Below, in pieces: positions 1 through 64,000 of a stretch of DNA of 64,000 nucleotides (position 1 is its first letter; each line of letters opens with the position of its first letter). The stretch is from Sporobolomyces roseus (Eukaryota; Basidiomycota; Microbotryomycetes; Sporidiobolales; Sporidiobolaceae): the NCBI GenBank assembly GCA_016617785.1, contig JADILM010000002.1:1550001-1614000 (forward strand), in the 5' to 3' direction. The position numbers and the translations under genes are program-made. The notes under the pieces are model-generated. The model worked only from the letters and a program-made list of their open reading frames with translations, did no database searches and had not been told where the DNA came from.

Positions 1-694
1 AAACTACGAAAGTTTACGATTCCGGTTCTTCAGACTTGTCCCTCCTCAGTACCGCTGGTGTCAAGAGCTTCCTCGGAACCAACACCAAGTAAGTTATCTT
101 TCCTTCTCGACTCGCATGCTGAATCGAGGGAACTGACCTTGTTTTCTCTTTTTTTCGCAGTGCTATCGCTTCTTGGTACCACGCCAACTCTGGACAAGAC
201 TCTACCAATGGTAACTCGTGGTGCTACTTCCCTGTATGTTTCTCTTCTTAGTCCTTGCCGTCGGTCTCACGTACTGACTTTTTGATTCCGACTCTCACAG
301 TACAAGGATTCTTCACCTGGACTCGCCATCTCAGTCGGTACCATGAGGAAGAACTTCCCCGGAGACGAGATGGCAGCTCGCAAGGCTTACTGTGGTCTCG
401 AAGTCGAGGTCACGACTCCCGACGGCAAGACTATGATCCTCGCTGTTATCGACGGATTCGATGTAAGCTTACTTCTTTCTCCTCTTTACTCCTTCTCCTT
501 GCTGATCGATACTGCTTATTCTTCTACAGGATGCCTGGGTCAAGACTCCTACCAGTATCGATGTCATGTACGACTCTTTCACCGAACTCTTCGGAAAGCA
601 AACCAGCAACAAGAACGACGTTATCACCAACGTCTCATGGAGATTCACCGGAACCCGAAACGAGCAATACCGATTCGATGGACCAGGAAACTAA
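1..694 (+). CDS. RlpA/expansin-like double-psi beta-barrel protein, 5' partial
   Basis: The C-terminal 161 residues of a gene that starts before the window. Exons are about 1-88, 161-233, 301-462 and 530-694, all with GT..AG introns, and the reading frame stays open across every junction to TAA at 692-694. The translated segment contains AIASWYHANSGQDSTNGNSW, then SVGTMRKNFPGDEMAARKAYCG, and a late VIDGFDDAWVKTPTSIDVM stretch. The G-x-A-x-W-Y opening and the D-rich strand before the end are typical of the barwin/RlpA-like six-stranded double-psi beta-barrel fold found in expansins, loosenins and cerato-platanin-like secreted fungal proteins. The signal peptide, if any, lies outside the window. 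The family suggests a secreted protein acting on cell-wall polysaccharide, but an enzymatic role is not shown here. Confidence 0.75.
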
Positions 695-1532
695 ACTCCT
701 TCGCCGCCCTCCCCTCAAATCTGTACTCGCAAGCTTCTTCCTTCGCATTTCCGTCTTCTTCGAACTTTCAGCCTGGCCCCTTTCTTACAGTCGTTCCATT
801 TTCACTCGCATCACCCACTTACCCAACAAACATCGTAACAAATAGCAGCAGCAACATCTCTCGACGAGTTTGAGCGCTCCTCCCCACCTCCCTCCTCCTC
901 TTTTTGAATACCTCTCTCTTCTTATCGATTTACGAATTCTCTGGTTAGATTTCACTACTTCACACACTCTTCACGAACTTGTAGCTTCACGAATCCCCCC
1001 TTTGCTTACACCTTAGTCTTAGTCGGATGGACATTTCACCTTTGGCTCTTCTGCAGTAACTTTTCTTCACTCTTTTTAGGTTTTAGATTTCGGATTGAAA
1101 TTCCCTTTGAAAGGAAATACTTGGTTCTCTCTCTACATCTTCCGTCGTCGAGTCCCTGGCGAGCGAGCGAGTGAGCGTTTCGAGAGGAAAACTCGACGGT
1201 CGCAAGATTTCAAGCTCGAGGAGAATGCTTCCTCAGTTCGCGTCTCTTCTCGTCTCCTCCTCCTCTCTCCGGTCGCGAGCGCTCCTCTCGTCATTCACCG
1301 TGTCCTGCAACCTGGTAGCAACAACAATTCTTTGCAGACAGTACAGCACAAACGAAACAACCCTTCACAAACCCAAAAACGACGATCGAAAGTAAAACCT
1401 GGCGACTGCTGTATAACGAATGACGAGAGAGAGGAAGGTATAGTGCTGCGAGTAGTAAAAGTGGATAGAGAGGACGATAGAGAGGGTACAGAAATGGGAT
1501 TTGCGAAGAAGGGAAGGGAGAAGAAGGGGTCT
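695..1532. other. Intergenic, no supported gene
   Basis: This stretch lies between two converging genes. The first 300 bases look like pyrimidine-rich 3' untranslated sequence. An open frame on the plus strand from the ATG at 1224 encodes a 55-residue Ser/Arg-rich peptide resembling a mitochondrial presequence. It has no continuation that I could splice to, so I do not call it a gene. Confidence 0.4.
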
Positions 1533-2032
1533 TCAGGCGTAGGGACACACTCTCGAGCAATCTACATCAGAAACTAGTCAGCGTCGTCAAATAAAGAGAG
1601 TGTAATCGACTCACAAGCACCGCAGAGCAGCAACCTGAAGAATCTCCCGACTTTCTTCCAACTAGACGAGTTGGACGGTTCCTCTTCTTCCAAGTTGCAT
1701 GAGTAAGGAGGTGGAGGTCTTTCTTCTGGGGAGAGATCGATGGAATTCTTGACGAGATAGGGAGGTTCGAGGAAAGGTGGTAGAGGGGGTTGCGAAGGAG
1801 GAGGGAGGAAAGGGAGAGAAGGGAGAAGATATTTCACGACTTGCTTGTCCCTCACTTTGATACGGGATGGTGTACGAGGTGGTAGTGGCCCCTTGAGCTC
1901 CATCTTGTGATCTACACTCGAGACTGTTGAAGGGAGAAGTGAGTTGAAGAGGAAGAGAAGAGGAGAGAAGTTTAGAGAGTTTCGCTCACCCGAGAGCCGC
2001 TTTGAACGAGAAACATATGGAAACACAATCAT
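1533..2032 (-). CDS. Small unrecognised protein, three exons
   Basis: A 126-residue protein predicted from three exons (2032-1990, 1923-1615, 1561-1533) separated by introns of 66 and 53 nt with good GTGAG donors and AG acceptors. The second intron carries a CTGAC branch site. The exon sum is an exact multiple of three. The central part reads DHKMELKGPLPPRTPSRIK, followed by a run of proline and large hydrophobic residues (PFLPPPSQPPLPPFLEPPYL), an ELS-type acidic segment and a basic/hydrophobic tail ending GRFFRLLLCGAYCSRVCPYA. No family recognised. The ATG at 2032 is the first in-frame ATG after an upstream stop, but another upstream exon cannot be excluded. The proline-rich core does not look like random sequence, so I regard it as probably real. 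Confidence 0.5.
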
Positions 2033-2533
2033 ACCTCCCTTCTGACTAGAGCTATCGATAGGGAGAGGGTGAGAAGGAGATGAGAACAAGAAGAATGTAG
2101 GGAGTGAAAGTGCTGCAGCACCGCTGAATAATCTTCTTCGAAGAGAGAGAGATAATTGGCTTCCATTTGCCGCACTTGTCTCTCATGCCATTTGTTGATT
2201 ATCGATCGAGCCCTCGTCGAACGGTTTAGTATCTGGAGAGTTGGAGAACTTCGCTCCGATCAATTTCTTTCTCAAGCCTTCGCAGACGAAATTTTGACGT
2301 CCGAAATGTCTCTCTCTGGTTCTTCTCTTCTCTCTTCTTCGCTGACATTTGCTCGGAGTGCGATCGAGCATAGCCTACTCCAAGCCCTCAGAAAGAGAGC
2401 TATCTTATTTTCTTTCTGACGAAACAAGGCAGTGCTCAATCGCTCGACATCTCTCGCAATCTGCCTCTCAAGATCGCTCCCATTCTGTAGTTGACCGGAA
2501 CAACCTTTTCAACATCGTCTCTACCCGATCCCT
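2033..2533. other. Intergenic between two minus-strand genes
   Basis: This contains the 3' untranslated region of the aminotransferase gene and the upstream region of the small gene. It is rich in CTCT/GAGA runs. No conserved coding signal or structured element seen. Confidence 0.4.
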
Positions 2534-4521
2534 TCACTTTGCGAGATCCTTTCCAAACACTTCATGCAAATCTTTCCCTTCCTTCTCCAACCTTTGAATC
2601 TTCTCCACAACCCTCTGGATAGCATCGAGACCTGTGGGAGACGACGTATCAGTATCTCTGACTCCAATGAGAGGAAAAGTCGAACTCACCTCTATCGAGT
2701 TCTTTCAAAGGGGGACCGAACGACAACCTGACAAACTTGTCACAAGGTGAATCGAGCAGGTTCCTCCTGTTAGACGGATTGACATCAAAGAACTGGCCTG
2801 GCACGACGATAACCTTCTCCTTCAAGCATTCCTCGAAGAAAACCATCCCTGACGAGAGAGGTTTCGGAAGTTGCCTCAAATCGAGCCAGATGTAGAAAGT
2901 TGCGTTCGGGGGATTCTTGATTTCGAACCCCATCGAAGTGAGACGTTTGAGGACATGGTCGCGTTTGTGAAGGAAGTGGGATTGGAGTGCGGCACGATCT
3001 GTTCGAACTCGTTCAGGGTCGAGGAGTGGAAGTGCCGCTCGTTGAAGAATGTGAGAGGCCTGTAAGCGATGAAGAGGTCGTGAAGGAAGAGTAATATGAG
3101 CGTAAGTTTGGAAGATTGCGAAGAGGGAGAGGAGATGACTCACGCCCCCATCCAAGAAGCCGCCCGATTGTCCAAGTGCTGAAATCAGAGTCTCTGGTCC
3201 GATACACCAGCACACGCGCCAACCGGGCAAACGAAAACCTTTTGTGAGCCCACCTATCAAAATAATATTGTCCTCGTTGACGTCCTCGACGAATTCGGCA
3301 GCAGAAACTTGATCGAGACCGTCTTGATATATGTACTGATCGTAGAATTCATCGAGAACCAGTGTGATGCCTTTCTTCCTTGAAATCTCGACGAGTTGTT
3401 TCAATTCTTCGCCATGGATCACCTGTCCTGTCGGGTTGTGAGGATTCGAGAGCATGAGTGCTGAGAGTCCGAGGTCGTCAATCTGTTGTGAGAGCTTCTC
3501 GGGGTTGAGGTGGTATGCGTCGTCTTCGTGGAGGATCGAGGGAAGGGGAACGATTCGTTTGAAAGCGGACAAAATTTGATCGTAGCTACCAGGAAAAAGG
3601 GATTAGCTGAGGTCGGGACTGTAAGAAATAGAGAGAGAGACGTCCCAGGTATACTCGGGAACGGTGTAAGCTACGAGGACATCTCCAATCACTGCTGAAA
3701 CTCGTGTCAAACCAGCTCGTCTGAGAAAGAGCAAGAAACGTCAACTCTGTCAATCGGAGTGAGCCGCAAACAGTCGTGATCTCACCCTCCCGGTACAATG
3801 CAAACGTTCGAAGCTTTGCTGTGAGAGGAAATTATGGTGAATCTCTCGGTAGAAGTGCGCTCGATGATTTCGGAAGGCTTACTATTGCGACTTCTTCCCT
3901 TTTCGATACAAATCGTTGTAGAGTTTCGCTACCGCTTCACGTAGAGCTGGAACACCTGTCGGTGGCGCGTACTGGCACCGGGCGAGAGAAAGAGAGAGAG
4001 ATCAGTTTCGCGCTGACAATTGAAGAAAACGTAGACTAACCTCGTTGACATCCGCTCCTCCTTCTGCTGATAGCTCCTCCAAGTTGATCAAGTTCGGTCG
4101 AGGTAATGATCCAGGGATGTGTCCAGTCTCAGGAGCTCCTTGTCCAAAATTCGCCCACTGCGAAGGATCATTTCAAACGAATTCAATCAGAAATCAAACG
4201 AAAGAAAAGCTGCGAGAGATCGGGGTGACGTACTTCAGGTGATCCTGCCGTGAAACCGTTTGCAGTAGCTCGTTCACTGACATAGAGGACACCGGTAGAT
4301 CCAGGGGGAACAACTCCTGGCACAACATGGGGCGCTTTCCCTTTTGAATGATGAGAGTGCCCGGGTTTCGAGCGGTAGAGCTGATGCGCTTCACTGGAAG
4401 ATTCATCTGTATGGAGGCAGAAAAGGGGAGAGAGAAGGGACGTCAGAAAGAAGTGGGGATCGAATGAGGTCGAAAAGCGCTGAAGAGAGGTAGACGCACG
4501 CTCGTGATCTTGATCAGTCAT
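2534..4521 (-). CDS. PLP-dependent aminotransferase, class I/II
   Basis: A multi-exon gene starting at ATG 4521 (MTDQDHE...) and ending at TGA 2534. Order of features: an N-terminal WANFGQGAPETG segment, the small-domain stretch YAPPTGVPALREAVA, then VCIVPGGRAGLTRVSAVIGD, the cofactor-contact motif SNPHNPTGQ, DEFYDQYIY, and the Schiff-base lysine in GGLTKGFRLPGWR. These are hallmarks of fold-type I aspartate/alanine-type aminotransferases. The C-terminal domain holds a FVRLSFGP-like substrate-arginine motif. The donor after AYTVP is a GTATAC site; using it restores the frame to DYDQILSAF. The final exon adds an amphipathic tail. The gene is divergent from the DUF4211 gene, with only 129 bp between start codons. 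Substrate cannot be read from sequence; fungal relatives are often annotated as N-succinyl-diaminopimelate- or alanine-aminotransferase-like. Confidence 0.85.
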
Positions 4522-4650
4522 CCCTGCGCTGTCTGAGAGTCACCCAAGCGAATCTCGAGGTTGAAGTGAGGAGAGAGAAGCAGAGAGAGATGAGAATAAT
4601 TTCTTGACTTTCAACTCTTCACCGACAAAGCCTGCGGGCTCAAATTTACC
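4522..4650. promoter_or_regulatory. Short divergent promoter region
   Basis: Only 129 bp separate the start codons of the aminotransferase (minus) and DUF4211 (plus) genes, so both promoters and 5' leaders must lie here or overlap the neighbouring transcription unit. It contains AGAGAGAGAAG-type purine runs; no TATA box obvious. Confidence 0.45.
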
Positions 4651-7607
4651 ATGGAAGGACTCAAGCAGTCTACGCTAGACTTTAGCAAAGGTCAAGTGAG
4701 AATCTCGAGTCGTTCCCCTTCACTTGACGCCCGTCCCTCTCCAGAAATTCCTTCAACAACCAAACACACCAAACGGAAACCTGTGACCCAGGCATTCGAT
4801 CACGGCAAGCATAGGCAACAGGATGGTTATGTCAGTGATGGAAAGGAAGTGAGCGAGTCGGAGGAGGAAGCTAAACTCGAGACCACTTCAAGAGGGAGGA
4901 AACAAGTCAAGGTATCGAGTGATGAGGACCAAAGCCAGAGTGGGACAGAGGATGAAGAGAGTGGGACAGAGGATGAAGAGAGTGAGGAAATGGATAGTGA
5001 AGATATGATGGATCTCGAAGCTTCAGATGATGAGGATTATCAATCGGGAGATTCACTCGACGAAGATGAGGGAGGCAACCGGCGAAGGAAGAAGAAGGAC
5101 AAAGGCAAGGGCAAACGAAAAAGGAGAGAGAGTACGGATGAGAGTGTAGAGGTCATCGAACCCAAGAAGAAAGTCGACAAGGGGAAGAGGAGAAAGATTG
5201 TCGAATCGGATGACGACGACGTCGAGATCATCGAACAGCCTGTCGCTTCTACCTCTGTGAGTACATATCGCTGTTTCAAACAGTGGCAACCAAGCTGACC
5301 CATCAACACACTCGCAGCGCGCTACCGCTTCGCAAACTCCCCTTTCCCCTTCTCGCCCAACCTCTCATCGAGCCCGCCCTCCCTCGAGCTTCCTCGGAGT
5401 CATTATCCCACCTCAAAGTCACTCGAAGAGTCCCTCAGCAACTCCCGTTCCTCGCTCACCAGTCAAGCCGAACAGCCAGAGTCAGAAATCGAAACTTGTA
5501 CCGGCGAATGACAGTGAAGACTCGGATTCACCACCTCTTCGACTCCCTTCCTCCAGTACCAATAAGAAGAAAGGCAAGAAACGAGCTGTAGTCGCTTCCT
5601 CTTCTTCCTCAGCATCCGATTCCTCACCTTTCGAAGAACCCGAATCACTCCGGAAAGCTCGCAAGAAACGACAAGAACGTTCACGAGCCGATTCCTCAAC
5701 GCCCAAGAAGAAGAGAAGTAAGAAGAAGAAGTTAGGGAAGCTCAGTCAAGGAGTGAGGGACCGTCGATCAGCGGATGAATCGAGTGAATCCGAGGGAGAG
5801 TCGGAGAGTAACTTCTTTGTGGTCGATGATGATGTGGAAGAATCTAGTGAATGGAGCGAGAGTGAGAGGGAGAGATTGCTGGGAGTTAATCAGGCGAGGA
5901 AGAAGCGAAAGGAGTTGGAGGAGATCAGGGAGAGGGATAAGGAGGAAGTCAGGAGGAAACGATTAGCGGCGAAGGAGAAAGGGAAGGGGAAAGAGAAGGC
6001 TGTCGAGTCAGACGTGGAGGACGACGACGAAGATGAACCGGTCAGGAGTGGGAGGAGAATACCGGAGAAGGCAAAAGGGAAAGCGAAGGAAAAGAAAACC
6101 AAGTCGAAATCGAAGAAAGGGAAAAGTAAGAAAGTGGTCGAGGCACTGGAAGAGTCTGAAGAAAATGAGGAAGATCTTGGGATTGACGGAGAAGAGACAG
6201 TCGTCGATCAGAGGTTACGAACGACGAAATCTTCGACGGCGAACAAGTTTGAGCAATTGAGAGCAGCTCGTCAAAGCAGTAAGCACCAGTTTCTCTACTA
6301 TTGCTGACTGTGGCTACTCTACTGATACCGTTCTTACTTTGATAGAGCTAGGATCGAGTTCTCAAGCACCAATCGTCATCGATTCGAGTAACGAAGGGTC
6401 TGCATCTCCCGCTCCTGTACGAAGGAAAGGACCTCGCTATGCAGGCGGATATGAATCAGACGAAGGCGAGTCAGAGGGCGACTCTGCGACGTCTGGACAA
6501 AGAGATCAATCGCAACACGACGACGATTCAGACGATTTCATCGCTTCGGATGGAGAGATTGAGGATGATGAAGAGGCTCAGAGAGAGATGGACAAGATCA
6601 GGAGTCGAGCCCAAGGGTTCAATTATTACTTGAAGGTTCGTTTTCTTCCCTCAATCAGCTTCGCGTGAATCACGCTGACTAGAAATTCGTCGATCAGAAC
6701 TACCTCCTCTATCTTGTCCACCTCATCGTTGTTCCTGAAGCAGATTGGCTCGCGGCAGACCCCGAGTTCCGAGATGCTCAACAGAAGGTCGAGGGTCGCT
6801 TACAAGGCATTGTTTCCAGCGGAATCTCATCGGGAGGTTGGAAACCCGACTTCAAAGCAGTCGTCGATGCTCGACCCAACTTCGATTATCAAGATCTCAC
6901 TGGACTACCACCCTGCGACGCGTGTTCTGCGGGTGAACATCGAAGAGCTGTATTCGTCGGAACGTTCTCGGGAGCAAGGTACAATCGCAAAACCTTGAAA
7001 CCGCTCGAGACTTCCGATGAGGAATCATCTAGCTCGTCTTCCTCGTCTTCCGACGATGACTCGGAGGATCAAGATAAAGCCCATCCGCTGAGCATGACGC
7101 AGAAGACTAGTACTCGAAAGAACAAGAAGAAGAATCGTAGACGTAAAGATCGAGATCAAGAGTTCACCTTCAATCGTTAGTCTTCCCTGCTCCTGTATTG
7201 TCGGAAGTCTTTCGCTGACAATCCTCATGCATCTATAGTCGGGAGATTCTGTGCTGGTCGCTGTATCACCTATCATCAACTCCAGCATTGGTCGTACAAC
7301 ACTCGACAAAAGGTCGCTCGCAAGGTTCTTCCTCTCCTCGACACGTCTGTCAAAGCAGCAAAGAGGAAGAAGGGAATGACGCCCGACGAGTGGTTGAAAG
7401 CGCAGCAGAAAGTCAGAAGGTTGAAAGAGAAAGACGCTTCGAGAATCGGAGGAGTTCTCGATCGAAAGGGTGTGATCAAAGATGTGAGCTCATTTCCGCT
7501 CACTCGCATTCATCGACGGTACTGAAGAGGGATCTTTTGATCGATAGCTCGCAGACACTATCGAAGCACAACTCGACAGAGCGATCAAGGATTTCTCATC
7601 TGGATAA
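4651..7607 (+). CDS. DUF4211 domain nuclear protein
   Basis: Six exons (4651-5256, 5318-6278, 6346-6635, 6698-7175, 7239-7483, 7548-7607) give 879 residues. The first two thirds are low complexity: long acidic blocks (repeats of SGTEDEE), Lys/Arg-rich blocks with likely nuclear localisation signals, and serine runs. The N-terminus MEGLKQSTLDF recalls PIP-box-like QxxLxxF motifs. The ordered part begins at DDFIASDGEIEDDEE and continues with a NYLLYLVHLIVVPEADWL helix, a CDACSAGEHRRAV cysteine pair, a serine run, and GRFCAGRCITYHQLQHW. This layout matches the fungal DUF4211 domain. Function is unknown; charge pattern and localisation signals suggest a chromatin- or DNA-associated role. It converges on the next gene with only 44 bp between stop codons. 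Confidence 0.8.
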
Positions 7608-7651
7608 ATAATGCAACTCTTTTCTTTAGTCTAAAATCTTCGTCTGTCTAA

Positions 7652-9182
7652 TCAAGTTCTACTTCGTAACACGCGTCCTCCATCAATGTCAATACTCGTT
7701 GTTTCCGCTGTCGGTGCCTCGACAGTCTCTTCCTTCGAAGCTTCTCCATTCTTCGGCTCCTCTCCCTCATCTGCCTGCTTCTTTTCCTTTTTGTCCTTCT
7801 CTTCCAGTTCTTTCTTCTCTCGTTCCTTCCTCTCTTCCTCTCCATCTTCCCAACCCCAAACCTCCTTGACTTCCTTTCGGAACAACGCCGTGAGAGTGAC
7901 ACTCGCGACGCAAGCCGGACTGATGTAAAGGAGAGCCGGCTGCGCTGCACGGAAAGTATGCATGACGAAAATTGTTGTCACTAGTGCGGCGATGTAGGCG
8001 ATGAAAGTGTTTCGATAGTAAGGTGTCGGGAATCGATCAGTGGCTCGAGGGGGAGAGGCGGATTTGGAGAGAGCTCGTTTGATCGCTTGGTGGTAATCGA
8101 ATCGGAGGGCGAGAGAGAGGAACGATCCGGGTAGAACAATGTCACCTAAGCCTAGGAGCGTGAAGTCCCTTGCATTGATGAGATCCTTTGGGAAGACGAT
8201 TTTGATCGGCGCGTTGAAATTCTGGTTAGAAGTCAAAGTGATCAACGACGAGCCGATTTGAGCGATGGATGATAAACTTACTTGAGCAACCGAGACCATG
8301 ACGTTTGCCTTCTCGCCAAAGACAGCTTTGGTTCCAAAAACAAACCAAATATCATATAGAAAAAGTCCGCCGAGAAGAATGGAACCGGTGAGGAAAGAGT
8401 CGTGGTAGAACAGGCTGATGGAAGAGTAAGCGAAGGAGAGAGCGAGGAGGTTGGAGAGGATCCAATGTTGGGTGTACTGTTGCGAGATCGTGAGAGCGAG
8501 AGCGGCGAAAACGGCGAAAACGTGTAGCTTGGTGAAGGAGAATCGGAATTGCTCTTCCGTGTTCTTCTTGAACAATACCTTGTACTGTAAACGAAGGAGT
8601 TAAGAGCTAGGTTTGGCGCGAACGAAGGAGGAACAAGCGAAAGCTTACTTTGTCTAATTTTCCCGTTCGTTCCTTTCCGATCAAACGCTTCGAGACGTCC
8701 GAGATTCCGCCCGTCAATGCACCAGTTCCCATGATTGCGAGATAGCCTCCGAGAACCTTGTTGATGAGTGCTTTGTCCAGATACTTGAATGCGAAGAATA
8801 AGGAGAGAAGGACGACGCTGCCTATGATCGGGAACAGGTAGGCATCCTCGGCCTAACAGGATCAAAGCAATCAGTCTCAGTTTTATGTCTGACAGCGTAC
8901 GAGCTCTACGGCAGCGAATACTCACCGTCAGACGCTCCACATCACTATCCTCATCTTCCTCCTCTGCGTTTTCCTTGCTGTCCTTGTCGTCCTGGCCAGC
9001 CAGTTCCTTCCATTTCTTCTTGACTGATCTGGGTACCTGCGAGCATCGGAATGAGCTGAGCCGAGTGTGAGAGATCTTTGGAGATGAAGGAAACGTACTC
9101 GAAGGGAAGCATTTGCGCCTAGGTGAATCGGTACTAACGCCATGACAAGTAGCGCCAGGTAGCTGCGGTATAAGCCGTTCAT
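7652..9182 (-). CDS. Signal peptide peptidase family intramembrane aspartyl protease
   Basis: Starts at ATG 9182 (MNGLYRSYLALLVMALVPIH) and ends at TGA 7652, with five exons. It encodes a polytopic membrane protein of the A22B family. Diagnostic motifs seen: YDIWFVFGT (first catalytic Asp in YD), GLGDIVLPGSFLSLALRFD (second catalytic Asp in GLGD) and AAQPALLYISP (the PAL motif). A luminal or cytosolic acidic insert (KDSKENAEEEDEDSD) follows the first membrane segment. The C-terminus is a long charged Glu/Lys tail instead of a short KKXX signal. Family members cleave signal peptides and other type II transmembrane segments in the ER membrane; the yeast relative is Ypf1. All three active-site motifs are intact, so an active protease is expected. 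Confidence 0.9.
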
Positions 9183-9559
9183 TGTTGAGTGAGGGAGTTG
9201 TCGAGAAAGAGGGAGGAAACGTTAAACGAATTCGATCAACTTTTCGAAGTTGCGGGCTTCGCAATCAGCTATTTTCGGCACTGACCGATCTTTACGGCTC
9301 CCCGCCGGAGTCTGTCGCAAGCAAGTAGAGTAAGACGCATGGCATTGAACAACAGAGGGGGTATAATTAGGATACTAAAAGCTAGAGAATGCGTTCAAAC
9401 GGGTGATAGGGATACAGGGTTGAACAGGAACGGGCAAGCGTAGAATAAGAGTATAGAAGTAGATAGAATGGTGAATGCGTTCAGTATGGACAGTGATCGT
9501 CGTGAAAATGCGAAAGTTTTGTTCGTTTCCGAGTTTCGTGTTCGTCGTCCTCTGGAAAT
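9183..9559. other. Intergenic between two minus-strand genes
   Basis: Upstream region of the SPP gene and 3' region of the phospholipase D gene. Nothing beyond ordinary untranslated sequence recognised. Confidence 0.4.
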
Positions 9560-12500
9560 CTAAATGACAGCACGTAACGCACTGATACATCCGACGTCTT
9601 CTCCACGGTCGAGTTCCTCCCTCGTATCAGGATCTCGCCAGATTCCGTCCACCGGGTCGACTTTTCCATAGCGATGAGTCGATTGATTCGTTCGAAGTTG
9701 GTCCATCCAGTCTGCGACGATCTGAGGGTTATCGACTAGCACGTTCGCTTCTTGAGAGTGCCAGAACGATTGAGAGTCGAGGTTACCGTTTCCTAGAATA
9801 GCACATTGACCGTCGACCGCGAGGAACTTGATCTGATCGATCACCACACACACGAGGTGTCAGTCAACAGCTTCCGCGATCGATTAGCTGCGAAAAATGA
9901 ACGTACATGACAATTGCGACTCTTTGCGATAGCGCGAATAGGTCGAATCTGATCTTTACCTGAGAGAGGGAAGGCATCGAATCAGCTCTAGTTTCTATGG
10001 CGGGAAAGCAGGAGAGGCTCACCGGTATACCAGTAAACGTGCAAGTTCTTCGCTTTCCCTTTAGCTGAAAGCTGAGAGTATAAGCGAGCGACAACTTGTT
10101 CATTCGTTCCTCCTTGGAAAGGAATCGATTCTCCTTTGTCGTTGAAACCGAGATCGAGGAACAGCGTAACTTGGATCCCTTCCTTCGCTTTCCCACCTCG
10201 AGAACAAGCTTCGACGATACCTCGGACGATTGGTCGAGCGTTGAGAGTTGGCGTTTGACTGCCAACGAGGAGAAGCGTCAATTTGGATTCGTATGGAGAA
10301 TGAAGGGACGACAGACTTACATGAAGACGTTGTTCTCAGCATAACGAAGAGCGGCAAGCCAAGCTGCGTCTTGAGGACAGCGAATATCGTTGTGACCTGG
10401 TGAACCGTGAGGTCTTCGATTCACGAGAGCGATAGCTACATTTTCGAAAGACTCTTGTCAGCGAAATCATCAAGAGCTGATGGAGAGAGGTAAAGCGTAC
10501 GACAAGGCTTGTGTTTGCGATGTAACATGTGAGGTTTGAAATCGCTAATCAAACTTTCGTCTTCAATCGCGGCTTGAATCTCGGTGAGGGCACCAGCGTT
10601 GAGCGCTTTCGAGAGTGCAGCGAGCCGAGCACTACTGGCGGTACCTTTCGAAGGGGAGACGGGAGAGTCGGAAGCATTGCTCTTTTCCGTCGTTGTCGGA
10701 GGAGGTTGATGAGGGAGAGTGAGACCTTGAGAAGCATCGGCGACTTCGAAGCCAGGAGGAAGCTCGGAGTTTGATGCTGCAGCAGTTGAAGCTAGCGATA
10801 GAACGAAGAGGATCAGCCCACACTCAAGTTTCTCGAAAGAGAGAAACGGGAACTCACGCTCGGTATTGACTTTAAGATCTTCCCTGTTCCCGATCCTCGT
10901 CGCTCCTGCATCACCAAAGTCCTGAGAAGCGACACCTTGAGCTTGTAATTGCCTCATCTCCAGTTCTTCTGTCTTTGCTTGGTCGTCTCCAGCGACGCTC
11001 TTGTCACTCTTCTTGCTGTGTAAATCGATTCCGCTGTCGGCGACGCTCGATCGGCCTTCGAGATAGGATGCGGGAACCTCGGTAGGTGCTTCTCCTGGTG
11101 TAGCGAGAGTAGCAGAAGTTTGACCGTGAGGAGCGGTCGAAACTCCCGTCGCAGCCGAGGGACTCATCGAGATATCCCTGGTTTGATTCGAAGTTTGTTG
11201 TCCACCCATCCCTAGAGCTAGACGTGCCCTTTCCTCACGAGCCTTGTCGACGAGTTGCATGACGAGACCAGCGAATTTTCCTCCTCCATGTTCGTTTCCT
11301 CCTTCTCCCTCTTCTGGTGTCGTCGCGCCACTTCCTCCAAACCAAGCCATTCGATGATGTCCCAATCCGACTCCAGGTGTGTTCGGCGATGATTCTCGAC
11401 CCCACCATTCAGGAGGAGACAAGCGATCCCGTTGTTCTCCTTTTTGTGCTTTCGCATCTTCTCGATTGAGCAGGATTCGAGCGGCTTTCGCAGCTTTGGC
11501 GACGTCGATTTGTGCAAGATAGATGTTCGAGTCGGCGAATGTATAGGCGAAGGGAGAGGGAGCGTGAGTGGAGTAGGGAGAAGGTTCGGCGAGACAGGGT
11601 AAGGAAGGGGTCAAAACATTGTTCCATCTGTTCGAGCCATAGTGAGTCAGCCGAGCTCGACGAGACGTGAAGATAAGCCTCACGAGATGAGGATGTTGTC
11701 GTAGATCGAATCGACGATATGTCCTTCGAGGTGAATCATCATCTGTAAACGACAAAGTTGTTAAGTAGCGTTTTCGACTGAACATAATCCTATCACTCAC
11801 CTCGAGATTTGGTCGATCTTGAATGTTGTTTGAGTTGAGTACGGCGATCTTTCGATCAACGACCATAGCTTTTTGATGGAAAGTGCCGACTAGCGGTCGA
11901 TGGAAATTGACGACTTGTAAACTGATATTTGGTACTTCTTTCGGATCAGGTAGACCTAGAGGGATCCAAGTTGAAGGAGAGACAGGAACGTGATTGCTGT
12001 GAGACTGATGTCAGCTTCGAGCGAGTTGAAGAGGGTCTCGAGAATGGCTCACTTCCAAAGTTGAGGAATAGCTCCTCGATCCCACATGATCTTGACTACA
12101 ATCTTCTGCCCTTTTCTCTCGCCTACTCGCCTATCGAGCTCCCGAATTCCTGCTGAGACCGTGTTGACCGAATCGGATGGTCTGGAGAAACAGAAAAAAT
12201 CAGATTGAATCGACGGTGTTCGATGCTTGGGCGTAGCTTACTGCCAGTAATCTATGGGAGAGATACGCGTGTCAGTTATAGCTCGGTATCGGCGAGGGAA
12301 TGGACGACTTACTCGTCACTAAGAACACCTCCTTTTCAGCGAGAACGACTGTCGACGAATCCATCAGTCCAGCTCAAAACCTCGCGGGACGCAAATCGTG
12401 TACTCACTGACGTCGTAATAATGCTTCATGATATCGGGAATAGTCGAAACAACACTGAGAGGGATCGTTCCTTGAGTTCCGAGGAGAGAAGGTGAAACGT

Positions 12501-13183
12501 TCCCGGCGAGAGGATCTCGAGTGAGGCAGGTGAGTACATCAGCGTACATCTATCGACGTCAAGGGATAGTTGTCAGCGAAAGGAGCGGGGTTTGAGTGGG
12601 TACTGCGGACGAGTGAGGGAAATCATGGAGAATTGTGCGAACCTTGAGGAAGAGATCACTGGGTCGATATGGGAAGTTGCCTCGTTTCGCTGCTTCGTCC
12701 AACTCTTGTTGTGTCCATTCTCGACCCTGTTGATCGCAAAGAAAGCGAAGTCAGCGAAGAAAGTCCAAGGAAGTTGCGAAAAAGATTCGGTCAACGGTGA
12801 AAGGAAGTTTCGACTTTTGAACTCACATAAACTAGATCCCGTTTGATAAAGAACCTCCTATATAACCTCTTTACTGAACTAGGCTTTGGGAAGAGCTTTT
12901 TAGCAGCTGAACCAGGCGACAAGCCTTTCCTGCCTCTTGCCCATTCAACATGATCCTCTACTTCTTCACCTCCGATAGCTTTCCCTTTGCCTTTATCCAA
13001 TAACGATGCCGAGATGGCTGCAGAGACTGTTCTGTCTCGGTTGAGCATGAGAGGGAGAGGAGGGAAGGGAGAATGTCTGGTGTCCCCTGTATGAGCCGAA
13101 GAGTTCTTCTGAGTGCCTGGAGGTTTCGTATCACTCATCTTGACATCTCCTGAGGTTGCTGTACTATCTACATGACCGTTCAT
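9560..13183 (-). CDS. Phospholipase D superfamily protein with two HKD motifs
   Basis: A heavily interrupted gene from ATG 13183 to TAG 9560. Two intact HxKx4D catalytic motifs are present: FHQKAMVVDRKIAVLNSNN and CHVKFLAVDGQCAILGNGN, each followed by the usual N/S-rich turn. An N-terminal domain contains IPDIMKHYYDV and a LAEKEVFLVTNYWQPSDS strand. Between the motifs lies a long, probably disordered Ser/Thr/Glu/Gly-rich insertion. One internal exon is just 10 nt (12242-12251). Each HKD domain contributes half the active site of a phosphodiesterase that forms a phosphohistidine intermediate. The substrate could be phospholipid, cardiolipin or nucleic acid. No PX, PH or C2 domain was seen, so this is not the canonical SPO14-type enzyme. 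Confidence 0.85.
12242..12251 (-). other. 10-nt coding micro-exon in the phospholipase D gene
   Basis: Reading the minus strand, an acceptor CCCATAG is followed by ten bases and then the donor GTAAGC. Inclusion of these ten bases is needed to keep the frame NYWQPSDS across three exons. Confidence 0.7.
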
Positions 13184-13676
13184 CTTGATTCTAGTCGTCG
13201 AGGAAGTGAGTTGAAAGAGAGCAAAGTGACGTTCTTCAGTTTTCGAACCGGAAGTTCCGATGCGGCTGCTGCGAAAGGCTTCTTCCGTTATAAGGTTCGT
13301 GCTGACTTAGGCGTAAAGGCTGCGTGGATTGACGGGAGGCGAAGGCAAGGGAGATAGCGGAGACGAGGCCAAGCAAGACCCGTTTCCGAGACTCGAGTTG
13401 AAATGATAGCAATTTGTCTATTACTTTCAAAAGCGGTGTAATCATTCCTGCAGCGAACAAGATTCTGTAGCCGACGTTCGCAAGGAAGAAGGGGGCAGGT
13501 CTTTCAGCGGAAACCAGAAAAAGAAACCGGAAACAGAACGAAAACGAAATCTTCGCGAGGCTTGTAGAAGGTGGTCAAGGTTGCAACTGTAATAAGGAGG
13601 AGCATGAATGGTAATACTACATAGTAGTGGCATGTGATCTAAGATATATACAGGAGGAAGAACGTGCGAATACTGC
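13184..13676. other. Intergenic between two minus-strand genes
   Basis: Upstream region of the phospholipase D gene plus 3' region of the NAPE-PLD-like gene. No coding signal or repeat that I can support. Confidence 0.4.
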
Positions 13677-15843
13677 TTAAGAAACAATAACAAGGTCTTC
13701 GACTGTTTGGTTACGAAAGGAGGAGAAGCGTCAAAAGAGTCAGCGAAAGCACGATTAGAAATTCACGCTCTCCGGAAGAGCGATAAGGAGAGAGAGGAGA
13801 GCTCACTGGGTACACAATAAGTTTCACCAAGATCGACAACTCCCATTCTACCTTTCTCGTCTTCGTTCGGATCTTCGAGCCTCTTGACGCCTGCGTCTTC
13901 GACAGCCTGCTGCAGCTCGATAATAGCTTCGAGGGACTCTGACTCGGCACCGATAAAGGTTCCAAAGTGAATGCCTACGAACGAGGAGGTCCAAGAGAGG
14001 TGAGCTCGAGGAAAGGGTCGAAACGCAGACTCAGAGAGCGTACCGATCGAGTTATGACTCTTGACATCGAGATGGATATCTACACCATCTGTAGGACTTC
14101 CGTGGAGAGCAGAAGCGATGTTCTCGTGATGTAGCTATGGAGAGCGGAAAGGGCTTCAGATCAGCTTCCGACGACCGCGAGTGAACGCTCAGGGTAAAAG
14201 AGTCTTACTCGTAAGCCGACAGCACTAACGAATCCTAGACTACCCCCTCGCCAGATCGGAATGAAACTGAGATCGAAGGGTCCATATTTGCGACCAATTT
14301 CTGCGAATGCCGGGCAAACTTCGTGCGATTTGCGATGGGGTCGGTATCCAGTGTCACTAAAGAGTGGATATACAGTGAGAGATCAGCTTCGAGTGCAGCG
14401 GGGAAGCAGGGAAAGAATCGAACTCACCCTCCGTGATAGACCGCTCCTTTCCGAGTTGTTCGTCGTTTGTACCCTGCTGCTGTCGTCCCTCCGAGTGATT
14501 TCGTGCCGAGACTTGTCGAGTGCTCGAGAGCTTCGACAACATCGGAAACCCCTTGAGTTGAAGACGAATTCGAAGTGTAGGGATTCGGTCGAGGTACGAA
14601 ATCGGAGTTTTCGGCGGGATGAGCTGAGGTTCCAGGCGTTGCTCCGGGTGAGGGTGTAGGAGCACCAGGAGAAGTCGAGTGAGAAACAGCTTCGGGCGTG
14701 GGAGCGATACTGGGAGGACCGGAGTAAATTAGGTGTTCGACAACCCAACCGCACCACAGCGTTGAACCTTGATCAGCTGGAGAGCGACCTATAGGCGAGA
14801 TACCGAAGTCAGCGAGCGATCACGAAGTCATATTGAACGGCAGAGGCCCATAACTGACCAGAGTTGTGTTGAGCGGGAACGCAAGTGAACCTTAATCGTT
14901 CACGATCAAACCCATTCTCCTCCGACTCTGCCGCTCCATCCTCAATCTTGGCAAGTGTAGTACCCTCAGGAGATTGATGAATGAAATCTTGAGGGGACAG
15001 CTGGACGTCTTCCCACCAATCGAGTTCATGGACTTGCGATTCGTCAACACCGAGAGAAACGACCCAAGATTTGTTCTCTGTCTCAAATAGGTGGCTAAGT
15101 GTCTAATTCGAAGCAATTAAAGAGAAGCAACGAAGCGTACCGAGTGGAACGAAGAACTTGACTTTCGGCCATTTCTCGAGAACTGCTGTTACTGTCGCAA
15201 GGTCGAGATGATCGTAGCTGTCAAAGCGATGCAAAGGAATTCAGGACGTCTGCGAGCCATATCAAACGAAAGAAAGTACGTACTGATTGTGACTGATGAG
15301 AATTGCATCAACTCCCGGTAATTCCTCTGCTTTACATGGTGTCGGCCTAATCCTCCCTGGACCGGTATAGCTCGTAGGTCCAGCTCTCTCCGAGAAGATT
15401 GGATCGAATAAGAGCTTGATTGTCCGCTTCTCTCCCGATCCTTCTCCCGCTCCTCCTTTCTCTCCTTTCGAGATCTCTTCATCGGCTTCCTCGAGCGGTA
15501 TCTCCACGTAAGCCGCTGCATGACCCAACCAAGTTCCTCTGATGTACTTTGATCTCTTCCTTCCATTGTCGCCTTCGCTCTTCCTTCGAGAGTCTTCCTT
15601 GATCTCTAATTCACGAACCCTCGCTTCTCCCCAATCAGGTTTCAATACTTTCAATTCCCTCGCAAACTTGTGCTTGTGCAGGTGAATTTTAGGCCATCCG
15701 AACCACGAACCGCCGAAGAGGAGTTGAGATGCAGAAGGAGGAGAAGCGGAAGGCCAGGGATTTCTGAATGAACGGTGACCTGTGATCGTTGTGTAGTGAT
15801 GGAGAGGCTTGTTAGGCGTTTGATGAGCTTTCTCAGGATGCAT
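13677..15843 (-). CDS. NAPE-PLD-like metallo-beta-lactamase-fold hydrolase
   Basis: Starts at ATG 15843 (MHPEKAHQTPNKPLHHYT) and ends at TAA 13677 in a short last exon. The zinc-binding motif SHNHYDHLD is assembled across an intron whose donor interrupts the His codon (CA|C). Further family signatures follow: TWLGHAA near the N-terminus, an AQHNSG histidine, LWCGWVVEHL, AVYHGGDTGY, DLSFIPIW, and LHHENIAS together with NSIGMHFGTF. The order matches N-acyl-phosphatidylethanolamine-hydrolysing phospholipase D, which releases N-acylethanolamines from membrane lipid using a binuclear zinc centre. A Pro/Ser/Thr-rich insertion of about 70 residues sits between WVVEHL and the GGDTGY motif. It neighbours a structurally unrelated HKD-type PLD on the same strand. 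All metal ligands expected for activity appear present. Confidence 0.88.
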
Positions 15844-16206
15844 TCGAATCGAGTCGCTCTGTTGCTAGTGAGGTGAAGGAAGAGAGAAGCAATTTTGGCT
15901 CCTCCCAGACTTGGACTTCGTCATTTCAAAAGTTTGAAACCGTTGGTTCGCACGAGAGTCGATTCGGTCTTGTCTCCTGAGTTTACTTCGTTGCTTCAAT
16001 CGACAGACTGTGGTGTCTGTATCTATCTCGTTATTGTAGCATAGAAACGGAACTAACGCTGAGACGAAACAGCGAAAAGAATTTCGAAGAGTCTCGCGAA
16101 AATAGCTCTCTCTCGCACTCTGCGACTGAAGCAGAATCGAGCATGAACTGATACTATCCTTGTACTGCAGGTGACATAAGATCGTACATATAACCCTTCA
16201 CATCAT
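15844..16206. other. Intergenic between two minus-strand genes
   Basis: Upstream region of the NAPE-PLD-like gene and 3' region of the P450 gene. No feature recognised. Confidence 0.4.
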
Positions 16207-18402
16207 TCATTGAGCAGCCTCCCTCAACTTGAACCCGATTTGACATTCAGTAGGTTTCCTCAAGAATCCCTCAACAACTTCGAGTTCCTTTTGGTTCGGG
16301 TCGACGAGCTTGAAATCGTAGCGGTAGATGAGGGTCGCCATGAAGCAGAACAACTCAATCATTCTATTCGCAGAGAAAGGCGAAAACTGATCAGCACGGT
16401 CTCACGAGAAAAGCGAATGATAATGACGTACGCTACGTTTCGACCAACGCAAGATCTTGGTCCATATGAGAACACGTTGAGTTGTTTCTCGAGTTGACGA
16501 GTCTTCTCCTCGCTTTCGAGCCATCGCTCAGGTCGGAATTCGGCAGCATCTTTGCCCCAGAACTCGGGGAGGTAGTGGATCGAGTAGGAAGGGACAGATA
16601 GGATGGTCTGTAGTAGTGGAGTCGAGTCAGTGAGACCGTCTCGACAGAGCTTCGAAGAGAGAGGAAGGAAACTCACGCCTTTAGGGAAAACCTCTCCGAG
16701 AACTTCAGTTTCATCCATCATGATTCGAGGGAGCCCAATTCCAGAGGTCGAGTGTCGCCTGAGAGCTTCGTTGATTGATGCGCCGAGATAGGGAAGAGCC
16801 TTGACGTCGTCGTAATCGAGAACTCCAGAGATACCTTTTCCAGCGAACGCTTCGTCTAGTTCTTCCTGAAGTTTCTTGTGAGCCGAGGGAGTGGAAACGA
16901 TCTGGAAGAGAATGGCGCTGTATATCGAGTGAATTTGTCAGTGAATCGCCCGGAACGACTTGGAGGTGAGCGAGAAACGGCGCAGACTGACCAAGAAGAG
17001 TTCGAAGTAGTGTCCGAACCAGCGATCAATTGAGTAAGAGCTTCCATCGTCAACTCATCCTTGCTCATAGGTTGTCCATTCTCGTCTCGTCCCGCTTGAA
17101 GATGACTGAGAATGTCCTTGCGATCGAGTGCACCTTGTTGAAGTCGGTCGTTCACTCGGGTTCGTGCGATACCTGGGAAGAGAGCATTTGGTGTCAGCTA
17201 TAGGAAGACTCATTGATGAATCGAGAGCTTGCTTACCAGTCAGGTTCTTGACGGATTGAAGTCCTCGTGCGAACCAAGGATCGACGTACTGTGATTGTTG
17301 CGAGCGAGTCAGCAGACAGCATACGGACGGGAACGCAAGAGAGGTGAGCTCACTTTCATGTAGGGTCGAACCCAAGGAGGCATACAGCCGAGAGTAGCAG
17401 AATATTCTCCTCGTTCGTTCAAGATTTGTACTCCAGGTCGATGAATGACTGATCCATCCTCCTTCGTGATCGTAACGATATCAGCAGCGTCTCTTTCGAC
17501 CATTCCGAAAGGTGTACCCTGCAGAAAAAGGAAAGCTATCGGTTAGCTTCGCTCTGTCAAGTCAGCTCAGATGAACGAGACTTACGAAGGCGAGTTCTCC
17601 GATAACATCGAAAGCTAGCGCGTTGAACCAATCGAGACTGTTGACGACAGCGTAACCCTTCATACGGTCGTTACCGTTCGATGAAGATTTCGCTTTGGCA
17701 GCGAGAGCGTCCCATTTCGAAAGCAAAAGATTGACGGTTGAAGCGATGTAAGGCTCGAACTCTCGGACTGATTTGGGTGCGAAAGTGTGCGAGACAATCT
17801 TGCGTTTGCGAGTGTGTTCAGCTCGATTGCGAGTATTGAAGAGACCTCGAACGGGAGATGCTACGAAAGCATCGTAGAAGTCGGATTTCATGGAGCCGGA
17901 TCCGTGAGCGTCTGTAGGATGAGTCAGCGTCAGTGACATGACATCGAAGCAATCGATGACGCATTCGGAGTCGGAAGGGAGGAGAGAGAGTTGAAGTTCC
18001 CTTACAGACGATGGGAAGCGCAGCAGGATCAGCGATAGAGACCTCATTGGGACCGATTCGAACGAACTTTCCTGTGACGTGACAAAGAGGAGGATCAGCA
18101 TTCGTGTAAAGAAGACAAGAGGGAAAGAGTGCGAAGGGAAATGTAGCGAAACATGAAGACTGACCATGTTTGAGATGTTCTTGATGAACGATTTCACTCC
18201 TCTTGCCTACACGAGCTTGTTTCGCCAACCATAATCGAGTGTATCCCGCCCAGAACGGTCCAGGGTACTTTGAGAGAGGTTTGAAAGTCGTAAAGTGAGG
18301 GACGATGCAGTAGAGAAGGATCGCTCCAATCGGGGCAGCTAGGAAATAGATGGCGAGGGTAGTAGGCTCAAAGAAGTCACTGAAGACGTGTGATTGAGTC
18401 AT
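16207..18402 (-). CDS. Cytochrome P450, CYP53-like (benzoate 4-hydroxylase type)
   Basis: ATG 18402 to TGA 16207, several introns. The N-terminus has an FFEPTTLAIYFLAAPIGAIL membrane anchor followed by a proline-rich SKYPGPFWAGYTRL hinge. Core motifs: KFVRIGPNEVS, MKSDFYDAF, FNTRNRAEHTRKRK (C-helix WxxxR-equivalent region), the I-helix oxygen-activation motif LIAGSDTTSNSS, the K-helix INEALRRHS, the PERF-type EFRPERW, and the haem-binding loop FSYGPRSCVGRN with the ligand cysteine. The combination closely resembles CYP53, which para-hydroxylates benzoate during aromatic-acid breakdown and detoxification. Family assignment is by motif likeness; substrate is inferred. No reductase or other pathway gene lies beside it. 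Confidence 0.88.
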
Positions 18403-19097
18403 CCTTGAAGAGGGAGAGGGAGAGGGAGAGGGAGAGGGAGAGGGAGGCTAAGACGGGATGCCAGATGAGGGAAAAGTTGAGTGGGAAAGAAGGAAAGAAG
18501 CTGAAGGCAGCAAGGATTCGTGGGGAGCTTGAAGATTAGCTTGAGGTGGTGTGTGTCGATCTAGGTGTCGAGGAGAGAGTGAGAAAGAAAGAAAGGAAGG
18601 AGGAGCAGGAAGTTTTTCGTTGCGGGGTCATGATGCGGCGCTCCTCTTGCAACCAATAGAACACGTTTCTATTGCTTTTCAATTCGACAATACAAAAAAG
18701 CAAGGGGGAACTTTCGGGAAAACCTTCCTCCAATTTTTTGTCGGCAAGTCTAGACGAGACTTTGATCGAACCCGCGCATGCCCTGGCCGACACGAGCAGA
18801 GATGATCGGCAGCCTGCAGGGGGAGGTCGAGAGGAAGTGCTGTAGAGCGTCGGCAGTCTAGTGTTTCCTCGCTCTCTTGCGAAACGGACCTCCGTGGATT
18901 TATGGATTCTTTTTTCGCTGACAATTCTGTTTTCACTGAATGCGCTTCGCTGGTCTAGACGATCTTCGTTGATCAATCAGCTCTAGAGTAAGAGTGTGGA
19001 GCGCTTGCTGACGACCTCTCGCGAAAATTCGAAAACTGCGCCAAGTTGCGAAACAGCTCCCTTTCCTCTCTTGCCCTTCACTCCGACTCAGTTCAAG
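18403..19097. promoter_or_regulatory. Divergent promoter region between P450 and OTU2-like genes
   Basis: About 700 bp separates two divergent start codons. It holds a perfect hexanucleotide repeat just upstream of the P450 start and otherwise unremarkable sequence. No defined transcription-factor site can be assigned. Confidence 0.4.
18411..18446 (+). repeat. Hexanucleotide microsatellite (AGGGAG)6
   Basis: Six uninterrupted copies of AGGGAG, beginning 8 bp before the P450 start codon on the opposite strand, so on the mRNA it is a CTCCCT tract in the 5' leader. Confidence 0.95.
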
Positions 19098-20748
19098 ATG
19101 ACTACAACAGCGCAACAACACCACGAACATAACAAAGAAGTTCTAGCATCAGCAGCTTCGACTCTACCACCTTCAACTTCGGGACCTTCGATCAACCCAC
19201 TCTTAGCAAGAGGCAAGTTAAAGCCAGCCAAGAAGCCAAACAGTAGTACTGGTAAAATCAAAAAGGGCAAATCAAAGGAGCTAGTCAAGGATGTCAAGTC
19301 AGCGAAAGAGGACGAGTTGAACGTTGCTTCCACCGAGAACTCGGGAGTCGATCCAGGAGAAGAAGGACAAGTGTTGGACCTCGCAGATCAGTTATTGGAG
19401 CAATTGGATAGTCAGCTCGGAGCTACCGATGCACCCGTCGTATCAGACCAAGTCATTGAACCTCTGCCGAGCAATAGCAGTACTTCAAGCAAATCTAGCA
19501 CGAGTAGTAGCGGCACTGCGAGGGAGAAGTTCAATGGGTTCAAGGAAGGGATGAAGGATGCTTTCATGCCGAATCGGAATCACGAGGGAGATAAGAAAGT
19601 TTCGAGGCAACAGGCTCGCAAGGTAAAATCTTCGTCCTCTTCACGATCTTCGAGCCGTAGTGAGCTGACTGTCCCTCTCCTATAGCTAAGAAAAGCGAAC
19701 CACTTCGAGGAGCAGAAGCAACAAGCGGCAGCAGAAGTGTTGGCAGAGAATGATCGCTCTGTAGAGGATGAGAGGTCACAAATCGACGTTCAACTAAAGA
19801 AGCTGAAAGTACACGTCAAAGAGGTGGATCCAGATGGACACTGGTGAGTCATTCTCGAGCTGTATTAGCAGAAAACTCGATCTGATGCGCTTCTACCCGT
19901 CGCAGTCTCTTCTCAGCTATCGCAGATCAAGCAAATTTCCTCAAACTCGCTGTAAGTTCGCGTTTGTCTCCCTTCTGATGTAGCGAGTCTCCAAATGAAC
20001 TCGATTGGATCTTCAGCCCGAGAAACAAGATTACCATTCGACCCGAACGCACGCCGCAACCTACATGCGATCCCATCCCGACGATTTCTTGCCTTTCCTC
20101 GTCAGTGACGCCGATCCAGATATGCCGATGAGTCCTTGTACGCTTCACTTCCCCCACTGCTGACTGGAGAGGTATACTCACTCATTTGCGCTCGAACGAA
20201 ACAGCTGAATATGGGAGATATTGCGATACTGTCGAGAAGACTGCAGAATGGGGAGGAGAACCCGAGGTAAGCACACATTCCTCATGTCCTCTTCGCTCAT
20301 TGCGAAAGACGTCGGGACGAGCGTGTGGAGTGAGTCGAGGACTACCTACTGATTGGATCTACATCTCGCTTGATCAGATCCGAGCACTTTCACTTTACTA
20401 CAACGCGCCAATCTACGTCGTCCAATCCGGTACTCACGAGCCAGTAGCACATGGAGAAGATCTACCGACAGAAAGAGCTATGCTCATTTCGTGCGTTTTC
20501 GAATTCCAATCTTCCAATCTTTTGCTCCTCGAGCTGATTTGTTTCTTGCGCGAAACAGATATCATCGAAAACAATACGGTCTCGGAGAGGTAAGCTCTTT
20601 GTATCTCGCTGACTCAGTCTCCATCGCGAGAATTACTCACTGACACCTGCCTTCTCTTTCCCTCTCACAGCACTACAACTCGCTTCGCCCATCGACTCAT
20701 GGAGCTCCTCACGTCTTGACGATGCTTACACCTCATGCATCCACTTAG
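19098..20748 (+). CDS. OTU2: OTU-domain cysteine protease, OTU2/OTUD6-like deubiquitinase
   Basis: Begins at ATG 19098 (MTTTAQQHHEHNKEV) and ends at TAG 20746-20748. The N-terminal half is Lys/Ser-rich with a coiled-coil-prone segment (RKLRKANHFEEQKQQAAAEV) typical of OTUD6 proteins. The OTU catalytic core follows: VDPDGHCLFSAIADQ supplies Asp and the nucleophilic Cys, whose codon is interrupted by an intron (TG|T). THAATYMRSHPDDFLPF and WGGEPEIRALSLYYNAPIYV are the conserved middle strands, and GEHYNSLRP supplies the catalytic His. Yeast Otu2 acts on ubiquitinated ribosomal protein during translation initiation; transfer of that role to this gene is inference. Confidence 0.88.
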
Positions 20749-21165
20749 ATCTGAGATCAGGTTGCATATAGACTTAACGGAATTCCCTGGCTTTGCACAG
20801 CTGCGTCTTTCATAACGCAATCTTTCAGCGCTTTGTCCAGTAGCATATAGCTCTCTGTCCTGTATGAGCCTTGAACACTATATCGAGAATAAGGTTCATG
20901 AGAATCTTGCGAAATTTCATCTTTCAGCAACGAGAGCGAAACCTTGCGCTCGATTTCTCACCTCTCCACTCCATCTCGCTTCTCGAGCCAGATCTCAAGC
21001 TCTACCGGATTTGATAGCTTATCACAAGGTGCTGCACTCTGAACCCGCCCAGTGTCTCTTCTCCCTGTGAACCATACCCCTGACAAGCTGTCTCTCTCCT
21101 CTCTCCTCTCTCCTCTCCCCTGATCCCTTTGAAAGCTCGTAAGCTCTTCTCATTCATCACACACA
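20749..21165. other. Intergenic between two plus-strand genes
   Basis: 3' region of the OTU2-like gene and leader of the transporter gene. It includes a TCTCTCCTCTCTCCTCTCTCC pyrimidine tract shortly upstream of the transporter start; otherwise nothing recognised. Confidence 0.4.
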
Positions 21166-22713
21166 ATGTCGTCTCAATCTAACATGCTCGAGCGTAGTAG
21201 ACTCAGCGTTATCGCTCCATTCCCCCAACTTCTTCCCCTCAGTAACTTCACAATCCTCCCTTTCGCAGTTCCCTCCCATCTGAGCTGACTGTACTTCATG
21301 CTACAGTGGCTTCACACAACTCGAGTAACCCTTCAAGAGGAGGACACGATTTCTCCGCCTTCTTTCAAGAACAACAAGATCAAACTCCATTCTTTCAGAA
21401 ACCGGTACAGCAATCAGAGAGCTTGAGGATGGAAAGGAAACCTTCGACGGTCGATAGGGAAACGGGAGCGGGTGGGATTTCGAGAGAGGAACAACCATTA
21501 TGGAAGAGGTTACCAACTTTCGTTCCTATCGTTTGCTGGATCACGACGTCGAGTGCGGTCATCCTTCAAAACAAGTACATCTTGTCCAACAAAGGATTCT
21601 CTCATCCTGTCGTGAGTCTCAACATCCCTCACTAGGCCAATCTCCAGCTGACAAGGCCTGTTCCACGACATTCAGGCTTTAACGACGATTCATCTCCTAT
21701 TCCAAACGATCGCAACTCGACTCTTACGGCGCTACACAGGCCTAGTCGACAAAGCGAAAGAGCTCGAAGCGACCGGCGCAATGAACCGAGAAGTCTTCAT
21801 TCGCAAAATCTTACCTATCGGTTTCCTCTTCTCCGCTTCCCTCGTCCTGTCGAATTGGGTCTACCTTCGTCTTTCCGTTTCCTTCATTCAGATGTACGTA
21901 GATAGTATACTTCATCAGCTCGGCTACTGCTGATGTTTTTGCTGTCTGCATGCAGGATTAAAGCCTTCACACCAGTTTCAGTTCTTCTCGTCTCGGCCGC
22001 TTTCCGACTGAAGGAATTGAACGCAAGGATCCTGTGTATCGTCGGAGTCATCTCACTCGGAGTCACTATCGCTTCCTACGGAGAGATCGATTTCGAACTG
22101 ATCGGATTCCTCGTTCAAGTCAGTCTTCATCCCTTCCCTTTTCATCAATTCCTTACTCATTTCTACTACTCCCACAGGCTCTCGCGATCGCTATCGAGTC
22201 TTGCCGACTAGTACTCGTCCAGATCCTCTTACAAGGAATGGGACTCGACCCGCTCTCTTCACTCTATTACTTCGCTCCCGTTTGTCTCGCCGTCAACTCG
22301 GTCATTCTCCTTCCCGTCGAAGGTTTCGGAGTGTTCGCAGACGCTATCGAATTGGTAGGAATTCCTACATTGTTCTTCAAGTAAGTTACTCATTCTCGAC
22401 TCGTTCATTTCCTCCTTTCTCCTTCACTTTTACCCCTCACTAGCCACCTCAATACTCCCCTCCACGTGACTCTGTCTTCGATACTGATTTCATTCGCTCG
22501 TTCCACAGTGCCTGCCTCACGTTCGCCCTGAATCTCTCGTCAGTTTGGCTGATCGGTGCCGCCTCGGGACTAGTCCTCACCCTAGCGGGAGTAATCAAAG
22601 ATATCGGATTAGTGACGGGTAGTTGGTTGATCCTAGGGTCGTCGATTACGAGTGTCCAGATCTTTGGGTACGCAGTCGCGTTGGGAGGGTTGGTTTGGTT
22701 CAAGATGCAGTAA
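21166..22713 (+). CDS. Triose-phosphate/nucleotide-sugar transporter family protein
   Basis: Ends at TAA 22711-22713. The body is a ten-helix drug/metabolite-transporter-superfamily protein: TFVPIVCWITTSSAVILQNK, ALTTIHLLFQ, the lysine-bearing helix QMIKAFTPVSVLLVS, GVISLGVTIASYGE, LESCRLVLVQILLQ-like segment, and a final NACLTFALNLSSVWLI to GYAVALGGLVWFK. These match the TPT family of Golgi/ER antiporters. Two starts are possible. ATG 21166 is in frame through a 65-nt intron (21242-21306) to the main exon. The same splice also creates an ATG from A21241 plus TG21307-21308, giving MASHNSSN. I chose the upstream ATG because it is the first. Substrate unknown. Confidence 0.8.
21242..21306 (+). 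other. Intron that interrupts an in-frame ATG of the transporter gene
   Basis: Donor GTAACT at 21242, acceptor CTACAG ending at 21306, with a GAGCTGACTG branch site. It splits an ATG codon after its first base. Confidence 0.65.
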
Positions 22714-23004
22714 TTCGGCTTTTGGGGGGAAAAGGATCATAGTGCAGTTTCGTCAGAAGGGTGAGAAAAGGAGGAACAGCGAGAGACTTCGATAGGTTTA
22801 GGTTTCTCACAGGGGTTATCGGTTTCCGTCATAGATTTCGTTCTTTCTGCTCTCTCCCTCTTTCTTCCCTCTCGCTTCCTATTTATGTTCTCTCTATCTC
22901 CCTCTTTGCGTCACACGGTCGAGGTAATACTATATGGATTCTCATAAACACAAATTGCACTCTTCTCAAATCTCGAGCGCTTTTTTCACCTCAAACCTAA
23001 TTCC

Positions 23005-24495
<1,491 letters not shown>

Positions 24496-24955
24496 TGTTG
24501 TGTTTATTCTGCGAGTCGTTCAAAAGCGTTAGGCGTGAATTGAGGTTGCATGAAGGGAAACAAAATTGTAAGATGATGAAAGTTTCAACTTGGCGAGGCA
24601 GCAACGGGAGAGAAGTAGACCATGCTGCTAGCTCTTATCGAAGGTATCCGATATGTTTGAAGGTATTCCGAGACTTACGGGCGAGGGTTGAGGTGAGAAG
24701 AAGGAATACTCAAGTGAGTCAACTTCAAATTGCTCCGATAAAAAATCCGCAGAAATTTCGCGCAAGTCAAATTTGGTGGAAATACTGTAGTGGGCAATTA
24801 TCGATCGCAGCGTTCAAGAAAAAGTCAGACAGCTCACGAAACGGCCGAGCGAGATTCGGTGCGGGCCGCCGGCAACGAACTAGATTCGTGAAGAAGATGA
24901 ATCTGTTACTGTGACAACAATTGAAACGAACATGACACAACCCTCTACTCGCAAT
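24496..24955. other. Intergenic between two minus-strand genes
   Basis: LYS12 upstream region and 3' region of the CCDC90-like gene. Open frames here are chance shadows; no GCN4-type TGACTC site was confirmed at a convincing position. Confidence 0.4.
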
Positions 24956-26366
24956 CTATTCCTCCTGTTCGCCTATTCTCTTCCCTCCGACCTGCGCACT
25001 AGGGACTGGCGGCGGTACTGTCGCAGCAGGAGTTCCAGTCCAGAAACTACTCCACCCTCTCCCTCCCGTCTCTGCCGTCCCTGCCGCATGAGCGTCGACT
25101 TCCTCGTGTGGATCAGGCTTGACTCCTAGCTCCTCTATACTAGGGAGACTGGTGATTTGGGTTGGAGGTTTCGAGGAGGAGGAACCGGCGGAGAAATAAG
25201 CGACAACGGAAACTACTACGATCACTATCGCTGTCATCACTCGACCTGTACGTGACGCACAACAGACATCAGTACGATACAGGGGGCGCCGATGAATGCG
25301 AGCGATGAAGAACGCACGGGTGGAGATCCATTTCGTCGCTTCGATTTCCGTTCTCACTTCTCCCAACAAGATTGTAAATTTACTGTTCAAATCCTGTGTG
25401 TTTGTACGATTCTCAGCTTGACATTCACTTGGAGAACGATAACGCTGAGAGACAACAGTCAAAACTCACCATAATCTTCATTTCCAAACCCTGTAACTCG
25501 GTTCCAGTCTCTTCCTTTCTCGCGTTCATCTCCAACTGTATGTCACTCTGTAACCTCTGCATATCCTCCTTGATCTTTTGATCGACACTATCAGATTCCC
25601 GCTGTAAGGATGCGGTGAGGGATTTGAGAGTGATCGAATCGTTGCGAGATTTCACTTGTGATCCAGTTTTCAACTCGTTCAAAGCTGCTGAGAAGAGGTA
25701 GGCTTCCTGTAGGGTCGGAATTCCACCTCCGATTCAGCGTCGAAGACCGTGCCGAATCGAAGAGAACTGACGACGTACGTTCTCTAAATCTTGTCTACTC
25801 AGTAAATCGTCCCTCACTCGTTCTTCTTCCCTCAATATCAGTTTCTTAGTCAACGTACTCAATACCTCTGCAGTCCCTCTCGGCACTTCCTGATCCTCCA
25901 ATTGCCTGATGAACCGATGTGTCGAGAATGGGATTCGAGGAAGATGAAATGGATGGGTATGGAGGGGTGGGAGACCAGTATATGGTGGATCGAGGATCAG
26001 GGTCGATTCGATAGAGTTTGGATCTGCTGATGAGGAGGAGGAGGAGGAAGAGGAGGAAGAGGAGGAAGGGGAATTTGAGGATGTTGAGAGAGATGAAGGG
26101 AGAGGTGAAGAATTCGATGAGGCTGCGCTAGGTTCTGTTGATTCTTCTGATTTCTGTTCTGCTGATTCGATGAATTGTAATCGGTCTCTAGGTCTGAGTT
26201 TCTTGTTTGTTGAGGAAGGGGAGAGTTTGGAACCGTGTGAATCTTCGGAAGGATTTCTCAAGGGAGTCGAGGCTGAGGGGTACAGGAGGGATGTGGAGGT
26301 ATGTATCGCTCTGGAGGTACTGGGGATGGGTCTGAAGAGCGAGTTGAAGAGGAATCGAGATGACAT
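24956..26366 (-). CDS. Mitochondrial CCDC90/MCUR1-family (DUF1640) coiled-coil protein
   Basis: ATG 26366 (MSSRFLFNSLFRPIPSTSRA, a basic, Ser/Arg-rich presequence) to TAG 24956. After a low-complexity segment with a serine run comes the DUF1640 core: PFSTHRFIRQLEDQEVPRG, LTKKLILREEERVRDDLL, ENEAYLFSAALNELK, and a long coiled coil through NARKEETGTELQGLEMKIM to LLGEVRTEIEATKW. A single membrane segment, RVMTAIVIVVVSVVAYFSAG, sits close to the C-terminus, followed by a Pro/Gly-rich tail. Family members are inner-membrane proteins (human MCUR1/CCDC90B, yeast Fmp32) linked to calcium uniporter or respiratory-complex assembly. The exact role in this organism is not shown. Confidence 0.82.
26029..26073 (+). 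repeat. GGA/AGG triplet run encoding poly-serine
   Basis: An imperfect purine trinucleotide run on the plus strand, read on the minus strand as about a dozen consecutive serine codons in the CCDC90-like protein. Confidence 0.8.
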
Positions 26367-26949
26367 GATGGCAGTGCAAACTGTAACAAGAACGAGTCAA
26401 TCAGTACACTGAGGGATCCAATAGAGTTCTAGGTAGCTTACAGGCTCCACTGTGGTAGTTTGGGTTGAGCTCGTGGCTTGTGAGGAGAGCGAGATCGCGT
26501 TATAGATCAAGGGCGAATTCAAAGTTGATCGATTGAGGCGGGGAGGGTCCGAAAATCTGCTGTAGCCCTCTAGAGTGCTTGAGAGATAAACTGGGAGCTC
26601 GTATGTACGCGTACAGCCAGAAATGTCGAAGTCGAAGTTTTGGACAAAGGAGAGGATCGCTCGCAGAGGATTTCGCTTCTTCTTTCGACTCGATCTTTTC
26701 AAGGTCACCCAACGTGTCGTTGCCTCGAAGCGTTCTCTCGAGAAACAACATTCGATCCCCAACTCTGGAAGGCTTTCCATGCTTATTGACTTTTTGCGAA
26801 AGCGACTCGAGAAATCGTCGGTTTCTTGTTCCACCTATCCTCGACACCAGCGCCGAACAGTCCATAGAGAAGACAATACAACAATGATAGATAGTGATTG
26901 ACAAAGTCCAACTCCCGCGCGATACTCCGATGTCCCGCTTTCACTCCCT
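26367..26949. other. Intergenic between CCDC90-like gene and F-box gene A
   Basis: Upstream region of the CCDC90-like gene and 3' region of F-box gene A. A minus-strand open frame of about 145 codons lies here, but it has no ATG-led, family-like content that I can support. Confidence 0.4.
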
Positions 26950-28184
26950 TCAATTCTGCTTTTCTCCTTCCTCGACCCTTCTCCTTCGTTGCTCCGCCCT
27001 CTTGATGAACGCTGGCGAGATGAATGCCTCGTAAGGGAAGTGATCCTCCATATCCTCGAAGACGACTTTGACGTTCCTTTCCTCGCAAGTTTGAAAGAAG
27101 CGTTTCTGGAGTGGAGTGAGAGGTTGCGAGTCGAGGGGTTTGAGAGTGATGGATTCGAGCGGGAAGTCGGGTCCAACGGTTTCTATCAAACTCGTCCAAT
27201 CTTGGAGTGTTTCCTCTCCTCCTGGTGCATCCGTCCCGAAGTAACATTCGAAATCGACTTGGAGGTGTTTCATGAACGCTTTTCGCTCCACGACGCAATC
27301 GACAACGTCAGACATGCACGTTTGCTGGAAAGTGAGGGTTGAACGATCCCAGATAGGGGCTTGGTCCTCCGAGGTGGCGACTACGAGTGCGGTCATCGAG
27401 GTGAGTTGAGGAGCGAGATGACGGAGGAACGAGTCGACGCCTTGGTCGTCGAGCATCCCCTCGTCGTCTCCTACGACTGCCAGATGCCGCAGAGCAGGAA
27501 GGTTGTATTTGACCGACTCCTCCTTGTCGTTGTCGGCCTCTCTGTCGTCGTTCTCCTCGCCGTCGTCGTTGTACGGAAATTCAATTCCGTCTAAAACGAG
27601 TTGCTCTACATGAGGCGCCGAGAAGACTTTGTTGCACGGGAGAGCGAGGCCCTTGAGGTTTACGTTCTTCACATCTGCAGCGACAGAACAAGTCAGCGTT
27701 GCGTCGTGATCGGGGAGAAAAGCGAAAGCTGCGCACTTTTCTGGAGAAAAGGCTCTACGAGATTATAATCTTGCCCGCATTTGAGGTACTCCAGATTTGT
27801 TGTGCGTTCGGCGATTCGCTTGACCGTCTCGACTGAGCACTTCTTCGAGCGATACGTACCGGATCCACTGTAGTGTAATTCGAGCAGGCGACAATTGACG
27901 AGGAGATCAGGCCGATGTAAGACGCTATTTGCTTGTGCTTCGTTTTGAATCGAGATGGCTGAGAATAGAGCGGGTTGGGCGACGGAGAGAATGCGTTTTG
28001 AGACGAGGCAGAGGGAACGAAGAGTCGATTGTCGTTTCTTATAGGCTTCATGGCGGGATCGGAACAGAATCGGTGCGAGGTAAAGGATCACATGCTTGAG
28101 CAACTCGGGAGGAAGGTGGTGTAATGAGCGTGGAGAGGTCGGAGAGGAGGAGGAAGAGGGAACGTGAGAGGTCGACGTGGTCAT
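26950..28184 (-). CDS. F-box-like protein A
   Basis: ATG 28184 (MTTSTSHVPSSSSSP) to TGA 26950, two coding exons joined near 27675-27735 by an intron with a CGCTGACTTG branch site. The F-box core reads SLHHLPPELLKHVILYLAP, followed by LRSLCLVSKRILSVAQPALF, the usual F-box-adjacent helix. The C-terminal half is leucine-rich-repeat-like (LPALRHLAVVGDDEG, RHLAPQLTSMTALVV) and ends with FISPAFIKRAEQRRRRVEEG. F-box proteins recruit substrates to SCF ubiquitin ligases through Skp1; that role is inferred from the motif. Closest in the window to gene D, with which it shares the HFPY/YFPF..ISP C-terminal segment and the 5' untranslated intron. Confidence 0.75.
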
Positions 28185-28200
28185 GTCGATTGGAAGGAAG

Positions 28201-28339
28201 CTACGGAGCGCGCAATACGTAATCAGCTAGTTTCCCGATCTATCGCATGTGTCCAGAGCAAGGCTGAGCCCAGATGGAGAGGGAGACGTCGACTTGGAGA
28301 TGAGGGGAAAAGAGAGCTAGAGAGGAAGTGGGAGCTCAC
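28201..28339 (-). other. 5' untranslated intron of F-box gene A
   Basis: Donor GTGAGCTCCC and acceptor CCGTAG about 16 bp upstream of the start codon. The donor-proximal 30 bases match the corresponding intron of gene D almost exactly. Confidence 0.65.
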
Positions 28340-28863
28340 CTTGACTGGTCTATATATCGCTGTACTATCCTTTGGGTCTATCTTTAAGCGAGGGAGGAGT
28401 CTGGGTGAAAGAAGCGAAATCGTTGCAAGTCTCAATTCGCAAAGTCGCAACACTGGATAATTTGTCGAGGTAGAACACGAATCTCGATACAATCAAGGAT
28501 GCGAAAGCCAGAGCAGAAGCGACGAAGCGAGAAAGGAGACAGACGGCGAGCTCGAAACTTTCGAAGAACGACTCTCGCACGACTCTCAAACTTTCCACGA
28601 GGAGTTGAGCTGCTCACACTCTGATCGACGTCTCATGACTGGACCCTCGTGGCGTTCAGATCAACAACGAAAAGGTAAAGCATTCCGAACGAGTACACAA
28701 GTATGAAGCGCACAAAATAAATCTTGATTCACAAGCTATCTCTCCGTCCTTCCTTCCCCAATACCGTCCCTCGTTCCTTTCGTGACCCTTCGTCTCCCTC
28801 CACCTCCTTCCGTTTCACACGACAATCCTCGAATCTCCTCCGGTTGTACCCACGTCTGCACTT
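28340..28863. other. Spacer between F-box genes A and B
   Basis: Holds the leader and promoter of gene A and the 3' end of gene B. Read on the minus strand, about 250 bp upstream of A align with the region upstream of gene D (about 37720-38010), so this non-coding segment is part of the inverted duplication. Confidence 0.6.
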
Positions 28864-30051
28864 TCACTTCCTGATTCTCCCGGTCTCGATATCGCTCCTT
28901 CTCGCCTCCGCCCTTCGAACGAAAGTTGGCGAGATGAACGCTGGCAAGATCGAATCCTCGTCCCGGCCGTCGAGGTTCCGGATCACCACTTTTATGTTCC
29001 TTCGTTCACACATTTCCACCAATCGGGGTTGAAGCTGGGTGATGCTCGATTCGACGTCTATCGTAATGTATTCGAGGGGAAACGAGGGACCACTGGTTTC
29101 TATCAGTCGGAGTAATTCATCCAACTCCGCTTCACTCCAGCTGGAGTACTGAAAGTCGAGCTCGAGGAACCTGATATGTGCTTTTCGACCGGCGACGAGT
29201 GACAGGTCTCCCTTGGAAGCTACGTACTGAATGCAAAGCGTTGGAATGGTCCATGACGATGCTTGTGCGGCTGAGACATCGTCGATATCAGCCGTGATTG
29301 ATGTCAATTGAGGAGCGAGACTTCGGAGGAACTCGTGGAAAGGGCCTTCAAAGTCGAAGCGGCGGAGTACAGAGATTTCTAAATGTCGTAAGGCTGGGAG
29401 ATGGTGTTGAATTGATCCATCCTCAGGCGGCAGTAATCCGAAGAGAGTGAGCTGCTCAAGCTGGGGGAGATCCAGAAGCGTATCGGGGGGAAGTACGAGC
29501 TCGGAGAGATACATTTTCTTGAGATCTGTTGACAGGGCGCGACGACTAAGCGATCCATCTGACTCGACACCCGAAACACCGAGAAACTTCTTGGACTCAC
29601 TGGTCCCGAGGAATGGTTCGACTATCTGGAAATCTCCCCAACAATAGAGCGCTTCTAGATTTGTTGCTGCCCTAGCGATTCGACCGACAGCTTCGATGTA
29701 GGCCTTCGACGCGGAAAGATCAGAATTCCAATCTCCACAGTCCGAATCCAACTCGAGCAAACGGCAGCACGACAGCAGATCATTCCTCCTCAGTGTCTGT
29801 TCCGCATGCTCGGTCGAGCGTATTTGTATGACGGCGAACAAGGCGGGTTGAGCGAACGAGAGGAGACGTTTGGAAGTGAGGCAGAGGGAACGGAGATGTT
29901 GTCGATTCGGGTAAAGCGATGCGCGAACAAGGTCGACAGGGAGGAGTTCTACTATATCTCTGAGCAGCTCAGGCGGTAGGATGTCTAGGCGAGGTTGAGG
30001 GAGAAGGGGAAGAAGGGAACAGGATTGAGCGGGAAGGGTTGAGGTGTCCAT
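28864..30051 (-). CDS. F-box-like protein B
   Basis: ATG 30051 (MDTSTLPAQSCSLLPLLPQ) to TGA 28864. The F-box core is RLDILPPELLRDIVELLPV followed by LRSLCLTSKRLLSFAQPALF. Leucine-rich strands follow (LPQLEQLTLFGLL, LPALRHLEISVL, RSLAPQLTSITADI) and a C-terminal FISPTFVRRAEARRSDIETG. A 75-nt segment at 29526-29600 has a GTGAG donor and CAACAG acceptor at the position where the other three paralogues have an intron. It is a multiple of three and contains no stop, so the protein is 395 residues if it is retained and 370 if it is removed. Gene C is its nearest relative, sharing the first 20 residues almost completely. Confidence 0.75.
   Translation of the reverse strand: MDTSTLPAQSCSLLPLLPQPRLDILPPELLRDIVELLPVDLVRASLYPNRQHLRSLCLTSKRLLSFAQPALFAVIQIRSTEHAEQTLRRNDLLSCCRLLELDSDCGDWNSDLSASKAYIEAVGRIARAATNLEALYCWGDFQIVEPFLGTSESKKFLGVSGVESDGSLSRRALSTDLKKMYLSELVLPPDTLLDLPQLEQLTLFGLLPPEDGSIQHHLPALRHLEISVLRRFDFEGPFHEFLRSLAPQLTSITADIDDVSAAQASSWTIPTLCIQYVASKGDLSLVAGRKAHIRFLELDFQYSSWSEAELDELLRLIETSGPSFPLEYITIDVESSITQLQPRLVEMCERRNIKVVIRNLDGRDEDSILPAFISPTFVRRAEARRSDIETGRIRK
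29526..29600 (-). other. Stop-free 75-nt putative intron in F-box gene B
   Basis: It occupies the intron position conserved in genes A, C and D, but is 25 codons long, in frame and without a stop. It lacks an obvious CTGAC branch site. Confidence 0.55.
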
Positions 30052-30911
30052 CGCGTTTGAAGGAGCTGTAGGGAGCAGAATAGATGGTCAGCTATCTATC
30101 ACACGCTTTCAGAGTATTCCCAGAGTATCAGAGGGGAGTTGGAGAGTGTGACAAGAGTTGAGAGATGAAAGAGGTTCGAGAGATGGCAAAGACGTGGAAG
30201 CTCACCTTGCGAATAGGGATCGGTTGTAGGATATCTCGATAGTGTCTCAGGGTTATGTGCTTGACGTATCGAGTCGAGAAAGTGAATGATCGGTGAGAAA
30301 GAAGAGGAAATATCGCAATCCTCTCGATTTGTTCTTCAAGATCTCTCTTGAAATCTCAATGGATGCAGAGCGACGCTTGAAACTTGTTTCGAATGCTCGG
30401 GCGATCAAGGGGGTCGTAGCCCCAGCAACTTCGAAGAGTTGTCGAAGAATCGAATTTCAAAAGACCGTATCGAAACCCGTAGAACGCATCAAACGTTGTT
30501 CTCAACGCGTACTGTTCTCTCCGACACCGGTAGAAGGTAGCGGGCATAACGAGCATTGACGAACCCAAGTTCCTCGTCCTTCTTTGCAAGTCAAATCGGT
30601 CGAAATCTACACCTTCATTCTCCCTCCTCGTAGCGTTCCCGACAAGTCCTGATGACTCCTACCTCCCGCCGATATCTACGAGAGATCTATCTCCAAATGT
30701 AGGTCGGGAGGAGGGGGGAGATAGGAAGTTTAGTCTTAGCTTCCTAAGCGACGGATTCGAGATTCGATCGATGTTTCTCCTTCTGCTCCCTGTTCCACCT
30801 CCTATCCTCTGACGGTTTTCACCCAGATTACCTCTCGACTAATACTCGAGAGTCTCAACCCTCTTTAATCTTCCCCAAAACATTATGTTCCCCCTTTCCC
30901 TCACACTCTAT
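30052..30911. other. Upstream region of F-box gene B and 3' region of IBA57
   Basis: Contains a 5' untranslated intron of gene B (30066-30205) matching the one of gene C, then the inner edge of the inverted duplication near 30515. Beyond that lies unique sequence with a short inverted repeat (CTACCTCCCG ... CGGGAGGAG) around 30660-30710. Confidence 0.55.
30066..30205 (-). other. 5' untranslated intron of F-box gene B
   Basis: Donor GTGAGCTTCC, branch site AGCTGACC, acceptor CCCTACAG. It is colinear with 36237-36375 upstream of gene C, sharing CCACGTCTTT, CTCTTTCATC and CTGCTCCCTACAG. Confidence 0.7.
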
Positions 30912-32349
30912 TCAAACCCCTTTCGCGATTTCTTCCTCCTCCAACCTAAACTCGACCCACTCATTCATCCAAGCCCTCGCAAACCACCTTCCCTCCTCAG
31001 TCTCCCCCTCCTGTAACTCCCCAACCCCTTCACCCTCCGCCGCCTTGGGTGGAGTGACAAGGAAAGTTTGATCCAATGAATCAATCTTGAGTGATGCGAA
31101 AGCGATGGTGGATGTTGAACCGGAGGGAGAGATGAGGGGTAGTGGGAGACCTAGTTTACCAGCTGGACGGGGAGCGCGACGAGAAGGCGAAGAGGAGGAG
31201 GAGGGGAGAGGGGTTAGGAGAGAACCTGGAACGGGGGTCGGGTAGAGAGAGGGAGATGGGATTAGGGTGTGGGATGGGGAGGCAAGTAGTTCAGTAGGTA
31301 CACTGGAAAGAGAGCGATGTCGTGAGTACGGATTTTTAAGAGTATGAAGAAAAAGTTCGAGCGCTGAGTTAACTCACTCTTCACCTTCCCTGAACAACCT
31401 TACGGCGACTCCACGTTTCCTTACGACACCTTTGAAGTGAGTTCTAGCAGTCAATTCTTGTCCCACGTAACAACCTTTCTTGTAATCAATCCCATTCATC
31501 AAATCTAAATTCGCTTCCAACGGTAAAGCTGGGAAATCTTGTGGGTTCTCAGGGATCGAGTGGGTGATTCGATGTAGGTGATAATGAGATGGTGTCGTTC
31601 TTTCGAAAAGATCAGAGGGAACTGTCAGGAGACTCCAAGTTCCAATCAGTCCCTCGATGATTCTAAAAGAGATTCGAAATGGCAGCAACTGACATTCTTG
31701 ACCTTTTTTAGCAATCCATCTCCAACCCATTCCCAACACTCTCGGATCCCTCCCGATCCCTTGTTCTTCCAACCATTCCTCACCCCTCCTCACCTCTTCC
31801 TTTGAAACCTTCGGATCCGGGTTCCTCCAAGCCTGTACGACTTCCCATTCACTCTCGACTTCTTTCCCCAACTTCAATTTCGAGCGTAAGATGTGTCGTT
31901 TGAGGTAGGAACGTATTTGAGAGGATTGGAGGGAAGGGTGATCGATCATGAATGAAGGTTGGGAAGGGTCTAGAGGCGAGGGGTGGGAGTGAAGGAATAA
32001 ATCGGACATGTATCGTCCCTGTATCTCTTTGCTTCTTCTCAGTGAGCTACTCGACGGGTATCAGAGTGAAGGGAGAGAGGGAGTTTACATCAGCTTGTAA
32101 CAATCCAGCGTAGATTAGAGGAACCTGTCCTTGTTTCGCTTCTTGACACTCTGTTGGTTGTGTGAGTTTCCTAACATCGTTGGATACGAGTCCTTGTAAT
32201 AGTTTTGTAGTATCTTTGCCTTGAATTGAAAGGATTGATCTTGAATCGTTTAGTGGGGAGTAGAGGAAAGGAGTGACTAGACTAGTGCGACTCGTGGTGA
32301 ATGATCTTGATCCCAATTTGATCAAGCTGTGTGTAGGTATCCGAAGCAT
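30912..32349 (-). CDS. IBA57: IBA57-like mitochondrial iron-sulfur assembly factor
   Basis: ATG 32349 (MLRIPTHSLIKLGSRSFTTS, a typical matrix presequence) to TGA 30912. The folate-binding YgfZ/GcvT fold is visible: SRSILSIQGKDTTKLLQGLVSNDV, AGLLQADGRYMSDLFLH across an intron, and the signature NGIDYKKGCYVGQELTART with its conserved cysteine, followed by HFKGVVRKRG. The C-terminal barrel is present in the last exon, which I joined through donor GTGAGTT so that EGED continues to VPTELLAS. IBA57 works with ISA1/ISA2 in maturation of [4Fe-4S] clusters of aconitase-type and radical-SAM enzymes. Its start codon is only 84 bp from that of PET191 on the other strand. Confidence 0.88.
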
Positions 32350-32433
32350 CTCTGAACAAGTGATTGAGTCCAAGTCAAACCCTCTCGATCTTTCGAATCG
32401 CTTTCTCTCATCTCTACCTCTCTCGATCACAAG
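32350..32433. promoter_or_regulatory. 84-bp bidirectional promoter between IBA57 and PET191
   Basis: Two genes for mitochondrial assembly factors start head to head with 84 bp between their ATG codons. Both core promoters must overlap here. No TATA element seen. Confidence 0.55.
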
Positions 32434-32845
32434 ATGTCGTGTTCAGGTATTCGAGAAGCACTAGCAACCTGTATCCTACAATCCGACTGTGTGTTACGAT
32501 CGAACCCACCAAGGACGCCTCAAGAGTGTTTGAAAGATCATGTAGACGAATTACCAGAGGAGTGTCAGTTGTTGAGGAAGAGCTTCTTTGAATGTAAAAA
32601 GGGAATGGTCAGTCTCTTCCTTCTCTCTACCCTCTCTTGGGTTAGTTTGATGAGCTGACGTTGGGGTTACGATTTCGCAACAGTTGGATATGAGGTGAAG
32701 AGACTCTTTGCTCATATTCAACGATTCACAGCTGACATATGATGCAATATGCCATTCCCTTCACAGGAAACGATTCAGAGGAAACGAACCAGCTCAATTC
32801 AAGACTACCGGGAAAGAAGGATTGGGAGAAGGTTCAAAAATGTAG
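32434..32845 (+). CDS. PET191: Cytochrome c oxidase assembly factor PET191/COA5
   Basis: Three exons: 32434-32607, an 11-nt micro-exon 32684-32694, and 32767-32845, giving 87 residues (264 nt including stop). The sequence MSCSGIREALATCILQSDC opens with the twin-cysteine helix, then QECLKDHVDELPEECQLLRK and SFFECKKGMLDMRKRFRGN. The CX9C-like cysteine pattern and the SFFECKKGMLDMRKRFRG block are hallmarks of Pet191/COA5, an intermembrane-space protein required for complex IV assembly. The micro-exon encodes the invariant LDMR part, so skipping it would break the frame. Confidence 0.92.
32684..32694 (+). other. 11-nt coding micro-exon of PET191
   Basis: Flanked by acceptor CGCAACAG and donor GTGAAG. 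It encodes L-D-M and two bases of R, strictly conserved in the family, and is needed for frame. Confidence 0.85.
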
Positions 32846-33159
32846 GCAACTAAAAGAGTTAACAGCAGATACGGACACGTATATACCCATCGATGGAAGT
32901 TAGAAGTGACAAGGTCGTGACGTGGGAGCGAGGGAGGTGGAAGAAGGACAAACAGATACCCCTTGATGATTCGAAAAACACTTTGTAGCAAATAATCTCC
33001 ATTTTTGATCCCTCTCGCAACTCACCCTGTTTTATCGCATAACCTTACCATTCCTCTCTTCTACCGCGCGTCGATTTAAAAGGTAAGAGATATTGAAACT
33101 AATGTACTGCACACTACTGACTGATTCCCTCAATTTCGCTATCTGATTCCTCCATCATT
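32846..33159. other. Tail-to-tail intergenic region PET191/PPX1
   Basis: 3' untranslated sequence of both converging genes; nothing else seen. Confidence 0.4.
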
Positions 33160-34603
33160 TCACAAGCTAGCTCCTTTCCCTTCCTTGTCCTTCTCCCTCG
33201 TAGCCTTATCAACGATCCCCCTCAATATAGGTGCGACTTGTTTCCTCGTAGCCCTCGTATTACCCTGCTGCCAAACCCTCCACCTCTCGCTCTCCCCCTC
33301 CCTTTCCCCTTCATTCAACCCTCCATAATTCTTAGCTTCCTTCCACTCTCCCAATTCCAACGTCTCATCTTCTTCCAACAGATCAAACATACCACCCTTC
33401 TCGTTCAATCTAGGATCATTCGAAACGACCCATAATTCTCTCCTATGTTTCCCAAGCTCTCCCGTCTTCTTCTTGATGTGAGTATAAGACGTTAAAACTC
33501 CCAACAACCTCAATTGACGCTCTTTCATATAACTCTTCAAATCCCCCAAAACCCCCTCTACCTCTTGTCCCTCGTCGAATTTATCCAACCAGATATTGAG
33601 ACCTAAAGGAACGGTAGCTAATCCATAAGGTAACGAAGGGAAATCCAAGTATTCTTTGTAATCTCTTCGAAGTAGGTCTCTTCCATTCATCCATGAAACG
33701 TCCTCTTTCAATTTCCCCAAGTGTTTGCTTCGTGAGGTTAAAGAATCGAGGGTTTCTTGAGATAGAGTCGAGATTTCGTCATCGGAGGAGGAGGGTGACA
33801 CTGATCGGGAGAAAGAAGAGTGTGGTAGGAGGAGTGAGAGGGAGGATAAGTCTGTGGGAGTAGCTTTGCCTCCTTCTGAGAGGGGTTTCAATCGGGTGTC
33901 GATTAATAAAGCGGCGATTAAGAGGTCTGCTAATCCTCTATCGATTGATTTCGTCGAGTTTGAATTTGGAGACCAGGTAGAGGAGAAGGAGGAGAGAAAG
34001 TGGGTGGTAACGAGAGAAGAGCATGATCCGACTAATTCGATCAAACGGGGTTTTGCTGACAAGTGTAAAGATTCGTCGGCGTGATGATCGATCACTCCGA
34101 TCACTCGTTCGTCATCCTCCTTCTTAGAGTGATCTTGTGGGTATAAACGAAACATGGGTAACAAGGAATTGTGGTCGACTAAGACGAAACGGGTCGATTT
34201 GAGGGATTGAGAAATGGGAGATGGGATATCGTCGATGGTGAGGAGGGAGGAAGGGGATAGGGAGGAGAGGCGGAGGGATTCGAGGTTCTCGGGTCGGAGG
34301 TAGAGATCTGAACGTGGGGTTAGTTGGAGGGGAATGTAACGAGAGGAGGATGGAGAGGAAGAGGAAGTTGCGAAAGTCGAATAGGCGATTGAAGAGGCCA
34401 ATGAATCGAGATCTGCTCGAGGGTGGCTAGCATTTGTGAGTTCAGGGAGTTGGGTGAGAGTCTAGAGAGCGTGATTTACCTCCTGCTTCGTTACCCATGA
34501 CTATAATCCAATCTTTCAAGTCTTTTCCGTCTTTCAACTCGGTCAAGAATGCTTCCTTCTTCTCTGCGAGTTGTCCATCGAATGACTGGTTCGTAGTTGA
34601 CAT
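33160..34603 (-). CDS. PPX1: Exopolyphosphatase, DHH phosphoesterase family
   Basis: ATG 34603 (MSTTNQSFDGQLAEKKEAFL) to TGA 33160, two coding exons. Motif I, WIIVMGNEAGDLDSLASSIA, has its DLD motif restored by an intron right after GNEAG. Motif II is FVLVDHNSLLP, and motif III is GVIDHHADE, the DHH signature that binds the metal pair. A DHHA2 C-terminal domain follows (KERQLRLLGVLTSYTHIKKK, RELWVVSND). The order and motif texts resemble yeast Ppx1, which removes terminal phosphates from inorganic polyphosphate in the cytosol and mitochondria. Close relatives include prune-type phosphatases; the GNE-x-x-DLDS opening favours PPX1. Confidence 0.88.
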
Positions 34604-34852
34604 GGTCGAGAGCGGAATAGTGGTATAGGTTGAGTTACTGAGGAAGGGAGGAAGGAGTTGATCCCCCGAGTATTTATCGGTGATGGGCAAAGTGGTGAGG
34701 AGGAGGAAAGACAGAAGCGATAAGAGTAGCCAAAGCAGTTTGTTAGGATCCTCCAGCTTGTTCAAGCGGTTGGTTCAATGTGAAAGTGAGCAAGTCAACC
34801 TGCGAGTCTTTCGAACAGGTTGATTCTCCACCAACCACTGTAATCACTCATA
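34604..34852. promoter_or_regulatory. Divergent promoter region PPX1/EGD2
   Basis: 249 bp between divergent start codons. No site assignable. Confidence 0.4.
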
Positions 34853-35785
34853 ATGTCGCTCGAAGAAATCACAAACGATCTCGCTTCCTCTCAAATCACC
34901 GACCAGGCTTCCCCTCTCGGTCGATCAGAACTCAAGGCTCGTAAAGGTGAGTTTTCACTCCCACCACAACTCCTTGATCTCTCTCTTCTCTCACTACACT
35001 AGAGCTGACATGGACTGTACTCAATTGATGTATAGCCTTGAGCAAGCTCGGCTTGAAGAAGATTGAAGGTGTTTCGAGGGTTGTCATGAGGAGGCCCAAA
35101 GGTGTACGTTTCATCTTCTCTTGAAGTGGACTCTAGCTCCTGTATCAGTTTGCTGAACCATACTTTTGAATGCTCTCATCAGGTCCTCTTCGCTATCTCC
35201 AACCCCGAAGTCTTCAAGTCGTGAGTTACTCTTCATTTCACTCTCTCCTCCCTCTCACTCATTTCTAACATCTTCGCACCTCAATGTAGTCCTGGATCTG
35301 AATGCTACATCGTTTTCGGAGAAGGTAAAAATGAAGAAGCGACTGCCGGATTCCCTCAAATGCAAGCCCCCCAACCTACTCAACAACAATCTTCGCAAAA
35401 CTCTGCTGGAGAGTCGGAATCGAGACAGGCTGCCGAAGCTGCTCGTCAAGCGAAGCAAGCAAAGGCGCTCGCTGAGGCTAGGGGTGAGAAACAACCAGAG
35501 GGAAAGGAGGCGGATTCGGTCGATGAGAACGATAGTAAGTACTCAAAAGTCTTTGTCGTTCTATCCTGATCCTGAACTGATCGATGTCGGCTTTCTACTT
35601 ACAGTCACCCTTGTGACTCAACAAGCGAAGTGCACTCGGGAACAAGGTAAGCCTCTCTTCCATTCATTCTTCCCTAACTACTCCTCAGCTGACCTCAATC
35701 TTCGATTCCCTCGATTGTAGCTATCAAGGCCATCCAATCTGCCGACGGTGACATCGTTCAAGCTATCATGGACGCCTCCAAGTAA
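34853..35785 (+). CDS. EGD2: Nascent polypeptide-associated complex subunit alpha
   Basis: ATG 34853 (MSLEEITNDLASSQITDQ) to TAA 35783-35785, several exons. The NAC domain reads RKALSKLGLKKIEGVSRVVM, RRPKGVLFAISNPEVFKSPG and SECYIVFGEGK, followed by a Gln/Ala-rich linker and a C-terminal UBA domain (ITLVTQQAKCTREQAIKAIQ, SADGDIVQAIMDASK). NAC-alpha pairs with the beta subunit at the ribosome exit tunnel and shields nascent chains. All features of the family are present at typical length. Confidence 0.95.
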
Positions 35786-36389
35786 ACTCCTAAGCATTCT
35801 TAGCATCTTATTCCAAAAACGAAACCTTTTTGTCGAAATCGGAAAACAAGTCAGTCTTTCGCTCATTCCTCTTTACGCTTCGTCTGCTCTTTTCGAGTCA
35901 ATCGCGAGGGCTTGTTGTAGTGAGCAGCCACCCGCTGAAAAGAACGCTTGATGCGTTCTATAGGGATCGATACGATCTTTCGAAATTGGTTCTTGAGGGC
36001 TCTTTGAAGTACCCGAGACGAGGCGCCCTTTCGCCGCGCGGACACTGTCCTTAGTCTAGAGGCGTCCCTTTTACTCGATCAAGCGGTTAAAACAGATCGT
36101 GGAAAAAGACGAAAATGAGAACACTGCGAAATTTCCTCTTGTTTCTCACCGACCATTCACTCTCTCGACTCGGATTGTCAAGGACATAGCTCCAAGACAC
36201 TCTCGAGCTGTCCCACAAACGATCTCTACTCACAGGGTAAGCTCCCACGTCTTTCCCTCTCTCAGGCCTCTTTCATCTTTCAACTCCTCTCACACACTCC
36301 AACTCCCCCTCTGATGCGCTGTGGTAGCTGCCAGACCATTAAAAGATAGCTGACATCCTACTCTGCTCCCTACAGCTTCTTCAAACGAG
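35786..36389. other. 3' region of EGD2 and upstream region of F-box gene C
   Basis: From about 35935 the sequence is the inner edge of the right arm of the inverted duplication (GATGCGTTCTATAGGGATCGATACG compares with the left arm near 30465-30510). It contains the 5' untranslated intron of gene C. Confidence 0.55.
36237..36375 (+). other. 5' untranslated intron of F-box gene C
   Basis: Donor GTAAGCTCCC, branch site AGCTGACA, acceptor CCCTACAG; colinear with the gene B leader intron. Confidence 0.7.
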
Positions 36390-37564
36390 ATGGATACCTC
36401 AATTCTTCCCGCTCAATCCTCTTCCCTTCTTCCCCTTCCCCCTCAACCTCGCCTAGACATCCTTCCTACCGAACTCCTTCAAGAGATTATCGATAATCTG
36501 GCTTCTATCCCTCGAAGCTCCCTTGAATACGATGATCGCCAAAGGAGCCTCCTCTCACTCTGCCTCACTTCGAAACGACTTCTTTCCTTCGCTCAACCCG
36601 CCCTATTCAAGGCGATTATCATCGATTCTCGAGAACAAGCGGTACAAATATTGAGAAGGAGTGATCTGCTCGTGCATTGTCGATCCATCAAGACCTGCGT
36701 CGGAACGACTGATTTCTCGAGAATGGAAGAGCTGGGTAGGGAGTTTGAGACCATCTTCGCGAGAGCAACAAGCTTGGACGAATTGAGTTGTTTCGTCGCT
36801 TTGAGACAACCCAAGGCGCAAACCACCGCAAGTAAGTTCCGCTCCCTGCTCTGAAAGGAACAGAAACTAACGTTTCCTCGTCAGACATCACCAAACTCCA
36901 TCTTTCTTCGATTCTGCTGAATCCTACAATCGGCCTTTCCTTTCCACACCTCACAGAGCTCAGTCTTTGGTGTATCTGGCCATCTTCGTCGCTCCTCAAC
37001 CAAGAAACGCTACGACATTTGCCATCTTTGCGACATTTCGCCACAGACTACCTTCTAGACGGAATTCAATCGAGTGATATCTTATCCCGACTCGACACCG
37101 TGTCGATCTCGATCGAGGATTGGAAAGAGTTGCAGGAATGGGTTGGACGCCGTCGTATCGGAACCGCTGCGATCCTCTATCGCTGCGACCTTTCAGATTT
37201 TTCGAGGTTCCAGGAGGCGTCGAATGTCGAGAACCTCCAGTTGAAGTCACGAGCTACCCATACAGCCTGGAAGGAGGAACACGAATTCATTGAGAGCTGG
37301 CAGCAGCTCCTCGTCACCGCTCAACCTCCTTACCCGCTCAAATCGCTTTACTTGCCCTTCCTACACTTGCACCACAATGGTCTCCCCTCCCCGTTCCCGC
37401 AACACGTACAAGACGCTATCAGCGGACTTATCCACACTTGCGAGCGGCTCAACATTGAAGTTATCCTTGAGGAGCCACTTCGCGACCCCACCTTTGAGTC
37501 CCTCATCTCGCCGGACTTTGTGAGGAGGTCGAAGATCAGGAAAGTGGCGGTACAAAGGAGATAG
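36390..37564 (+). CDS. F-box-like protein C
   Basis: ATG 36390 (MDTSILPAQSSSLLPLPPQ) to TAG 37562-37564. One intron (donor GTAAGTTCC at about 36832, acceptor CGTCAG at about 36884) joins TTA to NITKLHLSS. The F-box core is RLDILPTELLQEIIDNLAS, then LLSLCLTSKRLLSFAQPALF. The leucine-rich region is shorter than in gene B, with LPSLRHFATDYLLDGIQ and SRLDTVSISIEDWKELQEW, and the tail ends FESLISPDFVRRSKIRKVAV. The first 17-20 residues and the leader intron are close to gene B, but the central domain is strongly diverged, suggesting relaxed or diversifying selection after duplication. Confidence 0.73.
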
Positions 37565-38167
37565 AAACGGAGGAATAAGGGTGAGGGGAGAAACGAGACC
37601 GTCGAAACTGTATGCGAAAGAATGAAACTCCTTTTCTTTCTCGTTGTTCTTGATTTGTACTGTCAGTAGATCGTCGTGAGGCGTCGAGACTGAGGGAGTG
37701 CCATTGAAGTGAGAGCAACTCGAGTGCTTGCCAACGCCTTTGAGAGTCGTGCGAAATTCTTTCTTCGAAAGTTTGGAGTTCGTCGTCTGCGAACCTTCCC
37801 GCTTCGTCGCTTCTGCTCTGGCCTTCGCGTTCTTCATCGTATCGAGCCCCGTCTCTGACCTCGACATATCGTTGAAGGTTGCGACTCTCCAACTTCAGAC
37901 TTGAAAACGATTCCGCTTCTTTCTCTCTCAACCTTCACTCTCATACTCGCTTCACAGCTCGAAGTTCGAATTAGACTCGAGGAGTTGTGCAGCGCTATAC
38001 AGAACAGTCAAGGTAAGCTCCCACTTCCTCTCTAGCTTGCTTTTCCCCTTATCTCTCGATCGATCTTCCAACCTCTCAAGAGGCTCAGAGAGGTTGTAGG
38101 TGCAACAGCGAGGTAGAAGAACTAGCTGACAATCCAGCGTACGGTCTGCAGCTCGCTTCCGATCGAC
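37565..38167. other. Spacer between F-box genes C and D
   Basis: The second half aligns with the region upstream of gene A in the left arm (shared GAGAGTCGTGCGA, TTCTTCGAAAGTTT and GCTTCGTCGCTTCTGCTCTG). It contains the 5' untranslated intron of gene D. Confidence 0.6.
38013..38151 (+). other. 5' untranslated intron of F-box gene D
   Basis: Donor GTAAGCTCCCACTTCCTCTC, branch site AGCTGACA, acceptor GTCTGCAG; the first 40 bases match the leader intron of gene A. Confidence 0.7.
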
Positions 38168-39468
38168 ATGACTTCTCCTTCACCTCCCCCTCAAATTCCT
38201 CCCTTTTCTCCCCCTCAACCTCGTTGTCTCGAACTCCTCCCCCCGGAACTGCTTGACAATATAGTCGATCATACCACAGTCTACTCACGGCAAACCCCTC
38301 ATCATCGACGTCGCGTAAAAACTCTCCTTTCCCTTTGCCTCACCTCGAAACGTCTACTCTCTTTCGCTCAACCCGCCTTGTTCTCGAACCTTCGAGTCAA
38401 GAACGAGCAAGATGCTGAAGCGGTGTTCATGAAGAGTGACTTGCTCGCAAGCTGTAGTACGCTCGACGTTCACGTCGAAACGCTAGAAGTGGAACCGCAA
38501 GAATACGACTCCGACAGCTCGACGGACGACTTTTCGTGTGTCGATCCCTCAACGACTCAGCCTTACATCCAAGCCACTACTCGTATCGCCAAAGCGACGA
38601 CTCATTTACAGTCTCTCACTTGCCACGGAAGTATTGCGCTGTTCGAACCATTCCTCGGAACATGTGAGTCTTTTCTCGCTACTTACAGGTTCAGCCGGGA
38701 ACTGATTCGATTTGCCGGGCAGTCCTCAAAAAGCTGGGTCTTGACTGTCTCGAGCTTCCTTCCGATACGCTTCTCGCTCTACCTCATCTCGAGCAACTCA
38801 TTCTCATGAACACTATTCTCCCGGTCGATCAACCCCTTCAGCATCGACTTCCATCTCTCCGTCACCTAGCGATCTATTGCGACTACGGCTGGAAGAATGG
38901 CCGCATGCTCGACGCCAAACCTTTCGACGCTTTCCTCAAAAGTCTCGCTCCTCAGCTCACCTCAATGTCCGCTGATGTCGACATGACCGCTCCCGCGCAA
39001 GCAACCATCTGGATTGCCCCCACACTCTCATTCCAACACCACTGCGGCCGGAACCATGACGGATTCGTTGAATCCCGAAAAGCTCAAATCAAGCTCCTCT
39101 GCCTCAATCTCGAACGTTCTACCAAACCAGAAGTCACGCGCGATATGCTCTACAAGGATCCAGTAGTTGATAAAGAGTGGGAATCGCAATCCGCCGATGA
39201 TGTTGGCTGGGGAGCGTGGACGAGCGTTATCAAGACCGCCGGAGGACCCGATTTCCCTCTCGAATGCGTCACTATCAACCCTCTCAACCCGGATCACCTC
39301 AGATTGGCTCACAAACGATTCTTCAAAGCTTGTCAGCAACGAACCATCGAAATCGTGGAGGACACAATCGAGGATTACTTTCCTTTCGGAGCGGTCATTT
39401 CGCCGAATTTCGTCAAGTGGTCAGAGGAGCGAAGGAGGCTAGTCGAGGAAGGTTTGAACGGGAAGTGA
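38168..39468 (+). CDS. F-box-like protein D
   Basis: ATG 38168 (MTSPSPPPQIPPFSPPQ) to TGA 39466-39468. One intron near 38663-38722 joins FLGT to FLKKLGLDCLEL. The F-box core is CLELLPPELLDNIVDHTTV, then LLSLCLTSKRLLSFAQPALF. Leucine-rich strands include LPHLEQLILMNTIL and LPSLRHLAIYCDYGW, then LKSLAPQLTSMSADVDMT, and the C-terminus is YFPFGAVISPNFVKWSEERR. It is the partner of gene A: both share the HKRFFK/QKRFFQ helix and the FP-F/Y-x-A-x-ISP motif. A role as SCF substrate adaptor is inferred. Confidence 0.75.
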
Positions 39469-39749
39469 ACACGCTTGAGAGTGGAACGAAGAACGAGATG
39501 AATCGAACGCTTGAGTAACAAAGATTTACTGTTATCGTGTTGCCTGACAAACGGATTCGATCATGGATCTGAGAGCGACCAGACTTGGAGAGTAGCACCG
39601 AGAGCGCCTCACGACACGAGCGAAGAGACAAACGAATCTGACATTGGAGATTCGTCCGACTCGAAGCTCTTTCTTCCAACTCAGCTCCCCCTCGAATCCG
39701 ATTTGTTCGTAAATCTATGTATCTTACATCTGACCACATCTTTATTACC

Positions 39750-40353
39750 CTATGGTACGACAGCTACACCAGCACTCTTACAGCTCCCGACAACACTCCT
39801 CGCAATACTTTCCAAATCGACCCCCTTCAAACTCTCATCCCTCTGTTTAATCTTCGCAATCTCGTAAACATGCTTCAAACTCAACGTTCCTGCAGGTGCG
39901 ACATTTGGTCTCCCCGTCTCTCCTGAGCCTAGTTCGATCCCTGCAGCTTGTTTGATCAGGTAGGAAGTCGGTGGTGATTTAGTTACGAAAGTGAAGGTTC
40001 GATCGGGTTGGATGGTGATCAAGACGGGTGTTGGTGTACCGGCAGTTAGGTTCGATGTTCGTGCTATCAGAGGGAGGGAGTCAGCGTTACTTTGCGAAAG
40101 CGAGAGGAGAGTAAGGAGGAGGGAAAACGAACCATTAAAGTCTTTAACGAAATCGATTGATTTGACTCCTCGCGCTCCTAACGCTGGTCCAACTGGTGGT
40201 GCTGCCGTAGCCTTTCCCGCTGGTACTACGAGTCTATGAGATGAGGAAATGGGAGAGAAAGATGAGGTGAGTGAGAAGGAGCAGGGAAGAGCCGGGACGG
40301 AGCTGGACATACCGCACGATTTGTGCTGCTGCTGTTGCTGCGTTCTTTGACAT
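39750..40353 (-). CDS. MRPL19: Mitochondrial large-subunit ribosomal protein uL11m
   Basis: Three exons (40353-40313, 40233-40133, 40063-39750) give 151 residues. [20 protein letters not shown] leads into [20 protein letters not shown], the highly conserved L11 N-terminal domain, then [53 protein letters not shown], and [20 protein letters not shown]. Bacterial-type L11 sequence in a nuclear gene points to the mitochondrial ribosome. L11 forms the GTPase-associated centre with 21S rRNA. No long presequence is present, which is normal for this protein. Confidence 0.93.
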
Positions 40354-40839
40354 GTCCTAGAAGATCGAGGTGAGTTGGAGTGATCAAGGTGGTCCAGAAA
40401 ATTGATGAGAAAGAGTTGGCCTTCTACACCTCACTCGACATCTCTAGATCGACCGAAGAAGGCTCAGAAGCACTCAGTAAGCTATAGATAGTACTCCAGA
40501 ACCGACCATCTACCTTCCGACAGCTTCATCGCCGATTTCTCGCCCTCTCTCTTGCGCTACATCTTTCACTCGCTACAAACGCTTTACAGCTCCAAGAGCG
40601 CGGCCATACTCTTAAGAAGCGGAATGCGAGACATCATGCCTGGCTCTGGAGTGTTCTACTTTGTTCCCTAGTCGGTTACTTTGATTTCTTCTCGCTCAGG
40701 TCTCTCTCTGCTCTCTTTCGCTTCGCAAGCCGGATTGAGGAGGTACTAAAACTAATTCCAAGGTGACAAACAAATCCCAACAATCAAGCCAAAAAACTAT
40801 ATACAAATACCCTAATCTACAAGTTATCGTTCATTCTTT
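40354..40839. other. Intergenic between two minus-strand genes
   Basis: Upstream region of uL11m and 3' region of the next gene. Nothing recognised. Confidence 0.4.
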
Positions 40840-42149
40840 TCATCCCTCGAAATTCTCCTCCTCCTTCTCTCTAGATCCAAAGGGTTTAATGACCGGGGGC
40901 GAGGGCGGTGGGAGCTGATAGACTGGCCAGTCATATGTCGTGGTGAAGCGGGGTTGAAGGGATGGGGAAGTAGTGGAATTGGAGGTGGTTGGTAATTGGA
41001 ATGGATTCTCCCAATTTGGTTGATGATCCTCCTCCTCCCTTGGAAGATAGGATGGTGGTGGCTTTGGTGGCTTTGGAGGTCTCGCCTTCGGTGTGTCTCT
41101 CCTGGACTGTGGACGAATGCCGTGATTCTCTGCTCGAGTTTGGGATTGGGATATTTCCATTCTGATTCCTTCGTTCTGGGGTTTGACTAGTGGAGCGCTT
41201 TTTGAGGTACCACATTGGACGAGGACAGCACTTTGCTCAGGTTCGGAAGAGACAGGGGAGGGAGGGAGGAAGAGATCTGGAGGTGCGGGTGAAGAGGAAG
41301 GGGATCGATTGATAGGCGGCCGCGACAAGGGGGATGGAGTGTATGGTCGATAACGAGGTTGATAGGTGTCTATGAGAAAGTGGTAGAGGTAGAGCGGGAT
41401 TAGCGTTCTGACCGAGAAGAGGGAAGGAAGAGGGGATTTCTATTGGATTTGAACTTACTTTGCTCTATCATCTTTCCTTTTCCTTTGTCCAAACTTCTTG
41501 ACCATCTGCTTGATACTACTGGTGGAGAGGGAGCCTTGTCTTTTGTAGCGCAAGGGATAGAGTCGTAGGCTTGTGAAGATGTCGATGCGACGATGTCGAG
41601 AATTTGGACAATTGGTTCCATCTCCTCCTCCTCCCCTTTAACAACCTCCATACTGATGACGGCAACGAGGGGATCAGTCGGTTCAAGTTTGAGAGCGTGT
41701 ATGTGTTCGACTGACGGCTTGAGGTCGACGACAATTTCTTCTGTTTGTTCCCGATCCTCCAATTCTTGTAGTGCCTCGACCTTGATAGCCACAGGATCGT
41801 CCTCGACTTCAGCCTTGACTTGACTTGCAAGTCTATCAGCTTTTTGCTGCTTGAGCAATGCCATTCGCAACTTCAACTTTAATCTCTGTTCTTCCTCCTT
41901 TTTCTGTTTCCCGCCTCCGACTTTCTGAAGGTGGTGATTCTGAAAGCTCTCACGACCTTTAACAGATAATCGATTCTGACGTTGCACTGAACTAACAGGA
42001 ACAGGCGTAGGGGCAGTCAAGTCTGTTTTGTCCAATTGTCGACTGGCGTGAAAGAAACGGTGACTATAGAAAGGAGTATGAGCGAGTGTACGATAAGGGT
42101 GATAGATTGTAGTACCGTACGCAGCGTCACATGTCTTTGCCTTGGCCAT
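40840..42149 (-). CDS. Unrecognised low-complexity protein
   Basis: ATG 42149 (MAKAKTCDAAYGTTIYHPYR) to TGA 40840, two exons joined by an intron with donor GTAAGTTC and acceptor CTCATAG at about 41368-41456. The first exon holds a YSHRFFHASRQLDKTDL segment, a Lys/Gln/Glu-rich coiled-coil-prone stretch (KQKKEEEQRLKLKLRMALLK) and an acidic region. The second is Pro/Ser-rich with RPPKPPKPPPSYLPREEEDH and a PPPSPPVIKPFG tail. No known domain recognised. The sustained frame across a well-formed intron supports a real gene; the composition suggests a disordered regulatory or scaffold protein. Confidence 0.5.
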
Positions 42150-43240
42150 TCGACAAAGGGTGCCAGAGGGGTGGAACAAGATAGAAGGTGAGAGAAGGAA
42201 AAGGGGGAGTGTGCGGAAAAGTGATAGAAAGGGAATCAAGAGACGAACCCCAAAAGGATGCCGTATTTATACCCGTACTTGAGCTATGGCCACCCATCTC
42301 TGCACGGTTAGTACCCTCTTTTTTGGAGATCCTTTCTTCTTACTCACTCGCTTGAGACGAAAAAGCTGTCAGGCTGAATGTTTGACCGTTAACCGATCAT
42401 TTGCAAGACAGAATCGACTGAATCAGGGGCTGTCGTTACTTTGCACCTCGCTGCAATCTCGGGAAGATGTCAACTCAATCTGAGGGGTTTAGGAGAAAGG
42501 GGAAAGTTGAACAAAGCGGCTTTCGAAAAAGGAAGGTTAGGGTTCGGGCTATCGACAGCCAATGTAGCTCAAACGCGAGCATGTCAGGTTTCGACGGCCA
42601 CCAAGTCATCTCGTCAAATGCATCGGTAAGCAATATGTTGGGTCTGGTGCTGGCGAGCGAAAGACGAATTTGCGAAATGAACGAGCTTTTCGAAATCTGT
42701 CGAGCTTTTAATTGGCTTTTAAGCTTCAAGCTTCAAGTGTGAAGGTCATCCTGCAAAGTCCCCGTCCTTCATGTACCGAGGCAACGACTACCAACGGTAT
42801 CGCCCTGACAGATCAGTGGATTGATGGAGAACCGACGGGAGCAAGAGGTGCGAAAGAGCTCGGGGTGGATTTTTCGACTCTTGTCAATTGCGCTTTCAAT
42901 CCGCTATGTCGCGAATCGCATCGCATCCCGTCTGCTCTTACGCTTCAGGCGCCAGTTGAAGCGGAGAAAGGAAAACGATCGATTCCAGTATTTCTGCACG
43001 AGACCAAAGTCGCGATCACTTCGAGAGCGAGTTTGCTTTTCCTCTCCTCCTCCGCTTTCTCACTGCCACTCAACTTCATCACCACAACAGCCAGAACGAT
43101 ACAGCAAGCTTGTATCACCCGAGCTCCTTCCCTTCTTTTTCTCTCTCCCCCCTCTTTCTTTCTTCACTTCACACAACGCGACTCTCCTCATACTTCTCAT
43201 CACTCGCGACCAACTACACCACAACCACAGATCAGAGTAG
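42150..43240. other. 1.1 kb region upstream of MRC1 with no supported gene
   Basis: Contains the divergent upstream regions of the low-complexity gene and MRC1. A 91-codon plus-strand frame from ATG 42467 is Ser/Arg-rich with no family likeness. A tandem AAGCTTC repeat lies at about 42719-42735. Confidence 0.4.
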
Positions 43241-46200
43241 ATGGCGAACACAGAAGAACCTCCTCGCGTCTCCCCCAATCTAGTTCCCGATTCACTCGAA
43301 ACACAACCTCCTTCTCCAGCTCTCCTCAACAGCTCTAGACCACCACAAACAGATCAAGTACGCGTCAAACCACCTACTCGTACCTATGGAAAGCGAGTCA
43401 CAGTAGAGGAGAGCAAGGGAGAAGGAGGAGATGGATCGACTTTGAAGAGTAAATCACTCGAGCGGCAATCAACTGTAGTAGTGCCAGAGACGGATTTTGA
43501 TCATGATACGGAGGAATCGGAGGAACGAGATATCACGATGAGAGGGAGGACAACTTCGAATTCGAGTTCGCCGCCTCAGAGCGATCCTCGTTCGACGAGT
43601 CCAACTTCGACAGAGGGTGAACAAGATCAGGAGGAACGAGTCAAACCTGCGAACAATCTACTTGCGAATCTCAGTGACGAGAGCTCGGATGAGGAGGAGG
43701 GAGAGAACGGAGGAAACGCGATCGATTTCTTCAAGAAACACGGAAATATCGATGCACAACTCGAGGCAGTCGATCGAGAGTTCGATGAACGTCAAGATTC
43801 CCCTCCCCGACCAGCGAAGATCACTGCTCCCACCTCTTCCTCTTTACCTCCTCTCACCGATTCCGACGCCCTCTCTCGCGACAACTCTTCCTCGCAACCT
43901 ACTCCCTCAACTCGTCTTCATCAATCTTCTTCGGTTCTCATCCTCGATCCCGCCGCGGACGAAGACGAATCACAAGACGTACTCGCCCCTACCGCTCGTT
44001 CGAGAAAAGCAAGAGCTCGCATTCTTGATTCAGACGATGAAGAGGCGGAGGAGGAGGCTGTCATCCGACCCCGTCAAGTCTCGGCAGCTCCTCGTAAATC
44101 AGTGATCCCTACTTCATCAGACAACGAGGGTGATGTCGCTTCGTCTCCAGTTCGTCGCGAATCTTCAGCTCCTGGTCCTTCGAAACAAGAACGACTTCAA
44201 GCACTCGCCGCGAAGAAGAAGGCTGCCATGCCTCGCCCTGTCTCTCCTCCTCGAAGGGAAGGGAACTCGTCAGCTATCGAGGACGTAAGTAGTGATGATG
44301 GGATGTCGAAGAAGAAGAAGTCGAAAAAGTCACTTTCGAAACCCAAGGTAAAGGTGAGCCTTTCTCTCTGTTTGACCATTTCTTAAGTCCATTTACTGAT
44401 TTGAATCTCTTCTATGTTACCGTAGGCTCTATCGAAAAAGAACGAAGACGAGATGCACAAACAGTCTGCAGCTTTCGCTCGGGGTAAGCACCGAGTCATT
44501 CTCGGATTGCATCTTATTTCGATCGCTGACTCGCATTCACTCCGACAGAACAAGAGACTCGACTAGAACCTGTCGTCAAGAAGAGAATGAACGTTGTCGA
44601 CACGCTGAGGACGACAAACCATCGACAGTAAGTTTCCGTTTCTTTGATCTCGATCCTCGCTTCGAGCGCTTATAGAGCGTCTATCGTTCATCAGAAGCTC
44701 TCTCGCTCCTCCCGTACCCCGACGAGCTCCGGATCTCGTCTTGACCTCCTCGGACTCGATTATTAACGCTTCTTCCCCTCGAACCAAGTCCTCTCAAATC
44801 TCTCGACCTTCTGCGAAGGCACTCGGCAAGCAACGCGAACGCTCTCCTATCGATCTCGACAACGATTCGACTCCTCGTCAACGTCGAAGCGTGGCGCTGC
44901 AGCGACCAGAAGCTTGGGGGAAACTCGCGGTTCAACAACCTGTCAAACAGGCGAGTAGTAGCGATTCGGAGGAGGACCTGCTCAGTATCGAAGAGATGCA
45001 AGCTCGAAAGAAACGAAAGGAGGAGGAGAAGAAACTTCAATTAGCCGAAGCAGCTGCGAAGGAGGAAGAGCGATTGATGAAGAGGAAATTGAGGGAGAAA
45101 GTGCTTCGAGACGCTCGAGCGAAGGCTGCAGCGGAGGCTGACGACTCGGATCTCGAAATCGAAGGTCGCCCATCGCTTCCGAGTCATCGACGAGTCGCTT
45201 CGACCCCTAAACCCGGAACTGAACTCGATCACGTTATGCGCGACTTTGCTGGTGTCGACCCTTCTCACCATTACACTTCCGACGACGATCCTACCGACAG
45301 TCAAGTCAAAGCGGCTGGAAAGGAATTCGGACATCATCTTGGACCAAATCACCATTTCGTTCCTTCTCCCGCCGCGAACCGAGGAGCAGCGAAACGTCGA
45401 ACTACCTCAAAGGCTCATCAACCCGTAGCGATCACTCAAGATTCTCTCTCCCGAATGCTCGTTGAGAAAGCTCAACGTCAATCGATCTCGACTCGACTCG
45501 AAAAGATGTCGAACTTGCGAAAACAACAAATGGATCAAGGTGAAGCACCGAGAGCTGGACCCGAACGACTGGACGTACAAGGCATGTTGGAGAAGAAGAA
45601 GCAACAGCAAGAACAACAGAAGGAGGATGATGATGTACTCGAGGAGATGGACGATCCGGATTATCAAGCAGGATTCGACGAGGGGGAAGAGGAAGAGGAG
45701 GAAGAAGCGCAAATGTCAGAACAAGGTGATGAGGATGGTAGCGGATCTGATGCTCCTGTGTCGGAGAAGAAGGGAGCTCAAGATTTGGAGGAAGGAGAAT
45801 TCGATAGCGAAGGAGAACTCATTATGCCCCTTTCCTCACAAAACTCGGATCGTCTGGGTGGACAACGGGACGTCGCTCGACAGCTTCGAGACGAAGACGA
45901 CGATGAAGATGCTCCTATCGCTCGACGAACAACGACCGTCAAACCTCGCGTCGTTCTCGAGGAGGATGAGGAAGAAGAAGGAGGAGCTTCACCCGACAAG
46001 TTCCTCGTGCCTACCGTTCCAGCTACCGTCGTCGCTCCGACTGCTAATGCAGCTCCAGCTCCTGTTCGTATGATGCTCGATGACTTTGGAGGAGGAGACG
46101 ATGGAGGAGGTTTCTCGCAATTCTTCGATTCTCAATTCGACCAAGGCGCTCCCGGTGCTTTCGAGGTATGTTTCCCCTCTGTGCTCGTACTCGCTCTTTG

Positions 46201-48265
46201 AACGTCGACTGACTCCTTCTTCCCTTGCACATCTAGGGTGAAGGATTCGGTCGAGCTCCTGAGCCTACAGCTTTCAATCCTGCTCCAACTATGGCTGTTC
46301 TGCAACCCTTGATCAGTACAGCAGAACGACTCGAAGATGCTGCTCGCCTCGAAGCTCGTGGTGCGGTACACAACATCGAACCTGGAACTCCTCGAGAAGC
46401 CGCAATTCCTCGACAGTACATCAACAAGCAAGGGTGAGCCTAAACTCTCCTTCTCGCAACTTTCAGGCAACTGACTCATTCTCGTATAATGTAGATTCAT
46501 GACTCAAACTCGACCTGTCAACATGTTTGGCGATTCTCCCGCTTACTCTCCTCACGACTCTCAGAACTTCCAAGAATCCCTCTCGACCACTCGAGATTCG
46601 CAATCACAACACTTTACTCAAACTCAGATCGACGCTACTCCAACTCAAGCTATCCGTCATCCGAACCAACTCCGCCGACAGAACGCTCTCGTTCGAGACG
46701 ACAGTTTATCGGACGCTCAACCCGATCCTACCGAAGTCGTCGAAGAAGAATCTTTCCCTTCTGCCGCTCAACCCCCTACTGCCGCTGCACCACCTCGAGA
46801 TGCGTTCGCTGCTCTCCGACAAGGAGCCGCTCTCGCATCGATCCCGGAGAAGACAACGAAACAACGTCGAGAAAAGAACGCTTTCGTTGACGATCAAGCG
46901 AATCTCGATTCGGATGAAGAGCAAGCTGGAGGATTAAACGCTGCGAGTGGAGACGAAGACGAGGAAGGACATGATGCTGAACTTGCCGAGTTGGTCGATA
47001 ATCAAGCTATCTCGGAAGAACTTCAAGCGGTTCAAGACGCTCGTGCTCGTGAACTTCATCAGTAAGTCTCGCTTTGCTTCTCGACTCTCTCGACTCTCTC
47101 GACCTCAGTGACTGATCCCGATTCTGTGAACAGGGAGGAATTGGACAAACGAGAAGCAGCGGATTTGAAGCGAGCTCAGAACATCGCCGATGGTAAAGAG
47201 CGTAGCAAGAGGAAGGGATACGAACTCGACGACGATGACTTTGATGACGAGTTCATGGCGAACGAGCGTCGAGAGAAGAAGGCTCGTATCGACAACATGA
47301 CAACCACTGAACTTCGTAAGTCTCTTTCTTTGCTTTCGATGCTATCCTACGAGCTAATTCGGTCCTTCCATCGCATAGTCGCCAACGAGAAGACTCGAGC
47401 TTTCGCTCAACAGCTCCAGACTACCTGCGTCGCTCAACACAAAGCTGGAGATCTCGACATGTTTGAACCCTCTCAACGTTCCGACGACGAGCGAGATGAA
47501 CACGATGAAGACCTGATTGAAGAGACTCAAGAAGAAGACGTCTTTGGTGGGGTCCGAGTCAAGGTCAACACTACTTATTCTAGCGTTCGAGCAGAAGCAG
47601 TTCGAAAACAGGTAAAGCTCATTCTCACCTCCCTTCTTTCGCATTCCGCAAGCTCACATTCTTAATCCACTACAGCGTGAGCTCGAAGAACTCCAGCTCA
47701 ATTCGGAAGACCTCGAAACGCAAATGGAGATTCATTTGGGCAACTCGAGTTCCCCTGTCGTCGCTTTCAAAACGAACAATCGAATCCAAGCTGCCGCTTC
47801 GAAATCTGCTCTACCTCAACCTCGAAGGACTGACAACTATGACGAGATTGAGGTACATCAGCGTGTCTACCGTTTCATATTCATGAGCGAAACCTGACCA
47901 TTGTCGATTCTTGAACAGTCGCAATACTCGTTCGGCAAGACTGATTCAATCCATTCACTCGTCAACTACAAGGGAGACTCTCGAGACGACTCTCAAACTG
48001 GGAACGGAGTAGCTGCTGGTGGGAGAAGTGCAGTGTGAGTCTGAAACCGCTCTATGATCTGTTGTCGAATTCAGCTCATCGCGGTCCTCTTGATCACAGA
48101 ACGAGTTTCAAGAAAGGACCTCTCAAGTCTACTTCTTCACTGTCTTCAACCTCACTCGGGGGTGGAAACGGTGGGAACAACAAATCCAATTCTCGAACTG
48201 CTCTCGGACCAAAATCTAGTAAATTCTCATCGATTCGCAAAGGTGGAGGAGGGTTCGCTTCTTAG
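43241..48265 (+). CDS. MRC1: Replication checkpoint mediator Mrc1/claspin-like
   Basis: ATG 43241 (MANTEEPPRVSPNLVPDS) to TAG 48263-48265, about ten exons. Features in order: Ser/Thr-Gln-rich N-terminus, NNLLANLSDESSDEEE followed by AIDFFKKHGNIDAQLEAV, long acidic and Lys-rich helical tracts (ARKKRKEEEKKLQLAEAAAK), EEGEFDSEGELIMPLSSQ, FDDEF/ANERREKKARIDNM and a C-terminal basic Gly/Ser tail. The EEGEFDSEGE block and the large acidic body resemble the Mrc1-like domain of fungal Mrc1/claspin. Mrc1 travels with the replisome, supports fork speed and carries the checkpoint signal to Rad53/Cds1. I joined exons 44354 to 44427, 44483 to 44548 and 44627 to 44690 by frame. Many SQ/TQ dipeptides, as expected for ATR/Mec1 substrates. 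Confidence 0.78.
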
Positions 48266-48880
48266 ATCTTTCTCTCATGCCTACATGCCATATCTATTCT
48301 CCTATACCCCTCATGCCTCCTTGCTTATCCGATCTGCGCGCTCCTTCTTTCTTCGAACTTTGACCTTTTTTTCTTGCGGTTCTTCCTTCCTTGTTTAGTT
48401 TGCTATTTCTACATCATGCCCTTTTCTCTTTTGACTGCTTGACGACGTCTGCGATTCGATTGAGGAGCTGCAGAGCAGGTGAAGAGGCCGGGACGGCGTT
48501 GCGAAAACGAGCGGTCTTCAGCGTTTTGCACTGTTCGACACTCAATCAAAGGGGACTCTCGCCTTGCTTGATTCCTCGGCCGCCCTTAGTTGACTCTCGT
48601 TGATACATGCGTATTTTGATCGGCGTATTGCTTGTAGAAAAAGAGAAGACGACTTCGTTTCTTGCGAAATTCTCCAAGTCGACGATTTTGCCTGTTCTTC
48701 CTTTTCTTGCACCGATAGGCCCAGTGATCGAATCACCTCCGATCACTGCACACCGTACAGACCGATGCTTCTCCGGGTCCTTGAGTCTGTTCGCTCATAT
48801 TTGCAATCTGAAGCTCCACTTTCTCTTACTCCTCCTCCTCACGATCCTCTCCTTCAACTTCTTCCTTTATCCACCTCATC
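48266..48880. other. Intergenic between MRC1 and ATX1
   Basis: 3' region of MRC1 (pyrimidine-rich) and ATX1 upstream region. No supported gene. No clear copper-regulatory element found. Confidence 0.4.
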
Positions 48881-49333
48881 ATGTCTGAAGTGTGCTCTTA
48901 CTACTCTCTCTCGCCGCGTAGACCAGCTGACTCCTTTCACCCCCTTGATCAATCTGCTGAATCAGTCAACTTACAAGTTCAATGTCGTGCGTCCCTCTCT
49001 TTTCTCACGCTTTCGTTGACCCTCTAGCTGACCCTTCCCCCTGATCATGAGAATAGAAAATGACCTGTACTGGTTGTTCCGGTGCAATTGATCGAGTACT
49101 CAAAAAGACTGAAGGTGATGTTCCCTCCCTTCCCTCTCATCTCTACTTCTCGTACTGATGATGCGAGGAGGAACATGACAGGTCTGAATTCATATGATGT
49201 CAATTTGGAGAATCAAGAAGTGATCGTCAAGACGGACAAAGTAAGTTATGAAGAGGTATTGGCTAAGATTAAGAAGACGGGGAAGGAAGTCAGGAGTGGT
49301 GAGGTCGTCGGAGAGGGTGCGAAAGCCGTTTGA
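48881..49333 (+). CDS. ATX1: Copper chaperone ATX1
   Basis: Four exons: 48881-48889 (9 nt, M-S-E), 48966-48986 (21 nt, STYKFNV), 49057-49114 and 49182-49333, for 79 residues. The heavy-metal-associated domain reads KMTCTGCSGAIDRVLKKTEG with the MTCxGC copper-binding pair, and the C-terminal KIKKTGKEVRSGEV closely matches yeast Atx1, including the conserved lysine face used for docking to the Ccc2 ATPase. It delivers Cu(I) to the Golgi copper pump for loading into multicopper oxidases. The two tiny first exons are required for a start codon and for the beta-1 strand. Confidence 0.93.
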
Positions 49334-49584
49334 GAGTATAGGGGAATGGAGAGTAATGGAGGGGGGGAAAGGGAGATATGGACAATTTCGCAGAGCATCG
49401 TATAATTTCAGGCAGTCTTTAGCATCATCGGACTGCTGATTGTTATAGAGCGTACGACGAGAGACGAGACGACAGTTGACGCCGAACGGTGGGCCTCGTA
49501 GGTCGCGAAAACGAGAGTGTGGCATCGCAAGCTGGAGAGTATGGTGAAATAGCAACAACATCGACAAGATCTAGGTACAGTACT

Positions 49585-50977
49585 TCAGCTAGCCTTGCTC
49601 CCCTTCTCCTCATCTCTCAGATAAGTCGCTTCCTTCCTCTCGTCCTCCTCGTGCTCAACCTCAAAACCGCTCGCAACGAGATCCTCCTTTCTCTCTTCGC
49701 CTCTTATCCCTGCCTGTCCCGAGAATTTCACCGCTACCAGCACAAGAAGTAGTACAGCTTGTTTCGTCGGACTTAGCCTGGCATGTTGAGAAGACGTTGG
49801 AGGGCCGTCGAGTGGATTCCCTAGGATCCATGCGAACGAATAGGGCAGTAAGAAATACTTGATTGAACACCATAATAACACTTCATTGACCGAATCGCAG
49901 ACCTATCACAGTACTCACAAGCAAGTCAATTGAAAGCGTAAGCAAGGGGAAGAGGAAGGGAGAGCGTACCTGAAGGATCTTGTAGAATCCAAATAGATTA
50001 AGTAATCCACAACCTGAAACTCCTATCTCTTGTAACCAGAACCCGAGTTCGGTGGAATAGGAAGAGAGGTGATGGTACTTGAGTGTGCGGGGGAGTTCGG
50101 AGGAGACTAGGAGGGGAGGTAGGAAGAATAGGAGGGAGAGGATCAAATGGGACTGGAGGAATGGGAGGAAAGTCGAGTACCTGTGAGGACTATTGGCACA
50201 TCAGCTATACTTGCATGTAGAGTTGTTGAGCAGATTCAAAACTCACCTTGAACCCTCTCTTCTTGTAATGTCAGGCTGTTTGAGCGATTTACCGCTCGCC
50301 GATTCCCTCATTATTTTCCTCACGAGTCCAACCCAGCCGGTAACAGCTATACTCCACCCTATCGCACTCGCCCACTCGCTCTTGGATCCATTCGCATCCA
50401 CTCCCTCACCACCGATCAAAACTGCCCAACTCGCAAACCCGATCACTGCTTCCCTCCAATTCCTTGCAACCACCAAAGATCCGATCGAAGCAATCAATAA
50501 TGGAAAGTGCTTGGTGAATATCGTCAAGTTGGGAGTGCAAGTGAGGGATTGATGCATTTGTAGGAGGGTTGCGAGGGTTGAAGAGAGTGAAGCTGCTAGA
50601 AAATATGGGTTTCTCGCGGCTTGCTTTGTGTCGCTCAGTATTTGAGTAACATTGTGTAGCTGTCGGGTCGATTGCGAGGAGCAGCAGAGGTGTAGAGCGA
50701 GGTTGGAGAGGGTTAAGAGGAGGAGAGCGAGAAAAAGGTGAATTATCGTTGACAACAACGGGTAGGGGAATCTGTTGAGCGTTGCACAGTGAGTATATGG
50801 ATATAAAGGAGTGATAGAGAAGGTTTACCTGTACTCGCTTGAAGAGTTGATCAAGCTAGAGGAGATATTAGATGAGATTGAGATCAAGAGGTAGAATGCA
50901 CCATATCGAACGGTTCGAGTGTTGAGTCGGGTCATGGTCGGGTTGATAGAGTTCTTGATACCATCTCTTGTGTTCAT
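49585..50977 (-). CDS. Polytopic membrane protein, possibly a divergent SLC35-type transporter
   Basis: ATG 50977 (MNTRDGIKNSINPTMTRL) to TGA 49585, four or five exons. About eight to ten hydrophobic segments: YGAFYLLISISS, FPYPLLSTIIHLFLALLLL, PNLTIFTKHFPLLIASIGSL, EAVIGFASWAVLIG, WASAIGWSIAVTGWVGLV, HLILSLLFFLPPLLV, VSGCGLLNLFGFYKIL, VNEVLLWCSIKYFLLPYSF and QAVLLLVLVAVKF. The FPYPLLST opening recalls the drug/metabolite transporter fold of nucleotide-sugar carriers, but no diagnostic motif settles it. The acceptor GATAG gives VCDSVNEVLLW and keeps the frame. Divergent from FOL2 with 125 bp between start codons. Confidence 0.6.
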
Positions 50978-51102
50978 GTATCTCTAAGAGTGAGTAGCGA
51001 CAAGTTGCAAGAGTCAAGTCCAAAATTCTCCACAAAAAAGGTTTCTCTCCCTACTTTCCACCTCCTCCTTGCCCAATTCACTCATTTGACACTCTGCGAA
51101 TA
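50978..51102. promoter_or_regulatory. 125-bp divergent promoter region upstream of FOL2
   Basis: Start codons of the membrane-protein gene and FOL2 are 125 bp apart on opposite strands; both core promoters must be here. Confidence 0.4.
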
Positions 51103-52506
51103 ATGAGTGACACGCACTCAGTACCCCTCCGAATGCCCCAACCTTCCCCTCTCAAATCAGAGTTAATCTCACCTTCTTCCTCTCCAACCTCAACCTCTCG
51201 CTCCCTAGAACACGAGCGACGTTTTACTCAAGCAACGAAACAAGAACAACAACAAGATGCGTTGGAATTGGAAGATTTTAGGAAATTGGCTTTGGAGAAA
51301 CAGGCGAATCGAGAATTCCAAGGGAGTGGTCAGATTGCGAGTGCGAGTCCGAGTGGGCAAGGGAATTTCGAACCCTTCGTAGGAAGTAGAGTGGGAAGTC
51401 CAATTCCGGATAGTAATGGATTGGGTTGGCCAGGTAAACGCTTCACTCCTTCTCCCCACTCTTTATGAGTTATCTCGAAGATAAACTAATTCGTTTTTGA
51501 TCGAATATAGGTAAAGGCACTCTAGCACGCTTGAATTCGACCCCACAAGAAACTGCAGCACGTCAAGCAAAGTTGTCGGATGCGGTGAAAACGTTATTGG
51601 AGTGCATTGGAGAAGATCCTGAACGAGATGGATTAATAAAGACTCCCGAACGATACGCGAAAGCTTTGTTATGGATGACTAAAGGTTACGAGGAACGATT
51701 GCCTGGTATGTCTTAGACCTTCTGTTCTTGAGAGGAAGGGGAGACACTGATGAGGGAAATGAGGGAGAGTGAGTAGATGTTATTGGAAACGCGATTTTCG
51801 CAGAAGATCATGAAGAAATGGTGATTGTTAGGGATATAGATATATTCTCGTTATGTGAACATCACATGGTACCTTTCTCAGGCAAGGTAAGCATTCCTCT
51901 TTCCCAAATTCACGAATCTGTAACCGAAACTAACCTTATTCAACCGACACTCCTTTCCCTGTTCTACTTGAACCCCTTCTTCTTCCTCTCATCTCATCCC
52001 TCTCTTTCTTTCTTTCAATCTACTCGTAACCACCCCTCGCTCATAGGTATCAATCGGTTACATTCCCAACAAGTTCGTTTTGGGACTCTCAAAGCTCGCT
52101 CGAATTGCCGAAACTTTCTCCCGTCGTCTCCAAGTCCAGGAACGCTTGACCAAACAAATCGCCACTGCAATTGACGAAGCGATTAGACCTATGGGAGTAG
52201 CAGTAGTGATCGAAGCTACGTGAGTACTCACTCCGCATGGTTTCGTCGAAAAATGAGTTTGGCGAGATGCTGATTTTGTGGGATTGGATTTGGGTTTAGA
52301 CATCAATGTATGACTATGAGAGGTGTACAGAAACCTGGTGCGACTACTATTACGAGTTCCATGTTGGGAGCTTTTAGGAGGAGTGATAAAACTAGAGCGG
52401 AATTCATGAGTTTGATTCGGTGAGCGACGATACTTCACTCTATATCTTGGATCTCAATAGAGCACTGATGGAAGGCAATATTCCTCACAGCACGCCTCAA
52501 CGATAA
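51103..52506 (+). CDS. FOL2: GTP cyclohydrolase I
   Basis: ATG 51103 ([19 protein letters not shown]) to TAA 52504-52506, about six exons. A poorly conserved Ser/Gln-rich N-terminus of about 115 residues precedes the catalytic core: [58 protein letters not shown] with zinc-binding Cys and His and the catalytic His, [40 protein letters not shown], and [17 protein letters not shown]. The enzyme converts GTP to dihydroneopterin triphosphate, the first step of folate and tetrahydrobiopterin synthesis. All active-site residues visible. Confidence 0.95.
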
Positions 52507-53245
52507 ACTCGCCGGAGACTTCCACCCCTCGACTCTCGACTCTCGACCACGTTCAACCGATATCCCATCAATTTTTCGGGAAAGAGCAATCCTTCTTTAA
52601 CAGAGTGATCTCCTTTATCTATCTTTTTCCCGATCCAACCTTATACCCACCCTTCACACACATCCCAATTCGCATTTCAACCTGTCATTCCTCCCCCGCT
52701 CTCTGCTCAGCTTTCCTATCTCGCATCTTTGCTTCTCTTTGTACCAAATACTAAACTCAGTACCTTCAACTGTACCGACTCTTTCCCTCTGCCTCTCGCA
52801 ATCTTGGCGTTCTCTCGTTGAATGAGCACGGTCAGTAGGAGAGCGAAAAAGACAGAAACGATTTATTGAACGGCACGTCGAGCAAGCCTTTCTCCCGAGA
52901 TCCTTCGACTGCCAATTCCAAGCTTCACTACGAGCCAGGGCCCAGATGACGGAGAGAGAGAGAGCAGTGCGAGTGTTGATTACGGAAGCAAGAGACTCGT
53001 TTCGTAGAGATACTTGCTACAGCATTATTCGAATCTCGCACTATTTCGACGAGGAGTCGAGCAATCCCTAGAAAGCCAGCGAGATCTATGGAGAAAAAAG
53101 AGGTGGAGTCCGATAGCAGAGAAGGAGAAAGCTCAGAAGAGCGTTACCTGTAAGGATTCAAGAAGGACAATCAATACTTTGGTTGTGAAGCTTGGAATTG
53201 GCCTTGTTCGGGAACTCACCTCGTCTCCGAGTCATTCACTGAAGC
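52507..53245. other. Tail-to-tail intergenic region FOL2/HMG-box gene
   Basis: Long pyrimidine-rich 3' region after FOL2 and a GAGAGAGAGAG stretch near 52950. No coding signal supported. Confidence 0.4.
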
Positions 53246-54434
53246 TCAGCGGGTGACTTCGAGAGAAGGGGAAGCGGTGGCGGTCGCTTCCAAAGCAGGG
53301 GATTGATTGTCTTCCGAATCGAGCTCGTCCGATTCCGATCCAGAGTCTGAACTTGGTTCGGAACGTTCACGAAAACCTTCACCGAGTGCTTCTTGCTCGT
53401 CTTGTTCGTCTTCAAGAGCGTCTTTCTCGCTAGCCTGTGAATTAAGATAGGGTTGGGCTCGACAGAAGAGCATGACTGAGCTTAATCGAACTCACTTCAT
53501 GTTCATCCTCCTCGACGAGAGCAGCGACAACCTGGTTCTTGATCTTGCGCAAGGACCCTCCGTTTAGTCCTTTCGAGGCGTTGTATTCCCGCATCTGTGA
53601 ATCATATTCCTCCTTTTCGACGTCGTAAGGGTCCGTCCAACTCTGTACGTGGCAAGGAAAGCGGCATTAGCGATTGATCGATCCAATACATCCATTCTCT
53701 CCCCTGAGCAAACTTGGAGGACGGCAACATACGAGTTTCTGTTCCCACGGCGTAGCTTTCCATTCTGCACCGATCAATTTCTGAACCTCGCGACGGTCAA
53801 GCTCAGGGTGCTCAGCTAAGCGATCTTGAATCACATCACTCTGGTACACGAAGTAAGCGCCCGCTGGACGTTTCGGCATGTTGGGATCTCGTTCCGCTAG
53901 CTTTTCTGCCCGAGTCTTCTTTTTCGCAGGTTTCTGGTTTTCTTCACTACTCGAATCCTGCACAACGATGGGGAGTGGTCAGCGGGGCTCGACATATTAT
54001 CTCGCCGATCTCGTCGACTTCTGGCGAGCAGAGTACGAACTCAATAGTTCTCTACGGGAGAGAATGGACGAAGAAAAGGTTGAAATTTGAAAGCTTACAT
54101 TACTAATGCTTCTCTTCCCTTTGCGTTTCTTCGTCCTTTTCTCGTCGTCAGAATCCATCTCGCTAAGCGCGTCTGTAGTCATTCGAACAGATGTATCAGG
54201 AGCTTGTTGCGAAATCCCTTTTTCGGTCAAGCGACAGAGGATGCTGTACTAACCAATCTGTTTCTGTAGCGTCTCCATATTCTTCTTGAAGTCAGATTCC
54301 ATGCTGTCTTTGAGGGCGATAAGCTGTCAAAAGTTTCGGGTTTCAAGTCCGACGATGCAGCGGATGAAGAGGACAGAAGAGGATGGAGGGAGGGGACCTA
54401 CGCGTTTACGGGTCTTTTCAATTGATGGCGACAT
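53246..54434 (-). CDS. HMG-box protein
   Basis: ATG 54434 (MSPSIEKTRKRLIALKDS) to TGA 53246, about six exons. An N-terminal helical segment (SMESDFKKNMETLQKQI) is followed by an acidic then basic nuclear-localisation-like region (KRTKKRKGKRSISN). A single HMG box spans PNMPKRPAGAYFVYQSDVIQ through AEWKATPWEQKLSWTDPYDV to EYDSQMREYNA. A strongly acidic C-terminal tail (EDEQDEQEALGEG) follows. HMG boxes bend DNA; the acidic tail is typical of chromatin HMGB-like proteins. The short coiled N-terminus resembles Nhp10-type INO80 subunits, but this is a guess. Confidence 0.85.
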
Positions 54435-54719
54435 CTTGGAGGCGAAAACAGAGAGGGAGTGAAGGGAAGGGAGAGCAAAACAGGAGGGTAGGATCCTCGT
54501 CGAGAATCTCCGAAGTCGACCGCGGATGATCTCAAGTTTTCGCTAGCAGCAAACAAGGAGGAGGAGATAGCGATACAAGTAGTATTGCGGAAGCAAGAGA
54601 GTTTGAGTGATGCTACAACATTATTACAAATTTTTCCATGCTCCGATGTTTCGATCGTCGAGCGGCCCTTGAAAAGCGGAATCTATAGTGAAGGAGGTGA
54701 GAGCAGAGATTGAAGAGTT

Positions 54720-55607
54720 TTAGAAGAGCGTGTCCTGTGAGGTACCGAAGAAAGGGAATCAATATTCTGCTCGTGAAGCTTGTAAGATTCTCGATTCTGT
54801 CTAGAAAACTCACCTCGTCTCGAAGGTATTCTCCGACATCACTATTGACGAGCAAAGAAGGATTAGGATGAAGCTTTGGACAACAGGGAGAGTAGAGGAC
54901 AGTGAAGAGAAACGTACGCTTGATTGAAAACGATGATAGCCGTAGGATCAGTTTTCCTCGTATCGATCGTACTTCTCGCAGTAACACCGAAGCCCTGTAA
55001 GTTGGACAGCTCCCCAGACATCCATTAATTGCTAGCGGTGTAGGAGTAGAGCGTGAACTTACGAGAGGGATATCGTTCATTGAATAAACTACGACTCCTT
55101 GATGTTCCGTGATATCCTCGGTCGTCTTTCCCAGGTGGGCTTTGACGACGTGGTTACCATACAAGAAAGGCATTTCACCATTCGACTTGATCCAAACCTA
55201 CTCCCTCACTCTTCAAATCAGCGAAAAACTCGAGAATTGCGAAGTCGTGTAGCGTACCTTGTGTTTCGCGTACCTCCCCATCAAATCCAAAGCAGTGACA
55301 TGTAACCTAAACTTTTCCGTCTTACTGAATTTACCCAAACAAACTCCCAAACTGATCAAATTGACTCTAGGGACTGAAACTGCTTGACGAATCATCGCTT
55401 CCCGTACATAATAGACTCTGGAACGGTGTAAGCGGAATACGTGGGGGTCCTCTGGGGTGTCTACTAGGTGTACTAGGTTTGAACCGAGGTAGTTTGCGAG
55501 TTTGGAGAAGAGAGTTTTCGTTTCAGTTTCAGTTAGGGGACGCACTGTAGCATTCACAGCAGAGTCAGCTATGGTATGAGAGAGCTGAGCTAGTCACTGG
55601 ACCTACT
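54720..55607 (-). CDS. NIP7: 60S ribosome biogenesis protein NIP7
   Basis: Six exons: 55607 (one base), 55544-55258, 55197-55063, 54994-54918, 54841-54814 and 54734-54720. Total 543 nt, 180 residues, as in yeast. It starts [20 protein letters not shown] and includes [74 protein letters not shown] and [12 protein letters not shown] at the C-terminus. The N-terminal domain plus C-terminal PUA fold match Nip7, needed for 27S pre-rRNA processing. The main exon has no ATG at its start: the initiation codon forms by joining A55607 to TG at 55544-55543 across a 62-nt intron. See findings. Confidence 0.93.
55545..55606 (-). other. Intron splitting the NIP7 start codon (A|TG)
   Basis: Donor GTAGGTCC after the A, branch site AGCTGACT, acceptor GCTACAG before TG. 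Without it, the conserved RPLTE exon has no ATG. Confidence 0.8.
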
Positions 55608-56883
55608 GGCTAGTAAGTGGAGCGAGTGTGAGTTGGAGAAAGATGAGAACAGTTTCTGTGAACTTTTTCAACATTGCAAGTTGAGACATCCTCCTTGGGA
55701 GGAGGAGCCAGTGCCTCCGTGAGTATCGGAGGATCTAGTAAGGAGCTACGTTAAGGGTATCAAAGAGTCCAGCAAACAAAAAAGCAAACAAAAAAGTATC
55801 GACAAAAAAGAGACTCTCTTTCCAACCACCTTGAACCTCGAGCTTGTGATCCTGCATTCCTCCTTGTTCGAGTACCTATCCTCCGAGTCTTAATTCGTCA
55901 ATTCAAGATCGAGAGAAGATTAAAGCAAGAGGAGAACTCACTAGAGCAGAAAGTTGCACAACTTGCGAGATCTGTTTCGACAAACTCTCATCGTTTCGTC
56001 AGCTCTCGTTTTGAGAAACTGTAGCAAGTTGAGACGTACGGGAGGTTTAGGTTGAGTAGAGAGACACTGAGAAATGAGGGACCTGAGACGTTTCGACAGC
56101 TAGAGAGAGACGAACACTCGAATCAGTTGCGAACGAAGAGAAGAAAGAATGGACAATTACTCACAACAAGCGATTGAGATTCACATGGGAACGAATCGAG
56201 AGACACCTCCGGGAGAGAATAGAGACTAGAAAGAAAGAGAGAGAGAGAGTTAGCTCCCGCGTCCCGAGTAAGAGAGAGAAAGGAGGAGGAGTCAGAACTC
56301 ACCATCTCGCTTTCCTCTCGAATGTTGTTAGTTCTTGATGTTGTTCTTGAGACGAATCACCAAGTTTGAGTTGGTATTGGAGAGAAGTGGGAAGTGGAGA
56401 GTGAAGTGGAAAGTGAAGTGAAGGAAAGAGAAAGGAGAAAGAGAGAGAATTTCGGTTTTGCTCGAATCGCTCGCGGGACATCCCCCACAAAGGCTGATGT
56501 CCAACGAGCGAATCGCTCGCTCGCTTAGAGTTACTCCCGTGGACATCTCTTTCTCTCTCTCTCTCTCTCTCATCCTCACACTCAGCAGCAGACCTGCATC
56601 CAACCTAGGCGAATCGATTTTTCTGATTTTACGCCTTCGCAATACTTTGAATTCTCGCGCTACTTTCTCTCGACTCTCAGCCTCTCGCTCGACGTAGTCA
56701 ATACATCTCGCAAGAAGTACCGAGAGAAGGGAACTCGAACTGGTCCGAATCAGCAGATTTTCAGACGTAGTTCGATTTTCCGTTTTCCCTCAAGATGTTT
56801 ATGCAGTGCTGACTCGCTCTCTCGCACTACATCCACTTCGATATCTAGGTCCACTCGAATACTCCCCAGCCTCTCGAATCCTC
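55608..56883. other. 1.3 kb intergenic region with small hairpins and repeats
   Basis: Upstream region of NIP7 and of the C2H2 gene. Near 55688-55735 are two short inverted repeats (TCCTCC..GGAGGA and CCTCC..GGAGG). At about 55772-55797 is a 12-bp tandem repeat AGCAAACAAAAA. Near 56465-56525 is another inverted/direct repeat (GGGACATC..GATGTCC flanked by CGAATCGCTCG). CT runs are abundant. No coding gene supported. Confidence 0.45.
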
Positions 56884-57960
56884 ATGGCTCTCTGTCCCTG
56901 GTCAGCAAGCAGCAACTCGCCTTGTCTAGAGCTTTATCAAAATCCACAAAGTCTATTCGAGCACGTTCACTTCGTTCATCTCCTCAACTCGCCTGAGATC
57001 ATACACTCCTGTCGATGGCCGGGATGCGACGTTGAGTGCGACTCGGTGGAACAGCTTCTCCAACACTTCGACGAACACAGTTTTTCGCGACTGGTCGCCC
57101 TCCAGCAACGCATAAGCTCTCACCACTCTTCCTTCACCCTACCTCACTCTTCTTCCCTCTCTCCCGCTCCTTCAGTCCCTCTCAGCGGTGCCGACACTTC
57201 GTCTTCATCATCCTTTTCGCAACTCAATAACCACCTTTACTCGTACTCAACTTCAACCTTTCCTCTCCATCCTCCGCCAGATTACGCCTTCTTTCCCTCT
57301 TACCAGCCATCTCCTGCCTCCCCTCATCCCCCTCTTCCTCCTCAGTTGTCGAACCCAAGTTATTCGATTCCTCCGGTTCGAAATGCCGCTTTCCCTCCGA
57401 TCCATCTCTCACCGTTCGCCCTTCCTTTCGCTCCTCAAGCATTAACATCGACGAGATCGGCGACTGGAGGAGGAACTACCTACCATCAGTGTCGATGGAA
57501 CGACGACGACGGATGTACTCAAGAGTGCGAAACTCTCGAGCAACTCTTCATACACCTCGAAGCAGTTCATCTCGTTCGTCGCTTCGAGTACGAATCGAAG
57601 TGGAGATGCGGATGGGAGAAGTGTCAGAGTAAATTCGAAACTGTTCAACACCTGATCGACCACCTCGCTTTCACTCATCTGGAGCTGTTCCTTCACGTCT
57701 GCAACGACTGCCTCCCTCCGAAGCAATTTCCTCGATCTGCTGGACTCGAGAAGCATCGTAGAAACGTCCACGAACCTTCATCGTCCTCGATTCAACCTCC
57801 TCCTTCGCTCGAACAATCTTTTACTCTTCCCTCCGCAACCCTCGCCATTCCTCCAGTCCCGTACTACGCGATGCCGTCTCAAGCTGGACCTATCCCTGCT
57901 GGGTCTCGTCACCGGACGTTCCCTCTCATTTCTCCGCGAGGATTCTACTCTCCTCGATGA
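56884..57960 (+). CDS. C2H2 zinc-finger protein
   Basis: ATG 56884 (MALCPWSASSNSPCLELYQ) to TGA 57958-57960, single exon, 358 residues. Zinc-finger-like units seen: CRWPGCDVECDSVEQLLQHF then DEHSF; CRWNDDDGCTQECETLEQLF then IHLEAVH; CGWEKCQSKFETVQHLIDHL then AFTHLE; and CNDCLPPKQFPRSAGLEKHR then RNVH. These are the spaced-out C-W-x-x-C type fingers found in GLI/ZIC-like and many fungal transcription factors. A Pro/Ser-rich linker separates finger one from the rest. The first in-frame ATG after an upstream stop was chosen. It converges on the Fanzor-like gene with 185 bp between stop codons. Confidence 0.75.
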   Translation: MALCPWSASSNSPCLELYQNPQSLFEHVHFVHLLNSPEIIHSCRWPGCDVECDSVEQLLQHFDEHSFSRLVALQQRISSHHSSFTLPHSSSLSPAPSVPLSGADTSSSSSFSQLNNHLYSYSTSTFPLHPPPDYAFFPSYQPSPASPHPPLPPQLSNPSYSIPPVRNAAFPPIHLSPFALPFAPQALTSTRSATGGGTTYHQCRWNDDDGCTQECETLEQLFIHLEAVHLVRRFEYESKWRCGWEKCQSKFETVQHLIDHLAFTHLELFLHVCNDCLPPKQFPRSAGLEKHRRNVHEPSSSSIQPPPSLEQSFTLPSATLAIPPVPYYAMPSQAGPIPAGSRHRTFPLISPRGFYSPR

Positions 57961-58145
57961 ATAGCATTACTGTCAAAATCGCTTGACTCTCTTCCCATCT
58001 CTAGCATAGAATCTCTCGTTACTTCCTCTCGTTCGACTCGCCTTAGTAGTTTCTGGTTACTTGCGCTCAATAGATACGGGTGTTTCAGTAAAGTGAACAG
58101 TCGAAATGTAAAATACTCAAATGTTGTGAATCCTCCATTAACCTC

Positions 58146-61100
58146 CTACTCAATCTCCTCGTCATCTCCGACCAAGAAGTCCTCGTCAAGTTCCATAAGT
58201 GCAACGGCAGTCATCTCGAGGAGAGTAATCAAAGAATCACCCTCCTTAAGCTCCAACAACCTTTGCCTCCTTGCTTCCTCTGAGAGTGGACTAAGATGTT
58301 TCCGAAGTTGATGTTCCAACCTTGTGATCTGATGTTTCTCACCGCGGAACTTGTTTCCGGAGAGCTTGGCGTTGTCGGGAGAGAGAATGTTCCCTCGGAC
58401 GCCTCGACCTCGAGCAAGAGCCATCCTTGCGATGTTCGCTGCCGCGTTGTCGTCTCGATGTCCGAGCTCGAAGCATCGAATGCAGACCACCAAGCGGAGG
58501 TTGAAGGAGTTGAGCGAGTCGCCGAGTCGACTTGGGTGGACGAGACTGTCGTTCGAGGAAAGGGAGTGAGCAAAGTCAGTATCTCGCTTTTGAGTTGTTG
58601 AGAGCAGAAGAGAAGATTTGGTTGAACGTACGCTCCACCACAACAAGGTTTCGAACAGACTTGCGACGAATACGCTTCACTCGATCGAAGCAACAACAGA
58701 TTCACCCACGAGAACCCTCTCAAAACTCGTATCATCGAATCTTCCTGTTCCTTCTCGTTGCGAGCTCCGTACCCAGCACCACCAGTGATTCCGTCGTAAG
58801 AGGTAATCAAAGTAAGTTCGATCTTGCTCCCATCGGAAGGTGGAGGTAGAGCATCCTTCCATTGTCGAGCGGTTTGCTGGTCCAATCTCGCTCGACGACG
58901 TTCCTGCTCCACAAGATTACGTTTCGATCCGAGATAGTCTTCGACGTGGAGAAGGGAGGGTTGAAGGGTCGGAGGAAGGTGAAGTCGAAGGGATTCGAAG
59001 TCTACGAGAGAATCGACCCGAGAGGGATCGACGCTGAGACGAGCGAGGAGGGAGATGATATCGTTTGAGGTAGATCCAATACGATCTAGAGCACGGGCGC
59101 ACGAGAGTCAGCTCCAATCGTCATCGTGAAGAGAAGATGTCGAAACTCACCTTGTAGTCCTTTGACGAATCTCCCACGAGCGTCCAGCGGTAGCAAAGCA
59201 GTTCGACGCGCTTTCGCTCGACGCTCTTGCTTCTTCTTCTGACCAGACGAGATCCGAAAGAACTTGATAGGCCCTTGAGGCGAGATGAGGATTGAATCGA
59301 CTGAAATTCGACGACCAAGATCGTTCGCGATCAGATATCCTCGCTTTTTGGGAGCGATAGCGTCGGTCGAGGGAGGAAGAGAAGATTGATCGAGAGAAGC
59401 CGGAGGTGGCGCGGAACGAGGAGGTTGAGATTGAGAGGTCGAACCTATCGCAGACGAGCTCGTTACTCGATGATCTGCTTGGAACGGTGGAGGAAGGGCT
59501 GCAGCTGAAGAAGTATCACTGGTGTTGCGATTCCCTTGGCCGGAAGAGTCGAAAAGGAACGAAGAAGGGGGGAGAGAGGTGGAAGACGATTCGGTAGCTG
59601 TGCGAGAAGGTCGATGAGCGGGAGTGTGAGGTCGAGAAGGAGGCGGGGAAGGACGAGGTTCGAAGAGCGGGTCCAAGACGTGAGCGAGTCCAGGATACGA
59701 AGGATCCGAGTTGACGTTCGCCAAGATCCAGCTTCCCCAAATTTCGAGTACCCTTTGTCCAGTTGGCGTGACGATATCCTTGAAGGGGAGATAGAGCCCT
59801 CGTCGATCGTCTAGAACAGGAGGAGATACTTTGTCGCGAGGAGAACGTTCGAGACGGAGAACAGTTTTCGACCCTTCTCGTTGCGTCCTGAGAATCGAGA
59901 AGAGGTCGTCGATCTTTGCCTCTTCGACTGAACCTTTCTGTGCTCGAGAAGGTGGAGGAACTTGATGCACTCCCGTCCCTGGTTGAGTGATTTCGCTGAA
60001 GCCAACAGCAGGACGTCGCTCCTTTCCCGCGGAGTTGAGGGTTTCGAGTTTCCGGTAGACAGCGAGCATCTTGGGGTGTTCCGAAGCGAGGATCTCGAGA
60101 ACAGTTGTCCATGGCTTTCCTTCGATTCGACCTGAGCAGAAGGGTCCGTATCAGTCTCGCGAACACTGGAAAAGAGAAGCGAGAGAACGGACCTTGATAC
60201 TTGTTCCATCCTTTTTTCGTGAACAGACGGGGATCGTACACCAACGGGATGACTTCGAAGCGATTGAAGTAAAAGTTACCGTGGTAGAGTCTGTGACCGA
60301 TGGGAGGCTTGAACCACCAGTTGAGCGCTTCGTGGGGAACTTGAGTCAAATCTTCAGCTGTCAGACCGAGATTATTGAAGAACGCTTCGATCGTTCGTGA
60401 CTGAGCTTGTGCGGTTGCGAATCCGTTCTGAGTGAGTCGGACAACTCGGAAAGGACCAGATGAAGGCTCCTCCTGGAATTCGAGGTGGGGAAAGTGGTCT
60501 TTGGCGGCGAGAAGGATCTTGTCGGGGTGCTCAGCTTGCAGCTTCACAAAGGAGTCCTCCTCCTTCCACTTGCGAACCTCCTCGTACGTGTGTCGTGCTG
60601 GCTCTCGTTGCGGAAGCGAAGTGGTCGGAGGAATTTCGAAAGGAGGGAATCGAACGTTTCGGAGAGAATTGTTCGCGACGAGAGAATCAACGGCGAGACG
60701 ATCGGTGAGCTTCAAGATCATGGTCGGAAGATAATCGGGTGGGTCGCGAGCCGTTGATACCCTAGGAGGCGTATTCGTGAGCGAGCGAAGGATCGGCATG
60801 TTCGTGTCGCATCCTCTTGGTTGGAAGTTCTATCAAGCGAGGCACCCACAGTAAGTACAAGCTACGAGGAGTATACGAGGCAGGGAGGATGACTCACGAA
60901 GAAGGTCTTGCTGAAGAACGGGAGTACTCCTAAAACGATCGACCTCAACACCTTTTTCGCACTCGATTTCTTCGCATCCTCATCCTCTTCTTCCTCTGCT
61001 TCTTCATACTCTTCTCCCTCAGGTTCTTTCCTCCCGATGTCGAAGAAATCGTCCTTCTTCCTAAACTTGACTTCTTTCCCTCCTCCTCCCATGACCATAT

Positions 61101-63938
61101 CTCCAATTCGTCTACAGTTGACTCCGTTCAACTTGATCCAACGAGTTGCCTCGACAAACGACATACCGACATGCTTGATCAGGAAGTCGACCGAAGTAAC
61201 GAGGAGTTTGGCGAGAGCTTTGGCGGCTTGTGAGATTGAAGTCGAATCGTGATAAGTGTTCTTCTTGAGGGCAGCATCACTGATGATTTTTGCGATTCGA
61301 TCCTCCAATCCCTTCTCCAACTCCGACGCATCCATCGCGATATCTTCATCGTCTTCTTCATCGTCCTCATCATCACCATAATCCGAACTTTCTTCTTCTT
61401 CCCAATCCATCCGAGTCTCCCCGTCCTCTTTCAACAAATCTTCCAAGTTGAACATCTCTACATCCTCATCGTCTGTCGAATCTGAATCCGTAGCATCGGT
61501 GGAAGGTTCGGCAGGTCCTTGATGTTCGAATGGAGATGGTTTTGGAAGGGGAGCCGAGAAGAATCGGAGTCGAAGTAACCTTTTGACGGATTTCGCCTGA
61601 GTGAGGGGTACAAGATCTTGAAGGACTTCGTCGGAGAGATTCGAGAGGGTGGTAGAAGCGTTCGAAACGTCCAAAGTCGAGATGTTGTAACGATTCAGAG
61701 GGATTCGACTTGAGAAGTCGAGGAGAGAGGAGGTGAGGTTACTGGAGAGGAAACTTGCGAGTGAGCGACCACGAGCGTCGGAAGCGTTCATCAATCCCGT
61801 TCCAGCCGTGGTGTAGTTGAGAGAGATGAAATCGTTGTTGGTGAGGATGGGAGGAGGGAAACGAAGACGACGACGTTCCTTGAGAACCATCGCTCCAACC
61901 AAGTCGAACTGTAGTCGAGTACTCAGTACTGGTCAGTATAGAGGAGACGGTGAAGGATGAGAACTGAACATACGGTTGTGCTCGAGTACTTGAATTCTCC
62001 TTCGACAAAGCGGTATTCGGCGACTAGCTGTCGGAAGCTGGCGTGGAGATGAAGAGGAACCGACACGAGGAATTCTACAACTCGATCTTCGAGCCACTGT
62101 GGGAACCGGGAGGGATTGTGAGGGGGAATCGATTGAGGGAGAGGGTCGGGTTGATGCGTCGGCGGAAGCGGATGCTTGCGGTAGTAAATCTTGCACTCGA
62201 GTACGACAGCAGCGACGAAGGTCCCGAAGTTTCGAGGATTCGATCCACGCTCGACGAGACGGTAAGGTGAGAATTGCCAGTGAAGCGAGAGAATTCCGTT
62301 TATCGTTTCGTTGATAGCAGGTGATTCGTTGAGCCAGACGTTCAGCAAAGAATTGAGCACGTTGACCAAATTGTGGTGAAAGTGGTGACCTTCCGGAATA
62401 CCTTTGAGAGCGCACAAGTCAGTGTCGAGAGCGATAAAATGATCAGAAAGTAGGAGGCTCACCGGGGAAGAGTAGATTTCGAATAGTAGCGTCTTTGAGC
62501 GGTAACGGGACTGCTGAGAGTGCATAGTCGAATTTCTTGATACCGTGTCCTTCTCGTAGAGCGCTCGAAGGTCCGTCGTCGTCTGGTTTCGATTTCGTCG
62601 GTTGTTTCTTCTTCTGCTTCGGAGGAGCTTTGACGGGAGGGAGAGGGGCCATCGTTTGACTCTGAGTGGTGATGAGTTCTTCGGCGGTCTTCTTCTCCTC
62701 TTGCCAGAAAGTACGAGAATCGGGTCCATTCTTGACGAGGTGATAGTTGAGTTGCAAGTTTGGAGGAGGTAGACGTCTGTTCTCTCTCGGTGTAGTCGAT
62801 TGTCGGATCAACGAGCTGAACGGGTGGTTGTGCATTCCTTTGCGTCGGTAGATATCGTTCAGTTGTCGATTCGTTTCCTTTTCCACCCGTTCTTCCGCCG
62901 CTTTCCTCCAAAGCTGCTTGTCGACCACTTCGTATTGATCGGTGAAGAGTCCAAGGAAAGTCGAGAGGAATAGTTGAAGGGAGAATTTGAATTCGGAAAC
63001 CTTGTCAGTGGGAAGGAATGTCTTGAACCACTCGTAAAGGTGTTGCTCGAAACCTCTGATATCGACTTTGACTTGCTGCTGGTCGACCATGATCGTCGTC
63101 GTGCCGCCTGGGATTCGAACCTCCTCGTACATTTCGAAGAATCTGACGTAGGAGTTGCAGAAGTCGAGGAGGACGAATTCTTGAGATTGTTTCGGCGTCC
63201 TTTTGTCGACTTCACGACCGGATCGAGCGATACCAGCAACCGTGTATCCGTAGAGACCATCGGTTTCGTCACATCCGGCAACGACCATCGCGATAGTTTG
63301 TGCGATTCTGTCGATGTAACCCCAGTCCGAAGAATGGTTGAATCGTTTCCTGAGATCGGTCGCTCGAGATGGGTGCGAGGAGGAGAGGCCGAGGATGTGG
63401 GATGCTGACCATTGGTCATTGAGACCTTGGTGGTCCGAGTCGGTTCCGACGATGAGCGAGAGATTCGGGAAGGGGGTATGAAGGAGGGACTCGATATCGG
63501 CGGCAGTAGGGAGCTTCGCGTGAGTAGGAGTCGCAGGGTTGATAGACGAGGAGGAGGAAGGAGGATGAGAAGAAGAAGGATGAACGGAAGAGGATTGCTG
63601 ATTCGAGGAGGAGTGCGAAGGAAGAGGAGACGGTTTCGAAGAAGGTGCTTGATACGAGTGGACGGGATAATTCGGGTGAGGGTATCGGCCTAGACTTGCA
63701 TCGCGACATACTGAATCGGCTTCACTTCGGGAAACTATCTGAATTGACCTTTGGTGGAGTTTCGTCGCTTTACGATGAATAAGCACTTGCAGAGGAGTAG
63801 GGTTGTTCGGTAGGCGCTACAGCAGGTACAGGATCAGTCTACGACGTCGATCACTCCGCGATAAGAGGTTGAGAAACGTACAAGCTCTTCTGGAGTAGTA
63901 GGAGAGAAAGCAGGGAATCGCGATTCCTCCTTTTGCAT
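58146..63938 (-). CDS. Giant Fanzor-like protein (eukaryotic TnpB/OMEGA nuclease family)
   Basis: Eight exons: 63938-63882, 63816-62463, 62401-61974, 61908-60898, 60829-60193, 60131-59151, 59085-58632 and 58545-58146. Total 5,322 nt, 1,773 residues; the frame is also open upstream to the window edge, so the start may lie beyond 64000. The C-terminal quarter has the TnpB/Fanzor signature. A RuvC-I-like strand KRGYLIANDLGRRISVDSI has Asp about 1433. SYDGITGGAGYGARN is followed by LRSSEAYSSQVCSKPCCGG, where Glu about 1626 is at the alternative RuvC-II position. The zinc ribbon is completed by VVCIRCFELGH, and RuvC-III is HRDDNAAANIARMAL with Asp about 1672. Upstream are about 1,400 residues: a Ser-rich start, helical regions, an acidic block around 745-800 and a Pro/Ser-rich linker before RuvC-I. 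Such a long N-terminal part is unusual for the family. RNA-guided cleavage is known for some Fanzors; activity here is not shown. Confidence 0.8.
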
Positions 63939-64000
63939 GTCGATCTCTGGATCACCCGCTGGGTCAGTACAACGAATGAAGTTGAACGAGCAAGAGAGAA

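Follow-up and report, generated by a model that had tools for sequence, protein, structure and literature searches.

Fanzors are RuvC-fold nucleases that cleave under RNA guidance, with an omega-RNA located at the end of the element; Fanzor1 proteins are encoded in eukaryotic transposons and possess the TDG motif of WED and kinked REC2 helices. Nucleases of the TnpB/Fanzor type are recognised by a long motif described as D-X(125,275)-[TS][TS]XX-C4 ribbon-X(5,50)-RD (PMC3627910). An alternative Glu placed six residues ahead of the zinc finger is a Fanzor trait, and a DPG at RuvC-I is near exclusive to Fanzors (PMC10711439). An added domain is described for PpFz1 of Parasitella parasitica, a Fanzor that carries an FRI domain, a small cyclophilin-binding insertion (PMC11423790). 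The locus analysed here encodes a much larger protein, which we interpret, at a probability of roughly 0.7, as a member of a giant, about 2,000-residue, intron-rich Fanzor-lineage family of Sporobolomyces-type yeasts that combines a RuvC nuclease in the C-terminal 350 residues with an N-terminal FEN1/XPG-type 5'-nuclease domain. We regard the gene as a new Fanzor variant and putative dual nuclease, carried by a segment that may be mobile.

In the window, the whole 64,000-nucleotide stretch of DNA under analysis, the gene occupies 58146..64000 of the minus strand, a strand the original prediction had not given. The proposed extent of 58146..63938 turned out to be real coding sequence, but its ATG at 63938 is internal; the full coding sequence starts at an ATG at window-coordinate 64727, on contig C2 beyond the window, ends with the stop at 58146 and comprises 10 exons, 5,976 nt including the stop and 1,991 aa. 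Enumeration of GT-AG pairs wherever the frame changes, ranked by consensus, recovered the seven predicted introns of 61-86 nt (65, 61, 65, 68, 61, 65 and 86 nt), with alternative splice sites available for most of them. The shorter frame totals 5,322 nt, divisible by three as claimed and equal to 1,773 codons plus stop; the giant size thus stood, but the length was short by 218 residues and the intron count by two, owing to upstream exons at 64727-64454 and 64379-64020 that, together with their introns, fall entirely or in part outside the window. A homology-blind gene predictor, trained on the codon usage of the giant gene itself, recovered all seven introns, put an extra one within exon 4, and differed upstream in its start and second intron. 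Exon 3 (63882..63958, residues about 212-237) and exon 4 (62463..63816) are followed on the same strand by a middle region consisting of exon 5 (61974..62401), exon 6 (60898..61908), which includes an acidic low-complexity tract, and the conserved exon 7 (60193..60829).

The family comprises eight distinct members, namely three loci in this genome and five Sporobolomyces proteins (P0001-P0005), while counts out of nine take in the window copy, a copy on contig C7, the paralogs C3 and C2b, and P0001-P0005. For C3 and C2b, each found once, surplus introns and exons of the predictor were trimmed at the gene ends, and one predicted internal intron of C2b was taken out by hand. The eight members fall into two clades of about 19% identity, with 62 alignment columns invariant in all eight, among them D98, D162, E269, D363, D365, D420, D1651, E1844 and D1890; the RuvC D-E-D is retained throughout, and in P0005 about 90 residues are missing at the N-terminus. 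Since most intron sites occupy the same places in clades so far diverged, the gene is a long-standing resident, in agreement with the original reading of its host-like introns. A comparison across this genome, S. roseus and S. pararoseus revealed no close ortholog, the most similar pair being C3 with P0002 at 38% identity. Among viral contigs, 13 pattern matches were obtained, none of which was confirmed.

The C-terminal core (58420..59331, minus strand) is split by introns at 59086-59150 and 58546-58631 and contains the RuvC-I Asp followed by SEAYSSQVC, CSKPC, CIRC and HRDDNAAANIA. The Asp, residue 1433 in the shorter frame and D1651 in the full model (59320-59322), lies in exon 8 (59151..60131); exon 9 (58632..59085) carries the conserved G1814, the alternative Glu E1844 (58676-58678) and ribbon residues C1851 and C1856, and exon 10 (58146..58545) ribbon residues C1880/C1883 and the RuvC-III D1890 (58452-58454). 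A scan with PF07282 (TnpB/Cas12f ribbon, TNB), which took in the window protein and P0001-P0005, returned 27.1 bits for the window protein (E 4.6e-6; cut-off 26.3). P0001, P0003 and P0004 also exceeded the cut-off, P0005 fell slightly below it (25.2), and P0002 gave no match. The same profile found nothing at E 0.001 in the six frames of the genome, a result probably due to an intron that interrupts the domain. The published motif with its C4 ribbon was present in six of the nine proteins (window copy, C7, P0001, P0003, P0004 and P0005), while C3, C2b and P0002 fit it only in a three-Cys form; its ribbon-to-RD tail was reproduced by none of 3000 residue shuffles. All nine proteins place the alternative Glu six residues ahead of the first ribbon Cys. 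These results bear out the predicted Fanzor-type RuvC/zinc-ribbon core with relocated Glu, for which a search of the C-terminus against TnpB/Fanzor profiles had been suggested. RuvC-I reads DPG in C2b, P0004 and P0005 (3/9) and DLG in the window and C7 copies, and we have therefore classed the gene within the TnpB superfamily as a Fanzor-like variant instead of a canonical Fanzor1. A structure model of the RuvC part of P0001 reached a pLDDT of 51 with a best Foldseek E of 0.098; in a VIA-align comparison of this low-confidence model, Cas12, TnpB or TranC made up 12 of the top 15 rows.

The gene is embedded in a 10.8-kb segment that covers 55669..64000, extends to window-coordinate 66479, and recurs in reverse orientation at C7:1209809-1220609. 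Both copies are sharply bounded, with ends CAACATTG... and ...GGGTGTG and unrelated flanks, and both hold an intact giant gene (pairwise dN/dS 0.37; silent excess P 5e-7). Analysis of the segment revealed only short, chance-size matches as terminal inverted repeats, no recognised transposase, and at most a possible 2-bp target duplication (TT / AG). A second, zinc-finger-like gene of 358 aa (56884..57960, plus strand), which matches Pfam FOXP-CC over the cut-off and which we would read as C2H2 type, occurs only in the two segment copies and is split over two frames on C7. The last about 65 nt on the strand of the giant gene form two hairpins in both copies, with a z of about -2.7 against base shuffles at 100 nt and weaker values at 150-200 nt, and we tentatively designate this end (55669..55768, minus strand) a candidate omega-RNA-like end. 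The segment is possibly mobile. An alternative that we consider unlikely is a family of host genes serving a cellular function, i.e. a domesticated dual nuclease whose C7 copy arose by segmental duplication instead of transposition; the ancient shared introns, the low dN/dS, the single copies of C3 and C2b and the lack of inverted repeats, with no more than the 2-bp duplication, would all suit such a history, whereas the sharp ends between unrelated flanks, the second gene confined to the two copies and the lack of any pair above 38% identity in the comparison with S. roseus and S. pararoseus speak against it. Simple domestication, one of the options originally offered, is unsupported because the bounded segment also lies on C7 with both copies intact at this dN/dS, and owing to the two-copy segment we do not accept domestication without mobility as the whole story.

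Within the N-terminal 430 residues, all eight members present six acids in the order of the FEN1/XPG flap endonucleases, whose acidic motifs we take to be D34, D86, E158, D179, D181 and D233 in FEN1 numbering. In the window copy D98 and D162 lie on exon 2 beyond the window (64360-64362 and 64168-64170), while E269 (63721-63723), D363 (63439-63441), D365 (63433-63435) and D420 (63268-63270) lie on exon 4, so that the in-window part of this putative, motif-defined region is 63210..63816 on the minus strand. Some N-termini are XPG style, such as MAIRGLNKFL in C2b. A chain of five ordered FEN1 blocks (N1, N2, A, B, C), chosen after the motifs had been seen, falls on the six conserved acids with a score reached by none of 1000 shuffles. 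Omitting the strongest block, the chain in residues 1-411 was matched by 7/1000 shuffles; in residues 500-1991 the figure was 527/1000; blocks A+B in residues 1-411 gave 31/1000 and four blocks over the whole protein 216/1000. Taken singly, all blocks but C are weak, with N1, N2 and B non-significant and A borderline (p 0.07). Among seven stretches, the XPG_I profile rose above chance in residues 235-500 only (0/60 and 0/200 shuffles), in an alignment spanning just 16 columns, and hhalign against an XPG_I profile gave E 7e-4 over 17 columns at a probability of 27%, with 2/200 control shuffles scoring higher at odd scores of 136-138. The XPG_N profile behaved as noise, with 2/40 shuffles for residues 1-235 and the same for 1100-1400.

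No Pfam XPG_N or XPG_I match was obtained in the 1,773-aa frame up to E 5 or in the database family proteins up to E 10, and none of the genome's XPG_I (9) and XPG_N (10) matches up to E 10 fell on the giant genes; the region is therefore named FEN1-like instead of being assigned to FEN1/XPG. An AlphaFold model of P0001 1-524 was unusable (pLDDT 45.5), and a fold search with it placed no FEN1 among the matches listed. The N-terminal profile A1 retrieved seven PDB sequences up to E 10, none of them FEN1, the best being a proteasome subunit (E 0.031). Judged from its conserved motifs, the additional N-terminal region most probably forms a second nuclease domain common to the family. The original prediction of a large extra N-terminal region therefore holds, but not as an acquisition of this copy, since all eight members have it; its fused subtype is supported, the region looks like a FEN1/XPG-type nuclease domain, and the proposed search there for a second function produced the acids and the XPG_I signal, but no Pfam match.

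The N-terminal 1,400 residues might instead represent lineage-specific REC/WED expansions and linkers of a giant Fanzor, with structural acids and a FEN1 likeness due to chance or convergence. The missing Pfam match, the unusable model, the weakness of single blocks other than C and the high variability of Fanzor N-termini noted in PMC3627910 would fit, yet we hold this explanation to be quite improbable given six FEN1-order acids invariant in 8/8 proteins across clades about 19% identical, a chain unmatched by 1000 shuffles and an XPG_I signal unique to this stretch. An erroneous splice joining of two adjacent genes can practically be dismissed, as five database gene models (1,965-2,235 aa) and three loci in the genome have the same layout with near-identical intron places.

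Returning to the dual-nuclease reading, a most likely mechanism can be outlined. By analogy with the Fanzor family, the C-terminal core would make an RNA-guided double-strand cut. At this cut the N-terminal domain could then trim 5' ends, flaps or the displaced strand, and such trimming might promote a repair in which the element is copied in from another locus. We only tentatively propose a eukaryotic mobile element with a single-chain RNA-guided dual nuclease, in which the Fanzor RuvC cuts, a FEN1-type 5' nuclease processes the same cut, and repair copies the element in. If true, a programmable DNA cutter and an end-processing nuclease would be joined in one natural chain, offering a direct handle on the role Fanzors play for the elements that carry them, and a natural model for editing tools that both cut and resect. 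The family also shows Fanzor-lineage genes persisting over long times as intron-rich nuclear genes, yet still residing in discrete duplicated segments.

Among the closest known systems is Fanzor1 (for example SPu-1-1p / SpuFz1 of Spizellomyces punctatus), with which the family shares the RuvC D-E-D with alternative Glu, the zinc ribbon, the long motif and a location within a discrete, mobile-looking segment. It differs in size (1,965-2,235 aa versus the 633 aa given for SPu-1-1p in PMC3627910), in its FEN1-like N-terminus, in the DLG of the window copy, in the three ribbon Cys of one clade and in segment ends devoid of inverted repeats. With the structure-specific 5' nucleases FEN1/XPG/EXO1/GEN1 it has in common the order of acidic motifs, the GcD..gl.G motif and, in several members, an MG-x-x-GL-type start; unlike them, it has its E and DxD motifs separated by a long insert, and the region is embedded in a Fanzor, with no Pfam-level match. 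ISDra2 TnpB (PDB 8h1j; 8bf8 scores the same) aligns over the ribbon-to-RuvC-III stretch at only E 0.7, and is a bacterial protein of 408-410 aa devoid of an N-terminal extension. PpFz1 resembles the family in bearing an added domain on a Fanzor, but that domain is a small FRI insertion (PMC11423790), whereas the addition in the giant family is a putative N-terminal nuclease.

The giant Fanzor-like gene (minus strand; window at C2:1550001-1614000 in a genome of 22.4 Mb and 15 contigs) contains the seven introns, reading frame and motifs described in the original prediction. Extension of the gene model past the window edge revealed that the extent proposed there was too short by two in-frame exons. 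The two added introns (74 and 61 nt) carry GTGAG donors and AG acceptors, and the ATG at window-coordinate 64727 yields a full protein of 1,991 residues, whose N-terminus MTLTGLHRATDAAAKRN is similar to MGLSGCQQAIDKQQAQN and MGIPGHGQAIDKQQEKN of the relatives P0003 and P0004, respectively. We consider it almost certain that the gene encodes one long protein, and are highly confident that this protein carries a Fanzor-like RuvC core.

Three protein searches (E <= 0.01) returned 8 proteins in total; as these searches rest on common five-residue words with about 8,000 candidates scored in each, failure to find relatives elsewhere does not prove their absence. Five were full-length relatives of 1,965-2,235 aa from S. 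pararoseus (P0001, P0003, P0004) and S. roseus (P0002, P0005), while the alignment of P0006-P0008 (1,388-1,401 aa) to P0001 was limited to 180-256 aa. Judging by these relatives, the genome under study probably comes from Sporobolomyces or a near relation. Residues 1618-1844 of P0001, directly ahead of the RuvC part, are 85-92% identical over about 207-228 aa to part of P0006 from the same S. pararoseus strain, and this stretch seems to be host coding sequence that was captured recently; P0006 itself gave a weak Chromo domain match under the cut-off. The genome holds four family loci. In addition to the window gene, these are a contig C7 copy with 97% protein identity and two diverged paralogs, C3 (contig C3, about 1048.6-1055.6 kb; initial match E 2e-4) and C2b (contig C2, about 2259.9-2267 kb; initial match E 0.08). 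A tree of eight distinct proteins resolved two fully supported clades with a cross-clade identity of about 19%, one comprising the window gene, P0001, P0003, P0004 and P0005, the other C3, C2b and P0002. Members of the latter are without the fourth zinc-ribbon Cys, yet retain D-E-D and the alternative Glu. Using a homology-blind predictor trained on window-gene codon usage, 8 of 9 compared intron sites in C3 fell within 3 residues of those in the window gene (5 exact), as did 7 of 9 in C2b within 2 residues (4 exact), comparing positions only. Sites common to both clades imply that most introns predate the clade split, and they also provide a check on the splice model.

Window-coordinates 55669-66479 (10,811 bp) match C7:1209809-1220609 (10,801 bp) in reversed orientation, with 96% identity overall and about 98% across the giant gene. 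Boundaries are sharp in both copies and flanks are unrelated; TT and AG at the ends are candidate target duplications of 2 bp, and no inverted repeats were found there. The only full-length matches to either end were these two copies; with the right-end query, three incomplete matches were also obtained on C7, around 962-963 kb. Window-coordinates ~65554-65834 (281 bp) match C7 near 963 kb at 79%, alongside two 59-bp matches, and are perhaps sequence in common with another locus. Within window 56001-57000, identity between the copies ranges from about 76 to 94% per 250-base step, compared with about 98% over the gene. The giant gene is open in both copies (dS 0.036, dN 0.013, ratio 0.37), with an excess of silent changes (P 5e-7, simple binomial) and 15 differing sites in the 606 nt of the nine introns, whose retention in both copies argues for copying as DNA. 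We consider recent DNA-level mobility of the segment rather likely. At C7:1218301-1219384, next to an open giant gene, the copy of the zinc-finger-like companion gene (window 56884..57960, plus strand) is distributed over two frames when compared with its window counterpart. On the strand of the giant gene, folding of the segment's left end gives a pair of hairpins in each copy (z -2.8 and -2.6 over 100 nt, weakening to between -1.7 and -0.5 over 150-200 nt); a guide-RNA scaffold at this end is no more than a guess. Near this end lies a UPF0113 PUA domain (window 54613-55173, minus strand), presumably of a ribosome-biogenesis gene; elsewhere, an ORF at window 33163-34401 carries a DHHA2 domain above and a DHH match under the cut-off.

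Six acidic residues of the N-terminal region (D98, D162, E269, D363, D365 and D420) are invariant in all eight proteins. When the XPG_I profile was run against seven stretches of the family, residues 235-500 scored z 11.7 (0 of 60 shuffles), while the other six were reached by 6 to 58 of 60; a repeat on 235-500 gave 0 of 200, the aligned part being 16 columns around D420 (residues 415-430). An ordered chain of five FEN1 blocks, picked after the motifs had been seen, was matched by 0 of 1000 shuffles of the whole protein; the block starts, at 91, 155, 266, 356 and 412, place the motif acids on the invariant ones. Without the strongest block, the remaining four gave 7/1000 within residues 1-411 and 216/1000 over the whole protein, where B was misplaced at 1056; A and B alone gave 31/1000 within residues 1-411, and all five gave 527/1000 on residues 500-1991. 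Taken singly, N1, N2 and B were not significant and A was borderline. Pfam scanning detected no XPG domain in the window protein or the relatives scanned, genome-wide XPG profile matches included none on the giant-gene loci, XPG_N remained at noise level on the N-terminal region, and structure prediction of this region returned no usable model. We put the probability that the region is a FEN1-like domain at roughly three in four.

No Fanzor joined to a FEN1/XPG-type domain was found in the literature searched on Fanzors in fungi and on Fanzors in connection with FEN1 or XPG, nor in passages of PMC10432273, PMC3627910, PMC10711439 and PMC11423790, which is not proof of absence in print. A mechanism in which a RuvC cut would be followed by FEN1-like end processing, the element being copied by repair, is proposed tentatively as a possibility. 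For the motifs, XPG-type genes of the same genome, human XPG and human FEN1 served as comparison sequences; the invariant acids stand in the contexts VLDVSN, IYDH, SEAD, TDSD and AGCD..GL.G in the window copy, an order that matches that of the motifs in FEN1/XPG nucleases.
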